Assembly: GCA_033220425.1 (NCBI GenBank)
Contig: CM065650.1
Span: 2,046,001-2,110,000, forward strand
Source: Lepraria neglecta
Taxonomy: Eukaryota; Ascomycota; Lecanoromycetes; Lecanorales; Stereocaulaceae
DNA: 64,000 bases
Direction of reading: 5' to 3'
A program made the translations under genes and the position numbers. This document shows positions 1-64,000 of this stretch, piece after piece. The notes under the pieces were generated by a model. It saw only the letters and a program-made list of their open reading frames with translations. It made no database searches and was not told the origin of the DNA. How positions within the stretch are numbered: the stretch's first letter is position 1; every line of letters starts with the position of its first letter.

Positions 1-2710
1 CTTCTTCAGCGCGAAGAGGATTAGATAACCTACTAGTAATTTAGATTCCCGAATAAATCCTTTCTTAAGGTTCTTATCGATATACCTACGAAGTATAGTA
101 AGTTCCTTTTCCGATAATATATAGATAGGTCCAAATATTAGCGCCTTACTAGGTTCGAGTTCGATCTTATAATCCTATAGTTAGTGCTTAGGCAACGCTT
201 TTGTACTCGTCTCTTCCTCGAATAGATATACCTATTATTTATATTCCCGAGGGATTATAGAAGGTTCGTCTTTTCCTTTAATAGCTCTCTCTTTAGTATC
301 CTACTAACCTCTACTAGTAACTAAGGAGTCGAGCCTTCTCTCTTAGAAGTTACTCTTATTATTTAAGAATAAAGTAATATATACTTCGACCGGTCTTCGG
401 TTCTTTCTCTTATCTATTATTATCTACTATCGACTAATAGGTCTAATACTAGTAATATCTCCAGATCATCCGAATTTAAGTACTTTTATCTTCTAGTTAA
501 TTTCTAGGTTATATTTATTTAACCAAGGCATTCCCAAAATAATATTATAAGTAGCTATCCTAACTATATCGAATATAATCTCCTTATAGTATTACTAAAT
601 TATTACTAGTAGGGAGCGTATCTCCTCCTCTACTTTTCCTATTAAGAATACTAACCCGTTAGCTAGGCGTAGCTCGTAAGATAATTTCTTCTTTCGGGTT
701 GGTAGGCCGCTTAAGTCCACTAAGTTCCTTAAGATAAAATTTCCTATAGCCCCGCTGTCTATCATCGCCACGGTCCGCTATCCGTCAATATTTACTAGTA
801 TAATAATATAAGTATAGTACTAGGCGGAACACAATTATTGTTTAGGGAATAATATATTAATCTCCTTATACTTCCCTGTAGCATAAGAGATTACTCTTTT
901 CCCTATAATAGTAGGAAGCCGTATACTTCCTTTATACCCTTATACGGAATATATTTATCGTATAAGTAGCTATACTATAGTACTTGGTTACAAGCTCCTC
1001 GTTTAAAGACTTTAAGTAAGTTATTTCTTTCCTTTTCCTACTTCTCCGTAAAGTATAGGAAGTAATAATACTTCCTCTTGCTTACAAGATACTACTAGTA
1101 TCTATCTTCCTTATACTTATACTACTATATTTCTCTATAGTAAGCTTTCTTAAGTAGAGGTATCGTATATTCCTTTACTAGACAGCCTCTTTCCTCTCTA
1201 TATACTAAATAATCGGGTAATACGCACTTAGTATATAGAATCTCGCTATATTACTAATATTCCCTATCGTATCGATAGTCTCGTATAGGTTCGTCCCATT
1301 TGGGTTTTACAGATAATTACTTATTTAGTATACCTTATACTTTACTTTCGATTTCGTCGAAGAGTTTATATTCATCTTTATCCGATTAAAGTTCATTAAT
1401 TTCTAGCAATTTTCCTTCTATTTAGGATATAGTAGATCTAGGTTCGGGTGTCGACGCTAGTCTCTCCGGGCTAGCTTTCTGCTATTCCTAATCCGTCTTG
1501 TACTATTAAGATCTATTACTATCCCTATAGTAGTACCTCTATACTTCTTTATTAAATTCTGACTCGAAGGTATTATCTTCCGAATCCTGACTGAATTCTT
1601 CTTTATTATAGGGTTACTATATTTCTTCAGAGTCTTCCTCGTTATCTAGAGGTCCTCCTTCTATTATATTAATCTATAGTTAGTATACTATATTCTTCGA
1701 CCTATAGTCTCTAGCTATATAGCCCAGTTTACTATAGCTATAGTAAGTAATTACTTTCTTTCCCCCGTGCTGCTTTTTCCCTTTAAAGTTTCCTTTCTTC
1801 TTTCCTATTTAAATAAAGTTAATCTCTATTAGTACTATTCTATAGTAAGTGTTACGTTCTCTATTATCTTATTAGTAATTTCTTATTTTTAAAAAGAATC
1901 CCTCGTATTAGGTTCCGCTAACTCCTCCGTTATATTATTTCTCTATAGATTATTTAAATAGCTTATTATTAATCTTAATCGTATTTTTAATAAGTCTATC
2001 TAGAGTATCGATTACTCCTCCGAATCTTATAAGCTTATCTTTAATATTATCTTTAAGGCCCCGACAATATATTATTATCAGCGTATTATTATCCCAGCCT
2101 ATTTTAGTCGCGTATATTTGAAATTAAGTTGAAAACTCTAACGCCGACTTCTTTTACTTTATATACTAAATAATATATATTACTATATTTACCTCGTTAG
2201 AAGGTCTAAATATACGGCAGATTTCGACTATAAACTTTGGTATACTCTCTATCTAAGATTTAATATCGCCGTCTTCGTTGTCGTCTTCTATATATTTCTT
2301 TAGGAAAGGTTCGACCTACTTCTAGGCCTGTCCTCGTAGGTATAATATAGCGAAGGTAGTATATCTAGTTACTAGGAGCAAGTCTCTCTGAAATAGAAGG
2401 TATAGTTATACTTATGTGAGCTATGGCTCAAGCTTATCCCTATCTCCGTAATACAGGTCTAGTACTATAACCTTGATCCTTTTTCCAGATCCTTCGTCTA
2501 TAGTATAGCGTCTCTAGCCAGTAACCGTTAAGGTACTTAGGGTAGGGTTTCTGCCTGAAGTTGTTAAAGAACTCATCCCTTAGGGTGTTCAAAGTGTTAC
2601 GACCTACGTCTAGTCGTTTACCTAATGGTGCGATAACCGATATAGGGGTTACGTGTATCTTATACTTCTGTAGGAGAGGAGTCACTCAGGTAGAATGGCA
2701 GTCTTCGTTG

Positions 2711-3008
2711 TGGTAGATAATCAATACGTTCTATATTAATAACTAGTAAAGTATAGTACAAGGAGTACCAGGAAGATTAACCAAGTTGAACACGCTGTTC
2801 CAAACAGTAGGCAAAGCCCCGTATATATAGACATAAGAAATCCTGCCAAGCATTCTTGATAGCATTGCTCGCACTGCGATCATTACGATCATCATTCCTG
2901 ATAGCATTGCTCGCACTGCGATCATTGCGATCATCGCTTCACCTGCCTGTCCTGTCCGAAGTCATGAGTCCTTCGCGACAGTCCTGTTAGAATCCCCTGG
3001 TTCTAACA
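2711..3008 (-). repeat. Putative 5' LTR of the Gypsy element
   Basis: The right end carries the palindromic arrangement typical of fungal Gypsy LTR starts: TGTTAGAA at 2985-2992 and its complement TTCTAACA at 3001-3008. Inside are a TATATATA stretch near 2822-2829 and two tandem 42-base units. The inner boundary near 2711 is a guess from a CA end before the leader. The partner LTR lies outside the window, so the call cannot be confirmed here. Confidence 0.45.
2851..2934. repeat. Tandem repeat, 2 x 42 bases, inside the putative LTR
   Basis: Units 2851-2892 and 2893-2934 differ at two positions. Each holds the internal near-palindrome GATCATTACGATCATC or GATCATTGCGATCATC. On the minus strand the unit is a multiple of three and happens to read as an open 14-residue repeat, which I do not regard as coding. 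Repeats of this sort are common in LTR U3 regions. Confidence 0.85.
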
Positions 3009-4361
3009 TGAAGCTGGGATATCGTCGCCAATAAGCTTTCCTATAAGCTTCAGCGTTGCTAGCTTAAAAGCTCTATCTATATACTTCTTATCCATAATGT
3101 CTATAGCTGCTAGGGCAGGTATTATTAGTAGTAGGACCTCCTCCTACTTCTTGCGATCCTTAGTCCTATAGGGAATCTAATGTCTCAGCCTTGTGTTGAT
3201 ATAGAAATTAGGAGGAGGGGTACTTGGTATAGCAGTATTAGTGTTAATACATTGAACCCAGGCACGAATATAAGGTCCATCGAGAGTATAATACTTACTA
3301 TCCTGCAGTAAACACTATCTACCGGCGCTATTTGGATAACTAGGCGAAGTATATTTATAGGCTGCTATCAACGCAAGCTTATACTAATCGACCAAAGTCT
3401 ATTATTGAGTCTTGAGTAGATCTACCCGTAGTATTTTAGCCTGGGACTACTATACCTTTATTTGCGACTATATTAGAGGTATAGACAGTAGTATAGATAC
3501 TGGAAGAATACTGTTATAAGTACGAGCAAAGAAGAATTTAATACCGACTTTAAAAGTTAGTATTATATTCTTCTTGGGACGACTTTCGTGTCTGAGCTAT
3601 ATTAGACTTAGGACCTTCTTCTGCCAAATAGAGTCCAGCTCGCTATCTTTCATATTTATAGTACTAGTAGATTTACCAGCTATATTACCTACCTTCAAAT
3701 CTGCCCTAATTATAACCGTATAGCAGCTCTTTCCCTCGCTATCTATATACTCCCGACCTATTGGATAAAGCCTGTTATACTAGGCTTCCTAATCTAGGCG
3801 TCCTGCGGCTCCTATAGTATATATAGTGGAGTCTCTAAATAGCTCAATCTTCTTGAAATGGACCTACTATTCTACCGAATAACTAACTACTTTGAATTCG
3901 TCCCATATAGCAGTGCGAGCTACAGCTGCTCGTCTTGATTCTTCCTTAGTATATACCTTCTAATAGCGCTCCTTCCCCCTAGGCGATAGCTCTAGAGAGC
4001 TAAGTTCTCCAGAGGTGTCCTGTGAGTCTATATTCAGGGTATAGTAGTATTTCTTATAAAAGCTCTGGTGCTCCAGCCTATAGGCTTCTTCCTGCGTAGC
4101 AGCTATAGCGTCTTCTTTATTATCCTGCTTAATCTGAGTGTCCTAGTATCTCTATTCAGCGGCGGCGACAGCGGTAGCGGATTTAGATAAGGGCGCCTTT
4201 TGTAATTTGGCTAGTGGGGGCTTCTTTGGTTTGGGCGCTTTGCTTGGATGCCTGGGGGCAGGCTTGGGGGCAGGCTTTTTGCGGGCTGCTGGGGGCTTCG
4301 GAGTCGCAGAGGGTGGTGCTGTAGACGGCAGTGTAGGGAGACCACGGCGGCGAGTCGTCAT
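3003..4361 (-). pseudogene. Decayed reading frame of unrecognised repeat family
   Basis: One minus-strand frame of about 450 codons can be followed from an ATG at 4361 to about 3003, interrupted by a number of stops of the C-to-T type. The N-terminus (4361-4150) is very rich in Pro, Lys and Ala, a disordered, basic segment. The remainder looks like a soluble protein with no motif I know. I see no reverse transcriptase, integrase, DDE or helicase signature. The frame ends exactly where the Gypsy LTR begins at 3008: the terminal TGT TAG is the first six bases of the LTR. Either the LTR insertion supplied the stop or the coincidence is fortuitous. TA-rich decay suggests a repeated sequence. It could be an accessory ORF of a transposon or a multicopy gene. 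Confidence 0.4.
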
Positions 4362-5728
4362 AGGGGGGGAGGGTAGTTTCTGGAGGCATAGTGGGGGTTG
4401 ACAGCGAGGTTGGACGTCGGCGGGGTGGCAGATAGGGCTGCAACCCTGGGGGCGACAGTAACACTACGCTAGAAGCCTCATAATTGCCTGTTTAGGAAGC
4501 TTTTTATATGTATATTTGGTGCGATAATCGATTTATATGCAAAAGCCGACTTTGTTCAGATTTTGGTGTGTGCGCGCGCCAATCGATAACTAAAAAACCA
4601 CGCTACAACAGGTTTTTCGGATCTACGATAAGACTTAATCTGCATGCAACACGAGTGACGACGCTGGCGAGAAGGATCCCCGTCAACCTTCCCCTGTTCC
4701 GAAGACCATACGCCCCAGCCCATTTGCTTGACGTCCTCCTTCGTAAAACATTTGACGCTTCCCACAAACGTTCCGCTCGAATACACATTCCTGCGACGTC
4801 TACACCAAAGGCAATGTTCATTCAAGCCGACTGTCATCGGACCATTGTGCGGCGGAAGGCACCAACCGCACCACCATTGAGCTATCGAACAATCCCGAGG
4901 AGATCTATGGCTGCGTGAAGTGCGAAGATAGGTAGTCTGCCAAGGAGATTACAGGTAACGCGTTGTCACTCAAAAATTCGTCCTGAAGCTGTGCCTCTAA
5001 ACAACTCGTGACATTGGCGTTTCTAAACCCAGCAGGCGCGTCAGTCGATGCCTCTATCCGGGATTGGTGAAGTTCAAGATACTCTCTGGTTAATAAAGAC
5101 CTCCCTTGCTGTAAAGGGTTTCCAGAGTCTTTCCGCTGGACTTGGCTGGCTGGCGCGTGATTAATAAGTGGGTTGTTCAGTTCAGATGCATTGAATGAAC
5201 ATGGTGCTGTGAGTATCTTACCTTGCTATCTTTAAGAACCTTAATGGTCTTGTACTCGGATGGTAGAGCAGTTTTTTATGTGTAACGGCTGAGAGAGGTC
5301 CCTGGTATGGAAGATTGTGCTGCTTCACAAAAAGCTGGGTAACAATCCTTACCTGGCTTTAAGCATTCAGGATGGAGGACCGGTGAGCATGGTCTGACAT
5401 CTTCCGGCAATTCTGTACTATTCACCGGTCTGAGCGCTAATATAGTGCATATAACTCAATGGGCGAGGAGGAGGAGTAGCGATTGCCGGTGGAAGTGGGG
5501 TTTACTCTATGCGTGAAGCTATGAGATTAATCATGGCGATATGCACAAGAAGTCAAGTTCGGAGATCTCATTGCAAGGTAAATGCTAAGGAATTCCCCGA
5601 GGGAATGCCTGTTGTAGTCATTGGAGCACCTTGGCAGCATCGCACGTGCTTGGTTTTGGTAATGGTTGAGTGGTCCCAACTTATTTATCGTGACCCAATG
5701 GGCAATCCCACACCGGCGAGTTAATCTC
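4362..5728. other. Intergenic, no supported gene
   Basis: Composition returns to near-normal GC after 4500. Open frames on both strands at 4508-4918 and 4556-4837 overlap each other, lack recognisable motifs and have no splice-site context, so I treat them as chance. I see no RNA gene or repeat. Confidence 0.5.
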
Positions 5729-6971
5729 CTAGTCGTCCAAGAAAAGCTGTGACAGCCAGACATATGGCTTCGTAAACCTGTAACCTTTGTCCTCGCGCAC
5801 TGTCCTGAACTCTTGGTCTTATGCATCAATACTGTTAGTGAACTTTCCAGGTCTAAGAAAACCATAAGGCTCACTCACTCTGATCTCTTGCAAGCGCTGT
5901 AACTTTCTGGACATACGCTAGAGAATGAAAATCTAGGTTCGCTCGTGCGTAGTTTTCCGCTGCTTCACCCGGAGCCTGTAAGAACGGTATCTGACCTCGA
6001 AGGACGCTTCTGTAATAGGTTATCAAGATCTCTGCAGAGTACTCCCATTACTTGAGGTAAGACCTCGACACAAACCCGACAGGGTAATAATTGTTCTAGA
6101 GCATTTAGTATCAGCTTGGAAGTCAAACGAAACCTAATTCTTACTGTGCTCGCAGCCTCGTCGATGTACCTCTGCGGCCATCGATATGCAAATTCAAAAG
6201 CAGATAAACGATCAAGAAGGCCTCGTACCAACCCTCAATTACCTTCTTGCTAAATATTAGAGCTTTAAGATTTTTAAGGACCGACTTCCGATGCCTATCG
6301 ACGATCTGACATCGCATGATGTCGATTTGATAGTTGATTTAAGGCGGCGTGGGTCGTCACTGATTCCATCTTGAACTTTCATTGCTGATTATGGGAAGCT
6401 GATCAGCGAAAGGCGAGTCTAGTGGAGTGACGATCCTATTCACAAGACATCGGACCTCGAGAACCTCTCGAATCGTAGGATTGTCATGTAGCTCGGCGTA
6501 GCTTTTCGCTTCTGCAAGAGTGAGCTTCAAAATTGGATTGGAGGTCGAATCTGAGATCCAGTCCTGGAGAGCCGGCTGACAGTCATTCAGGAAGATCTCG
6601 GTGGCCCTAAACGCCTTTTCGATGTCACACTTGGTCCACGATTAGCGAAGCCGTTTGTGAATGATTGTCTTGGCAGCTCACTATGGCATATGGAGGCATC
6701 TCAATGATAGTGACCGTGTCTCCAGTCCGCAACTCTCGATTGAATTCATCTCCTAAAGCCGGAATAAATTTGCGGCACTCGTATGTAACGGCCGGAGACT
6801 GATTCCCTGGCAGATATTCGCAATAGAAAGGCGCAGCTTTAGATGTTGGGCCGTCTGCTGACCAGTTGAATGTGGGGTAAGTAGCTCGCACTTGGCCCAA
6901 TCCTGAACATCCCAATCATGATGAGCTCGTAATTTCTGTGTTGGAAGAGCTGTTGCAATGGCAGAAAGCAC
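5729..6971 (-). pseudogene. Decayed gene resembling the C-terminal part of fungal Zn2Cys6-type regulators
   Basis: Minus-strand pieces in order resemble the helical C-terminal region of a large family of fungal binuclear-cluster regulators. They include KCDIEKAFRATEIFLNDCQ (about 6630), ILKLTLAEAKSYAELHDNPT (about 6540), a WYEAFLIVYLLLN helix (about 6215), a LITYYRSVLRGQIPFL block (about 6020) and a C-terminus YVWLSQLFLDD ending at TAG 5731-5729. The last intron looks genuine: donor GTGAGT at 5878, acceptor AAG ending at 5812, 67 bases, and it joins the frames. Between about 6195 and 6035 the frame changes at least twice with no splice sites I can find, and no Zn2Cys6 cluster is visible upstream. 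Likely a 5'-truncated, decayed gene. The alternative is a real gene with introns I have misread. The family assignment is from memory of the motif pattern. Confidence 0.45.
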
Positions 6972-7015
6972 TCAGTTGACTGACTAGCTAAGAGATAGGA
7001 ATCTATAGAGTACTA

Positions 7016-7115
7016 ATAGATATTTCCGTCTATTTGCTAGCAAAATCTGCCTGTAGACAACGGGGATAGACAACGGAATCGCATAAAGAGCAATCGGGCA
7101 ACCAGATTGCAACAC
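7016..7115. repeat. Short dispersed repeat, copy 1
   Basis: Two segments recur elsewhere in the window. CCGTCTATTTGCTAGC with its following bases (about 7026-7052) recurs at 48739-48764. GGAATCGCATAAAGAGCAAT with its following bases (7075-7114) recurs at 50146-50188. Just downstream ATTGCAACACCATA is repeated twice in tandem (about 7109-7136). It may be a degenerate MITE or SINE fragment. No reading frame. Confidence 0.45.
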
Positions 7116-7264
7116 CATAATTGCAACACCATAATTGCCATATCTACTCATTGTCCGGAGCTACGAGAGGTGGGTTTAGTGATGGACTTCAATTATCCTG
7201 CAAACAATTACAAGATAATTCTATGATCATTTTCATGAAGATCTCAATACTCATTACGCACTAG

Positions 7265-7643
7265 GACCTTGCACTTCTTCGGAAAATGAAACATCTAAAG
7301 ACCCTCAACATTCGGAACCTGCCTGACCAAGAGCCCGCATTAACACCTTCATATGAAAGTTCGACTCATGAAAACCTAGTAACGACTGTCGCAAAAACCG
7401 TCTACGTCGCGATTCTTGCATTGGGGTCACTTACCTTCAAAGACATCTGGATGGGAAGGTCATCCGATGAAGACACGAAGCTTGAACAATACCTTTGTCC
7501 TCGCATCTACCACATAGAAAAGCCTACCAATGTCAGAGGAAAGCAGCCAGCTCATGCTCACTCAGATCGCCCAGGGCACTCCTAGGGATGCGTAGGAGTA
7601 CTCGTCACACTTACGAGTTCTCGAGCCTTATCGGATGAATTGA
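7265..7643 (+). pseudogene. Orphan last exon of an F-box/LRR-like gene
   Basis: Closely resembles the last exon of the complete gene at 8442-10442. The order HLKTLNIRNLP, a GSL..DIW.G core, LEQYLCPRIYH and MLTQIA is kept, and so is the tail ending in EPYRMN before TGA 7641-7643. Homology begins directly after an AG at 7263-7264 that matches the intron acceptor of the intact gene, so only the terminal exon is present. The copy has a frame change near 7545 (between the IYH block and the MLTQIA block) and an in-frame TAG at 7593-7595. No counterpart of the first three exons is visible upstream, where an unrelated minus-strand relic lies. It is a truncated tandem duplicate of the neighbour. Confidence 0.75.
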
Positions 7644-8441
7644 CTACACATGGGCACTGTTCCATGAGTGAGCCTTTACTCGCCATTGGCGAGTCATATT
7701 TTCAGCTCGCATACATGAGATTTTTCTCGTCATCCGGAGGGGCCTCTACCCCATTGCAACCGTGCTTGCTTAGACTGGGCCCCGAAGGAATTACAATGGT
7801 AGCTACCACAGCAGTCTTCGCGATCTCATTTCCACCAGAACGAAAGTGTTACTAGCCAAAAAGGCTATTCAACATGCGTGGAAAATCTTGTATTCAATCC
7901 TTTAGGACACCATGCTGCTGCCCACAAAGTTTGCTCCACGCTCCAGAAATTTCCAGCATCATCCCAAACGCCCCACTTCCCTATCATTGCCTGCCGTTTG
8001 ATGGTACAAATTGTGAACCTCCATGCAACTCCTATGGAACATGGATCTTTGACCATACCTAAATCGCTGAAGACATTGTTTACAGTACCAAAAAATGATG
8101 AAAAACATTGGTCTCGTGCCCCTGAAATAAATAACAGCTTATGACAAGTGCCCAGCAATGAAAGTAACAGTAGTCGTCGAGGAGCAGAAAAGGACCATTT
8201 GATGACACAATTGAGCTAAGAATCTGCCATTTCTTTAAAAAGGTTGACACTCATTGCTCACTTCACCGGGTTTGTTGACGGACTAAATAAGCGCCAGCGC
8301 GGCTCTTTCCTTTCACAAAATCTCTTTCCTGTAGGCAACCACCCTCAACTTTACACATTACTTTGTCCACAGCTCACAGTCACGAATCAAACACACCGCC
8401 GTCTCCATCATCTGTCGTCCTCTCACTGCTCATAGTTCAGC
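7644..8441. other. Intergenic, promoter of the F-box gene
   Basis: No convincing gene. Overlapping open frames on both strands at 7865-8158 have no motifs. The stretch 8250-8441 is pyrimidine-rich on the plus strand just before the ATG, as is common for fungal core promoters. Confidence 0.4.
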
Positions 8442-10442
8442 ATGGCATCCGCCATGGGACTCAAACCAGCTGCTCCTTCCCAAGTCTCGAGACTCGTCAC
8501 ACTTCCTGCTGAGATCTTGGGCAACATCGCTGCACAGGTGCGCTCTCTCAGGTCTCCTACCGCCAAATTCGTACTGACAACTGCTTTAGCTTGGGCGTCA
8601 TTCGTATCTTAGCAACCTCAGTCGAACCTGCAAGGAGCTCAAGTGTGTCCTACAGCCCAAGCTTTTTGAAGAATTTGCTCTCATCCTTGACCGAAAGTGG
8701 TCGAGCGTACTGTTCCTGGAATGCCTTCTGCTCTACGGAGCTGAAAACTTTCGGTCCACTAAAGCCGTGTCAATTTCCATGCCACCCGACGATTCCGCAT
8801 TAGCTCACGACGAGTCCGTGCATGAGGCGAACGGGCTTGACGACTGGGTTATAGCAGAGGACGGCCTTTCACGAGACAATTGGGGTCAGGTTCCGTCTCA
8901 AGGGCCACTTCTGAATGCTCTGTTGAGACTGGTTATTGGCAGAATTCCCGCGAATAGCTTGCGATCATTCCAGTGAGTCTGTCACCAACCATTTTATGTC
9001 TCAAATCCATCGCTTATGAGATTCCTTTGCAGTTGGCAACATCCGACCCAACTCTCTATTCTGACTCTGAAGTGCATAGCTGAAAGTCATGCTGAAAGCT
9101 TGACTGATCTCAGAATCCACAACTCTGCCTCCGAGCTCTTGTACGACGCCATGCATTTCACAAAGCTTACCACACTACAAGTCAGTGATATGGAAAGCCC
9201 AGCCGTGACACTTTGGGTCGCAGATCTTTTAGCCAAGAACCGGAGCTCGTTGGTGAACCTAAGGCTGGGATGCGAAAGGACATTGGTCTGTGGGCTTTCT
9301 GAAGGGGACCTCGACGACATAGCAGACGATATGCTAGACTTTGCAAATGACATAGATGTCCATACGAGGGATGAAGCCCACAAAGATGCCAAAAGCCTGG
9401 GCATGGTTTACCCAAACTCTGACACACTCTTTCCGATGCTTGGCATCGAATCTCTCCATCTAATTGGCGTCTACTTCACCGTCGATGTGATACCGCTGAG
9501 AGCTAGGCAAGCACCCCTCTTCGATATCACTAAGATCAAGTCACTATCCTTCGAATCCTGTCTCTATTGGGAAACAAGCCTCTCCCTACCTTCGCCTTGC
9601 GCATTCCTCAATTTGAACTTCACTTCAAACTTGCAGGCCTTCCACTTGAGGCAAGAAGGTTGCAATAGCGACTTCACAGCTTCACTGAATGATTTCTTTC
9701 GCGCTTTTCAGGGCTTAGTCCACGTTGCTGTACTCCTCGAAGGTCCAGCATCGTTTCTGAGCTCATCGTGCTTGGCCAAGAACCATGGTGCCACTCTTAG
9801 AACGCTAGTCTGGGACCAAAGGACAGGACCTCGCACTAGTCTATCATCGTCCACCAACACGGGTACAGCCAAGGAGACCATGTCGAACGTCAATGAAATC
9901 TGCAGAGCGTGTCCTCAGCTTGAAGAACTTGGACTGGTACTGGATGTAGCTGCCAACGGAAACTGCCATAAGGTAGGTAACAGTTTTCCCCTTCCTTTCT
10001 CAGACGCTCATTACTTCATCAGGTTTGGAATCTTTGCAGGTTAAAGAATCTCACGACCATGAACATAAGGAATTTACCAACTCGAGATAAATTTCCCCTA
10101 AGGACCGCTGATCCACCACTTCTTGAATACCTTGCGATGAGAGTCGCAAAGAAGCTTGTTGGTATCAAACGCCTTTCACGCGCCAAAAAGGGTACGCGGT
10201 CCAACCTGAAGACTATTGGAATCGGATCCTTGAGATACGACGATGTCTGGCGTGGAGCGGCATCCGAACATGTCGTAGGCCTGAATCACTACCTCTGCCC
10301 TCAAATCTATCATGTCGATATCCCCATCAATATCAAAGGCGAACCCCAGCTTATGCTCACCCAAATTGCTCGAGGAAGCGCAGAGGCCGCAGAAGAATAC
10401 ACCTCGGACCTGCGGATTTTCGAGCCTTACTGGATGTTATGA
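8442..10442 (+). CDS. F-box protein with leucine-rich-like body (four exons)
   Basis: Predicted exons 8442-8537, 8590-8972, 9033-9972 and 10023-10442 give 612 residues in one frame. Introns of 52, 60 and 50 bases begin GTGCGC, GTGAGT and GTAGGT and end TTTAG, TTGCAG and ATCAG. The N-terminus has an F-box-like helix, LVTLPAEILGNIAAQ, continuing after intron 1 into YLSNLSRTCKELKCVLQPKL, the usual F-box pattern. Such a protein would recruit a target to an SCF ubiquitin ligase through Skp1; the target is unknown. The body holds irregular leucine-rich segments (LTTLQVSDME, LVNLRLG, IESLHLIG, IKSLSFE, LEELGLVLD). The start is the first ATG with a plausible Kozak context. A truncated copy of its last exon lies 0.8 kb upstream. 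Substrate and pathway cannot be read from sequence. Confidence 0.8.
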
Positions 10443-10716
10443 ACATATCATGAATGCCTCTTGAAGACATTTCGGGCAGTCCAACCCAATATACACATCA
10501 TTTGCAACATTTCTGCCCTAGAATATCTCCGACATCTTGACCGGCTTCTTCGCAGTCATAGCAACTTTTGATGGGATCAAAAGCGTAATTTTCCAGACAG
10601 CTTTGCAGAACGCGCTGAGCTCTTCGCCATCTATTTACGAGCAGAAGGGCATCACTAGTAACGTTCAACGGCTTCACAACGCTTGTGCAGACAGAAACCT
10701 TTCAATGTCTAATATT

Positions 10717-13139
10717 TCACCTCTTCGAGTTTCCCCATACTCCCCATCCTCCACTCCGTCCTCCCTTCTTCCCAACCACCTCCACACCGTCAATCACACA
10801 CCGTTTGTCAACACCCTTACACATATCCACAACCGTCAGCGCCGCCCCAGCGACACCCGTCAACGCCTCCATCTCTATGCCCGTTTTTGCCGTTGTTTCG
10901 ACTTGCACTGAGATCCGTATTCCCCCATGCTCTCCAATGGGTTTGCTTAATAGCTGCGTTTTTGACATTCTATCTTCCTCTGACATCGCTTCCTCTACTA
11001 CTGCATCCTTATCGAACGCAGAAGACTCTTTGCCATCACCAACCCCTTCAGCCTTCCCCGGTACAGATTCCACTCTCACCACACACCCCTCAACTCCTAC
11101 CCCTCCATGAGCCAGCGGAATAACCTCAGCAGTCTTTTTGACAGCTTGGATCCCAGCCACCCTTGCTACAGCTAGTACATCTCCTTTCTTGAGCCCGTGT
11201 TCGCGAATAAGGTGGAGCGGCTCTGCATTCGAAAATCTCACGTGGCCAATTGCAAGGGCGACGCGGTAGGTGATTCGTTTGGCTGAAACGGAGATTTGGT
11301 GGACTTCGGATGACGAGGTGAGATGGGGGAGTGTTGTCGAGGTGCTGGTATTTGCGGAGGTAGCTTGAGGTGGAGACTCGGGCTGGGTTGGGGGTGTTTT
11401 GGGTGGTGTGGTTGAGATTGAGCGGATGAAGATGGCGGAGTGGTGGGTGGAGGGGAGGAGGTGGAATGGGACGGTTGGAGGGTTGAATCCCAGAATGGGT
11501 GAGTGAGGGTTGTTTGCTGTCCTTTGCTTTGCATAGGACGTTGGCCATGTATTTGGTATTGATGATGAAGGCAATAGATCATCTGAGATCACGGCTGTCA
11601 GCATATGTAGCACTATCTTATAACAGCATCAACAAAATCTCAAAGGTTCCCAATCTCAACAACAAGACAGATCGTTGCATACAGCCGTGTTCATCCAATC
11701 ATCGTGTACATCCAAATCGTACCCCCATTCCCAAAGCCCAGACCCAAATACCCAAGACCTAAAAGAATATAAACCTACCCACCAATCAAAATCATAGGCC
11801 GATTCTTCATATTCTCCAGCTCTCCCATTCCCGCATGCTTTTCCTTCTTCCTCTTAACCGCCATCCTAATGACCTCCAACAACTCCCTCTCCCTCTCTCT
11901 ATACTCCAACGGGTGGGCGGGTTCGTTCCCCGGCAAAATCTGTCGCCGATCCATCTCAACCTGCTTCAGCGCCTCCATCGCCTCCTTATCCTCAATCGGC
12001 AACCCTCCATTGCCTTTCCTTAAGAGATCGCGTAAACTGACTTCCGCGTTGCCGAATAAGCAGACTTTGAGATTGCCGTCGCTCGTGATACGAAGACGGT
12101 TACAGGTGCCGCAGAAATTGTGCGTCATGCTCGTAATGAATCCAACCCTCCCCCTAAACCCGGGCACCCTGTACGTCTTACTCGTATCATTCCTGCTATC
12201 CCTTACTTTCTCCAACCCCGGATATTTCTCTCGAATTAAGTTGAGCATTTCTTTATAGGAAAGCATTTTGTTTTTGGACCACTTGTTGCCGTCGAAGGGC
12301 ATGTATTCGATAAACCTAACCTCAACATCTTTCTCTCTTCCCATTTCCACGAAGGGGAGGATCTCCCTTTCATTGACCCCCCTCATGACGACGCAGTTGA
12401 TTTTTAGTTTGATGCTGGCCCCTAGGCGGTTCATTTCGAGTATGCGGTCGATGGAGCGGATGACGGCTTCGAAACCTTTGCGGCGGGTCATGATTTGGAA
12501 TTGGAAGGGGTCGAGGGTGTCGAGGCTTAGGTTTACGCCTGTTAGGCCTGCTTCTGCCATGGCGTCGAGCTTCCTGTGCAATGCTATGCCATTAGTTGTA
12601 AGACAGAGCTCTCGTAGCCCTTTGGGTCTTAGAGAGCCAATCTGCTGCATCAACGGCACGATGTCCTTCCGTATCGTTGGCTCCCCGCCCGTAAGCCGTA
12701 TTTTAGTCACGCCCTGACTGACGAATATTTCGGATAGATATGCTATCTCGGGCGTTGTAAGCAGGTGCGAGGGCGGGGAGAGGGGGACGCCTTCTTCCGG
12801 CATGCAGTATGTGCAGCGTAGGTTGCAGCGTTCGGTTATACTGATGCGGAGGTAGTCGTGTTGGCGGTTGAAGGTGTCTGTTAGGAAGGAGGAGAAGGGT
12901 TTGGCTTCTCGTAGGGTTTCGCGGCGGGAGGGGGGGAGGTTGTGGGGTTGTGGTGGGGAGCGTGAGGGTGTGGGCGCGGGACGGGGTGGAGGTGGGAGGT
13001 CATGAAGTGTTGTGGATTCTTTGATTGCTACTGCTGCAGAGGCGATGCTTCGACATTGGGGGTAGAGGACTCGAGGTATCACCCGGAATGTTTTGGTGGG
13101 GGTCAGCCGGTAGACTGAGCGAAGGAGGGCGGGCTCCAT
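10717..13139 (-). CDS. cnxABC: Molybdenum cofactor biosynthesis MoaA-MoaC fusion (CnxABC type)
   Basis: The first exon encodes GTP 3',8-cyclase (MoaA/MOCS1A). It has the radical-SAM cluster CNLRCTYC at about residues 105-112, a TGGEPTIR motif, and the second cluster [18 protein letters not shown], ending NRPMILIGG. The start is ATG 13139. The first 40 residues are basic with no acidic residue before about 40, consistent with mitochondrial import. The second part (below about 11600) is cyclic pyranopterin monophosphate synthase (MoaC/MOCS1B). It has [19 protein letters not shown], the active-site region [16 protein letters not shown] and DMCKGVDK; the usual PLCHP reads PLAHG. Together they turn GTP into cPMP. 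A donor GTAGGT at 11778 follows GG, and intron retention gives a stop directly after Gly-Gly. The acceptor is unresolved; the only in-frame candidate I found follows AAG near 11527. An acidic insertion (about 45 residues) splits the MoaC domain. Confidence 0.9.
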
Positions 13140-13622
13140 TGTGTGGTATCGGAGGTACAGTGGATATGAGACAAACCATTGCTCTAGGAGCCGCAACGGA
13201 TTGAATTAGCCGGAAGAGATTGTCAAAGGAGGAGAAAAATTGCATGAAAGTGTCGAGGCCTGCCTTTGTCAACGGCTTCGAACGGCTATCGCCGAAAATC
13301 CGAGGCAATCATTCAGCCCTATGGGAATGCTTTCTTGAACCCAATGCGAACATATCGTCAAGCAAAGAAAAACGTCGAACGATTAGAGGCACCACGATAG
13401 TAGAGGTGCACGGGAAAATTTCTTTGAGCAATAGCTAGTCTTTGGAACAGTATGATCTCTCTAAAGCACAAAGTTGCAGCCTTCGACTATGGCCGCGAGG
13501 AGTCCACCAGCATAATATGCCAGAGACATCACCCAATAAGTAGTTCGTAAATATTCGTAACAGACACCAGTGGTGCCTTCGTACCCCCATAACGCCTCTC
13601 CATAAGCTCATTCCATGAAAGA
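13140..13622. other. Intergenic between cnxABC start and bZIP end
   Basis: Holds the promoter of the minus-strand MoaA-MoaC gene (13140 upward) and the 3' end of the upstream bZIP gene, which points the same way. No gene or repeat recognised. Confidence 0.5.
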
Positions 13623-15548
13623 TCATAAGTGTGCTGTTATCGCACCCACCCTCGCAGAAGCTGCATCTAGCTTCGAGCACAACCGCTCGAATCTCTCCAA
13701 GGTCGCCGAGCCGACCTCTCCACTCTCACTTGGTTCTTCCTCAACAGTCAGCTCCACACGTCCAAACGCTTTTTCGAGCTCAATTTCGCCGAAAATTCGA
13801 TCTTCCGGTGCCACAGTGCACGTTGTTACTGTTGATGATGCAGGCTGGTCGACGAAAAGAGCAAAGGCAGGATCCGAGACGTCAATCTCGACAGGGGCCT
13901 CGATTGGCTCAGGCATTTCCACCTTTTCTGGAGCTGCTGGCATGAAATTGATGTCGGCAGGTGCGTCTTTGGCGTCATCGGTTGCAGGGTAGGGTCCGAC
14001 AAAGTTTGATGATTTGCCATGTAGCATTGCAAATTTCATCGTGTCGACAGCAGGACCTTGAGGCACTTCAGTGACAGCATAGACCTGAGCATCGTAGAGG
14101 CCAAACTCCATGTTGTCAGTGTAGCCCGTGTTCGTGGACTCGGTGGCGTTGTACTCGAAAGTTGGTTCCTCGGGAATCATCGTCAAGCCAACGTGATGGT
14201 TGTTTTGCACTTGACTTTGTTGTTGGCGAGAAGCGGCTTGATTCGGGTTGACGTCTTTCCGGGGTGTGGCTGACTGAAGTCGGGCAGTAGAATTGTGAGA
14301 TTGCGTTTGAGAAAGCTCGGGGATGTTGGCTGGGACGTTGGCTGGGACACTAGTGCCGCTGAGGTCCGCAAGGAAGGTGGAGAAGGCTGACGATGAGAGA
14401 AGCATGCGAGTCAAATCAGCCAAGCGAGTGTTCTCGGCCGTCAGCTCTTCGTTCTTTATCCTCAGCTCGTCTGCTTCCTGTGACTTGGCAGCGATCTCTC
14501 CCTCAAGCTGTCCAATGTATTCTGCTCGAATGTTAGCAGATGGTCTGACATTTTAGTGCAGGAGGTAATTACCCTTTCTTCGCGAGCGGAAGGCTCGTGC
14601 GGACACTTTGTTCCTGAGTTGTCGTCGCTCCTTGCTGCTCAGCTTCTTTCCTTCTTCACTAGCCAGTAGTCTCTCGTCCTCATCCATATCTTCCTCGTCT
14701 TTCCTCATGCGAGCACTGTGCGATTGGCTGCCACTAGCGGTCGGCGTTGCAGCGTCATCATCGTTTGATGAAGCCACGCTGCTGTGTCTCATCTGGTTGA
14801 GGAGACGTGAGATGCTCTCCTCGACATGAGGATCTGTTGGAGCACGTGCACTGCTTCCGCTCCGGCTGGTTTGACGCGAATGTGATGCAGTGTTTCGTTG
14901 CTGTTGTACCATAGATTGCTGCTGTTGGGCGTCTGCCTGTGCCTTTGCCAAAGCAGCTTGTTGGTGCATACCAGGATACACGCGGCCTGGGTGGATCTGT
15001 GATGGAAGAGTGCGTGGTGCGGTTTCATGTCCAATGATAGCTGCAGGGTTGATGAAATCAGTGTTCGGCGCTTTCATATCTGACGGAGAACCAAAGTCGA
15101 GATCCATATTGCCAGATGCATTCTGACTTGGAGCGGTACCGAAGTCCAGCATGTCATCGGTGGTGTTCGTGCCAAAATATCCGTCTACGGGCGGCATCGT
15201 TGCCGCCATACCATAGTATTGTTGTTTACTGGAAAGTGGCCACTGGTCCATTTGATTGACACCGTAGGTATTGGCCAACGCTCCCACCGCAAAGCTGGTT
15301 TGTTGTTTGTACTCATCATATTGATGGCTTGGTGGTCTGAATGTCTGGGGACTCGGCTGGATAGGGGTAAGAGTATTGGAGGATGACGAAGTCGGTGTGG
15401 CGCTAGAGTTGGTGGATAGAGGTGAGATGGACGGAGTAGGTACGATAGTCTGATCGTAGTTGATGAAGTCGAAAGGGTCGAAGCAACCAGGTTGAGATGC
15501 TTGAGACGGCTCCGTCGAAGGCTCTCGCTTGAAAGTGGTGGTCATCAT
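13623..15548 (-). CDS. bZIP transcription factor, MeaB-like
   Basis: Two exons, 15548-14573 and 14521-13623, joined over a 51-base intron (GTAATT..CTAAC..CAG), give 624 residues. The basic region reads SSKERRQLRNKVSARAFRSR at about residue 305-324. It contains the N-x-x-S-A-R-A-F-R-S-R signature, so it should bind palindromic bZIP sites as a dimer in the nucleus. The intron falls inside RRK|EYI, and the leucine zipper follows in exon 2 (EYIGQLEGEIAAKSQEADEL and onward). The N-terminal 250 residues are low in charge and rich in Ser, Thr, Pro and Gln, with a Gln run, as in activation domains. Residues after the zipper are acidic and probably disordered. The basic region resembles Aspergillus and Fusarium MeaB, a regulator linked to nitrogen metabolism, but that assignment is from memory. 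Start ATG ATG at 15548/15545. Confidence 0.85.
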
Positions 15549-16779
15549 GTTTTTGACTCAAATATGAGTCGAAGAACACGCAAGCCTATTTGCAGACGTG
15601 TCGAATGTTGTCCTTGAAACGAAGGAGTCCACGCCCTGATAAGGGTCTTGGTGCTTTGTAGTCGAACTGCTGCCTAGAGGATCGCTTGCAGTTGTTTTGT
15701 CCCTCTCCCCTTCCTGCCGACTTGTCCGTCTCTTTCAAAACAATGAACGATCGCTATGATGTAAGACTCTCAGTAAACAAAGGATATGGGATTCGCGATA
15801 GTAGTAGAGTACAGTTGAATAGGTCGTAAATCAATAAAGAGAGACAGATTGGAGAGAACCGGGAAAGGGAATGTACAACGGGGCGCAGCAGCGACTTCTG
15901 CTCTAATTTTAGAGAAGGGGTTTCGGTGACGCGGACATCGGCCGGTAATTGACACTCTGCCGATGTCTTGGCGCTAATCCTTTGCCAATGTACCCGATAC
16001 AACCGTTCTCTGCACAATTCTCTGCACAATTCTCTGCACAATTCTCTGCACAAGGAACGACATTGCTCGTTTTCTTGATGAGTGACTTGCGAAGGAAACA
16101 CCTCATGTCAATAGGACGAGCTTCAACGGCTTTGTTACTGACGACGGGTAGGCCGCAACGTCTCGCCTTGACTGGACTCCTATCGCAGAAAGCCGGTTTT
16201 ACTGCCGAGATCAATTCCTGGTTTACTTTCCTTAGTTGTTTCATTCTCTGCCACCTGCCAATGTTTTGTTTTGACCTTGGTTGTGTGGAGACTGCATCCT
16301 AGCCGCATCGATTATTCTACACGTATCTGGTCGATGTAATGCTTCGCCTCGCAGTTGCGCGGACCTACTAGGTAGTTGCTTACATCCGCGGATGGTGTCC
16401 CGCTTGATGACAAGCCCCAAATCTCGATATCTTTCCAGAGGCCAATTGTAGTAACGAGTCGACGTGGTTAAGCATAGCCCCGCCTTGATATATGCATACG
16501 AAAGGACATGGTAGGTTTGGGAGGCTTCGGCCCTTTTATGTCACCGTTTGCGGCCTACGTACCTGCTATCGATCGCGCTCAATCAGTTCGTTAAAAGCTG
16601 CCTTCGGGATTGTGGAGTCTACAGGCACACGGCGGAACTTTCTGCAAGCTTATGTTCAGGATACGAACAGGTCTCTCAGATTCTCACTAATTATACTAAG
16701 CGATCTAAAACAGCTGAAAATCAGATTGCAAGCAAAGCAGGCAATGCACAAATTCAGCCCTCAGAGGCTAGCCAGCCTA
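15549..16779. other. Long upstream region of the bZIP gene
   Basis: About 1.2 kb without a supported gene separates the bZIP start from the end of the next minus-strand gene. It holds a 12-base minisatellite at 16006-16053. Long leaders with upstream ORFs are usual for fungal bZIP regulators of nutrient response. Several short open frames exist here, but I cannot tell whether they are transcribed. Confidence 0.4.
16006..16053. repeat. Minisatellite, 4 x 12 bases
   Basis: Four perfect tandem copies of TTCTCTGCACAA at 16006-16017, 16018-16029, 16030-16041 and 16042-16053. On the minus strand this reads as a repeated Cys-Arg-Glu-Leu, which is not within a supported gene. Perfect identity points to recent slippage. 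It lies about 460 bases upstream of the bZIP ATG. Confidence 0.95.
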
Positions 16780-18132
16780 TCATCTCATGGACCCACTCAT
16801 TCTCGTTTGACGAGACTCACGTGGGCCTCGATCCCCCATATTTGCGTACATACAAATGATCTCGGTGGCTCCGTAAGACTCCCGTGGCCGGCTCGCTTGG
16901 TACGACTCACCTGGGATCTCGTCCTTCCAGTACTCCCACCCAGACATTGTCGAAATGGCTCCGTCCGATTCTCGCGGCTGAGGGGCTTGGTGTTCCTCGG
17001 TTCCATGACTCTCACGTTGGTCGTGTTCCTCCGAGGGCTGATGAGAGCCATTGTACCACTCGGTTTGAGGCCTCTCCTCGGTTCCATACCTCTCACGGTG
17101 GCCGAGTTCCTCCCAGTACTGGGAGTCAGTCATCGTGTCGGTGGCTACGTACGATTGTCGTGGTTGATCGACGTGGAGAGAGCTACTGTACCACTCTGTT
17201 CGTGGCCTCTCGCCTACTAGGTTATTGTAGGATTGTGCCCATACCTCTGCTCTCCTTACACTTGCATTTTCGTTTTCGTTGTCCGACTCTTCTTCTTGTA
17301 CTTCTTCTGCGTCAGTATTGGCTTCAGGGTGTCCACTTATCGGTTCGCTCCTCCGCTTAGCTTTACGTCTCTCAATTCCCCATTGCCTCACACGTATCCG
17401 ATCTTTCAAGATGTTATGCCCCTGACGCATCCACTTCGATTCCCAACCGATGCCGGGCTCGGGATCCAACCACACGCTTAACTCTGGCCATGGCCCGCGC
17501 TTCTTCTTCCGCCCCAACGCAGAAGTCTTAACCGCCCGAACAGCTTCGGAATTCTGCATAAATAGCGACAGCTTGCAAGCCACACAGTTGGTCAAGTTGC
17601 ATAAGGAGCAATTTTGGCGGTGACATACCGCATCGTCGGAAGAATGACCTGCTTCTGCACCTTTGGCCGGGAAGAGGTGGATATACGGCTCCAAGGTCTG
17701 CAGCAGGTCCTCCATTTGTGGCGATACAAGGTCCCTCGGACACGTTCTCAGCTTAGCCAGACGCGGGCCGATCTCCTTCCCTATCAATTCCTCCAGCTCT
17801 TCAATGATTTGAAGCTCAAACCATGTGTGAGCCTGGCAGAGACAATTCGGAGCAGTGGTGAAGCTGGGCCGGGTCAATGGGGGCCCTAGAGCCGCGATAC
17901 GGGTTGCAAGCATTGGTGTGGTAGGAGGAAGAGATAATAAATGGGTGAGCGCGCTTATTTGATGGGGTTGCAGTGCACTATGGCGGCCGGGCTGACGGCC
18001 ACTCACAATCCAAGTCTTCTTGATATCGAAACCGTGTCTGTCTGGTGCTGCCTGGAAGTAGGGCTTCTTGGAATCTTGGACCTTGTTCTTGCGGAAGGAA
18101 AGGCCCCGGGCAAGGGCGCTGGCGAGAGGCAT
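16780..18132 (-). CDS. Unrecognised protein with Cys/His cluster and acidic, repeat-like tail
   Basis: Single exon of 450 codons from ATG 18132 to 16780. Residues 1-20 are basic and Ala/Leu-rich, which could be a mitochondrial presequence. Around residues 167-188 is a compact cluster, CHRQNCSLCNLTNCVACKL, with five cysteines and one histidine that might bind a metal. A basic stretch (RRKAKRRSEP) is followed by an acidic one (EEVQEEESDNENEN, about residue 285). The last 160 residues contain degenerate repeats of PRxSYxAT, RPxTEWY and a YWEE/YWKDE core, rich in Glu, Tyr, Ser and Gly and probably disordered. I do not recognise the family. The long uninterrupted frame, the sensible start and the structured mid-section make it a likely real gene, though the repeat-rich tail could include an unspliced intron. 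Confidence 0.6.
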   Translation of the reverse strand: MPLASALARGLSFRKNKVQDSKKPYFQAAPDRHGFDIKKTWIVSGRQPGRHSALQPHQISALTHLLSLPPTTPMLATRIAALGPPLTRPSFTTAPNCLCQAHTWFELQIIEELEELIGKEIGPRLAKLRTCPRDLVSPQMEDLLQTLEPYIHLFPAKGAEAGHSSDDAVCHRQNCSLCNLTNCVACKLSLFMQNSEAVRAVKTSALGRKKKRGPWPELSVWLDPEPGIGWESKWMRQGHNILKDRIRVRQWGIERRKAKRRSEPISGHPEANTDAEEVQEEESDNENENASVRRAEVWAQSYNNLVGERPRTEWYSSSLHVDQPRQSYVATDTMTDSQYWEELGHRERYGTEERPQTEWYNGSHQPSEEHDQRESHGTEEHQAPQPRESDGAISTMSGWEYWKDEIPGESYQASRPRESYGATEIICMYANMGDRGPRESRQTRMSGSMR

Positions 18133-18451
18133 ATTGGATTGCTGACGTCAGTGGTGGGAAGGAGCACGTACCGAGTATGCTGATGGAGGTGTAGATCCTC
18201 CTGTTCGGGTCGATGTGATGAGAGAAGACGCTGATGGACGTTCTGCATTTGCTAACATGTAGATGGATATGTATCGACGTCTCGACAAAGGATTTACCGT
18301 CTCTTTGATGATCGCTGACAATGGCATTGCTTTATTGTCCAAGCCGCATGTCTCACAATCTAATTGTTACTTTTCTTTGTTCAAACACCCTTTCTTTAAG
18401 CCCTGAAGAAGGAGCCAGACTCATCGAACGCAATCATAAACAACAAAGCCA

Positions 18452-19222
18452 ATGTCTCATATCTACTCATATCAACCACGCCTCGCTACTCTACCTCATC
18501 TCTGCAAAGCAACCCGGACACCTCCAGCCCAGCCTACCATTCATATACAGTCATACAGACATATCCAAGTCATGTCCAACGGTTCCAATCTTGACCATTA
18601 CTACCGTATACATACCAAGTCCAACGACCCCGACGTAGAACGCTACCTCCTCGAAAACGAACGCCTATCCACCTTCGACTATACACTGGGCTACCCTTTC
18701 CCCAACCCCTGGTGCTACTGGCGCAAAGGCGAACGCAACGATCAAAGCGACTATCCTGACGATATGGCTATACGCCATTACATCCCCCGCAGCTTGTTCA
18801 ATTACTATTACGCCCGTAAGGGGGGTCTCATCCTAGCTAAAGATTGGGCACGGGACAGCAAAGACCTGGTGGCGGTTGATAAGCTGATTACGAGATGCAC
18901 GGTAGAGACGATTCCGGAGGACAAGGGGTACCTTAGACCTGTGGAATGGGATCGCGGTTTTTGGGGACAGGATGGGAGGATTATTATGGGAGAGACGAAG
19001 GGTAAGAGCGGTGAATTCAAAGCCCTTGATGGGCCTCCTGAAGTGGAATATAGGGAGATGATAGTAAGTTCTGCACCACCGCCTTCGGCTTCGCGCCCGA
19101 TTCTGAAGCCCCATCCTCCTAAGAGAGCAGGTTTAGCGGCACCGGGTCCAAGTGAGCGCTGGAGCTGGACCTGGAGTCGGGGAGAGTCGAGCTGGTTCAG
19201 GCTTTTTGGGCACAAGATTTGA
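18452..19222 (+). CDS. Unrecognised protein of about 256 residues
   Basis: Single open frame from ATG 18452 to TGA 19220-19222, divergent from the neighbour at 18132. A second ATG at 18572 (MSNGSNLDHYYRIHTKSNDP) may be the true start, since the first 40 residues look like translated leader. The central part (YLLENERLSTFDYTLGYPFP, then WCYWRKGERND and RSLFNYYYARKGG) has the composition of a folded domain rich in Tyr and Trp. The C-terminus is Pro/Ser-rich and ends SRGESSWFRLFGHKI. No signal peptide or membrane segment is obvious. I cannot name a family; the domain may be a lineage-specific fungal one. Confidence 0.55.
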   Translation: MSHIYSYQPRLATLPHLCKATRTPPAQPTIHIQSYRHIQVMSNGSNLDHYYRIHTKSNDPDVERYLLENERLSTFDYTLGYPFPNPWCYWRKGERNDQSDYPDDMAIRHYIPRSLFNYYYARKGGLILAKDWARDSKDLVAVDKLITRCTVETIPEDKGYLRPVEWDRGFWGQDGRIIMGETKGKSGEFKALDGPPEVEYREMIVSSAPPPSASRPILKPHPPKRAGLAAPGPSERWSWTWSRGESSWFRLFGHKI

Positions 19223-20362
19223 GCGCAATCCTGCTAGAAAGGCGACGTGAAGTAGGATGAGTGCTAATGCGGGGTTGAAGAAGAAGAGGAAGAGGAAGGG
19301 GACGGTGGAGGAGAGACCTGCTTTGCGATAAGCGTAGTAGGTGCTGCTTTGTCATTTCGCAGAAGGGTAATGCTTCTGGTCAAACAGTGTGCTGTCTAGG
19401 AGTCGTTCCAACATTTTGCTAAAAGAGATTTGAAGTGTGAATACGATAAACTCGATAGCTCAAAAAGCGTACTAACAAGAAGCTACACGCTCTCAAGCAT
19501 TGCTTCATTCACCGAATCCTCTAATTCAACAAATGGAGCTGCTATCCCCCCTATTCATAATACCCCACCTCATCCATCTCAACGCAATGAAAAGGAAAAC
19601 CAGTATCCCCTTCCCTACTCCGTAAAACAAGTACAAGCACACTATGGCTCCATACTCCCATCCGGATTCTTCGTCCTAGATGATCTCAATCAGACAACAG
19701 CTAAATCTCTTTAATGAGCTAGGGACGACTCCTGTCCAGCACTGCCACGAGACTGTGCCCTACCTAGGTTCTCTCCGCAGAGTCTCGTGCGTGGATAAGC
19801 CTTTCCTCAGATCGGTGGTATCAGGTGTACGCTTAGAACTAGTGGCCGGCTAGCTCAAACACAATTGTAGCCGCGGCTCCTCTCCAAGCCACTTAAGTCG
19901 CGTCTCATGTTGCAATGCCTTGCTAGGAGTTGTCAGCCTCTAAATGGTCTGATGAGTTGCAACTTCGCTGACATAAAGGCCCATATCAGTACGCCCCCGA
20001 TCTCTAGGCTGCTTGCTCCAGGCCTAAGCTTTTTGCCTTGGAGGACCCACTTGAGAAGCCTTGCTCCATTGACAAATAGCGTAGCTGCATCTGTCCGTCC
20101 AGATTTCATTGTGAAGCCGGTGGAAGAGGCTTGACCAATTGATCGACTGCGCTCATGTCACTTGATTTCATGCCAAGAAGGCTGCGGTATAGAAATTCCA
20201 TTCCTAAAGCAAAAATATAAGCGAAGGCCCAATGACTATGACTGCGACCAGATGAGATAGAAATTGTACACGCATCCGCTTGTAAGAAGCAGAGACCAAA
20301 CGAATGTAAGTTTTGTACAAAATAAGACATTACGCTACCATAGTAGCCATACCAAACCAACG
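19223..20362. other. Intergenic
   Basis: A 94-codon open frame at 19430-19714 begins at a non-ATG codon and has no motif; I do not call it. The interval between the convergent genes shows no repeat or RNA gene that I can recognise. Confidence 0.45.
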
Positions 20363-21903
20363 CTACCTGCTACTGTCAACTCCGATTATGCCCCCAGTCC
20401 GACCATGCATGCTGCCTGTAACTCGATCTCGCAACCCCTTGAAACTGTCTTTCGCTGATAATGTGCTTGTTGTTCGCTTCCGCGGACTCCGCCTCACTGA
20501 ATTTATTGCCTCTTTCTCCTCGTATGATTCGTCGGCTAGGACGTTAGGCCCACCGTCTTTCTTGTCGTCAAGGATCTGCTGCCGTGAACCTGCAGCCTGT
20601 AACTCAGCCTTGCCGGCCGGTGGTTGTGGCTGTCGATTTTTGATTGGTATTGATGGAAGGTCTGTGGCGTCTCGAAGGTCATTCTGGTATGGTTTCGGGT
20701 TTTGGTCGATGCTATCTGTGGGCTTTGAACTTGTGATCGGCGAGACTTCGTCCTTTTCGAGTGCTTTCTGTGCGCCAAGGCGCGTGCGCTCATACCGAGC
20801 AGATACATCGCCTCCAGTCCAGACGGTGCCAAGCGTTCGATCCCAGAAGGTGAAGAATGGCTGTGAGAAGTTTGTCTTGATGCCCCAGCTTTGATGATGA
20901 ACATCATGGTATCCGGCGTTATTCGACGTAATGTGCTGCAGAGGATCCCAAGGCAGTGCATATCCGCAGTGGTCGTCCACGGTTTTGATGGTCGAGCCTG
21001 CGAAGAAAACCATGCCTTGCCTCGTGTTCATTCCTGCGAGTTTGTATGCAATGCTTGCGCCAAGAGTGTCCAGCAAAAAGCCTTCGAAGGGGTGGTTGTA
21101 AAGTGCTCCGTATGCGTACGGCACATACAAGCGATGGTGTCGGGAGTGAAAGGTGGCTGATCTTTGAGTCAGCAAGAGCGGAGGAGGTTAGTCAATCGAG
21201 AACACATACTGTATAACCATTTGTTCATGTGCATTGCTCGATGCAAGAAGTACTGCCAAGTGTCCACCACCAGTATGGCCACGCCGAATTGTAGCATTGG
21301 TACCAAAACCCAGTAGAGGGCCCACGCGAGATGGAGCTCCCAAGCTGCGAAGCCCAAAGCAGTCGGCTGAGAACTCATCTCCAATCCTTTCAAGCTGTCG
21401 GTTGATGGGTATTGTCCTCCCATGAGCGCACCTGCAAGCATTGGGTATGATGGAGTAAGGTTCTTGGCCAGTCCAATAGCGTCGAGCCCAATCGTGGCCA
21501 GCAGTCCTGGGATTGCTCGTTCTGCAATTCGTATCCTCCTCGCCCATACTGCAACATCGTATTCTTCTTTTCCAAAAAAGTCATCTGGCTCAGTCATTCC
21601 AAGCACCCAACCCACTGCCGTCTGCACCACTTGCTGAATTACAACATCCCTGACCACCTCCCATCTTGACACTCTGTTCCTCTTCGCAACTTCTGCCGGT
21701 GTGTGTAATCTGTATTGAGGGAAGTAATCTTTGGTGTCGATCCAATGGAAGAACATAGACAAGCCCCAGTAGGCAACGATTGGTAGTAGGAGAGTCAAGA
21801 GTTTGTCGGGTATTGGCGCTAGTAGAGAAGGTAGAGGAGCAAGCTTGTATGAAGGGAGCGGTGGTAGCTCGCCGAATTGATCCATGGTTGGAGAGTTGAG
21901 CAT
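20363..21903 (-). CDS. SUR2: Sphinganine C4-hydroxylase (SUR2 family)
   Basis: Two exons, 21903-21210 and 21156-20363, spliced over a 53-base intron (GTATGT..GATCAG), give 495 residues. The enzyme hydroxylates C4 of dihydrosphingosine (or dihydroceramide) to phytosphingosine in the endoplasmic reticulum. The fatty-acid-hydroxylase histidine boxes are all present: HRAMH at the end of exon 1, HSRHH just after the splice, and HDVHH later, with YALPWDPLQH and FFTFWDRTLG between and after. N-terminal membrane segments are evident (LLTLLLPIVAYWGLSMFFHW, then WALYWVLVPMLQFGVAILVV). The motif IDTKDYFPQYRLHTPAEV matches the family. After the catalytic core a tail of about 170 polar residues (Lys, Asp, Ser, Arg) extends beyond the yeast enzyme length. 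A second in-frame ATG at 21885 is an equally good start. Confidence 0.93.
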
Positions 21904-22366
21904 GCTGTCCCCGTTGGAGGGCCAGCTGAGTCTTATTGCTGACTCGGCACGCGGCGGATCTGAGGCCTTTACGGCCGAACAATCGATTGACCAGTGACAA
22001 TAGCTCGCTCAGGTAGAATTTTGCAATGGGAGTACTGTCTTCCAAATAGTTGAGTTTCGCTGGCGGTGTGAAACAGTAGTAAAAGAGCGTGTAGAAAGGG
22101 AAATGGTAGGATGAATCTTCGTTGTTCCTTCATTACTCCTGCACGTCACTAAGCAAATTTGCCACCCTCAGCCCTGAGTAGCCGAATACGGTAAGGCTGG
22201 AAAACGGCGGCTAATGTTGCACCGCCGAGCTCCCGTATTTTTCACCCCCACTGTCACTGTCCTCACCTTAAGACTTTTGCTGCGCACACTGCGTACGACT
22301 TCCCCAGCCTCATAAGTGATATTTCAGTGCTTAATCACTAAGTTCGTACCCTAAACAACCGCCGAT
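21904..22366. promoter_or_regulatory. Divergent promoter region of SUR2 and TCTP genes
   Basis: 463 bases separate the two divergent start codons. A pyrimidine-rich stretch (about 22245-22275) precedes the TCTP leader. No specific operator is called. Confidence 0.45.
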
Positions 22367-23106
22367 ATGATTATCTACAAGGTCCGTACTACGAAGCCCT
22401 GCGCCCCACTCGGGCTGAAAACGATCGAGAAGCTCAACGTCAAAATTGCGGAGTTTGTTGCTGACCTTCGCTTTGACAGGACCTTGTCTCGGGCGACGAG
22501 ATCATCTCCGATACCTGGAACCTGAAAGAAGTCGATGACGTGGTCTACGAAGTGGACTGCAAGAAAATCACCAAAGGCGCCGACAACATTGACATTGGCG
22601 CCAACCCGTCGGCTGAGGAGCAGGAGGAGGCACTTGATGAGACAACGGAGCAAGTCATTGACATTGTGGATGCCTTCCGCCTGAACGCCATGAGTGAGGC
22701 GTTCGGCACCAAGAAGGATTTCCAGGGTCAACTGAAGGGTATGTCGTAGATTGTGCTATTGCTAGTGGCTTTTGGCTAATTCGAGGCACTGTGATTAGGC
22801 TACCTCAAGAAGGTCGTCGAGAAGCTCAAGGAGAACGGCGCGGACGAGGCTAAGATCAAGTCGTTCCAGAAGGGGGTTCAGGAATACTATACTAAGAAGA
22901 TCGTACCGAATTTCAGTGACTTCGACTTCTACGCCGGCGAATCTATGGATCCAGACGGAATGTATGTAAATGCTTTTCGGCTCTTCAACATTACTTTTGA
23001 CAGAGACTGACCGATTTCCAGGATTGTCTTTCTCAACTATCGCGAGGACGGTATCACGCCATATATCATTATCTGGAAGCATGGATTGTCGGAGATGAAG
23101 GTTTAG
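22367..23106 (+). CDS. TMA19: Translationally controlled tumor protein homolog (TCTP)
   Basis: Four exons, 22367-22381, 22480-22738, 22799-22961 and 23022-23106, give 173 residues, the usual TCTP length. Introns are 98, 60 and 60 bases with GT..AG ends; the first follows only five codons (MIIYK), a layout often seen in fungal TCTP genes. The protein begins [18 protein letters not shown], has the helical hairpin region ending [13 protein letters not shown], and ends [18 protein letters not shown] is an abundant cytosolic protein associated with ribosomes and microtubules; the yeast homolog Tma19 moves to mitochondria under stress. The acidic loop ([17 protein letters not shown]) is typical. 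High confidence because every junction keeps frame and the whole length aligns with the family pattern. Confidence 0.96.
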
Positions 23107-23526
23107 ATACAGTGTATAGGGAACGAGAAGGAGGTGATAAAAGGCTCAAGTCTTATACATGCGTAGAATTTGATGCATGAGAGTGACTGCATGGAAAAAC
23201 AATATGTTCATGAGATCTCGATATGATGCCAGAAATTTGGAATGAGTTTACTTGATCGAAGAACGTTATATCCTTTCTTGTAGCTCTTAGTAGGGTCCTT
23301 GTTGCCCGCGATGCATGTTTGCATTTCCTGATAAAGCACTAGTGCCAACTAACTTCATGGGCAAGCGCGACTCTGGATATCTCGAATATCTAGGCTCCTC
23401 TTCCTTCACTCCCATGCGAACGACTTACGCTTCTTACTGTTGCATATTTACCCTCAACACATCCCCAGCAAGACTTTTTTTAAGAAGCATACTATCCCGA
23501 AAAGCGTCTCAGAACACGTCTGCAAC

Positions 23527-25236
23527 ATGGCCAGATTCTCTGATCTCCCCAACGAGCTCCTGCTGGAGCTATGGCGCTGCATGCTAGCTCCAGATGACGT
23601 CGAAAACTTCTCCATAGTATCAAGGAACATTCGCACCCTTGGTAGACGATCTTTCAAAGAGCACATCCGACTATGCAGGACCTTCAAGTCGACCTAGGCA
23701 TTCATGCGAAGCCGTCCTGCAGAGGAGCTCTACCCTGGACTACTCAAAGAGATCCTTCTCCAGCCGCGTTTGGCTCTCTATGTCAAGGTATGGCAACTTT
23801 TCGGCTAATCATCACGGTCAATGGTGAAAGTTTGCCCACGCCAGCATTCAATAAATCAACATGTTCCTTCCGTGCCGTTTTCTGTCTCTTGTAAACAAAT
23901 GGGTTACAAGACACCCCTCAGCAGCATTCACTCCTGCCAATATTCGAATGTTGTACGACCATCTGGTCATTACTCACGAAGTAACATGCTTACTCTGCTC
24001 TACCCCTCAGTACTTCGTCATCCACGCTTAGTCTGACACCTTCGAAATCTCCTCACATTTTGACAGCGAAGACAACAGAAAAGATGGTTATTACAGGCCT
24101 CCAGACCATGTGGTATATCCGACAAATGATATGGGTATGTGAACTCTGGAATTACATTACCCAATAGTAACCTCACGTATCCGTACGAGAATCTTTTGGT
24201 ATTAAACTATTATTGCTGTCCCGTCTTATGGTTCTCACAACTTGTCATACACCTCACTCCTTATCTTCAATAGAACATACTAACCATATGCCCACAGATC
24301 TCTTCGGGCAGAAACACTGACTATTGGATTGCCCTTCTCCACCATGGCAACGAAGCTCCACTGATGGCCATACTCCTTGCGTCGCTTGAAAATCTCAACA
24401 ACTTGACGGTCAATTACCTGAGCAGTCATAGTGAGCTCGTCCTCTAGACTGTGAAAGATATCGCTGCAACGCCAACAACAAAACCACTGTCTCGACTATC
24501 GCAGGTAAATCTCCATCAAGCCGGGTCAGGCTCCATCGACGATTTTGCACCGCTAGGTGCCTTTCTCGGCCTATAGTCAGTCCAAAAGATAGAGATGAAG
24601 TACCTAGCAGCAGATGACACCGAGATCACGGCCACCAGAGAAGAAGACGATGGACCTTTGTCAATAGCTTCATCGGGGGTCCATGAGTTGAGCTTCATGG
24701 AATGTACCATTGGCCCAAAGATGCTCCTTGAGCTCCTTGGTCAATTTTCTGATTTGCAGAGATTTTCTTTCCAGCTTCGGCCATTCTCAGCACCAGCAGG
24801 CTTTGACTGCTTCTGGCTTCGTAGCGCGCTCCGGGCACATGCAGGAAGCTCTCTTCACAGTCTGACCCTGACATCGCCTTCTAGGGACGGACCTTGGCTA
24901 GGTAGTCTTCGCAAATTCCACGTCCTAAAAGAGCTCAACGTCAGCTTCGCGCTTCTGCTTGTCATGTACCCTGATCTCGAGCATTACCAGCTTGCAGATA
25001 TCCTTCCCGCATCCATCGAGAATGTTCAGCTACGGCTTGTTAAATGGATTGAGTGGGCAACGATAACGAACCTTGTTCAAGACCTGTCGGAAGTGAAGGA
25101 GGTACGACTTCCAAAACCGAAAAGCCTTTCTTTCTACGGAAGTCTTGACTTTGAACCACCAGACATCGAGATCGACCCGGAATTGTACCGGCAATGCGGT
25201 TCCCAGGGTGTAAAATTAGAAGTGAGGCTGGGGTAG
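23527..25236 (+). pseudogene. Broken F-box gene
   Basis: From ATG 23527 an F-box helix is clear: FSDLPNELLLELWRCMLAPD followed by VENFSIVSRNIRTLGR. The frame meets TAG at 23695-23697 and then remains sensible for about 35 more codons (ELYPGLLKEILLQPRLALYVK) before failing. From 24595 to 25236 a frame of 213 codons has an LRR-like character (HELSFMECTIG, LQRFSFQLRPFSAP, LHSLTLTSPS, LKELNVSF) and a good C-terminus. The 24000-24590 stretch yields only short pieces. It looks like a nonsense-mutated F-box/LRR-type gene. A small intron removing the TAG cannot be excluded, since I found no strong donor before it. Unrelated in detail to the F-box genes at 8442 and 34585. Confidence 0.6.
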
Positions 25237-26698
25237 GAAAGCCTCTCTGCGTTCGCCTTCGTGCAGTACGAAGCTATCGTTTGATGGCTAATGCATCTTG
25301 TTTGATAGCTTGACGTAACCGCATACTTGACTTGAGCATGCGCAAGCAAAAGATGCTACTAATGAAGCTTTCAATCCATCCCAAGCAAACAGTGCTGTTA
25401 ATATCCATCTTCATTTCTATCGTCTTCTTCCACCTTGTCTTCATTGCACATTTCTCTCACCCCCTGGTGCCCCTGGAAAGATCCTTTATCAGAGCATAGG
25501 TAGGCTAGGCGAGTAGCTGAAGAAAGCTCGGTCAAGGCACACGATTCTCCTATGTTGTCACAATTGACATCAAGCTTGACAGATAAGCGGCCCCTATTTG
25601 AGAACTCGTTGTTTTTTCTCTCGCGAACAAAGCGGAAACAATGTCATGTTGCCCAGAATAATTCGAAGCTATTAGAGCCCCCGACAATGCCTGAAGTCGT
25701 AGATTCGTTGAATCGAGATCTCACGACCTGATGGTACTCTTAGCATTGGCCAACAATACTGCGCACAGTCCCACTCGATCGAAGTGCATCGACAGCAACA
25801 ACTTCCAGGTAGTTGTCTAGCCTATTTTAGCCAAATCAATTGATATGACAAACAATGTAGCTGCACATCCATCACACCAAAGGGGATGGAAAAGAAGTTT
25901 GAGCGCAAAATTTGGCTCCAAATCCCACCAGTCCGCTCTTGGCTTTAGCGTCCGCTGAGGACGCAATCTTTGTTGCGCGCCAATCACAGCTCTCAAATTC
26001 TTTTGCACCAAGCCACCACGCCGTCGCGGCTGCTGCGGCGGCGTTCTGGACACGGCGGGTCTGGCTAGTTCCCGTGGCGCTGTTAAACCGCTTTAAGGCA
26101 TCTAAACGTGATTTCCATCGATATGAATGGCTTCAAGCTGCCAATAGTCTAGCGGGGGCCGCCCGCCGTGTCCAGACTATATAGCTCGATCGCAAAGGTC
26201 CATGTTAGTTTATGCCCCATCGCGATTTCACGAGTGAAGGGAACACAATCGCAAAGGGCCACTGCACAATTTGTCTCATCTCTATTACTCACACCCTAAA
26301 CTCTTCCCGTGTGAGGGAAGACTTCTTATATTGTGGGGAATATGATGACGGCGGCTGAAGGTTGACGTCAAAGCGTTAGAACCCCGACATTCTCTACATT
26401 TACGGTCCAATCAGAAGTTCCGACGTATGTAATAGATTCTACGGCAGCACATCTCGCGTTCGGGGCCCTCCCGTGTTTGGTGCTTACAGCCAGGAGACGT
26501 GTCCAATCACAGTCAATACTTGCCCAGGATATTCCGATACTAGTGTGGAAGACTCAGAGGGCCAGTGTCGACTAGCAGTGACGAGAAAGCATTGATGAAA
26601 GTGTCGACAGAGATAGGGACGTGGTATAGAAGACCATCCGAGACAATCGGTCTGCGCGCAACCTAACACGGGGCCGGGCTCGGTGGGGTCGATTCTGC
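25237..26698. other. Intergenic, contains a 15-base inverted repeat
   Basis: TCTGGACACGGCGGG (26045-26059) is repeated inverted as CCCGCCGTGTCCAGA (26162-26176), separated by 102 bases that include CATCGATATGAATGG. This may be a small palindromic element or hairpin. No gene is supported; the open frame at 25912-26184 spans the repeat and looks like chance. Confidence 0.55.
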
Positions 26699-29600
26699 CT
26701 ACCTTTGTTGTCGTACGGTACTAACTTCCACCGCTCCGGCTTGCTCCAGCAAGCTCTCGATCCTAGCCCGAAGTGCCAAGTCTGGGTGCTCGCTGCGAAA
26801 GGCCAAGCCCAAGGGTGTCAACCTAGAGACATCTTCCACATTCCAATCTGCTCCTTTGTCCAAGAGCATGCAGACTGCCTTTTCGTTATTGTGGAACACT
26901 GCAAGATGTAATGGAGTCCTGCCGCCATCATCTCTTGCTTCTAAATCTGCCCCATACTCAAGCAATGCGGGGATTCCACCTTCTTCACCTTGCCAATCTA
27001 AAGCTGCCGCCTCATGCAACGGAGTCCTGCCAGAAGCATCCGGTGCCTCCAAATCCGCTGCTTTCTCCTCCAGAAGATTTTGAATAACCTCTTCTCTGCC
27101 GAATCTAGCTGCGGTGTGCAACAGTGTCCGGCCGCGATTGTCTGTTGTTTCTATTTTTGCCCCTCTGGCCAAAAGCAGGTCGAATGTCTCTGACGGACTT
27201 TGCCGGACCGCTATTTGCAACGGGGTCTGACCCTTCTTATCTCTAGACTCCAAGCTTGCTCCCTTCTCCAGAAGGAGGCTGATCATATTTGTTCTGTGAC
27301 ACATGGTTGCTATGTGCATCGAAGTCCGGCTTTTACTGTCTGTACACTCCACACTTGCACCGTATTCCAGCAGTAAATGAGTTACATTCTCTATGCCATC
27401 AAAGACCGCCTTCTGTAGCGGAGTTTTGCCCTGATAGTTTTGAGTCTCTACATTGGCTCCTTGCTCCAAAAGCATTCGAAGTGTGCTGATCTCGTCTCTC
27501 TCTGCTGCGTGCTGTAACGCAGTACGGCCGTGAGAGTCTATTGTCTCGGGGTTTGCACCCTTATCAAGTAGAATCGCGAGAGCCGCAATTCTGCCGTTAT
27601 GTACTGAGTGATGTAGGGCGGTCCAATCCCAGCAGTCCTTAACTTCCATGTCAGCACCACGTTCGAGAAGAAGGGCTACCGCTTCAGCTTTATCGTATTC
27701 GGCTGCACTGAAGAGAGGTGTTTGATTGCGTTCGCCCGGCGCTTCGATATCAGCCTCGTTGTCGAGCAATGTCTTAATGATACTCAGATGCTCGTTGCGC
27801 GCTGCGCCATGTAGAGCAGTCCAGCCTTTGAATGATCTCGCGCTAACATTTACACCACTCTTAATGAGGAGATCGACAACTTGCTCGTGCCCATTCGAAG
27901 CGGCGGCACAAATAGCTGGACCATAGTGTACCCCCGCTGCCGCCATCGATATTCGCTCCATTCTGAAGCAGCAATTTAACTGTATCTTTGTGTCCAAATT
28001 GAGCCGCAAGCCCAAGAGCTGTACCTGTTCCCTTGCCCGAAAAATCTTTATCTTCATTCTCGAGACGAGCACCGCGCTGGATCAAAAGTAGACATACATT
28101 CGTATGGCCGTGTGCGGCCGCTGCTCCAAGCGGGTAGCCGTAGTTCCCACCACGAGCGTTGATAGCCATGTCACTGTCATCCAGAAGTACGCGGACTACT
28201 TCTTCAAAGCCGAGACTGGCTGCGTGATAAATGGGAGAGCCGAGGTCGTGGGATCTTGGCAGGGTTAGGAATGGTTTGTGTCTCATCCTATCTGGCCGGT
28301 GCACTTGGAGCCAGCTCTGCATCGCTGAATCTGAGAGGAGAAGTTGCATAAATAGGCCATTGATGAATGATGGCTGACCGGAAGATGTAGATTCTACCCC
28401 ATTGACAGCGCGCATGTGGACGTACCAGTACCGGCTGGCATAGCGTAGGAGTGGGAAACACCTGAAGTCTTTTGCAGAATTAGTGCGCGCATATGAGCTA
28501 TCGTAATGGAGCAGGTATATCAGGCAAGAGTCCGCGATGAACTGGTTCGCAGCGATGGTTGTAGTCCCAAAGTAAGATACCGGTCCGAGCCTTATCTTGT
28601 CACGTATCAGGTACTCTTTCACAGACAAGTGAGCAAGTCGAATTTCTTCTCGACCGAGTTTTTGACTCGTGGATATAGAAACGATTCCAGGTAGGATTTG
28701 GAGGATGTCGTATGGATCTGACAACCTGTCTTCGGGATTGAAAGCTGGATCTCTACCAGGCCCCACTAAAAGTGCTTCCACTAGCTCATCGAGCTTGAGA
28801 GGCCGTCCAGAGAATGTCAGCCACTTCAAAGCTGTAAGTGCATCCTCGCGGTAGTCCTCGTGTATATTAGTAAGGATGTGAGCGTATGTCTCCTCAAGAT
28901 CTTTGGGTAAAGATTTCAAATTTTGCCGAACCAGACTTGGTTTCAGGCATGATTTCAATGCCTCGAGCTGGCAGAAGATCCATCGAAACCTTTAAACTAA
29001 AATTAACAAGGATTCCAAGGACAGAGCGCGTGACTTACATGCCGTTCGCCTCACGCACAAGAGTCTCCTCGATCTCTGTCAACAGATCATGGGGCCAATT
29101 CTTCCGTTCTCCGAGTGCCCCTAACTCACTCCGTACATGTATCTTGATATCTGCATCAACCCGGGCACTCTGTATGGAAATTGCAGGGATGGTCAACATC
29201 GGAACTAGTACTGCTTCAATATCTAATTCTCTTCTGCTTGTGGCGAGTAAATGTAGGCTTTGAGACGACGAGACGTGGATGTTGTTGATAATCTTCAAGA
29301 GTTGCTCGCGTTCATTGTCTTCCACGCAGCATTCATCTAATGCATCCATAACAAGGAAAACTTTGCCGAAACCTTTTAGAATCCTGTCTAAAGCGGCCTG
29401 TAAGTCCTTCAACGTCGGCTTTTGATAGCCATCAAGGCATTTATGATATATGTCCTGGGCCCCATCCAATAGCGTTGTAGACTGGGAACAGAGCTGCGCA
29501 ACGACCGAGGATAGAAAACTGGAGGCTTTCTGCTTTTCAAGGTCATTGAAGTCGAAATAATAATACACAAGAGCGCAATTGCTGCTCGTAAGATGGTTTT

Positions 29601-30805
29601 CTTGGATATGGTCAATGATGGTCGAGCTGGAGATAGTCAATAGTGCGGCAAATATCCAAACATCCCGGCGAGATTACCTCAGAACAGTCTTGCCACCTAC
29701 AGATTTCTGAGTCAGCATTGCCATTTGAAGGAATAAGGCTGAGCCAAAAGAAAGTATTCGGAGCAGCATAAAGAACAAAAAAGGTAGTCTGGGAGTAGAG
29801 TGCTTGCCGAAAAGACAAGCGATAGGAGCATGATATGAGCGAAGTAAGGATATCTAGAACCAGCTTCCGCGCCAAGAGACGTGTCTGAGAAGTCGAGGCT
29901 AGGGAACAGAATCTCTCGCAGAGCAGAACTCGTGCCAAAAGACGTATCTCTGGAGCGATGAGACCGGGGATTTGGAGGTAAGAACCCAGAAAAGTGCACC
30001 TACATCCTGCTGATTTCATTAAGTCAGAATGAAAAGTTTGCTGTGGACTTGAAGAAGCTCACAGGTGCCATACAACCAAATCAACGAGTTTGGGGTTGTC
30101 CTCCATTTATCTAGCTCTTTGCTTTCTATCAGCCAAGTGCCGGTCATTGCTTGGTGCTTACGACGTTGTTCAACGTGGTTTGTTGATGGATCTGTGGTAG
30201 ATAGCCATGCTATAATGTCTCTGCGGAGCTTCTCTTCTTGCTGGTGCTGTCGATCATTGAGGTGGTCAACCCGCGCAGCAGCAAACTTTTCCTTCAATTG
30301 CGTCACCCCAGTGTCGATAGTAACGGTTAAAGTCCTGACTTAAATGAGCAAGCACTGAAACTAGATACAATTATCTGATTCCTTACGCTTGATCTGCCGT
30401 TAAGGCCAATGTGAAAGCTGACTTATACCTCTCAAGTGCGAGCACCGTCTTGTATACCTTGTCGTTTTTCAGCGGCCAAGTCAACGCTCTCCATCCCACC
30501 TTTCTCATGCCTTCATTTGGCTCCAACTTGTCCTTGACCCTCTGCAGCTCTGCAGCACATTGATCTGCAGGCCCATCCCGCTTGTTAAGAAGAGCCAAGG
30601 TAGCAAACTTGGGAGCGTCAGTGCTGTTGGCAAGCTCGGCCACTTTCTCGACAATCTCATGGAGGGCGAGGACTTCATTGCTAAGGCGTTGAATGTCCTC
30701 GCGAGCATGCTTGACTCCAATATAATATTGCTGACATAGAGAGAAGACTTTTGCGGAGAGTTCGACCAGTGAAATGACATTTGCTGCCACGCTAAGACCG
30801 TCCAT
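26699..30805 (-). CDS. STAND protein: Helo-like N-terminus, NACHT, about 15 ankyrin repeats; one G-run frame change
   Basis: Exons inferred: 30805-30387, 30334-30063, a 19-base microexon 29696-29678, 29626-29039 and 28989-26699; all junctions keep phase. The N-terminus MDGLSVAANVISLVELSAKV matches fungal Helo-like/PigL-type N-domains, which sense or execute cell death in NLR-like proteins. The NACHT core follows, with a Walker A ending GKTVLS, Walker B-like KVFLVMDALDEC, then LLATSRRELDIE and the winged-helix part SLPKDLEETYAHIL. Fifteen ankyrin repeats follow (three before about 27935, twelve after). Odd points: the Walker A glycine loop is shorter than usual as spliced (GTCGKT), and a run of five C (G on this strand) at 27931-27935 needs one base fewer for the ankyrin frame to continue. 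Without that the protein stops after the third repeat. It may be a pseudogene, a natural variant or a sequencing error. Confidence 0.75.
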
Positions 30806-32860
30806 TGATGGCACAGAGTGGTCCAGCGCCCAGAGTTGGTCGATCTGACTCGGGCTGCCTGCTGAGCAGTCCCCTTCAGTGTGTAAACCAATTGCCGGTT
30901 TAGCCAACTCCACAAGGGTGCTTTCAGCCTTGAGCCGTTGTGAGACGGGCCTGGAGATCCGGTGTGTTCTAGCTTAAATGAGATTGCTAAGCGGGCTGCG
31001 CTTATCTAAAGGATAGGAACAGCAGCTGGCTAACGTCGATGAAGGCAGAATATCCTTTTACACTAGCTTCAAAGAACGGAACGGAAGAACAAACATCGGC
31101 AACTGGTAAAGGGGACGCAGCTCTGGCTTGGCGTGACTTGCATGGCACTCATCAGTGACTACTCCATTATGCTATCTGGGAAAAGAGTTGAGGCAGAGGT
31201 GTTGAGGACTGCTGCGTGGAGCTGAGAACCCAACGTCGTAGTTTGTTTGGAAAGTACCAGATAGCTTGCTTACTCGATGGTCGGGGACCGGGAATGCTTG
31301 GCAGCACTACGCTGAAAAGAACAGGACACGCAAGAGGGAGCTTTGCTTGAGTCAATGGATGAGGTGGATGAGTAGGTATTCAGAGGTAGGTCGCCAAGGC
31401 CTTTGCTGACTAATTGCCCCTCGACACCACCTGCTGCAGGCCGCCAGTGTCAGCGTGATCGGCGATTGCTCCAATGTACAACATAACGTGCAGAAGGGTA
31501 TCGTCAATAGTGTCCCAATGTCAGTTCCGAGTCAGGAACGAGGGAGAAATGTGACCAACGTCATGACTGCCGAATTGACTCCAGAGCATCCTGACGCTAG
31601 TGTGAGGCAAGCTGTCAGAACAGAAGCAGTCGTTGTCGCAAGAAGATCCCGAAAACATCAACAGAATGGCAGCATTAAAAGAGTCAAAATCCGGTACTCT
31701 TTGCTCCATCAAAGCTGTCCTTGATCATCACTAGTCAATCGTCTGCGCATCCCTTAAATACATCGCTATTAGCTTCGCCAACTTCAGCACACACGTATTG
31801 CCTAATTTGTCAACAGCCATTCCTTCCACGAACCTATTTCGAAGTCTCCAAGCGTCCGGCAATCTCCTTATTTCAAGCGTCTCTTTCCTGTCTGCCTGCC
31901 AGGATACTCGATCAGCGTTTCTCGTTCGCAAGGCGCTTGATCAACCCGAGCAGCAGCATCTCAAGACAATGCAAGTGGCATTTTACGTCCAGGAAGGGTT
32001 GCCTAAAGATTGAGAATCGGGGTGTAGCATGGGCGTGTTTGAGAGCTCGGCGAACATCGCAAACATAGCTCAAAGGAGGTATAGGGTAGGATAAGTATGT
32101 TTGGACCAACAAATGAATCACGGCCTCATGATGGTGAGCTAGTTTAGGAACGGCCCACGTGCGGCAGTCTAGTCCAATTTACAGATGAGTACACTTCTAA
32201 TACTACCTTGCGCTACATCTCATCTTCGGTCAAATTGCTCGACTTATCAGTATTGTACCCACAGTCTGTCCAGCTTAGTGACGCTAGAGACTGTGGTTCT
32301 GAAATTGAATACTTCTGCATGGGAGTTTTCGCATCTTTGAACTTGTCGATTGTGAATCTTTCTTTGATGAGACCCACTAGGTCGAGCTAGCTTGACTGCT
32401 GGCCGAATTTAGTGACATTCCAAGGGTTTGGAGTTGGTGGCCAGCCTCATTTACAACACTGACAGCGAGATGGAGTGAGGCTTCTAGATTTGATATGGAC
32501 TATCAATCGACTTCCCCTACTGGTACGCTGGGGTAGGCAAGGGGCCATCCAATGGTCTCCAACTGTGAAACGGGTGAGTTTGGCCGTTGGTACCGCCCTC
32601 GAATCGAAACCCATGGTTAAGGCTGCTTCAGGTAGGTTTGAAGGAGACATGATACCTTGCATGGAGGCAAGGCGTCCAATCCTTGTATACATGCGACTGC
32701 GTACCCTCCACTACCCCATTTTTCCTATCAGCACAGCCTCAAGTTTTATATTCTTTAACCTACTCTTCTCCTTCATATCCATTGGCATACTTAACAAGAC
32801 GCTGACCGTCCATACTCGACACGACAACCATTCCTACGCTATATTGAAAATCTGCCCATC
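30806..32860. other. Intergenic, about 2 kb without a supported gene
   Basis: Open frames at 31455-31724, 31721-32068 and 32475-32870 (plus) and 32447-32692 (minus) lack motifs and splice context. The minus frame at 32447-32692 is unusually protein-like (SMQGIMSPSNLPEAALTMGF) and may be a fragment of a gene, but I cannot name it. I see no repeats. Confidence 0.4.
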
Positions 32861-33759
32861 ATGCATGTGACCGGTTGTATGGTGACATGTCTTGCCTTTG
32901 TCGGCCCTGGCTTTGCGGCAGAAGGAGTAATCGCTCCAGGTGGAAGTACTGCTGTACGTGATTTAAGAGTGATTTCTTTCCAACAGGTGCCTTCAGTAGG
33001 ATTGCAAGATATGCCATGGGAGCGATAGGAATCTCTTTACTCTTTCCACTTATATTGAATTTTTCGTCTATTTTTTGACGGCATTGCTGACTTCGAAATC
33101 GTAATACAGTTTAGCGGTGCCCTTGACCCCACCCCAGCACCTGACATCAAAAACGCCGCTATAGCAGGCCCGTTAACCATTGCCATCACAAATTCTTTCG
33201 GTCCTGGGTTGCCCATCTCGTATGCACACGATAGCGGCAGCTCAACCGCACTCAACAACCCAACACCAGGACCGTTGGAAGCCGCGTACGTGTCCAGTAT
33301 CTATTCGCTGCGTTTGGCATGCTAACATCTTCAGGACTCAAATCCTTTATCCTTCCGGATGGGCCGGCCGTACTTACGTAGGCAAAACCATCAATGTTGA
33401 TGACAGCAAAATCGAGGGCTCACTCGTCGCTACATCAAATTACCGACCATATGCCGACATCAGCTGCGGTATTTCAACTTTCTGCCTTGTACAATTCGCT
33501 CCTAGTCGATACTAACCTGGACCTAGTCAACGGCTACGCCGTTCTCATCACCTGCTTGTGCCAAAGCGCTGTTTTTACCGGCTGTAATTGGCCTTTATTC
33601 AGCCTCCATACGTGCGCCAACGAAGGCACTGGGCCTATTTGCTGCAACCCATTTTACGATAGCAGTCAACTTTCAGGATCAGCCGCTACGCCCTTCTTTG
33701 GACCTTGCCAGGGTGCGGCTGATACGTATCCGTATGATAACCTTGGGGATTCGGGATGA
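32861..33759 (+). CDS. Small secreted thaumatin-like Cys-rich protein, with an early stop near its C-terminus
   Basis: Exons 32861-32953, 33110-33285, 33335-33468 and 33527-33759 give 211 residues in frame. Introns of 156, 49 and 58 bases all begin GT and end AG, two with GCTAAC/ACTAAC branch sites. The N-terminus MHVTGCMVTCLAFVGPGFAA looks like a weak signal peptide. The core (ITNSFGPGLPISYAHDSGS, PSGWAGRTYVGK, then VNGYAVLITCLCQSAVFTGC) follows the pattern of fungal thaumatin-like extracellular proteins, with C-terminal CNPFYDS, FFGPCQGA and YPYDN. After TGA 33757-33759 the same frame continues for 41 codons, starting NSNLIDCCVGYSC and ending at TAG 33883-33885. This is the expected last disulfide block of the family, so the annotated product is probably truncated by a single nonsense change. 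Role: cell wall or host interaction (family inference). Confidence 0.65.
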
Positions 33760-34584
33760 AATAGCAATTTGATTGATTGCTGCGTTGGATATTCTTGCCC
33801 TGCGAATTCTAGGCAGAAGAGCGCGAAGGACAAACGCGCGATGATTGGTGGACATGAGAGGAGACGGCCTGTTGATGTGGTCTAGCGAGGGCTTCGGTAT
33901 ATGCTGTAGATGGCTAGGGATTTGGGACATATTAGGGCCTTGGATCAATGGGGGAGTGGAGCTTGCGGAAACTGGTGCCTTCATGGAATTTATATGTGTT
34001 CCCCCATAGACTGCATGTGCCAACATGCAGACACTTTATTAGAGAAAGTGGCAGTGTCCGCTGATGCAATAGTTGATTTCGTACTCAATATCGGCTTTAT
34101 GCCGAAGCCTTGTTCGCAGGAAACTACTCAAGTGGAGCATACAACGACGGACGATCTGCTCCTCAAGCTGCTTTTTTCCAATTTTTGAGAGCCTGCTACC
34201 GCTATAGCAGCCACTTATTAGCTTAACCTCTGTGGCAGACTTGTACAATGACACTCACTAGTAACATCTGACCTGAATAGTGTCACTTCAGCCTCGCCAG
34301 TCTACATTACCACTTACGAGTTCACTCACCGGCCTCAAGACACCCAACAAGTCCGTCAACCTTTCAAGCAGCTATCTCTCGAATAAACTCACGCAAGTTT
34401 GACAATTTCGACACATCCTTCAACTCCAGCAAACTGCTAGATCTACCACATCGAACTCTTATCCAAACCTAACTGTGTCGCGCAATCGCTAAAGACCGCA
34501 GCTTTGACGGGTTCTTTAGGATTCAAATTGTTCCTACTCCTCTTGAAACGTACACAGAAGAGTGTGCTCAGCACAAGAGGAAAC
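33760..34584. other. Intergenic, begins with the lost tail of the thaumatin-like gene
   Basis: 33760-33885 is open in the frame of the preceding gene. After that no gene is supported up to 34585. The stretch 34300-34584 is AC-rich and is probably the promoter and leader of the next gene. Confidence 0.5.
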
Positions 34585-35052
34585 ATGGCATCCAAAGAAA
34601 CATCCACGGGGTCTCAAGCTGTCACACCCACTTCCAAACCCCCACCACTCATCGCCCTGCCCGTCGAACTGAAACTGGAGATCTTATCCTACCTCTCGGA
34701 CCAGGGACCAACACTCATGATCCTCCGCTGCATCCACCACTCCTTCCACCACCTCCTCCCCTGTGCCTATTTCTCACCGGAGCTTGAAACCCGAAAGGAC
34801 CGATTGCGATGTCTCTTCTTCGCTGAACACAACTTCCCGTATCTGTTCCTATCCGAGCATTATCCGTGCTACAGTTGCCTTTCTATTCTCAGCATCAACA
34901 AGTTCAGCTGCACGTCGACGATGTTGAAGAAGGACATTGGAGGGTTCGATGCTTATAAGCAGCAGTGCAAGAGCTGTGCTAAGCGTGGGATAGGCATTGG
35001 GGTTGGAGAGCTGTATGATATTGGCCATTCAATTTTTTTGGACGATTGGTGA
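34585..35052 (+). CDS. Small F-box-like protein with two Cys-x2-Cys pairs (family member A)
   Basis: Single exon, 155 residues from ATG 34585 to TGA. A disordered Thr/Ser/Pro N-terminus leads to an F-box-like helix, LPVELKLEILSYLSDQGPTL, then ILRCIHHSFHHLLP and an aromatic PYLFLSEHYPCYSC. Two pairs of cysteines, CYSC (about residue 99) and CKSC (about residue 137), flank a GGFDAY element and could form a zinc ribbon. It ends HSIFLDDW. It is the best preserved member of a local family whose relics lie at 36445, 49479, 51056, 52839 and 53550. If the F-box binds Skp1 the protein would be an SCF adaptor, but the short length and missing substrate domain leave that open. Confidence 0.65.
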   Translation: MASKETSTGSQAVTPTSKPPPLIALPVELKLEILSYLSDQGPTLMILRCIHHSFHHLLPCAYFSPELETRKDRLRCLFFAEHNFPYLFLSEHYPCYSCLSILSINKFSCTSTMLKKDIGGFDAYKQQCKSCAKRGIGIGVGELYDIGHSIFLDDW

Positions 35053-35483
35053 AAGGATGGGCGAGTATGTCAGCGTGGTTGAGGGTGGAAGAAAGTACGA
35101 GATAAGAGCCCCTAGGTGGCTAGTCTGGGCACATGCAGTATGAAAGTCGCAGCAAAATGAATGTGTCTGCATCACATGAGAGACTATGTACAGTCAACAA
35201 GCTATGCAAGAAAGTCCCACCGCCCGCCGCATCATAAGAACGTGTCACAATAAAGCCACGATATCGGTATCTGTAGCGGTACTAAGTGTCTGCTAGAGAC
35301 ATATCTCGTGGGAGAGTGTATACATACTCGATCACAGACTTTCCGCCAGTCGCTCTGTATTAGAGTAGTCTTTCAAGCCAAAGCTCTTGGCCTGCAGTAG
35401 TCCGGACGAAGACAAGACTCCCAGGAGCTGTTCGAGAACAAAAGGCGGATCGCAAGCGTAGGCGAGAGTAAGCTGGGCACAGC

Positions 35484-35927
35484 TTATACCGAGACCATCA
35501 CATGACAATCCCTCGTTGTTGCGGAAAGGACGTTTTGCCCTCTGTGAATGTCTCCCCATCTGCTCTTATGTAGCTGCTGAGTCTTTGGGATTAGGTTCTG
35601 TTCCCAGGTTTCTAATGCAGTTCCGGTCATGACCCAGCATCTAAGACCGTTCAAGTCGATCAGTCGATCCCCGAATGAGTCTTGATATTTCTTCTGGGTT
35701 GGCAGGGGGGCATCGACTGGGGTCGATTTCTTGATCTTTGGGCGCAGTTTCTTTCCCAAGGCTCTCAGTGCATTTCCAGTTATAACCCAGCGTCTGGGAC
35801 TGTTTACGTCATTCAGTCGTTCCCCGAATGAGTATTGGTATGTCCTCTTGGATGGCTGGGTATCGTTGACCAGGGTCGACCCTGTCAGGGTGCGTTTAAG
35901 CGTGGGTGGATTGCGTAGAGAAGTCAT
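35484..35927 (-). pseudogene. N-terminal fragment related to the trypsin-fold gene at 44543-46673
   Basis: A 147-codon frame holds two successive copies of one segment: YQYSFGERLNDVNSPRRWVI and YQDSFGDRLIDLNGLRCWVM. Both resemble FEDSFAEQLGDLCDQSRWIL at the start of the protein encoded at 46673-44543. After the second copy the similarity continues (WEQNLIPKTQQL.. versus WENDLRGRVQEL.., then GDIHRGQN versus GEIHKGHI) and then ends. No protease-like region follows. It is a truncated, internally duplicated copy about 9 kb from the full gene, and may not be expressed. Confidence 0.55.
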
Positions 35928-35996
35928 AAGGGCAAGGAAAGACGAGTTATTTCAATTCTTCGTTATGTCTTAAGGCCTGTAGAAATAGTTCGGGGG

Positions 35997-36408
35997 ATGA
36001 GTGTGTTCCACCTCCAAAAGCTTGCCTTGACCCTGCGTTGGTGTGAAGTGTTATCTCCCCTCATTGCTCGTGCAACAAGTTTAGTGCGGCATTCGCCCCC
36101 CTACATTTTTGCCTTCAACATGAGTGACTTTCGAAGTGAATCATCTCAATGTACTGGACCAATTCACCAAAGGGACTTGTACTCCATACGAGCATGAAAT
36201 GGCAGATTCACGGATCATTCTAAAGCTTCACAGAAGCTTTATCAAAGACCATGAAGCAATCCATGCGGCGGCAAAGCTGATAACTGAACTCAAAACGGCC
36301 CCTGCTTCAGCACGAGACCAGTGCTTATGGCTTGTGCGTATCATATTGCTAGAGGCTTACACCAACCTCAGCGCAGGGATCTCGCAAAACTTGGCCAGAC
36401 TGACCTAA
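35997..36408 (+). other. Uncertain short open frames
   Basis: Two overlapping frames, 35997-36197 and 36124-36408. The second, read from a later ATG near 36198 (MADSRIILKLHRSFIKDHEA), is helix-like and protein-like in composition but matches nothing I know. It could be a small gene or a fragment. Confidence 0.2.
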
Positions 36409-36444
36409 CGCAGACGCCGCGTGCAAAAAGATTGCCCAAATTCT

Positions 36445-36684
36445 TCAATCGCTGCAAATGATGCACCTCTTCTTGCGATCACGATTGCCCGCCATCATGT
36501 TACCACTGGGTCTTATCTTTTTTCGGCGCAAATATCTGCAGTAAAAGCACAGATGCTTGCCTAGAGGTAGCAGGTACGGGTAGAAGTCGTGCTCCAGATA
36601 TGAGAACATATTTCGTTTTATTTCGAGGGGCAAGCCTAAAAGTAGAGGCAGTGCGGGACTCGGTGGTCCTTGACGGGCCGCCAT
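36445..36684 (-). pseudogene. Shortened F-box-like/zinc-ribbon copy (family member B)
   Basis: From ATG 36684, 79 codons: LLLGLPLEIKRNMFSYLEHD is an F-box-like helix matching member A. Then the middle is shortened and the pair CFYC appears within 20 residues, followed by a final CIIC pair near the stop. Compared with member A about 50 residues are missing between the helix and the first Cys pair. It is likely a deleted relic, although the frame itself is open. Confidence 0.5.
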
Positions 36685-37399
36685 GGTTGTTGGCGATGGC
36701 TGTCCTGGGGAGCTATTTAGAACTTTGCTTTTCAGGCCTCCGAATGACAGCACGCGCAACTGTCTTGACTCGTTGATATATCGATGTATGTTCAACGCTT
36801 TGGGTGTCAGGGACTGAGTATCAAGGCTTGAATAGCTTATATTGCTAGTTTGGCCAGAATAATAAATATGAGAGTTGGATAGAAAGCTGCTTTATGCACA
36901 TGCCCGACATTGGGCGAGAAATGTAGAAACTGAGGGGTATGAGGTGTGGATATTGAGCGAATAAAACCCGTTGAGAAGCGTGGCGAACACATGACTGCGA
37001 TAGATTCATTTGAACTAGGCAGCTTGGCTGCAGAGTTTTCGTGTCGAGTTCCCTACTTTGTATCTACGTCCTCATCCATATATAGTAGCTGGAACAGTGA
37101 TTGAGCTCGTACGAACGTGTTTGAGTGATAGTTTCACATAATAGTAGCGTATCTCAGTCAGAGTAGAACTTCATGAGGTGTCAAACTTTACACACTTGAG
37201 AGCGTCACTTATACCTGGATCAGGCTTGCATGAGTGAGCAGATGTAAAGTTCCCTATGCCGGTGAGCAGCCTTATCGCCAATCTCGGAAGACTGAAAGCT
37301 CATGGGATATGAGAATTGCACGGCTGAAACTTCATTTGTGTCAAGATCAGGTTTGATAAAATGCAGAGTTCCAAAATTTCAAATATCGCGAAGCAAAGT
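36685..37399. other. Intergenic up to the Copia insertion
   Basis: No gene or repeat recognised. The last five bases, AAAGT (37395-37399), are the left target-site duplicate of the Copia element. Confidence 0.5.
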
Positions 37400-37619
37400 T
37401 GTTGCAATATGAGCATTTCCATCTACCATCCTTGCTTAGCTGCCTCCACCAACACATGCTCATTTCCACATGGTGTTGGCATTCTAGCGTCTTCTACACC
37501 TATTACTGCTCATCTTAGCTGCAGAGCATCATGTATATAGAGGAGCTCCCTCCGATAGATCCTAGATCCTCAGGCAATACAGTGTTTACCATCAGATCTT
37601 CGTCTTCCATATTGCGACA
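37400..37619 (+). repeat. 5' LTR of the Copia element
   Basis: 220 bases from TGTTGCAATATG to CATATTGCGACA, which form an imperfect 12-base inverted pair at its ends. Identical by eye to the 3' copy. Confidence 0.93.
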
Positions 37620-40600
37620 GTTATGAGCCCGGATTGCCCTTATAGGTTCGCTTAATTGCGCTAAACCCCATTAAGCTATCCCCCGCTGCATCAAAATTTA
37701 CTCAGGCCTTATCCATCCAACCATACATCCTCAAGAACGGCTATTATCCAACAAAATAAGCCAACAAACCACTACCGCAAACGCAATTATCCTCACAAAT
37801 GCCTCACAATGGCATAACTGGATATCAATCGTCAAAGCCAACGCAAAACAAGCAAAGATCTGGGATCTTATAGATCCATCCCAAGAAACAGAACCACTAT
37901 ATGCAGAACCAACCCTACTAAAGAGATCAGATATCACAGAAGGCGATGAGACGACTCGAAATCATACATACACAGACTTGATGGCACAATTCAACATCGA
38001 TTACAAGAAATACCAAGAAAAATACAAGACCCTTATATACACACTGGCAGCCATATAAAAGTCTATCTCGCCAGATTATCTCACATATATCATCGATAAG
38101 GACACTCCTTAGTAAGCCCTTCGAGCTCTACAGCAAGTAATCGAACCTTATTCCACCGACAGACTCCTAGAGATCGACCGTTAATACAAAATACTATGTT
38201 CTAGTCCACCAAGAGGTGCAAACCTCAGGCAGTGGTTGAACAAGTAGGAAAAGATCTATATTAAAGCTCAAGCTATAAACCATACAGACATTGGCTCAGG
38301 ACTAATACTGAATTACTTCATTACTAGTCTGAAGCAGACGGATCCATCCTGGGTATCTACATCGCTTTATAACCTACAACTCAAACGACGCAATAATCAG
38401 ACCACTCCTTCCTTCATAGACTTACTCAATATATTCCGACAAATGTCTACCCATAATCTACTATCTGCCAACTCCTTATCAGTATTCGCTGCTATACTGC
38501 AACGACGAACACTAGACCCTAGGGGTTCCTACTCTAGAACCCCGTCGCCGACTCTACCCAAGGAATATGTCTATAGGAAACAACACTGGTTCAACGATTA
38601 CTTTTACCTCATAGAGTCCAAATGTCTATATAGCTGGAAGCCTAATGCCGAGATTATAAAGAAAGTAGAAGACGCGTTGAAAAATCCAATACTTAGGGGC
38701 AAAGTTGAAAAAGTAAAGCAGAGGGAGAAAAGATATCAAGAAAGATTCCAAACATTATCACCAGCTCCTGAGCTTCTATCAGAACCCCAGGTTCCTCGAA
38801 GCTTTGCAATAATATGGCATAGAGGTAGCGCTACCAACACCGATACTGCCATTCCTTCAAGCTACTTAGTCGATAAGGGTATCAACTATAATATTCTTAA
38901 CTGTTAGATTTTGGATTCTGGCTCGAATATTCATATCTGCAACGATGCCGACCGTTTCAAAACGACTTATACCACTACCCCTGACGATTACCTTATATCA
39001 GGATCTACAACATACTAAATCGAGGTATATAGCACCGTCGATATTACTGTCGATACTCCTACAGGGCGGAGAGAAAGTATAACTCTCTAATATGTCGCCC
39101 TCATTCCAGGATTTTTCATGAATCTGATCTCATTTAGTAGAGTAAAGGAAGCGAATATCTACTGGGACACCGTAAAAGATACCCTCTACACGGTAGTAAG
39201 TGGAAAACAAAACCACTTCTGCTTACTACGACCTCATAATAGACATTGGATTGTCGAATATAATGACCTACCTACTGCCCTAACAGTTTATGCATCATCC
39301 GCTGCGTCAAATACTATATCCCCGTCGAATCGCATAGAAAATGCAGAGAAACCATCCCTACTAGCAGCTTCAGGGGCTGTATCTCGACCAAAAACTTTCG
39401 AAATCTCACCGATCCATCTACACCATATAATAGGCCATGCAGGTGCCGAAGCTATTTCAAAGCTTCTATCTGCAGTTAACGGCTTAAAACTCACTTTACT
39501 ATATACTCAAGACGAGTTCAGAAGCTGCGAGGCATACCGGCTGTCGAAGGCATATCAGATTATTTCAAGAAGTAGTGATTCTGAAGTCCTATCGACACGT
39601 CCGCTACAGCGAGTAGCTTATAACCTTATTCCTATGGAGCAAGGCTTCAATAACTATTACTGGATCAGCCACTTCGTCTGCGACTATACCGGCTACCACT
39701 AGGAGTAGACACATCGTCACAAGTATGAGGCTACCAGGATCTATATAAGGATGGTGGACCTCGCAAAGAACCATTACAAATAGCCAATATCTTTCCTTCG
39801 TACTGACGGTAAGAGAGCTTTAGGATAAGCTTTTAAAGACCTTCTCAGTGAGAATAGCATTATTTCAGAGCGCACCGCTCTATATACCCCCGCCTAAAAT
39901 GGCAAAACCGAGCGCTCTAGGGGGGTGATTACTACAAAAGCTCGATGTATGAGGATCAGTGCCAATCTGCCTTATGAGCTATAGCCAGAAACAGTGTCAG
40001 CAGCCGTATACATCCTTAACCGCACGCTAATATTCAAGACTGGCATCACTCCTTTTGAAGCTCTATATGGTATAAAGCCGAGAGTCTCGTATATGAAGAC
40101 TTATGGCTGTCGAGCTTATCCTCTCATCTACAATATTCCAAAGCTTCAAAAATTAGAGCCGCGTACTTATATTGGCTATCTTGTAGGCTACAGCTCCAGG
40201 AATATCTACCGCGTCTGGATCCCAAGCAGGAAGCTGGTCATCCGTATACGCGATGTTACCTTCGACGAGAAGGTGTATTATTAACTCCATGACGTCGACG
40301 CCGCTCAGTTAGTCCAGGAGTAGGAGCTCCACCATACCATCCAAATTTTGCAGGAGCTCCCGGAATCCTTACTCGCTCATAATTAAGATGAGCAGGAGCT
40401 GGAGATCCCCGCTCCCAACGACACGACTACCACTCTACCAACTATCGATAAGCAGCCAGATAAGGCTACAACCAATAAGCGTCAGCCATATATCTCACTA
40501 CTACCGTCAGACGCGGGCGATATCACAGGTTCGTCGCCGCCGCCTCCACCAATAGGAATACCTGCGGTAACCACCGGAGAAGGCAACGGAGAAAGAATCG

Positions 40601-42418
40601 GAGAAAGAGCTTGGGAATATCGTCCAGTAGGGGCACTAGCACCTAGATCTACCGAAATATCTGCCAATCTTGACGAGAATCTCATCATTCCTACTAGAAC
40701 CAGGAACCGCCAACATACTCACGCAGTAACTCTCAACCATCTCGGCGACCATGCCGGCTACTATGCTGCCTTCGCCAATAATCCCCTACCCAAAAATCAA
40801 CTCCACCGTAATCGACTCCCTGAAGAACCAAAGAATTGGAAACAAATGTTAAACCACCCTCATAGTCAACAATTTATCCAAGCAGCCAACAAGGAGTTCG
40901 AATATCTACAATCCAGGGGCACCTTCTAACTGGCTACTAGACCCACCGACAAAAATGTCTTGCCTCTCGTCTAGGTATTCAAGTATAAATTCGACGATGC
41001 CGGACATCTTATCAAATATAAAGCTCGACTATACGTTAGAGGAGATCTACAGAAGACGGAGCAAGACACTGCGGCAGCGACACTAGCTATTCGAGTCTTT
41101 AGAGCTCTTATAGCTCTCACCGCCAGCTTCAAACTCAATACCAGGCAATATGATACAGTAAACGCCTTCATCAACAGTGCCATGAATAAGGAAGTCTTTA
41201 TCGACTACCCTGAGGGAATAAAGCTACCGACAAATTTCAAATATCTATATTTCCTCCTACTTAGAGCTCTTTATAGCCTTAAACAGTCTCCTCTACTATA
41301 GCTTCAAGAAGTCACATCAATATTGCTGGATCTTGGCCTCTACTTAGTGCCGGGAGTAGATTGCCTCTTTACTAACAGCTGGCTCATCCTTTTCTTCTAT
41401 ATGGATGACTTTATAATACTCTATCGAGCAGAAGATGAAGAAAAATTCAGGCAGTTTGAATCTGCCCTGCTTGCAACATATAAAATCCGCAGTCTTGGTA
41501 ACCTTAGCTGGTTTCTAGGTATTCGTATTATTCGGAGCGACGATAAGCTCTACCTATACCAGGATTCCTATATAGAAAAGATTGCAGAAAAATACAGTGC
41601 TACTATCGCAAGTCCTCATCCAAAAACGCCACTATCCTTGGACCCAATAGTCGACTACGATAGTGATACTTCAAAAGATCAAATCTATGCCTACTAACAG
41701 CGCATCGGCTCACTCACATTCGCGGCCACCACTACCAGACCAGATATTTTATTCGCCACCGCCAAACTCGTGTAATATCTTACTAATCCTTTACCTATAC
41801 ATTTTCAAGCAGCTAATCGGATTCTTTTATATCTTTATTATACAAAACACCTCGCTATTAAGTTTTCTGAGACAAAAACAGACCCTATCTTCCTTTCGAG
41901 CTCTGATACCGCGTTTGCCGACGATCAGAAAACCCGCAAAAGCTTATTCGGATATCTTATTTAACTCTATAGAGGACCTATAGATTGGAAAGCTTTAAAG
42001 TAGACCACTGTGACTACATCGAGCACTGAGGCAGAGCTCCTGGCCCTGTCTGAAACAGCAAGGTAGACGCTTTGGTGGAAGAGATTCTTTGAAAATATTC
42101 ATTTCGATACTTAACAGCCCATGATCATACATTGCGACAATCAGCAGACGCTAGGCCTTATACAGAGTGAAACACCAAGGCTGTCGACACGTCTGAAGCA
42201 TGTCGACGTCTATAACTGCTGGCTTAGGCAAGAAGTACAAGCAAAAAGGATTACCGCCTCGTGGATACCTACCGCGAAAATGCCAGCGGATGGTCTCACC
42301 AAACCACTGACCAATCAGAAGCATCAGAGCTTTATCAGCCTTATCAACATGGTCGACATTTCAACCCTCATTATCTGATCTTCAGCCTGATCGGATTGCC
42401 GCTCAAGCTGGGGGGGTG

Positions 42419-42638
42419 TGTTGCAATATGAGCATTTCCATCTACCATCCTTGCTTAGCTGCCTCCACCAACACATGCTCATTTCCACATGGTGTTGGCA
42501 TTCTAGCGTCTTCTACACCTATTACTGCTCATCTTAGCTGCAGAGCATCATGTATATAGAGGAGCTCCCTCCGATAGATCCTAGATCCTCAGGCAATACA
42601 GTGTTTACCATCAGATCTTCGTCTTCCATATTGCGACA
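42419..42638 (+). repeat. 3' LTR of the Copia element
   Basis: 220 bases, same sequence as 37400-37619 as far as I can compare, followed by the target duplicate AAAGT at 42639-42643. Confidence 0.93.
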
Positions 42639-42874
42639 AAAGTTAAGGCAATTCTAGGTCAAGCAAAAGCTAGGGAAGTATCGAACTTGCATAGAGTGAA
42701 GCAACAAACTCGTCAAGGTAAGGCTTGCACGAGCGCGAGACTTTCAACATACACGCACCACCAAGCAACAACGGGGTGTTTCAGAAGAGCAGAAGGCTGT
42801 GAATACCACTTGCAATACCTGAATGTATTCCATTTAGCAAGACCGGGCTAGTTCAAGAAGTATATTCATGACCC

Positions 42875-42930
42875 CAACAGGGGGTGAAATAAGTCAGTGC
42901 AGTCCCGGGGTTTACCCGGGCAGGCTTCAA
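42875..42930. repeat. Left terminal inverted repeat of Tc1/mariner
   Basis: 56 bases; pairs with 44250-44305 with three mismatches. It contains a short internal palindrome around CCCGGGGTTTACCCGGG. Confidence 0.9.
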
Positions 42931-44249
42931 AACTAGTCTAAAACGTCTTATTATCTACTATAAATTACTTCTAACGGCTTTACCCCCATAATTTACGACC
43001 TCCCGGCACCTTCTAGGTATCTCAACGATCCTCCGGCGTACCTCATCTATAGTAATAGCCGCCTATTCCTCCCTAAGAGCTGCTTTGAGCTCCTCTATCG
43101 TCTGGGGGCGCTTTCAGCGGCGCATACGCTGTTTTAGAATAGCCCAAAGGCCCTCAATAGGGCCTAGATCTGGCGACTGCGCTGGGTGCTTTAGGGTCTG
43201 TATCCAATTGGCTTCACGTAGCTTATTGACGGCTCCTTAGGGCCCTGAGCGCTGGCCGTGGCTGGGGTCGTTATCTTCTTGGAGGATTATATCGCCCCTG
43301 TACTCCGGTAACGTTAACTGGAGGCGAATCTCGTCGATAAGGCCCGGAAGAATCTTTTCGACGTAGTAGGCTTGCGTCATTAAGTTCCCTTTAGGCTTAA
43401 TCTCCAGGTCGTGCGGTAGGTGCTCTTTCTACTCCTCTAGGCACTGTTTATACTATTCCGGCGTCTCAGTCTTAGGGCGCGGGCGCGGTTTCGGGAGTAG
43501 TACCGGCTTAATTATTGGGGGTCATACTCATCGTTGTAGAACGTCAAATCGCTCTTATAGTGCCACGAGCAGCTGGCCGAAAAGTGAACCCGGACCCCCT
43601 GAAGCTCCGGGCGTACCTGTATATTATCGGCGTCAAGACGACTATCAGCTTCGCGGAGAATACGCTGTTTTGGCTGCTTATCTAGGTCGTAATGATCTTC
43701 GTCGCTATACAAAATATACTACCAGAAGCTCCAGACATCCCGAGGTCTATTTTTATCTCCGTATTCCACGCGCTCCTTACGATTCTTCGTACTAATATCT
43801 CGGCCCTAAGCCATTATATACATTCCTCCTTAACCCTATCCCGGAGCGTATTTCATAGGGTACGGAGGCAGCAGGCTACCCGGAAGAATTGAATTTGGTG
43901 CTCGAGTCGTTCGGTGCATACGGGGTTGCTTTTGGCGAGTATTTGGCCTAACGTTTCGCTGGGAATTTTGAATGGGGCTCCAGTACGAAGTTTTTCAATA
44001 CGTCTAGTACCCGGAGAGCCCTGTAATCGGCGTAATTTCACCTAATAATAAGCGGTACGTTCTTTTATGCCCTCAGTATTAGAAGCCTCCTTAGTCGATT
44101 TGCCTTCCCGGGTATTTATCGTATAACAAATTTTCACTTTCCTGCGTATATTTCCTTCTTTTCCGCGCTTTCTCGTAGAACTAGGTATCCGGGGGGTATA
44201 GTATATCGGCATTGTAGGGTAAAGAAGAAAGGCGGTGAGATTTTTGGTG

Positions 44250-44305
44250 TTGAAGCCTGCCTGGGTAAACACCGGGACTGCACTGGCTTATTTCACCCCC
44301 TGTTG
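44250..44305. repeat. Right terminal inverted repeat of Tc1/mariner
   Basis: Inverted complement of the left repeat, ending CACCCCCTGTTG at 44305. Confidence 0.9.
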
Positions 44306-44542
44306 ACCCTAAGCCTTGCTAAGAACCAAGAAAGACGTTCTAGACAAAGTAGCAGGTGGTAAAGCGTCGAATCCGCATGATTCAAAGCATCAAAAATGTC
44401 AGGATCATGCCTGCTAACGTGCAGCTTTAAGCTCTTGCAACTGAGCCGTTGCCTCTACGTTTGGCTTTTGCGGCTTTCTGAATATCCTTTCTTGCTATCA
44501 TCAGAATTGATGATTGTAAGGTATCCGCCCGAATCATCCTAG

Positions 44543-46673
44543 TCATTTCGAGAAGGCTTCACGTTTGTGGCCGCAAGAGCTGCAGTAGCCATTCATAGAA
44601 TCGCTCATCGGGCCATTTAGATAACAATGGCTGCAATACCACTTTCGATCTTTGCGAGGGGACGAAGGCGGAGGTCCAGACTTAGGCTTGGAGGTGCTCT
44701 TGACGCAACTATGGTCTAGGGATAAAGGGTGGGCGCCTGCTGCAAGCAACGAGTTGACAAGCTCGACGTTCTTGAATAGAGAGGCTGAATACAGGACTTC
44801 ATCTAACGATGGGAGGGTGGGAAAATCTCCTTCCATAGCATTCTTGATACCAGCCAGAATTTCCCGTAAAGGGATCACATATGCTTCTTGGAGCATAGCA
44901 CTTCCCGCAACGAGAACGCCATAGACGTCACCAGTCCTAGCCTCAGCTACCCACGCACCAGAGTCTCCAATTCCTTGATAATCATCTCGTCAGCGGTAGT
45001 GTGCGAATTAAGCGGGCAAGAACTATGAAAGTAGCGAAAGGTTTGATAGGGTTCGACAACGAGAACTGAATAAGCGTAAAACTCGCTTGTCATTGCGTGC
45101 TCTTTAGCTTCTGATTGGAAGAGACCGCTATACTCAGCGAATAGTCTTGAGGCTTCCTTAAAGGCCGTAATAGAAAACAAAGCTGTGTCAACATACCTAG
45201 CATTTCCTCGGGGCGGATTGACCACATATGTCGAAAGTGACTGCTCCCTCGGAATTTGATCGAGCCAGCCGAGCCGGTTCCAATGCCCCTAACAATACCG
45301 TGCCTTGTCGCTACAACAACAGCGTTTCGAGGAGCGCTTTTCTTGAATCTCTTGAAATACAACCATTCTCGCCTATCTTTGTCGAGTAAGACTCCATTCA
45401 TGCCATGATGAAATGGATTGCGGATCTCAATCACAGCCCAGTCCATACCATCAAAAGCATTATCGTCACCATCGCTGAGCGGATGTTGCGACGACATGGC
45501 TACCACGCGTTCTGCTAGTTGGCCATCATCGGCCTCGTCCAGCTCAAACTTGACCGCCTTTGTATCCTCTTCCTTGAGCTCAATCTCCTGGCCTTCTTCC
45601 CCTTCTCTAATCGAGCGTGTGTCATCTTCCATGTCTTCGTCGCTGGATTCGAGCGATTCATCTCCTTCAACCCAGACATCTGCATTGCCCATCACGTCAC
45701 CTGAGACTAGATCCATATAGTATCCTTGGCCGGTTGCAAATACTTCGTCCTCTTCGCCATCTGCGTCCTCTTCGCCCTCTTCATCCTCTTCGTCCTCTTC
45801 GTCCTCTTCGTCCTCCTCGTCCTCCTCATAGTCTGACATCTCATTGTCTTCTTCATCCTCTTCATAGTCCTCGTCCTAGTCTGACATCTCATTGTCTTCT
45901 TCATCCTCTTCATAGTCCTCGTCCATTTCTTCTTGTTGTTGCTGTTCTTCCACATCCGTACCATTTTCGTCGTCAGAACTAACCAAAGCCCAGTCGCTGT
46001 CATAAAGAATCATCTCCCTGTTAGGATATTGTTCGTGTTGTGGAGCTTGAACGTCTTCTGTAAAAGCGTGAGCGACCGTGAGACCGTGGTACTGTCCGTT
46101 CAGGATGATGCCTCCGCCTAGTGTCACACTTCGAACCGGATCACCAATCTGAATCTCTGCTCCACACAAGCTCATCGGCGGACCTTGAAGGAGTTCATTC
46201 ACATGTGATGCGATGAGCGCCATGGAAGCCTCCGTGTACGACTGCAAGTCGTTTTTGGGGCAGCCTTTCAAGCCGAAGCCGTTGTTTTTAAGCACTCCAC
46301 ACTTCAGCATGACCCGCATTGTCCTCTTGAGAATGGCCTGCACCTCGATGAATATCACTACTGTAGGATGAGCGTGGGTCTTTGCAGGACCCATCATCCA
46401 ACAATGCCATGTCGTGGGAATGGACCTGATGTGGCCTTTGTGTATCTCCCCTTCATTCCCCTTTACCAATTCCTGCACCCTCCCACGTAGATCGTTCTCC
46501 CAAACATCCGACGCAGTCCCACGTAGAATCCATCGACTTTGGTCACAAAGGTCACCCAATTGTTCCGCGAATGAGTCTTCGAATCTAGGATCTGTTGGGG
46601 CGGCACCGCTGATTTTCTGCTTCAGGGCTTTCCACTTGGGCCCCAGGGCGGGTAAGCTTCCTGCCGTCGGCAT
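44543..46673 (-). CDS. Trypsin-fold protein with acidic tract and C-terminal RanBP2-like zinc finger, interrupted by a duplication-made stop
   Basis: Exons 46673-45197 and 44973-44543, joined over a 223-base intron (donor GTATGT, acceptor ATCAAG), make 635 codons. A trypsin-like triad is visible: His in GQYHGLTVAHAF, Asp in LYDSDWALVSS and Ser in GIGDSGAWV, the last created only by the splice. The N-terminal 100 residues (FEDSFAEQLGDLCDQSRWIL) recur at 35484. A long Asp/Glu tract separates the His/Asp part from a second barrel-like part (VVVATRHGIVRGIG). The C-terminus carries a helical KNVELVNSLLAAGAHP piece and a WYCSHC..YCSSCGH finger of RanBP2 type. Within the acidic tract a perfect 48-base tandem duplication creates an in-frame TAG at 45878-45876. 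Without it the frame would be open throughout. Whether the enzyme acts as a protease is inference. Confidence 0.7.
45829..45924. repeat. Perfect tandem duplication, 2 x 48 bases, in a coding region
   Basis: Units 45829-45876 and 45877-45924 are identical and start TAGTCTGACATCTCATTGTC. The 48 bases are 16 codons, so the frame is kept, but the junction brings a G next to TA on the minus strand and turns TAT into TAG. Adjacent GTCCTCTTC-type triplet runs (45770-45830) show that the tract is slippage-prone. Confidence 0.95.
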
Positions 46674-47104
46674 AAGGGGTCCGCAATAGGCAAGAGTCCT
46701 AGCAGGTCATTCGGGGTTGGGGCAGTGGAAGGGCGGCCGGGCGAAGCGCTACCCTCGACATGGCTGAAAGTAGATGTACCCGTATACTATAGCACTCTCA
46801 AAGCAGCCATTTCGAATCTGTGGCATTTCTGGCGATGTGAGTTGCAAGATGGTAAGGCTGTGGATGATTAAGACGCGACTTCGGTCTGTGATAGAAGCAG
46901 CCGATTGGTTCACCCGGCGAGGCCGGCTAGGCCGGCTTCTGGACTCTGTACGACAACCTTGCCATATTTATGCCTGCTCGAGTAAAATACCTTGAGGCAA
47001 CACGTATGGAAAGACTTCCAGAACACAATTAGTGTACCAGGTCTGTTGTGGTCCGAGAAACAAGACGTACTCGTGTTTGCCCTAGCCAATTAGAACGAGG
47101 CATT
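46674..47104. promoter_or_regulatory. Divergent promoter of the protease-like and anchored-protein genes
   Basis: About 430 bases between divergent starts. A short direct repeat GGCCGGCTAGGCCGGCTTC lies at about 46922-46940. No specific site is called. Confidence 0.35.
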
Positions 47105-48453
47105 ATGTCAGCGCCAAGAGTTCTTGACCCAGAGCTCGATAGGAGGCTCCTTCCCAATGAATGCAGGATAAATTCGAGCTCAATTAGCAAAGATTTGCGC
47201 TCTACTATTGTTGCTCGTCTCTGGGAATCTCCTTCGCTTCAGTGTCTAAAGGACTACTCGGCCTATTTCCAGCACTTTGCAGTAACATGCGAAACCTGGA
47301 GATCAAGTCCTGTTGCGATCCAGACATATCGAGACTTTCTGGACCTAGTGCAGCATCTAAGAACCCACCGAAATGATGCACGTGCTTCACCGAATATCCT
47401 GGAGTTCTTTCCGTCACCACCTCCGGCGAACATGCCTGCATCAGACTTACGAATGCCATTGACTACAGAGCAGACGCGTTTGCCGGTTGCCATGCGACAT
47501 ACCTCCTGTAGTAAAGACAGTGTACTGAACGCCATCAATCTAGCCGTCTGCCTTTGGTTGATGCTCAGTTCCGGACCCCCAGCGTCAACCAACTTTCCTG
47601 GTAGATCAACTCTAATTTGGACTGAGAGTGAGAGTCTAGACGACCTCATAGAGAAATCTTTTCCGAAGACTGATCCCAAAGAGTGTCTGCGGTGGCCTCA
47701 GTCTCTCAATCTTTGCAATCTAGACCGTATCGGAGGGTTTGAGATTGTTTGGACGGATCACTTGGCCGATCATCTATACCTGAATGAGGATCTACGCACA
47801 ATCAACATCTATCATCATGCTTGCGTGTTGGAGAGCCATAAAAGTGCAGGACAGCCATAGTAGGTGGATTTCATTGTCTATTTCGTCATTGCGAGGCTCT
47901 GTTGTGACTGCTTTGGCTTAAAGTCTGCTGGTCTTCGCCTATCCCATACCCACATTGGCCTTGTGGACCAGCCAGCTTTTTTACTTTCTTTACTCGTCAG
48001 AGCAGTACCACCGACGTCGTCGCTAATAACGTCCAAAGTGAAGCATTGCCAGCAGATCTACTACATGAAACCCTGCAAACTCTTGCGCTCCTCCTTCCAC
48101 GAGCAAATGGCGAGTGCAAGACATGGTTTGAGCGAGCCTATAAGAAAGTCGAAAGTCGTCATTCCGACGCTATTGATCCCAAAGCTGCCGATATAGCGGT
48201 GGGGTCTAAAGACCATGCACAACGGAAGTTTGAATTTTGGCACGAGAGACTCCGTATCATCCAAAAAGCTTATGACGAGTCAGAGCCAAGCACCCTTTCC
48301 CAATGGTGGAATGACAGGCGCAAGAAGGTTCAGTGGTATACCTTCTGGGTTGCAATTTTGATACTGTTCCTAACCATTGTATTTGGTATGGTCCAGGCTG
48401 TCACTGGAATCTTGCAAGTTTATGCTGCATTTCACTTTGCTCAATTGAATTGA
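47105..48453 (+). CDS. Fungal protein with C-terminal membrane anchor
   Basis: Exon 1 runs from ATG 47105 (the 19 codons upstream of it are also open) to about 47843, where GTGCAG follows GCCATAAAA. Exon 2 resumes near 48030 (EALPADLLHETLQTLALLLP) and ends at 48453. The intron boundaries are my best guess. The C-terminus has a charged helix (FWHERLRIIQKAYDE) followed by WWNDRRKKVQWYTFWVAILI and a membrane segment LFLTIVFGMVQAVTGILQVY. This matches a recurrent fungal family of large soluble proteins with one C-terminal helix and a juxtamembrane DRRxxxQWxTFW motif. No catalytic residues are known to me. Membrane location and topology are inferred. Confidence 0.6.
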
Positions 48454-49478
48454 GAATGTCGGATGTGTGGACTTGTTACATGCATTGTAGCCAACCTCAT
48501 CAGGCCATGCTCTCAATATCGCAGCAGTAATCGAAGTTGCTTTGCAGATTACACCAAAAACGTTTTATAATTTCCATCTGTCTTGTGGTATGTCGCTTGA
48601 CAACACATCCGCAGTCCAATCATTCCTCCCGTTCAAGATCCTTCCTCTCGCCGCATGGCAATGGGCAACCTCCTTCGTGCCTCCCATTGACTAGCTGACT
48701 GAATGAGAAGAATCACTGGGGATTTTCATAAATGTTGCCCGTCTGTTTGCTAGCATTTCTGCCTATCAAGTAGCGGTGGTGGCGGCGAAGGCAATCGATA
48801 GGATCATGGAATCTTCTCGAGCATTCATTTTGCTACAGTGTGGAGCCAAATGAGAGCGTTCAGAAGGATGTTGTCGACCCATCCTGGTGACATGCAGGAA
48901 GTGTGTTGAGCGCCAGCTGACTCAAAGCTGGCGCCTTTGACAGTCATCTTTCGACAAAAAATCACCACTCTAAGTACACGAATCACAACTTTCGTGCTCC
49001 AAGATCCAAGTTTCATCCTTGAAGCCGGCTCATCAAGCCCCAATAGTACCTTCTCACGCTCCTGTGGAGCATCATACCTTCTACAATACTGGCCTAGAGC
49101 CTATAGAGATGTAGCATAGTTTCTCTTGAAGTTCATGTCAAACTCAAGATTTTGGATAGTTCACAGAAGAAGTTAGTGGTCAATCCAAGCATGCGATTGT
49201 CTGGGGGCCTTGTCCTGATACTGCATCCTCAGGCTTAGCAACGCAATATCACTTCACGAATCCAGACTAAAAGTTCAAAACCCTTGAATTTACAGGCTCT
49301 CAAATTTCCATGTCCCAATCAACCCTGTCCAATCCTTGCCCCGTACTCTGGTCAAATATTCTCTTGTATTCAATAGCGCCTCCCCACCACACTCCGTACC
49401 ATATTATGCATTGCCATGTGTCTGGGCCAAGCTCATTATCCCCTCTTTAAGCTATCTCATGCGGCCCTGACCGTCCAA
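48454..49478. other. Intergenic with a dispersed-repeat fragment
   Basis: 48739-48764 (CCGTCTGTTTGCTAGC onward) matches the 7 kb repeat. The remainder shows no gene. Confidence 0.45.
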
Positions 49479-49770
49479 TTAGCAGCCGTGAGATGATGTC
49501 GGATGTTCTGATCTGACGTTCAATAAGCTAGTCCATCCGCGGATCTTGATTTGTGAGTTCTCAAAATCAATGTATTTCCTACAACCCACGCAAAACGTAG
49601 AATGTTTACCGGAATCATCGCCCACTCGACCGCACCAAGCGACTCTATGGTCCTCGTTGTTGATCTTGAACTCCTGTCCAGGTTGGTACTTGTTCAGTTT
49701 CAGACCGCATTCAACACAGAAGCGCCTCCAAGCTTTTAGACCTCCAAGTCTCGTAGGTCCTCTGATTGAC
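49479..49770 (-). pseudogene. Zinc-ribbon half of the F-box-like family (member C)
   Basis: The minus frame reads LGGLKAWRRFCVECGLKLNK, a PGQEFKINNEDHRVAWC segment, FCVGCRKYIDFE and a C-terminus ending SSHGC at TAA 49481-49479. The pattern GG..A..RFCxECG then FCVGC is shared with members D and F and with the Cys pairs of member A. The frame is blocked by a stop upstream of about 49765 and no F-box is visible within the next kilobase. It is a 3' fragment. Confidence 0.55.
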
Positions 49771-51055
49771 GATCATAACCTTTCAAGTTAACGCTGTAGG
49801 CAGAACACGTATTGTTCTAAGGTGTAATAATTTGCCGGGGGTACCTAGTGTACCGGCAATGGACACTACCCCTCAACGCGGGGCAATCCTCTTTCGGCAG
49901 TGTGTATTTGATTTACTTCCGTCAGTTATCTACTAGATTTTGAACTTGAGGATCAAAATTTTGGCCAGATTTCCTAACCTAAAGCTGTTTCCTGCAAATA
50001 TCTTTAGCACTAATGGAGCGATTCATAACAGTCTTCGCTCTTGTTGCAATGTGGCAATAGGCTGGGAAGGATGTCTAGCTAATGGGGGCCCCCAGGGCCC
50101 CATAGATGGCCAAAACAGACAAAGAACGGCTAGCAACAGGCTTCTGGAATCGCATAGAAAGCAATCAAGCAACGGATTGCAACAGCTCTTTTGCGGATAA
50201 AAGTCTTAACGTAAATCAAGGCTACTGGCTCTTCTGAGCTTATAGCATTGAGACCGAGACCTTTGATAATTGCCACAAATGTTGAGGAAGACACTGTTCT
50301 TTTTGCAACCTTGGCTCAAATGTACTGAGAGAAACCTACGCTTGAGACAATTTTTGATGGTACGACAGCATTGAGCTTGGAATTTCAAATGTTTGCCTAT
50401 ATTAGACCTAGCGAGAAATGGAGTCTGAAAATTCTCTTATAATCGCTTTGTCGATGATGTTGTGTACTAAAAGGGAGACGCTGGTGCCTGCTCGAGATGC
50501 ACAAGAGCATCGAAGGTTATGAAATTTGGCAATGTAGCACCAGTTCTCGAATGTGTTCCGTCCCAGCCATGAATGTTGGCGATTTGCAAATGGCCCTAGT
50601 CCTAGCGATGAAGTCTTTGTAAATAGAATATCTATTTTATAAATTACGGCTTCTTTAGAGAAGAGCCTGTCTTATTTATACATAATATAAGGGTTAAAAT
50701 TAATTTTGCTGGCGCTGATAAGAGCTTCTGGAATACGCAGTCTCCATAGTTTATTGTCGCTAAAACGCTGGTATAAGAAAGCTTCTCGGCTGCTTAGATA
50801 GGAGATAAGGCCCTAATGGACCCTTAAAAAGACTCGCTGGGACCTGCCTATAGGGCGACAGCTTAGGCCAATCCAGGGCAATTTTGCGGACCCCCTAATT
50901 TTCTTAGTACGATTCACGAACTGAAATATTCATGCCCGGGGCGGAAAAAATGTTCAATTAGTACTCCCTACTTCGCCAACATGATGACGGTGTGGACGCT
51001 TGATCCAGAAAAGTATAGAAGAAGTTTGGACACGGAGTCCTCCATGCCCCACTGC
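49771..51055. other. Gap with repeat copy and TA-rich insertion
   Basis: 50146-50188 (GGAATCGCATAGAAAGCAAT onward) matches the 7 kb repeat. A TGTTGCAAT at 50042-50050 and an inverted ATTGCAACA at 50177-50185 flank about 145 bases that could be a small MITE. 50620-50910 is TA-rich and looks like a decayed repeat. No gene is supported. Confidence 0.4.
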
Positions 51056-51493
51056 TCACTCAGCTAAACCCTGCATTGATTTCTCCTTCTCAAGGCTTCG
51101 CATTGCCTTCCGAGGCTTCATATCGACAATATGGTCGCCGTCATGGACGCGTAAGACGGAACCATAGCCGTGATTAGGCGGACAGTGAACGACCTTGAAC
51201 TCAATCCTCTCCTCACCCACGCAGAATGATGCTAATTCATGCGGGTTACAAATGCACCAGACGACTTTGTGAATGATATCATCGATCCTGACTTCCTGGC
51301 CGAACAGGCCGTACTTGTGTTCCTTCAGTCCACATTCAATGCAGAAGCGATCTTTGGCATGTCTGTTGAGCTGCGTGTTATCGAATTTGGCTGTAGGAAG
51401 GACTCTAAGGCAATGGCTCCAGGTAACGTGGTTTGTTGGGAACACGTATCGTTGCCAATTCCTGGGGTATCCCCTTAGCCAGGAGAAGGCCAA
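51056..51493 (-). pseudogene. Zinc-ribbon copy of the F-box-like family (member D)
   Basis: Open frame with SHCLRVLPTAKF, KDRFCIECGLKEHKYGLFGQ, EVRIDDIIHKVVWC and ASFCVGEERIEF, parallel to member C but with the final Cys pair reduced. No ATG opens the frame and no F-box helix is present upstream. It continues about 50 residues past the ribbon into a basic tail (DMKPRKAMRSLEKEKS). Probably a fragment, but the long open frame could be the last exon of a gene whose start I cannot see. Confidence 0.5.
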
Positions 51494-52838
51494 TATATCC
51501 GTCGTCCGTAAACTTACTGTCGGAACTATTCCGCACCCCGCAAACTTGCGGAGTCACGTGATCCGTGCTTGGCGCCCCTTTCTAGATAAAACACCATAGC
51601 TCCAATCCATAGAAGAATCAATCCCCATTTTACCTACCCATAGAAGCAGCCTGCATACAGGCTACTCAGGGCGGGTGATAGGGGATCATACAAGCTAACT
51701 ATCGGCATAACCCTGCTATAGGTTATACCGACACTTACTAAGAAGAAGGCCTTTGGGTATTATGGAGTGAAAGGTTGGGTGGGATCGTCATAGGGCGATC
51801 ATTGATGGCTCGGGCACCTCGAGATAGGAGGTAATTTGTAGCGTAAGTTCCATTGGCAGGGCGAGCAAGGCTGAGATTTTGGAGTCAGATGAGGGCGTTG
51901 TTGAAAGTGCCATGGTGGGTTGACAAGAGATCTGATGGCAAGGGATATGGGAGACTTGATCTGAGGGGTTGAAGGTATGATGAAAATGCTTTATCCCGGG
52001 AGACGAACGTTTAAGTGTTGGATGGTGTAGCGGTCGAAAATTGTGCGCCCAAAGGAATGCTGTTGACGTTTGTATGGGATTCGGTTTCGTGGCCAGTGAT
52101 GCTTTAAAGAGCAGATCCTAGTAATATGTGATGGAAGACGGTAAGCCCTGTGGATGATAGAGCTCTGTCTAGTCGTAACACATGCTTAAACTTCGGCTAC
52201 TCTTAACGTATGCACCACCGCCGAGGCAACTTCTCAATACCAGCCTCGGGTGTAAGAGGAGCATTGTGGCGGAGGTTTAAGGTCCATTGGGCGCTGTATG
52301 GTCCATGGATCAGAGAGATGCGGACCGTGTTGGAGTCAGGGAGAATTTTTTCGGCAAGGATAATCTCTGTTGCAATGAATGACCACTTGAGGTAAAGATG
52401 AACTCTCTAAGCGACAGGGTGTTTCTGTCTGCTAGGTTTAGATAATGAAATAGCCAACATGCAAAGAGTCTTGAGAAAGTGGAACCATGCAGCTGCCAGG
52501 CACTATTTTCTTTTAGAAATATCACGATAAGCTTTCTCTAACAAAGACGAAGGTCTGTAGGACGACGAAAATGATGTTGGCTAACATGATAGACGGTTGG
52601 GGTTAAGAGTGGCGTAGCCAGGGCCGGATAATTTTAGCACGGATAAAGCCAAGCTGGGAAGAGGCTTGGCTTGATGCGATCAGCGGCGACAAATTGGGCG
52701 GCGAGGTCTGCTTTTGATAGTGTGCTGTGTTTTCCGCCGTGAGGAATGAGGTTACGGAATAAAGGATGAGTGCCTAGACGATGATCCCGAAGTTAGATTG
52801 ATCTACTTGAGACTCAAAGTTCAGACCAAAAGGAGAAA
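51494..52838. other. Intergenic, no supported gene
   Basis: Nothing recognised. The open frames at 52210-52395 and 52310-52525 overlap on opposite strands and look like chance. Confidence 0.45.
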
Positions 52839-53195
52839 TCAAGACCCTGGAGAATACGCACGGCGTAGAACGATGAGCGCTGGTTCAGGGCAGTCGAGGT
52901 AAGAGAGGACATGGAGCTTGAGCTCCACTGGAAGCGCGAGAAAGAGGTGGTAGGGTAGCTTGAATTCTTGAGGTTGCGGACGCCATGGCAGAGGTGAGTG
53001 AGAGACAGATGATGGAGTATGATGGATTCTAGCAGTGATGTTACCCCGTTGCTGATACGGACGAGTGAGGCTCGAAACTGAGCAACGAATTAGAAGTGCA
53101 GGTGTTGAAGAGTCTTGATCGTAGTGTTGTGGACTCGGTTGATTGAGACGCGTGTGAGGCTCAGTGGTGAGTAATCTGCGCGATTTAAAGGGCAT
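52839..53195 (-). pseudogene. F-box-only copy (member E)
   Basis: From ATG 53195, 118 codons: a Ser/Arg/Pro-rich N-terminus and then FLALPVELKLHVLSYLDCPE and ALIVLRRAYSPGS, where the frame stops. This is the F-box-like helix of member A cut off just after it. No ribbon follows downstream. Confidence 0.55.
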
Positions 53196-53549
53196 CAGAT
53201 CTTCAGAGGAGAGGTTGTCAGCGCGGCCAAAGTGAATGGTGAATAGGATATGTGGCAAAAAGAGACTGTTTACTCATGATTAAAAACCTCTTTATCGATG
53301 CATAATAAAGATATGGAACCTCAAGCTCGGTCACTCCTCAAGATAACTTGAGTCATACAGACTAACATATAATGGTCTACAACCTTTGGCCGTTACCACT
53401 CCATCCGGGATGGGTCCCACAAAGACTTCGGCAGGAGGGCATCTAGCCTATCCGCTTTCACATTCTCATCCCTGCCCTCCGCCTTTCTGCAACCACGAGG
53501 GGCCCGTTCTCAACCACGAGACCTCTACAGGATTATAGCAACTCCAAGA

Positions 53550-54350
53550 TCAGACTTCATCATAGGAAACTTGCCAACGAAAGAAATCCCAGCTACGGTC
53601 AGAAACCGCAAAAGGCGTATCCCGAACGGGATCTATCCTCAACTTAGAATCATAGCCGAGAAGATTTTCGCTCTCATGGTCCCAGATAGGTCTTCCCTTG
53701 AAACTTCTTCCACAGGTCTCACAAAGTTGATAGGCGTATTCTGCTGGACCTTCGCTCCAGCACTGGTGTATAACGTGCGGAATGCCGTCAATCTTGAACG
53801 ATTGGTTAGCTGGTAACCTTCGGCAATCCTTGGAGAATATTATGCCACAATCGATTCAAAATCGGAACCTCGCGTCTCTTCCACCAATTTTCTTGACGTC
53901 GCGCTTGGATTTGTCGGTGAATTTGTTGGATGGTAGGACATTGCAGCAAGAGTAACATGCGTAGTGATCGGACGGAAGAGATTGACTCCTATAAAGATGT
54001 CGAAGTTAGAACTTCTCTTTCATGTCTGCGGCTGGGTTGTGGGATAAGTCTTGGGAATAAATGACAGGCTGAATTCCCGCCATTTGTTCACGGAACACGG
54101 TCTCAGGACTCGGGGTATAATAAATTAGGTGTACTTACCCTTTCTATCGCGAGGTATTCTACAAGATGTAGATGCAAGTGTATTTTATTGAGATCCGATA
54201 AGTTCGGCCCTGGAGCACCAGATGTCAGGCTTTAATAAATCGGTATGATCTGCCGAAAGGATGAGTGTGTTCTTCTGACCATCAACGTTGTTGGCGAGCG
54301 CATTGTGAGTTAAAAGAAGATTTGGAGCTTGAGTTCGACAGGGAGCGCAA
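53550..54350 (-). pseudogene. F-box-like/zinc-ribbon copy with both halves (member F)
   Basis: LALPVELKLQIF, an F-box-like helix start, lies at about 54350-54310 and is followed at once by a stop. From about 54000 downward YACYSCCNVLPSNKF, KKIGGRDARFRF, then TGA (at the place of the first RFC cysteine), IDCGIIFSKD, PANQSFKIDGIPHVI and YQLCETCGRSFKG lead to a C-terminus VSYDEV at TGA 53552-53550. So the TGA replaces a Cys codon (TGT to TGA). The full member A layout (helix, CYSC, GG, C..C, CETC) is recognisable, showing that the two halves belong to one gene type. Confidence 0.6.
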
Positions 54351-55217
54351 GGAGAGGTGGGAGGTCCGACTGTGGTGTGACTTCGGCCTGGATCTGTGGA
54401 GGTGTGGCACTTGGAGGGATTAAATCCAATAGGACGTGCAAATGTGGCGGAACGTCACTTCAGTCTCGGTCTGTGGAGGGTTGTCGGCATCTGATGGAGG
54501 GTTCCTAGCCATGCTGATACGCAAGTGGTGCTGATTGGTGACGTCGGTCTGCATTTGCGAAAGGATATCAGTCTGTGATGAAGGTTAGTCGGTGTCCGGT
54601 CGAGGATATGCAAGAGCCATAATGACATGCAAGTTTGGCGTGATGGCAGGTTCAGTCAGTGTCTTGTCGGCGTTTTAGCAGAATCAAGTGGTTCTTGTCG
54701 TTGAAAAGTGTTGGCGACACGGGTGATGCTGGGGTTTGCGAAGAGAAGAGGGTGAATCCAGACCATCGAATCTGGATAGTGCGAGGGTTGAAAGCCAGAG
54801 GAACGCGTGTTGATATGGGATAAACGCGGCGGTAGAGAAGTGAAGTGGATTAGCGAGCCTTCATTGATGTACGATGTGTGATGTAATTTGCCTTGGTCGT
54901 ATCAAAATACCCGGGACATTAGCCCCTTGAATTTGCATTAAGGCAGCTCGAATTGAAAAGGTTAGCCATGAAAGAGGGTGGCAATCGAGTAGCAACCGGA
55001 AGGTTGTTCCTGTTTAGACCCAAGATTTTCCACTGTTTACTACTCACCGTCAAGTATGTTGAAACGTTAGCGTGGAGGTTTAGCCTGAATTGTCCATCCG
55101 CTTACTGCTCACTGTCAAGTATATTGAATGCCAATTTGGGAAGTGCCCGAATAATTCTGCTAACCGCGTTGTTACATCGCCTCTTACCAGACTCGACACC
55201 GTTATTGCATGCATCCA
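54351..55217. other. Intergenic, no supported gene
   Basis: The open frames at 54953-55267 and 55090-55446 overlap the alcohol oxidase end and look like chance. 55023-55075 and 55099-55131 share TTTACTACTCACCGTCAAGTAT / CTTACTGCTCACTGTCAAGTAT-like blocks, a degenerate local repeat. Confidence 0.4.
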
Positions 55218-57526
55218 TTACAATCTCGCCCTCTCTTCAGTATCGGCCCCTCCGCTCAGATCTTTAGCTATACCCCTCGAAATCCAATCACTAATAGCCA
55301 TATTCGTGACCATAGGATTGACTCCACTAGCACTGGGGAACACGCTCGCATCAGCAACATACAGACCCTCCGCGCCCCACAACTTGCCCTTCGGATCCAC
55401 AACCCCGGCCTTCGGGCTAGCAGCCATACGACACGTGCCCATTTGATGAGCACTACCCCAACCAGTATCAGGAGGGTTAAGACCAGCCTTGCGTACCTCA
55501 GCAAGCCATGATTGGAAAGTCGGGTCATTGATTCCATCACCATTGTCCTTCAGAGCAGCCTCGTCAGAACGGATGAAAGGAGGAAAGCCAACAGTTGTAG
55601 TGAAGATCTCTTTTGCGCCTTGGACGTACGCAATGCGAGCGAGGGCAAGGAGCCCTTCCATTGCGTGTCTCTTGTCGAAAGCACTAGGAGTGTAGGCGAT
55701 TCTGCATTTCCCATCCACGGGGTCTGGATAGACGCGGCCAGTCTCACGGTCTCGTACAAGTACGATATGGCTGGTCATATGAGGGAGCTTGGAGCATAGC
55801 ATCTTCCAATCAAGAGCGCCTCCCCATGTCTGGAAGGGAAGGACCCATGAAGGCATCATTGTCATGCATTCGAGTTTTGCGCCATGACCATAGCCATCGA
55901 GATTTTGGAACTCATCTACGACGGTCGTAAGGATGGCACCCTCCCACGGATTGATCGGAGGCTGGTCCGGATAGATAGCCGAGAGAAGGACAACTGGGTG
56001 TAGGTGGAGATTTTTACCAATTTGAGGATTGGTGAGGCCACTTCGCCGGAGGAGCAGGGGACTTTGAAGGGTTCCAGCCGAGACGATAATGCGTTTTGCT
56101 TTGATAATGACCTCACGGCTGGTTCTGTCGTTGCCACTGACACCGCCAGAGCTGTCTCTTGAAACCCATCGGCCTTTGACCCCAGTCGCAGTCTTCTTGC
56201 CCTCAATGTTCTCGAATACTACCTTTTCAGCCTCGAAGCCTTCGATGAATTGAGCGCCAGCGTTCTCCGCATCAGGCAGGAACGAAACCACAGGACCTTG
56301 TTTCTCAGCTGCCCCACAACCCAAGGTACAGTATCCACAGTAATGCTTTTTGCCACTGGTATTCTGAGGCACCATTTTGTGGCTGTAGCCAAGCTTCCTT
56401 GCCCCCTCTGATAGGGTGGAATTGTTGATATTGTGCTCCACATACTCCGTTGAGACGCCCATCCTATGACACACGCGGTCCAGAGAGTCCTGGAATGCTG
56501 ATGACGTAAAGAAGGGCATGCCTTGATCAGCCCACTCCTTCCTCACGTAGCCTTGAGTCTGCAAGGAAGCAGACCAATTGACGGTCCCTCCACCTCCCCA
56601 GGCTTGACCTGCAATAACACCGATGCTACTATCATCCGCAGACTCTATGCCACCATTTGCAAAGAGATGTATGCCGGAGTCTCGTTCTGTCATGGGAAGG
56701 TATTCTGGACCCCAATGATAGGCCTTGTCAACCACAATGACCCGATGTCCTGCTTCTGCCAAATTCTTCGCGCACACACCACCTCCGCATCCACTGCCAA
56801 CAATAACGACATCGGTTTCGACGATTTCGGGTTCAGATCCCGGAGGAAATTGGAGGAAGCTGTAGTCGAAGCCCTTGCCAGGTTTGCCGTGTATAGGTGC
56901 TCGCGGGAAGCCAAGAATTGGGCCGATTGTGGGGCTGGTCTTGACCCATACTGAGGCCACAAGCTGCTCCAAAGCCTTGGCACTCTGTCTGAGGGGTGAA
57001 AGGTAGGATTTGGCCCAGTTCTGCAGAATCTGATGCCGGACGTTGACAGGCTGGAGGTGGAAGGAGGTTGTAGATCCGGTAGTCAGGAGACAGCCAGCTC
57101 GGGTGCTGTAAGATGTCAGATTCAGTCTTCGAACCGACTTTGTGGTGACACTCACTCCAAGGCAGACAATATGACCCTGATCCCTTTCTTAGCATCCTCC
57201 CTAATGTAATCGCCAATTGTCCTCCGTAGAAGCTCCTTGAAGCCTAGTATCGAGCTCGCGTTCTCTCGCAAGTATGACTGGGGCAGCTCGTCGTCTGTGC
57301 CTGACGGTACTCTCTTCTTGATAGCCTCGACAGCAGTGGCGTAGTCGGATGCTTGGAGACAGAGGCACTTGGTTGACTGTGTGGACGAGACTTCAATCGT
57401 TGGTATCACAGTGTCCGCAATGGCCATTAGAGTTATCCATTGCGACTCGGAGAGTGCCTCGCCTTCTGGAGGGGGCGGTAGAGGGGTGTCGAGAGGGGCA
57501 ATGAGCTTGAGCTGTGTGCTTGTCAT
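55218..57526 (-). CDS. FAO1: Long-chain alcohol oxidase (GMC oxidoreductase)
   Basis: Exons 57526-57156 and 57105-55218, with a 50-base intron (GTGAGT..TTACAG) making GA|C, give 752 residues, normal for fungal FAO. The enzyme oxidises fatty alcohols to aldehydes with O2 using FAD, usually on peroxisomal or ER membranes. The FAD-binding motif VVIVGSGCGGGVCAKNL is at about residues 222-238. The GMC signature WGGGGTVNW is about 75 residues further. The C-terminal GSAHQMGTCRM and LYVADASVFPSASGVNPM hold the expected catalytic His-Asn pair region. A Cys-rich HYCGYCTLGCG motif typical of FAO is present. The N-terminal 120 residues form the FAO-specific cap. The start is the first ATG (MTSTQLKLIAPL), and the leader contains no other convincing start. 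Confidence 0.93.
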
Positions 57527-58904
57527 GGTGGGAAGTATTGAAGAGCAAGGGTGATGAAGACGCTGCTTGCCGTGATGTTGGAGAGAGTGACTTGGCGAAA
57601 GAGGGGGGAGCCATTTCACTCCGCGCGTACATAAAATTGCCGACGCAGGGTGGTTCGTGCTTCCTGGTCTAGATGTGAGTGCTCGGTACAAGCGGTATGA
57701 GGTCTGCACGAACGCGGGGGTAGCCTCGGCAAATTAACGAATCCCTGTGCAGATCTTCTCAAACACCTTGGCTGCTTGGGCTTACAGTCCACAATAATTC
57801 CATTCGAGCATCGTCGGATGGATATCCGGCTTTGAGGAATACCGTGGCAATTGATGTTGATACTTCTGCCTCCCTCTTCAGAGTTTCAAGCCTGCTGTGG
57901 TGATGCTCGGAACACCTTAAGGTCAACGCTTTGGATGTACTCTGACACAACCCTCAAGCTACAGAGCCAGTGTATTACTTTTCTTTTCATAGTAAGTCAC
58001 CAGTGCAAGGTTTTAATATGGGTTTGATGGCACAGCCACCTTTGTGGATTTGCCAAAATGAATTCGCTCACTACAGAGCCAACTGACTTACAGACTACTT
58101 TGTTGTCATATAGCGAGACCTATCTTTTCATGAAGTGTATTGACATGCTGATCACAAAGAGCCAAAACCATGCAGACCTACTACTTTGCCGGTTCAGCGT
58201 AAACGACACATTTGCAAGTTGCTGTTGGGCTTCTATTGTTTCTTTCGTTCGCGCAAGACCCTGGCCTTCAGATTCCTGTTTCGATTGAGATGGTATTTTG
58301 GGATTTTCGTCTTCTATAAACAGTCTATCACTGAGCACACACATGATACGCAACATACGCATCATTCTTGATCTGCACAGTCATTGTTATTATTGTCCCA
58401 AGGTCTAGCCCCTACGCCCTTTCATGTTGTTGATCACAGTATTCGTACCGAGGCAGGCTAGAATGCAGGCACCGTCTTGCTGGCCATCTTCTCTTCATGC
58501 ATGTGAAGAGTCAGGAAGACCAGCATCAACAACATCCCGCTCTCAAATTTGGATGCTTCCAACGACTTGGCTCACATCCTGCTATTTCATTTGCGAACTT
58601 GACACACCTTGGCACCTTAGCGAAGCTTGTCCTGTCAATCAAAAGCCTCCCGTCCCTTCTCTATTTTAGCGAACAGCGGAGCCAAGAGGAGCTGCAGATT
58701 ATTTCTAGGGCTCCCCGCAGCCCAATTTTCCAAGTAGGGCTGCGAAAGAGAAAGCCGTTAACTTCGCCAATCGATGCTTAAATATAAAGATCGACATGCG
58801 CCCAACCAAGGTTCCTGACAACTCACCTATTAAGCTTAATCTATGTCCTTTGATTCAACGACGTTTTCTTCCCTAAAAGTTGTGCTTTCACTGCAGAACC
58901 ACCA
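57527..58904. other. Intergenic, promoter of alcohol oxidase and membrane protein
   Basis: No supported gene. Short open frames on both strands (58058-58288, 58120-58365, 58424-58781) lack motifs. The 58800-58904 stretch is the likely leader of the next gene. Confidence 0.45.
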
Positions 58905-60100
58905 ATGGGTCCCAGATGGGGTGGAGGTGGCGGCAGCTCTGGAGGTGGCTCTGATGAATCAGGCTTTTCCGACTCTGATATGACCGAGCTTTTTGGATCT
59001 GGGTTCACAAATGGCTATGCTATTGCTGTATTTGTCTTTGTTGGTATCTTCTTCTTCCTGCTCTTGGGAATCGCATTTTGGGCTATGAGCGTCAAGAAGC
59101 GCAGACCAGCCGATCCGTGTTGAAGGGATGGAAGTTCGGAGTTGCTGTGTTCTTTGGCTTGATGTTGGTCTTATGAAGCGCGTGACCTTGAAGTGGGAAA
59201 GCTTCTATTGACTACCATCAGATCGTTCGGGTTCGGCTTTGCAGAAGACATCCTCTACGAGGCCCAAACTGCCGTGGTTACAGTCTTTTTTATGATAGCC
59301 GTGATCCTTGACAGCACGGTATACATTGCCAGAATCTGGCTGCTGGCAACGGCATATTCGCTCCTTCACCACTGCCTAATTGACCCGAACGACGCAAGGC
59401 ATTCCAGCAAATCCGTCATACTCAAAATGCACTACTTTTTCTACGGAATTCTTTTTGCGCTTTATCTCGCAATCTTGGCCTTCGACATCCGCGATGTGGT
59501 CGTTACGGTCAACCGCTATGGTGACCCACTCTTCCTGCAATACTCCACAACGAGAACGATACCGGTTGACAACAAGTTGGACGTTGCTTTCTCGGCCCTG
59601 TACTTTGTCGCTTCTATCGAAGTATTGCTGGGCTCAATTTGGGTGTTGCTCACGGCACGTAAGCATGGCATCGCGAAAAGGGTGGGTGGCTTTCTACGAC
59701 TTTGCGTGTCATATATCTAGTAAGCTTCACATGATCGCAGGTTGGCCTCCTTCTCATCGGCCTAGTCGGCGTACCATTATTCCTCCGCCGGGTCTTCTTC
59801 CTCGCATACGGCGCCAGATTTGAACTCTCATTCAATTATTACGAGACATGGGGCGCTGTTCTCGCCGAAACGATCATAACTGGCTTCTGTGCCATCCTGG
59901 TCTACGCAGCAATTGTGCTCGCTGCGGTGCAAGTCGACAAGGCACGATGCAAGCCTTGGGCAGAAGATCAGCAAAGAGAACACGGTCATCCTAATGGAGT
60001 GGCTCCACAACCTGCGATGCAGATGTATCCGGATCCAACCCAAGGGCGCTATGATGTGCATGAGATGCAGGGTCAGCCGAATGGTCATACAAGGTTCTGA
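58905..60100 (+). CDS. Seven-helix membrane protein, unrecognised family
   Basis: ATG 58905 begins a Gly/Ser-rich head (GGGGGSSGGGSDESGFSDSD), then helix 1 (AIAVFVFVGIFFFLLLGIAF). From about 59193 the same frame gives helices 3-5 (VVTVFFMIAVILDSTVYIAR, YFFYGILFALYLAILAF, SALYFVASIEVLLGSIWVLL). After a 59-base intron (59682-59740, GTGGGT..CGCAG) come helices 6-7 (VGLLLIGLVGVPLFLRRVFF, TIITGFCAILVYAAIVLAAV) and a Pro/Gln/Met tail ending at 60100. Between about 59117 and 59173 the first frame is closed by a TGA at 59121. A different frame there reads KGWKFGVAVFFGLMLVL, the missing helix 2. Two compensating frame changes, or splicing I cannot resolve, would be needed. Probable role: a sensor or transporter-like integral protein, not specified by any motif. 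Confidence 0.6.
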
Positions 60101-60589
60101 TTCCATAAGGAAATAGAGGAAATAGGGGAACGTTAGAAGAAACCTGCTTCGACTGATGAGGATTTTGGATCAATGTGATGGTTTTGACATTGGTTATGAC
60201 ATTCCGGGTAGAGGTGATTGGAGGAGCGCTGTATTTCGCGTGTTGCGATACCCGTAAATTTGCAGTAATGTCATATTTAGCATCTCTCCTATGGATCTAT
60301 CATCATGCGTAACCATCATACCAACAAGAACGTCACTACCTACGCGTGAATCATGCCTAACGGAATCGTCGTGTACAGCAATGTAGAGGCCGGACTTTTG
60401 ACCAATAGGCCCACGTGACATGCTTGGCGCGCTAGCGATGACTTTCTCAACAACTCAATGACGTCCGCGATCGAGTCTTCTTGAATTCTGTTACGCTTCT
60501 CATGATGTGAATACCTATCATCTAAACATCATTAACGATGACTTTTTCCTCTCGGTAGTCTTACCACCCGGGTACCAACATCTAGTAGG
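60101..60589. other. Intergenic
   Basis: No gene, repeat or RNA gene recognised. Confidence 0.4.
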
Positions 60590-63500
60590 CTCCCGTCGCG
60601 TCCTTTTCGCTGCTGCGGTCGAATCTGATCAAGGCCAAAGGCTCCAGACCTCGCCTCAATGCACGCCTTCGGAGGTTCCAATATCCTTTCCGGGAAAACA
60701 CGCTGGTCAAACTGTTAGCGACCGTTTCCAATATTCGAGATAATCTCAATCTTGCCCTCAATGCCCTAAAATCAGACACAATCAGTAAATTGCTACAAAA
60801 ATTGAGTATCCTCGATGGCAAAGTCGACGCTGTCACTAGTACATCCAACCCCAGCTTGGCCGACATTCTTGCCAGACTTACCACATTTCGAGACCATCAA
60901 GAACAGCAGGCTTCTACTCCATTACAGCCCGACATATTGGATGCTCTGAACATTGCTATTGATGCTCTAGGACACAGATCGGTCACGACTTTGCAGACGC
61001 TAGTAGACCTGAACACGAAGGTAGAATCTATGATGGACATTTCTCCGGACAAATCTGCCGAGATCAGCGAATAGCTCACCATGATTCGCTCTGACCAGGA
61101 ACAGCAAATTGCTCGAGAACTCAGCGCAGAGGACACGAAAGTTCTTGCATGGCTTTCGCCTCTGGAGCCTCGTGCTAAGCAGCTCGATGTCCTCAATAGA
61201 GGTTAGGAAGGATCAGGAATGTGGTTGATCAATTCTAATGAGTTTAGCGGCTGGCTTAATGGTGACTACCAAACACTGTGGTGCCCTGGCATTCGTAAGT
61301 CTTAGCATCCTCCGTGCTGGCCTTTTCCAGTCCGAAGCATAATGTATAGCCTTAGTCGCCCACATCACTATGTACTTGCCAGATAAATTCCATCGGATTG
61401 CCCTCATTGAATCTTTCTAGATTTTGTCAATCGTCTCTAGATGTTGCCTTATGTAGATGCTAACTCACTTCTAGCTGGTGCAGGCAAGATTGTCATGTCG
61501 TACGTACCTCTTCTACCATACTTCTGGCCATGTCGTTGCTGAGAGGTTTCTTTAGATCAATTATTGTCGATCATCTCGAACACACCCACAAGCGACCTGG
61601 TGTTGGCCTAGCTTTCGTCTACTGCGACTACAACGATAGGTACTAGACCGTTTGTAACCTCCTTGTAAGTTTGTTGTAATAGCTAGCTCAACAGTCATCC
61701 CGGATCTCTGAAGGTATTACTAAGTGCTATTTCGGCCACGTTCACGATCGAACGCGACCCGCACTTCCGGAAATTTCGCGACTCTTGCAAACATAGATAT
61801 GGGATTTTGATAAGGTTTTCATTATTGTGGCACTCGATGAATTCTCAGATGCAAGTAACGCCAGACATCATCTGATTGCAGAATTGTGGAACCTCCCGAA
61901 AACACGACTCTTAATTACTTCACGACAGATACCGTCTGTCGAGAACCAATTCAAGAACGACCATCGAGTCGAGGTTCGAGCTAGTGACGAAGACGTCAGA
62001 GCTTTCGTCGAGTCTGAGATCGCATACCAGTATCAGCTTGTAGAGCTTCTAGGAGGGCAAGGTCATCTCCGAGGTATCTTGGTCGAGTTCCTGCTCGAGA
62101 AGACCAAACGCATGTGAGTGATAGCTATTCGATCGAGAATCTCGACAGAGGCTGATCTAATCATTGGAAATTCTTGCGTGCAGCTCTTCATATGGCCTCA
62201 CTCGCCACAAAGGATACTGTCTACGATCTCAAGGAGGACCTTCAGCATCTGCCCGAGTTCATCAACGAGATCTATGACAAAGCTCTGGAAAGGATTCGCA
62301 ACCAGGACAAATAAAAGCTCACCCGGGCCGAACAGATTTTGACTTTGATAAATTGTGCTATGAGGCCGCTTCGAGTGGACGACATGCTCCGTGCGTTGGG
62401 GATTCGGCCTGGTGATCAAGACTTGAACAAAGACACTTTACCGAAGGCGAGCGCTGTACTTTCAGCTTGTTCTGGCCTGGTGATCATCGATGAAGAGAGC
62501 CAGATCGTCAAATTAGTCCATTATACTACCGAAGAATATTGTCAACGAAAGGGAGACTATCGAAGCCCAGAAGCCCACAGGCAGGTTGCCGGCATCCTCA
62601 TCACGTATTTGAACTCCTCAACTGCCATATTTCCAAGAACGACCAGGATTGACCATAGTTCCAAAGTTGAAGCCTATAAACGCGCTAAAGAGGAGATATT
62701 GCGCCAAGATGTGTTACTCGATTATGGTGCTAAGCACTAGGGGAATCATGTACGACAAGAACTTAGCTGTGCCGATGAAGTAATCATGGGCTCAGGCCTC
62801 GGCACACAAATAAATACCGGTCACTTTGAGGCCAAATACAGATCTCTTGTATGGGAAATCGACAGACTTTTTCCTGCCTTGCATTTGGCATTGAACAGCG
62901 GCCATTTGAATGTGGCGCACTTTCTTGCGCATCTTGAAATGGTTCTTCCAACCTGCGATTATTTCTGCCTGGCGGCTTATTGGAAAGATCTGGAATTGCT
63001 GGAGATCTTTACCACTCAAATCACCGACCCTTCAGAACGAGACTGTAATATGGGTTATGCTCTGACAGCGACCCTTGAGGACCATATTGAAAAACTCGAG
63101 GATTACGACGGAGTAGTACAATTGTTACTATTGCGCGAGAACAGGAATTGGAATATACCCAAAGAAGACTGTGAACAAGCACTGGTATCGGCCAATAGAG
63201 AGGGCCAACTAGGCTATATGAGAATGGTCTTGGACACTGAGCTCGACGTCGATGCAACCCATGACTATGATGGTGCTACCTCACTTATCAGAGCCATAGA
63301 TTCTCCGCATGGGAGCTCTGAAGCTGTAAAACTCCTGCTAGAGGCGGGAGATGCCCTGACTATGAGGAACCACAAAAAGCTCCCTAGCGAGCCTGGACAC
63401 CGCTCGTATCAGCTACCAAGGGAAATAATCCTGGCATCATCAAGCTGCTTGTAGAGTACGGCGCAGATCTAGAGATGGTTGGGAGTGAAGAAGTTTTTAC

Positions 63501-63882
63501 AGCTCTGGAGTACACGGTGCATAAAGAAAAAGTGGAGTGCATACAAGTACTCCTAGAACTGGGAGCTGATCCGAGAAGCTGTATGCCCTTCGACCTGTCT
63601 AAAGTCAAGCAGAGTGAACCATACAGAATCGTTGCGGAGGCTCTCGAAGTGGTGGAAGGCACTCCTTTGAAGTATGCAATAAAATGGGGAAGACCATTTC
63701 AGGTACTCGCACTTCTGGAATCTGGTGTCGACCCGAATACCTGATCGTCGGTAAAGGTAAAGAAAGGGAGCTTCCGAAAAGCCCAGCAATTATACCATGA
63801 CGAGACATTCTACCAAGCTTATTTGGATGAACTGGATGAGATGGGGTATGCTTGCTATGACAGCGATGACTCTGAGGCTTAG
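60590..63882 (+). pseudogene. Second STAND/NACHT-ankyrin gene, decayed and 5'-truncated
   Basis: Pieces run in NLR order: a PigL/Helo-type N-terminal block (RLRRFQYPFRENTLVKLLAT, about 60655), a linker ELSAEDTKVLAWLSPLEPRA (about 61120), NEFSGWLNGDYQTLWCPGI before the NACHT P-loop exon (AGAGKIVMS near 61480), VIVALDEF and LLITSRQIPSVENQ (61830-61950), a winged-helix part (LPEFINEIYDKALERI, then AEQILTLINCAMRPLRVDDM), and ankyrin-like repeats from about 62860 (FPALHLALNSGHLNVAHFLA onward) to the acidic tail ending DSDDSEA at 63882. Nonsense codons at 61072, 62312 and 62738 (TAG, TAA, TAG), a frame change near 63390 and TGA at 63742 break it. It faces the opposite way from the STAND gene at 26.7-30.8 kb and is not a close copy. 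Almost certainly inactive as a full-length NLR. Confidence 0.7.
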
Positions 63883-64000
63883 GGTTTGATCGAGCTGGTC
63901 CGAAAGAGTCAATTAACATACCACCCCTGAGCAGGCTCGAAACTAACACAAAAGCCGCGAAACTCGGCGTTTGAGTTCTTCGAGGAGCATCTCAAGCGGC

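What the first reader, a model, noticed from the sequence alone, without database searches (positions are those of the whole stretch)
45829..45924. A perfect 48-base tandem duplication that makes its own stop codon
Two identical 48-base units sit in frame in the acidic tract of the trypsin-fold gene. The junction changes TAT to TAG, so the duplication, though a multiple of three, truncates the product before the catalytic serine and zinc finger. Perfect identity means the event is very young, so intact alleles may exist in the population. Repeat-number change here could reversibly switch the gene.
Basis: seen in the sequence. Interest (0 to 1): 0.72.

Follow-up and report, generated by a model that had tools for sequence, protein, structure and literature searches.

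The report
Duplication-truncated protease-like gene in pair
A perfect 48-base duplication puts a stop codon in the middle of a protease-like gene, and that gene turns out to be half of a back-to-back gene pair, found at four places in this fungus-like genome, that resembles known fungal cell-death pairs.

Summary
In detail: 45829-45876 and 45877-45924 are identical over exactly 48 bp in a minus-strand gene, and the codon across the joint is TAG (45878-45876). It is the only perfect tandem duplication with a unit of 30-400 bp in 263,505 bases scanned. The stop leaves 265 residues with the putative catalytic His and cuts off Asp, Ser and zinc finger. Past the stop the frame is open, and one modelled 223-nt intron rejoins it to the Ser exon, so no second lesion is visible.

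Two inferences are weak. 'Very young' is not shown: no difference in 48 bp fits ages of millions of years. A reversible switch has no evidence; neither strains nor reads were available.

The context matters more. The gene is head-to-head with a gene for a protein with one likely membrane helix. Of five loci of that partner family found, four have a related protease-like gene divergently beside them; one protease runs into a HET domain. Best reading: a disabled allele (or assembly error) in the protease half of a two-gene module, probably of incompatibility or cell-death type, resembling but not shown to be a fungal protease-gasdermin pair.

The parts
45829..45876 (-). 48-bp repeat copy 1 (3' copy in gene orientation)
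   Evidence: identical to copy 2, identity run exactly 48
45877..45924 (-). 48-bp repeat copy 2 (5' copy in gene orientation)
   Evidence: TRF
45876..45878 (-). in-frame TAG across the copy joint
45876..46673 (-). truncated ORF, 265 aa: N-terminal domain plus putative catalytic His (codon 46070-46068)
45197..45875 (-). rest of exon 1 in the same frame after the stop; ATG at 45839-45837 inside copy 1; putative Asp codon 45443-45441
44974..45196 (-). proposed 223-nt intron: GTATGT donor, GCTGAC branch-like site, CAAG acceptor (an acceptor 12 nt earlier would also keep the frame)
   Evidence: without it the Asp-Ser spacing is exactly 86 codons, against 89 (L027) and 79 (L025)
44543..44973 (-). 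exon 2: GDSGAW (Ser codon 44962-44960) and C-x2-C...C-x2-C zinc finger (Cys codons between 44635 and 44573)
   Evidence: weak Pfam zf_Tbcl_2, 17.4 bits against cut-off 27
45743..45824 (-). 9-bp degenerate acidic-codon repeat (9.1 copies, 84%) beside the duplication
46674..47104 (.). 431-bp shared upstream region between the two divergent genes (ATG to ATG)
47105..47859 (+). modelled exon 1 of the partner gene (WTDxLADHL family)
48039..48453 (+). modelled exon 2 of the partner gene, with a strongly hydrophobic stretch near the C end; the 179-nt intron 47860-48038 was chosen to keep the frame

Best explanation
The 48-bp element is a tandem duplication, most simply from slippage in a purine-rich acidic-codon tract that codes for a length-variable loop between the putative catalytic His and Asp of a chymotrypsin-like protease. 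Its length keeps the frame, but the joint codon is TAG, so this sequence encodes a 265-residue fragment without Asp, Ser or zinc finger, which should not be a protease; the mRNA is probably also a decay target because an intron lies downstream. The gene is one half of a divergent two-gene module whose other half is a protein with one likely C-terminal membrane helix and, at this locus, an open gene model. By analogy with fungal protease-gasdermin pairs, the protease probably acts as sensor or activator and the membrane protein as executor or target in regulated cell death or incompatibility, so this allele would be a disarmed haplotype. Shown: the duplication, the stop, the open frames after it, the paired arrangement at four loci. 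Inferred: slippage, splicing, mRNA decay, protease activity, cell-death role.
For: Perfect repeat and TAG. After the stop the frame is open for 261 codons, 226 of them before the proposed intron, and the Ser frame for 148; the intron gives an 86-codon Asp-Ser spacing. Adjacent 9-bp array; His-Asp insert 209 codons here against 157 (L027), 88 (L025) and 81 (L028). Partner family: 5 loci; 4 of 5 (window, L025, L026, L027) have a family protease divergently upstream, L024 none. A profile of the N-terminal half trained on window, L027 and L028 finds the untrained L025 (E 7.5e-8) and L026 (E 3.7e-6); the best match in 15 control loci is E 0.76. The L026 protease piece runs into Pfam HET (E 3.4e-9). 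NACHT-type and ankyrin ORFs lie in the same window. Two-gene protease/gasdermin clusters: PMC12881547 section 21, PMC10197012 passages. Premature stops in het-Vb copies: PMC9262711 passages.
Against: No reads or strains, so an assembly error is not excluded. No Pfam, PDB or fold support for a trypsin fold. L025 matches the Asp-Ser profile only at E 0.055 and has GASGAW, not GDSG. L028 is a protease locus without a partner in 9.9 kb. Ascertainment: the genome searches with protease queries did not list L025; it was found beside its partner, so unpaired protease loci may have been missed. The L026 protease lies in pieces in several frames; whether introns or decay separate them is unknown. Three of five proteases carry Cys at the nucleophile position. 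Introns are models without RNA. The cell-death role is analogy; the partner gives no gasdermin hit.
Confidence: 0.6

Rival explanations
1. Assembly or consensus error: the real locus has another unit number and the gene is not interrupted.
For: The stretch sits among low-complexity repeats; the stop is the only visible lesion in an otherwise open gene.
Against: The unit is long and not a homopolymer or short repeat; perfect duplications with units of 30 bp or more are rare in what was scanned, 1 in 263,505 bases; no second version of the stretch was found.
Confidence: 0.2
2. A reversible repeat-number switch (phase variation) that turns the protease half on and off.
For: A perfect direct repeat can contract; repeat instability is experimentally shown in the Podospora hnwd genes (PMC2873952 passages).
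Against: One sequence only. TRF at score 40 finds 0, 0, 0 and 1 rows (a TCC run) at L025, L026, L027 and L028, so it is not a family feature. Two short copies contract less readily than long arrays (recalled).
Confidence: 0.06
3. The gene is still expressed: the stop is bypassed by splicing or readthrough, or translation restarts at the ATG inside the following copy, giving two half-proteins.
For: An in-frame ATG lies at 45839-45837, 36 nt past the stop, and the frame after it is open.
Against: In 45600-46100 the donor pattern searched gives no site, and the branch-like sites found (46024, 45976) lie about 100-150 nt upstream of the joint; other donors were not excluded. Separating His from Asp and Ser is not expected to give an active enzyme.
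Confidence: 0.1
4. A fixed pseudogene of the species rather than one allele among others. This differs from the best explanation only in frequency and can be true together with most of it.
For: Zero differences in 48 bp allows ages up to millions of years.
Against: No second lesion in about 1.1 kb of modelled coding sequence after the stop; that too is only a loose bound.
Confidence: 0.25

Closest known systems
Fungal gasdermin/protease two-gene clusters and het-Q1/het-Q2 (PMC12881547: section 21 and passages; PMC10197012: passages)
   Same: A protease gene beside a gene for a membrane-acting protein; proteases carrying various further domains; link to incompatibility
   Different: Those proteases are mostly S8 (about 63%) or CHAT (19%) in PMC10197012; here a chymotrypsin-like motif set. 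The partner here (370, 377 and 389 aa in the three full models) has one strong C-terminal hydrophobic stretch and no gasdermin hit
hnwd (het-r, het-e) repeat instability in Podospora anserina (PMC2873952: abstract part and passages)
   Same: Repeat change in a non-self-recognition gene, including inactivation
   Different: There WD40 arrays set specificity; here two acidic-linker units whose joint is a stop codon, and no variation has been seen
het-Vb pseudogenes in Neurospora (PMC9262711: passages)
   Same: One gene of a het locus lost through premature stops, different ones in different taxa
   Different: Data from many taxa and strains exist there, not here
Chymotrypsin-like (S1, PA clan) proteases (recalled)
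   Same: Ordered His, Asp, Ser motifs (TVAHAF, MDWAVIE, GDSGAW); 86 codons from Asp to Ser in the model
   Different: No Pfam hit; large acidic insert between His and Asp; Cys instead of Ser in three paralogues

Membership tests
Chymotrypsin-like (S1/PA clan) protease | His, Asp, Ser in that order in a double beta-barrel | tested here: inconclusive
   Motifs and spacing present; no Pfam protease match, PDB best E 0.97, fold pLDDT 33.8 on the truncated ORF alone
Fungal gasdermin/protease two-gene cluster | Protease gene clustered with a membrane-acting protein gene | tested here: inconclusive
   Clustering seen at 4 of 5 partner loci; that the partner acts on membranes or is the target is not shown
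Fungal gasdermin/protease two-gene cluster | Partner is a gasdermin cleaved by the protease | tested here: inconclusive
   No Pfam gasdermin hit and no PDB relative better than E 0.25; sequence only, no fold of the partner, cleavage not testable
HET-domain incompatibility protein | HET domain (PF06985) | tested here: not met
   Not in the three window pieces; present in the paralogue at L011/L026
Phase-variable (contingency) locus | Repeat number varies reversibly among clonal cells | not testable with these tools
   No reads or strains
Pseudogene / null allele | Disabling lesion in an otherwise recognisable coding gene | tested here: met
   TAG after 265 codons, rest of the modelled gene open; loss of function itself not tested

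The most novel reading that the evidence does not exclude
An undescribed fungal two-gene cell-death or incompatibility module: a chymotrypsin-like sensor protease (Ser or Cys nucleophile, varied C-terminal parts such as HET or zinc finger) divergently paired with a non-gasdermin, single-helix membrane protein, here caught in a haplotype whose protease was disarmed by a tandem duplication that writes its own stop.
Probability: 0.35. Interest if true: 0.75.

Novelty: new variant of a known kind. Interest (0 to 1): 0.48.

Why it matters
The stop-making duplication alone is a neat but ordinary way to lose a gene. The pairing is worth more: four diverged copies of a protease/membrane-protein pair in one genome suggest a selected functional unit, and one of the proteases runs into a HET domain. 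If the partner kills cells when cleaved, it would add a non-gasdermin executor to the fungal cell-death repertoire, and the disarmed haplotype would be a ready-made natural comparison.

Tried and rejected
Introns removing the stop: no site for the donor pattern searched (the script's printed 'stop triplet' was one base off, the position used here is that). A second disabling frameshift between the frames near 45200-44960: it first looked like extra decay; rejected because one intron with good signals restores both the frame and the Asp-Ser spacing. A 40-nt intron plus a coding middle piece: rejected as too short and without counterpart in the paralogues. Age from identity: too loose for 'very young' (rates assumed). 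PDB profile searches gave one hit at E 0.97 and four at E 0.25-0.77, taken as chance. AlphaFold on the truncated ORF was uninformative. The three-row protease alignment misplaced the His region of L027 and was used only. The L028 Asp-Ser distance (108.3 codons, not a whole number, across a change of frame) was not used as support. Other partner introns were possible; the one was chosen for frame.

Literature: nothing on a trypsin-like/TM gene pair in fungi in the listings (3 of 3 shown; 15 of 29; 0 found; 10 of 14; 12 of 12; 10 of 10); 'trypsin' does not occur in the main texts of PMC9815663, PMC12881547, PMC10197012 and PMC11138114 and occurs once, in the reference list, in PMC4986451. Searches (7 of 7 shown; 12 of 283 shown) were on repeat-made stops. 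The library holds open-licence papers only. Organism: not identified; 'filamentous ascomycete' is my inference, not from a call.

Full report
Observation. The two 48-bp units at 45829-45876 and 45877-45924 are identical, and identity at offset 48 stops exactly at their ends. The gene runs on the minus strand. The codon across the joint is TAG at 45878-45876 and closes a 265-aa ORF that starts at 46673. A scan of 263,505 bases for perfect tandem duplications with units of 20-400 bp (the window, 5 family loci and 15 loci of 10 kb at round-number positions on contigs C1, C3, C7 and C8) gave four rows: a 12-bp unit counted at 24, and units of 48, 24 and 25 bp. So the element is really in this assembly and is unusual.

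What the stop does. The fragment keeps an N-terminal domain and the putative catalytic His (TVAHAF). The probable Asp (MDWAVIE, codon 45443-45441), the Ser (GDSGAW, codon 44962-44960) and the C-terminal zinc finger lie beyond it. After the stop the same frame stays open for 261 codons. The Ser part sits in another frame, but one intron, 45196-44974, with a GTATGT donor, a GCTGAC branch-like site and a CAAG acceptor, joins them in frame and makes the Asp-Ser distance exactly 86 codons, against 89 in L027 and 79 in L025. Thus the TAG is the only lesion I can see. The donor pattern searched has no site near the stop. An ATG in the following copy (45839-45837, 36 nt past the stop) could in principle restart translation, giving a piece without the His.

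Where it sits in the protein. The duplication lies in an acidic insert between His and Asp, next to a 9-bp degenerate array; the coding strand of 45742-45960 is 79% purine. The His-Asp distance is 209 codons here and 157, 88 and 81 in L027, L025 and L028, so it is a length-tolerant loop. Slippage in this tract is the simplest origin (inference). TRF at score 40 found no repeats in L025, L026 and L027 and one TCC run in L028, so repeats are not a family trait.

Age and switching. Zero differences in 48 bp is compatible at 95% with ages up to 3.1 million years at an assumed 1e-8 substitutions per base per year, or 31 million at 1e-9. 'Very young' is therefore not established. No strain or read data were available, so neither intact alleles nor a reversible switch could be tested.

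The neighbour. Head-to-head with the protease gene, 431 bp away ATG to ATG, is a plus-strand gene modelled with two exons (47105-47859 and 48039-48453; 389 aa). A hydropathy scan gives one strong stretch near the C end in the window, L024, L025 and the L026 exon (19-residue means 2.46-2.50), with a weaker one (1.54-1.56) in the window and L024 proteins; the L027 second exon was translated but not scored. The family has five matches in this genome: window, C4 (L024), C5 (L027), C8 (L026) and C1 (L025) (the tool says counts are lower bounds). tblastn finds the same five, the four others at 24-38% identity to the first exon and 32-43% to the second. Protease-family genes lie divergently beside four of the five: window, L025, L026 and L027; none was found in the 9.9 kb of L024. 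A fifth protease locus, L028, shows no partner in its 9.9 kb.

Test of the pairing. L025's protease was not listed by the genome searches with protease queries; I saw it by eye beside its partner and then tested it. A profile of the N-terminal half trained on window, L027 and L028, run against 5,043 six-frame pieces of the window and 20 loci, finds L025 at E 7.5e-8, L026 at 3.7e-6 and an N-domain fragment in the window at 2.9e-6; the only match in the 15 control loci has E 0.76. The Asp-Ser profile, trained on window and L027, finds L026 (2.4e-14) and L028 (7.8e-10), L025 only at 0.055, and nothing in the controls at E up to 1. Because the partner search led to L025, unpaired protease loci may be under-counted; the fairer figure is 4 of 5 partner loci. 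Such coincidence in 42 Mb is far beyond chance for independent loci (my arithmetic, below 1e-10), although descent from one ancestral pair is the likely reason; the low identities make that pair old.

Immune-type features. The L026 protease piece continues into a Pfam HET domain (E 3.4e-9), although the rest of that protease lies in pieces in several frames whose joining I did not resolve. The window also holds a NACHT-type ORF (NPHP3_N, E 1.1e-23, 29038-29673) with ankyrin ORFs beside it (26702-28991). The nucleophile is Ser in the window (GDSGAW) and L025 (GASGAW) and Cys in L026, L027 and L028 (GDCGSW) (read). None of the protease or partner sequences scanned gives a Pfam protease or gasdermin hit.

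Comparison. A review states that more than 80% of fungal gasdermin genes are clustered with protease genes, and describes one such pair in which the protease activates the gasdermin (PMC12881547, section 21); another gives about 63% S8 and 19% CHAT (PMC10197012, passages). This locus resembles such a unit in gene arrangement; it is not filed as a member because the partner was not shown to be a gasdermin or a target. Repeat instability is documented for hnwd genes (PMC2873952, passages with part of the abstract). Premature stops differing between taxa are reported for het-Vb (PMC9262711, passages); the same paper notes that gene models had unsupported introns placed to avoid stops. A NACHT-ankyrin candidate with a null allele, hetE, is described in Aspergillus fumigatus and relatives (PMC11138114, passages). 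PMC9815663 names CHAT and S8 effector domains and PMC4986451 Peptidase S8 (passages); neither passage set shows a trypsin-like one.

Verdict. The most useful outcome is the paired arrangement, which turns an isolated pseudogene into a disarmed copy of a recurrent two-gene unit.

Noticed in passing
window 35487-35951 (-): A fragment with only the N-terminal domain of the protease family (profile E 2.9e-6; 35% identity to residues 3-95), about 10 kb from the full gene.
   Followed up: partly
L026, L027, L028 against window and L025: The nucleophile position is Cys (GDCGSW) in three family members and Ser in two, within one genome; L026 has SEWALV where the others have Asp.
   Followed up: partly
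L026 5832-6575 (+): Protease C-terminal piece running directly into a HET domain (PF06985), at a locus head-to-head with a partner gene.
   Followed up: partly
window 26702-29673 (-): NACHT-type (NPHP3_N) ORF and ankyrin-repeat ORFs, looking like an NLR-type gene.
   Followed up: no
L034 8657-8722: Perfect 24-bp repeat, 2.75 copies, of similar composition in a sampled control locus.
   Followed up: no
window 2851-2935 and 16006-16053: A 42-bp tandem duplication (95%) and a perfect 12-bp x4 repeat.
   Followed up: no
window 45981-45998 (-): An earlier SDWALV motif just before the acidic tract resembles the Asp motif of L025; the later MDWAVIE was preferred because of its 86-codon spacing to the Ser.
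   Followed up: partly
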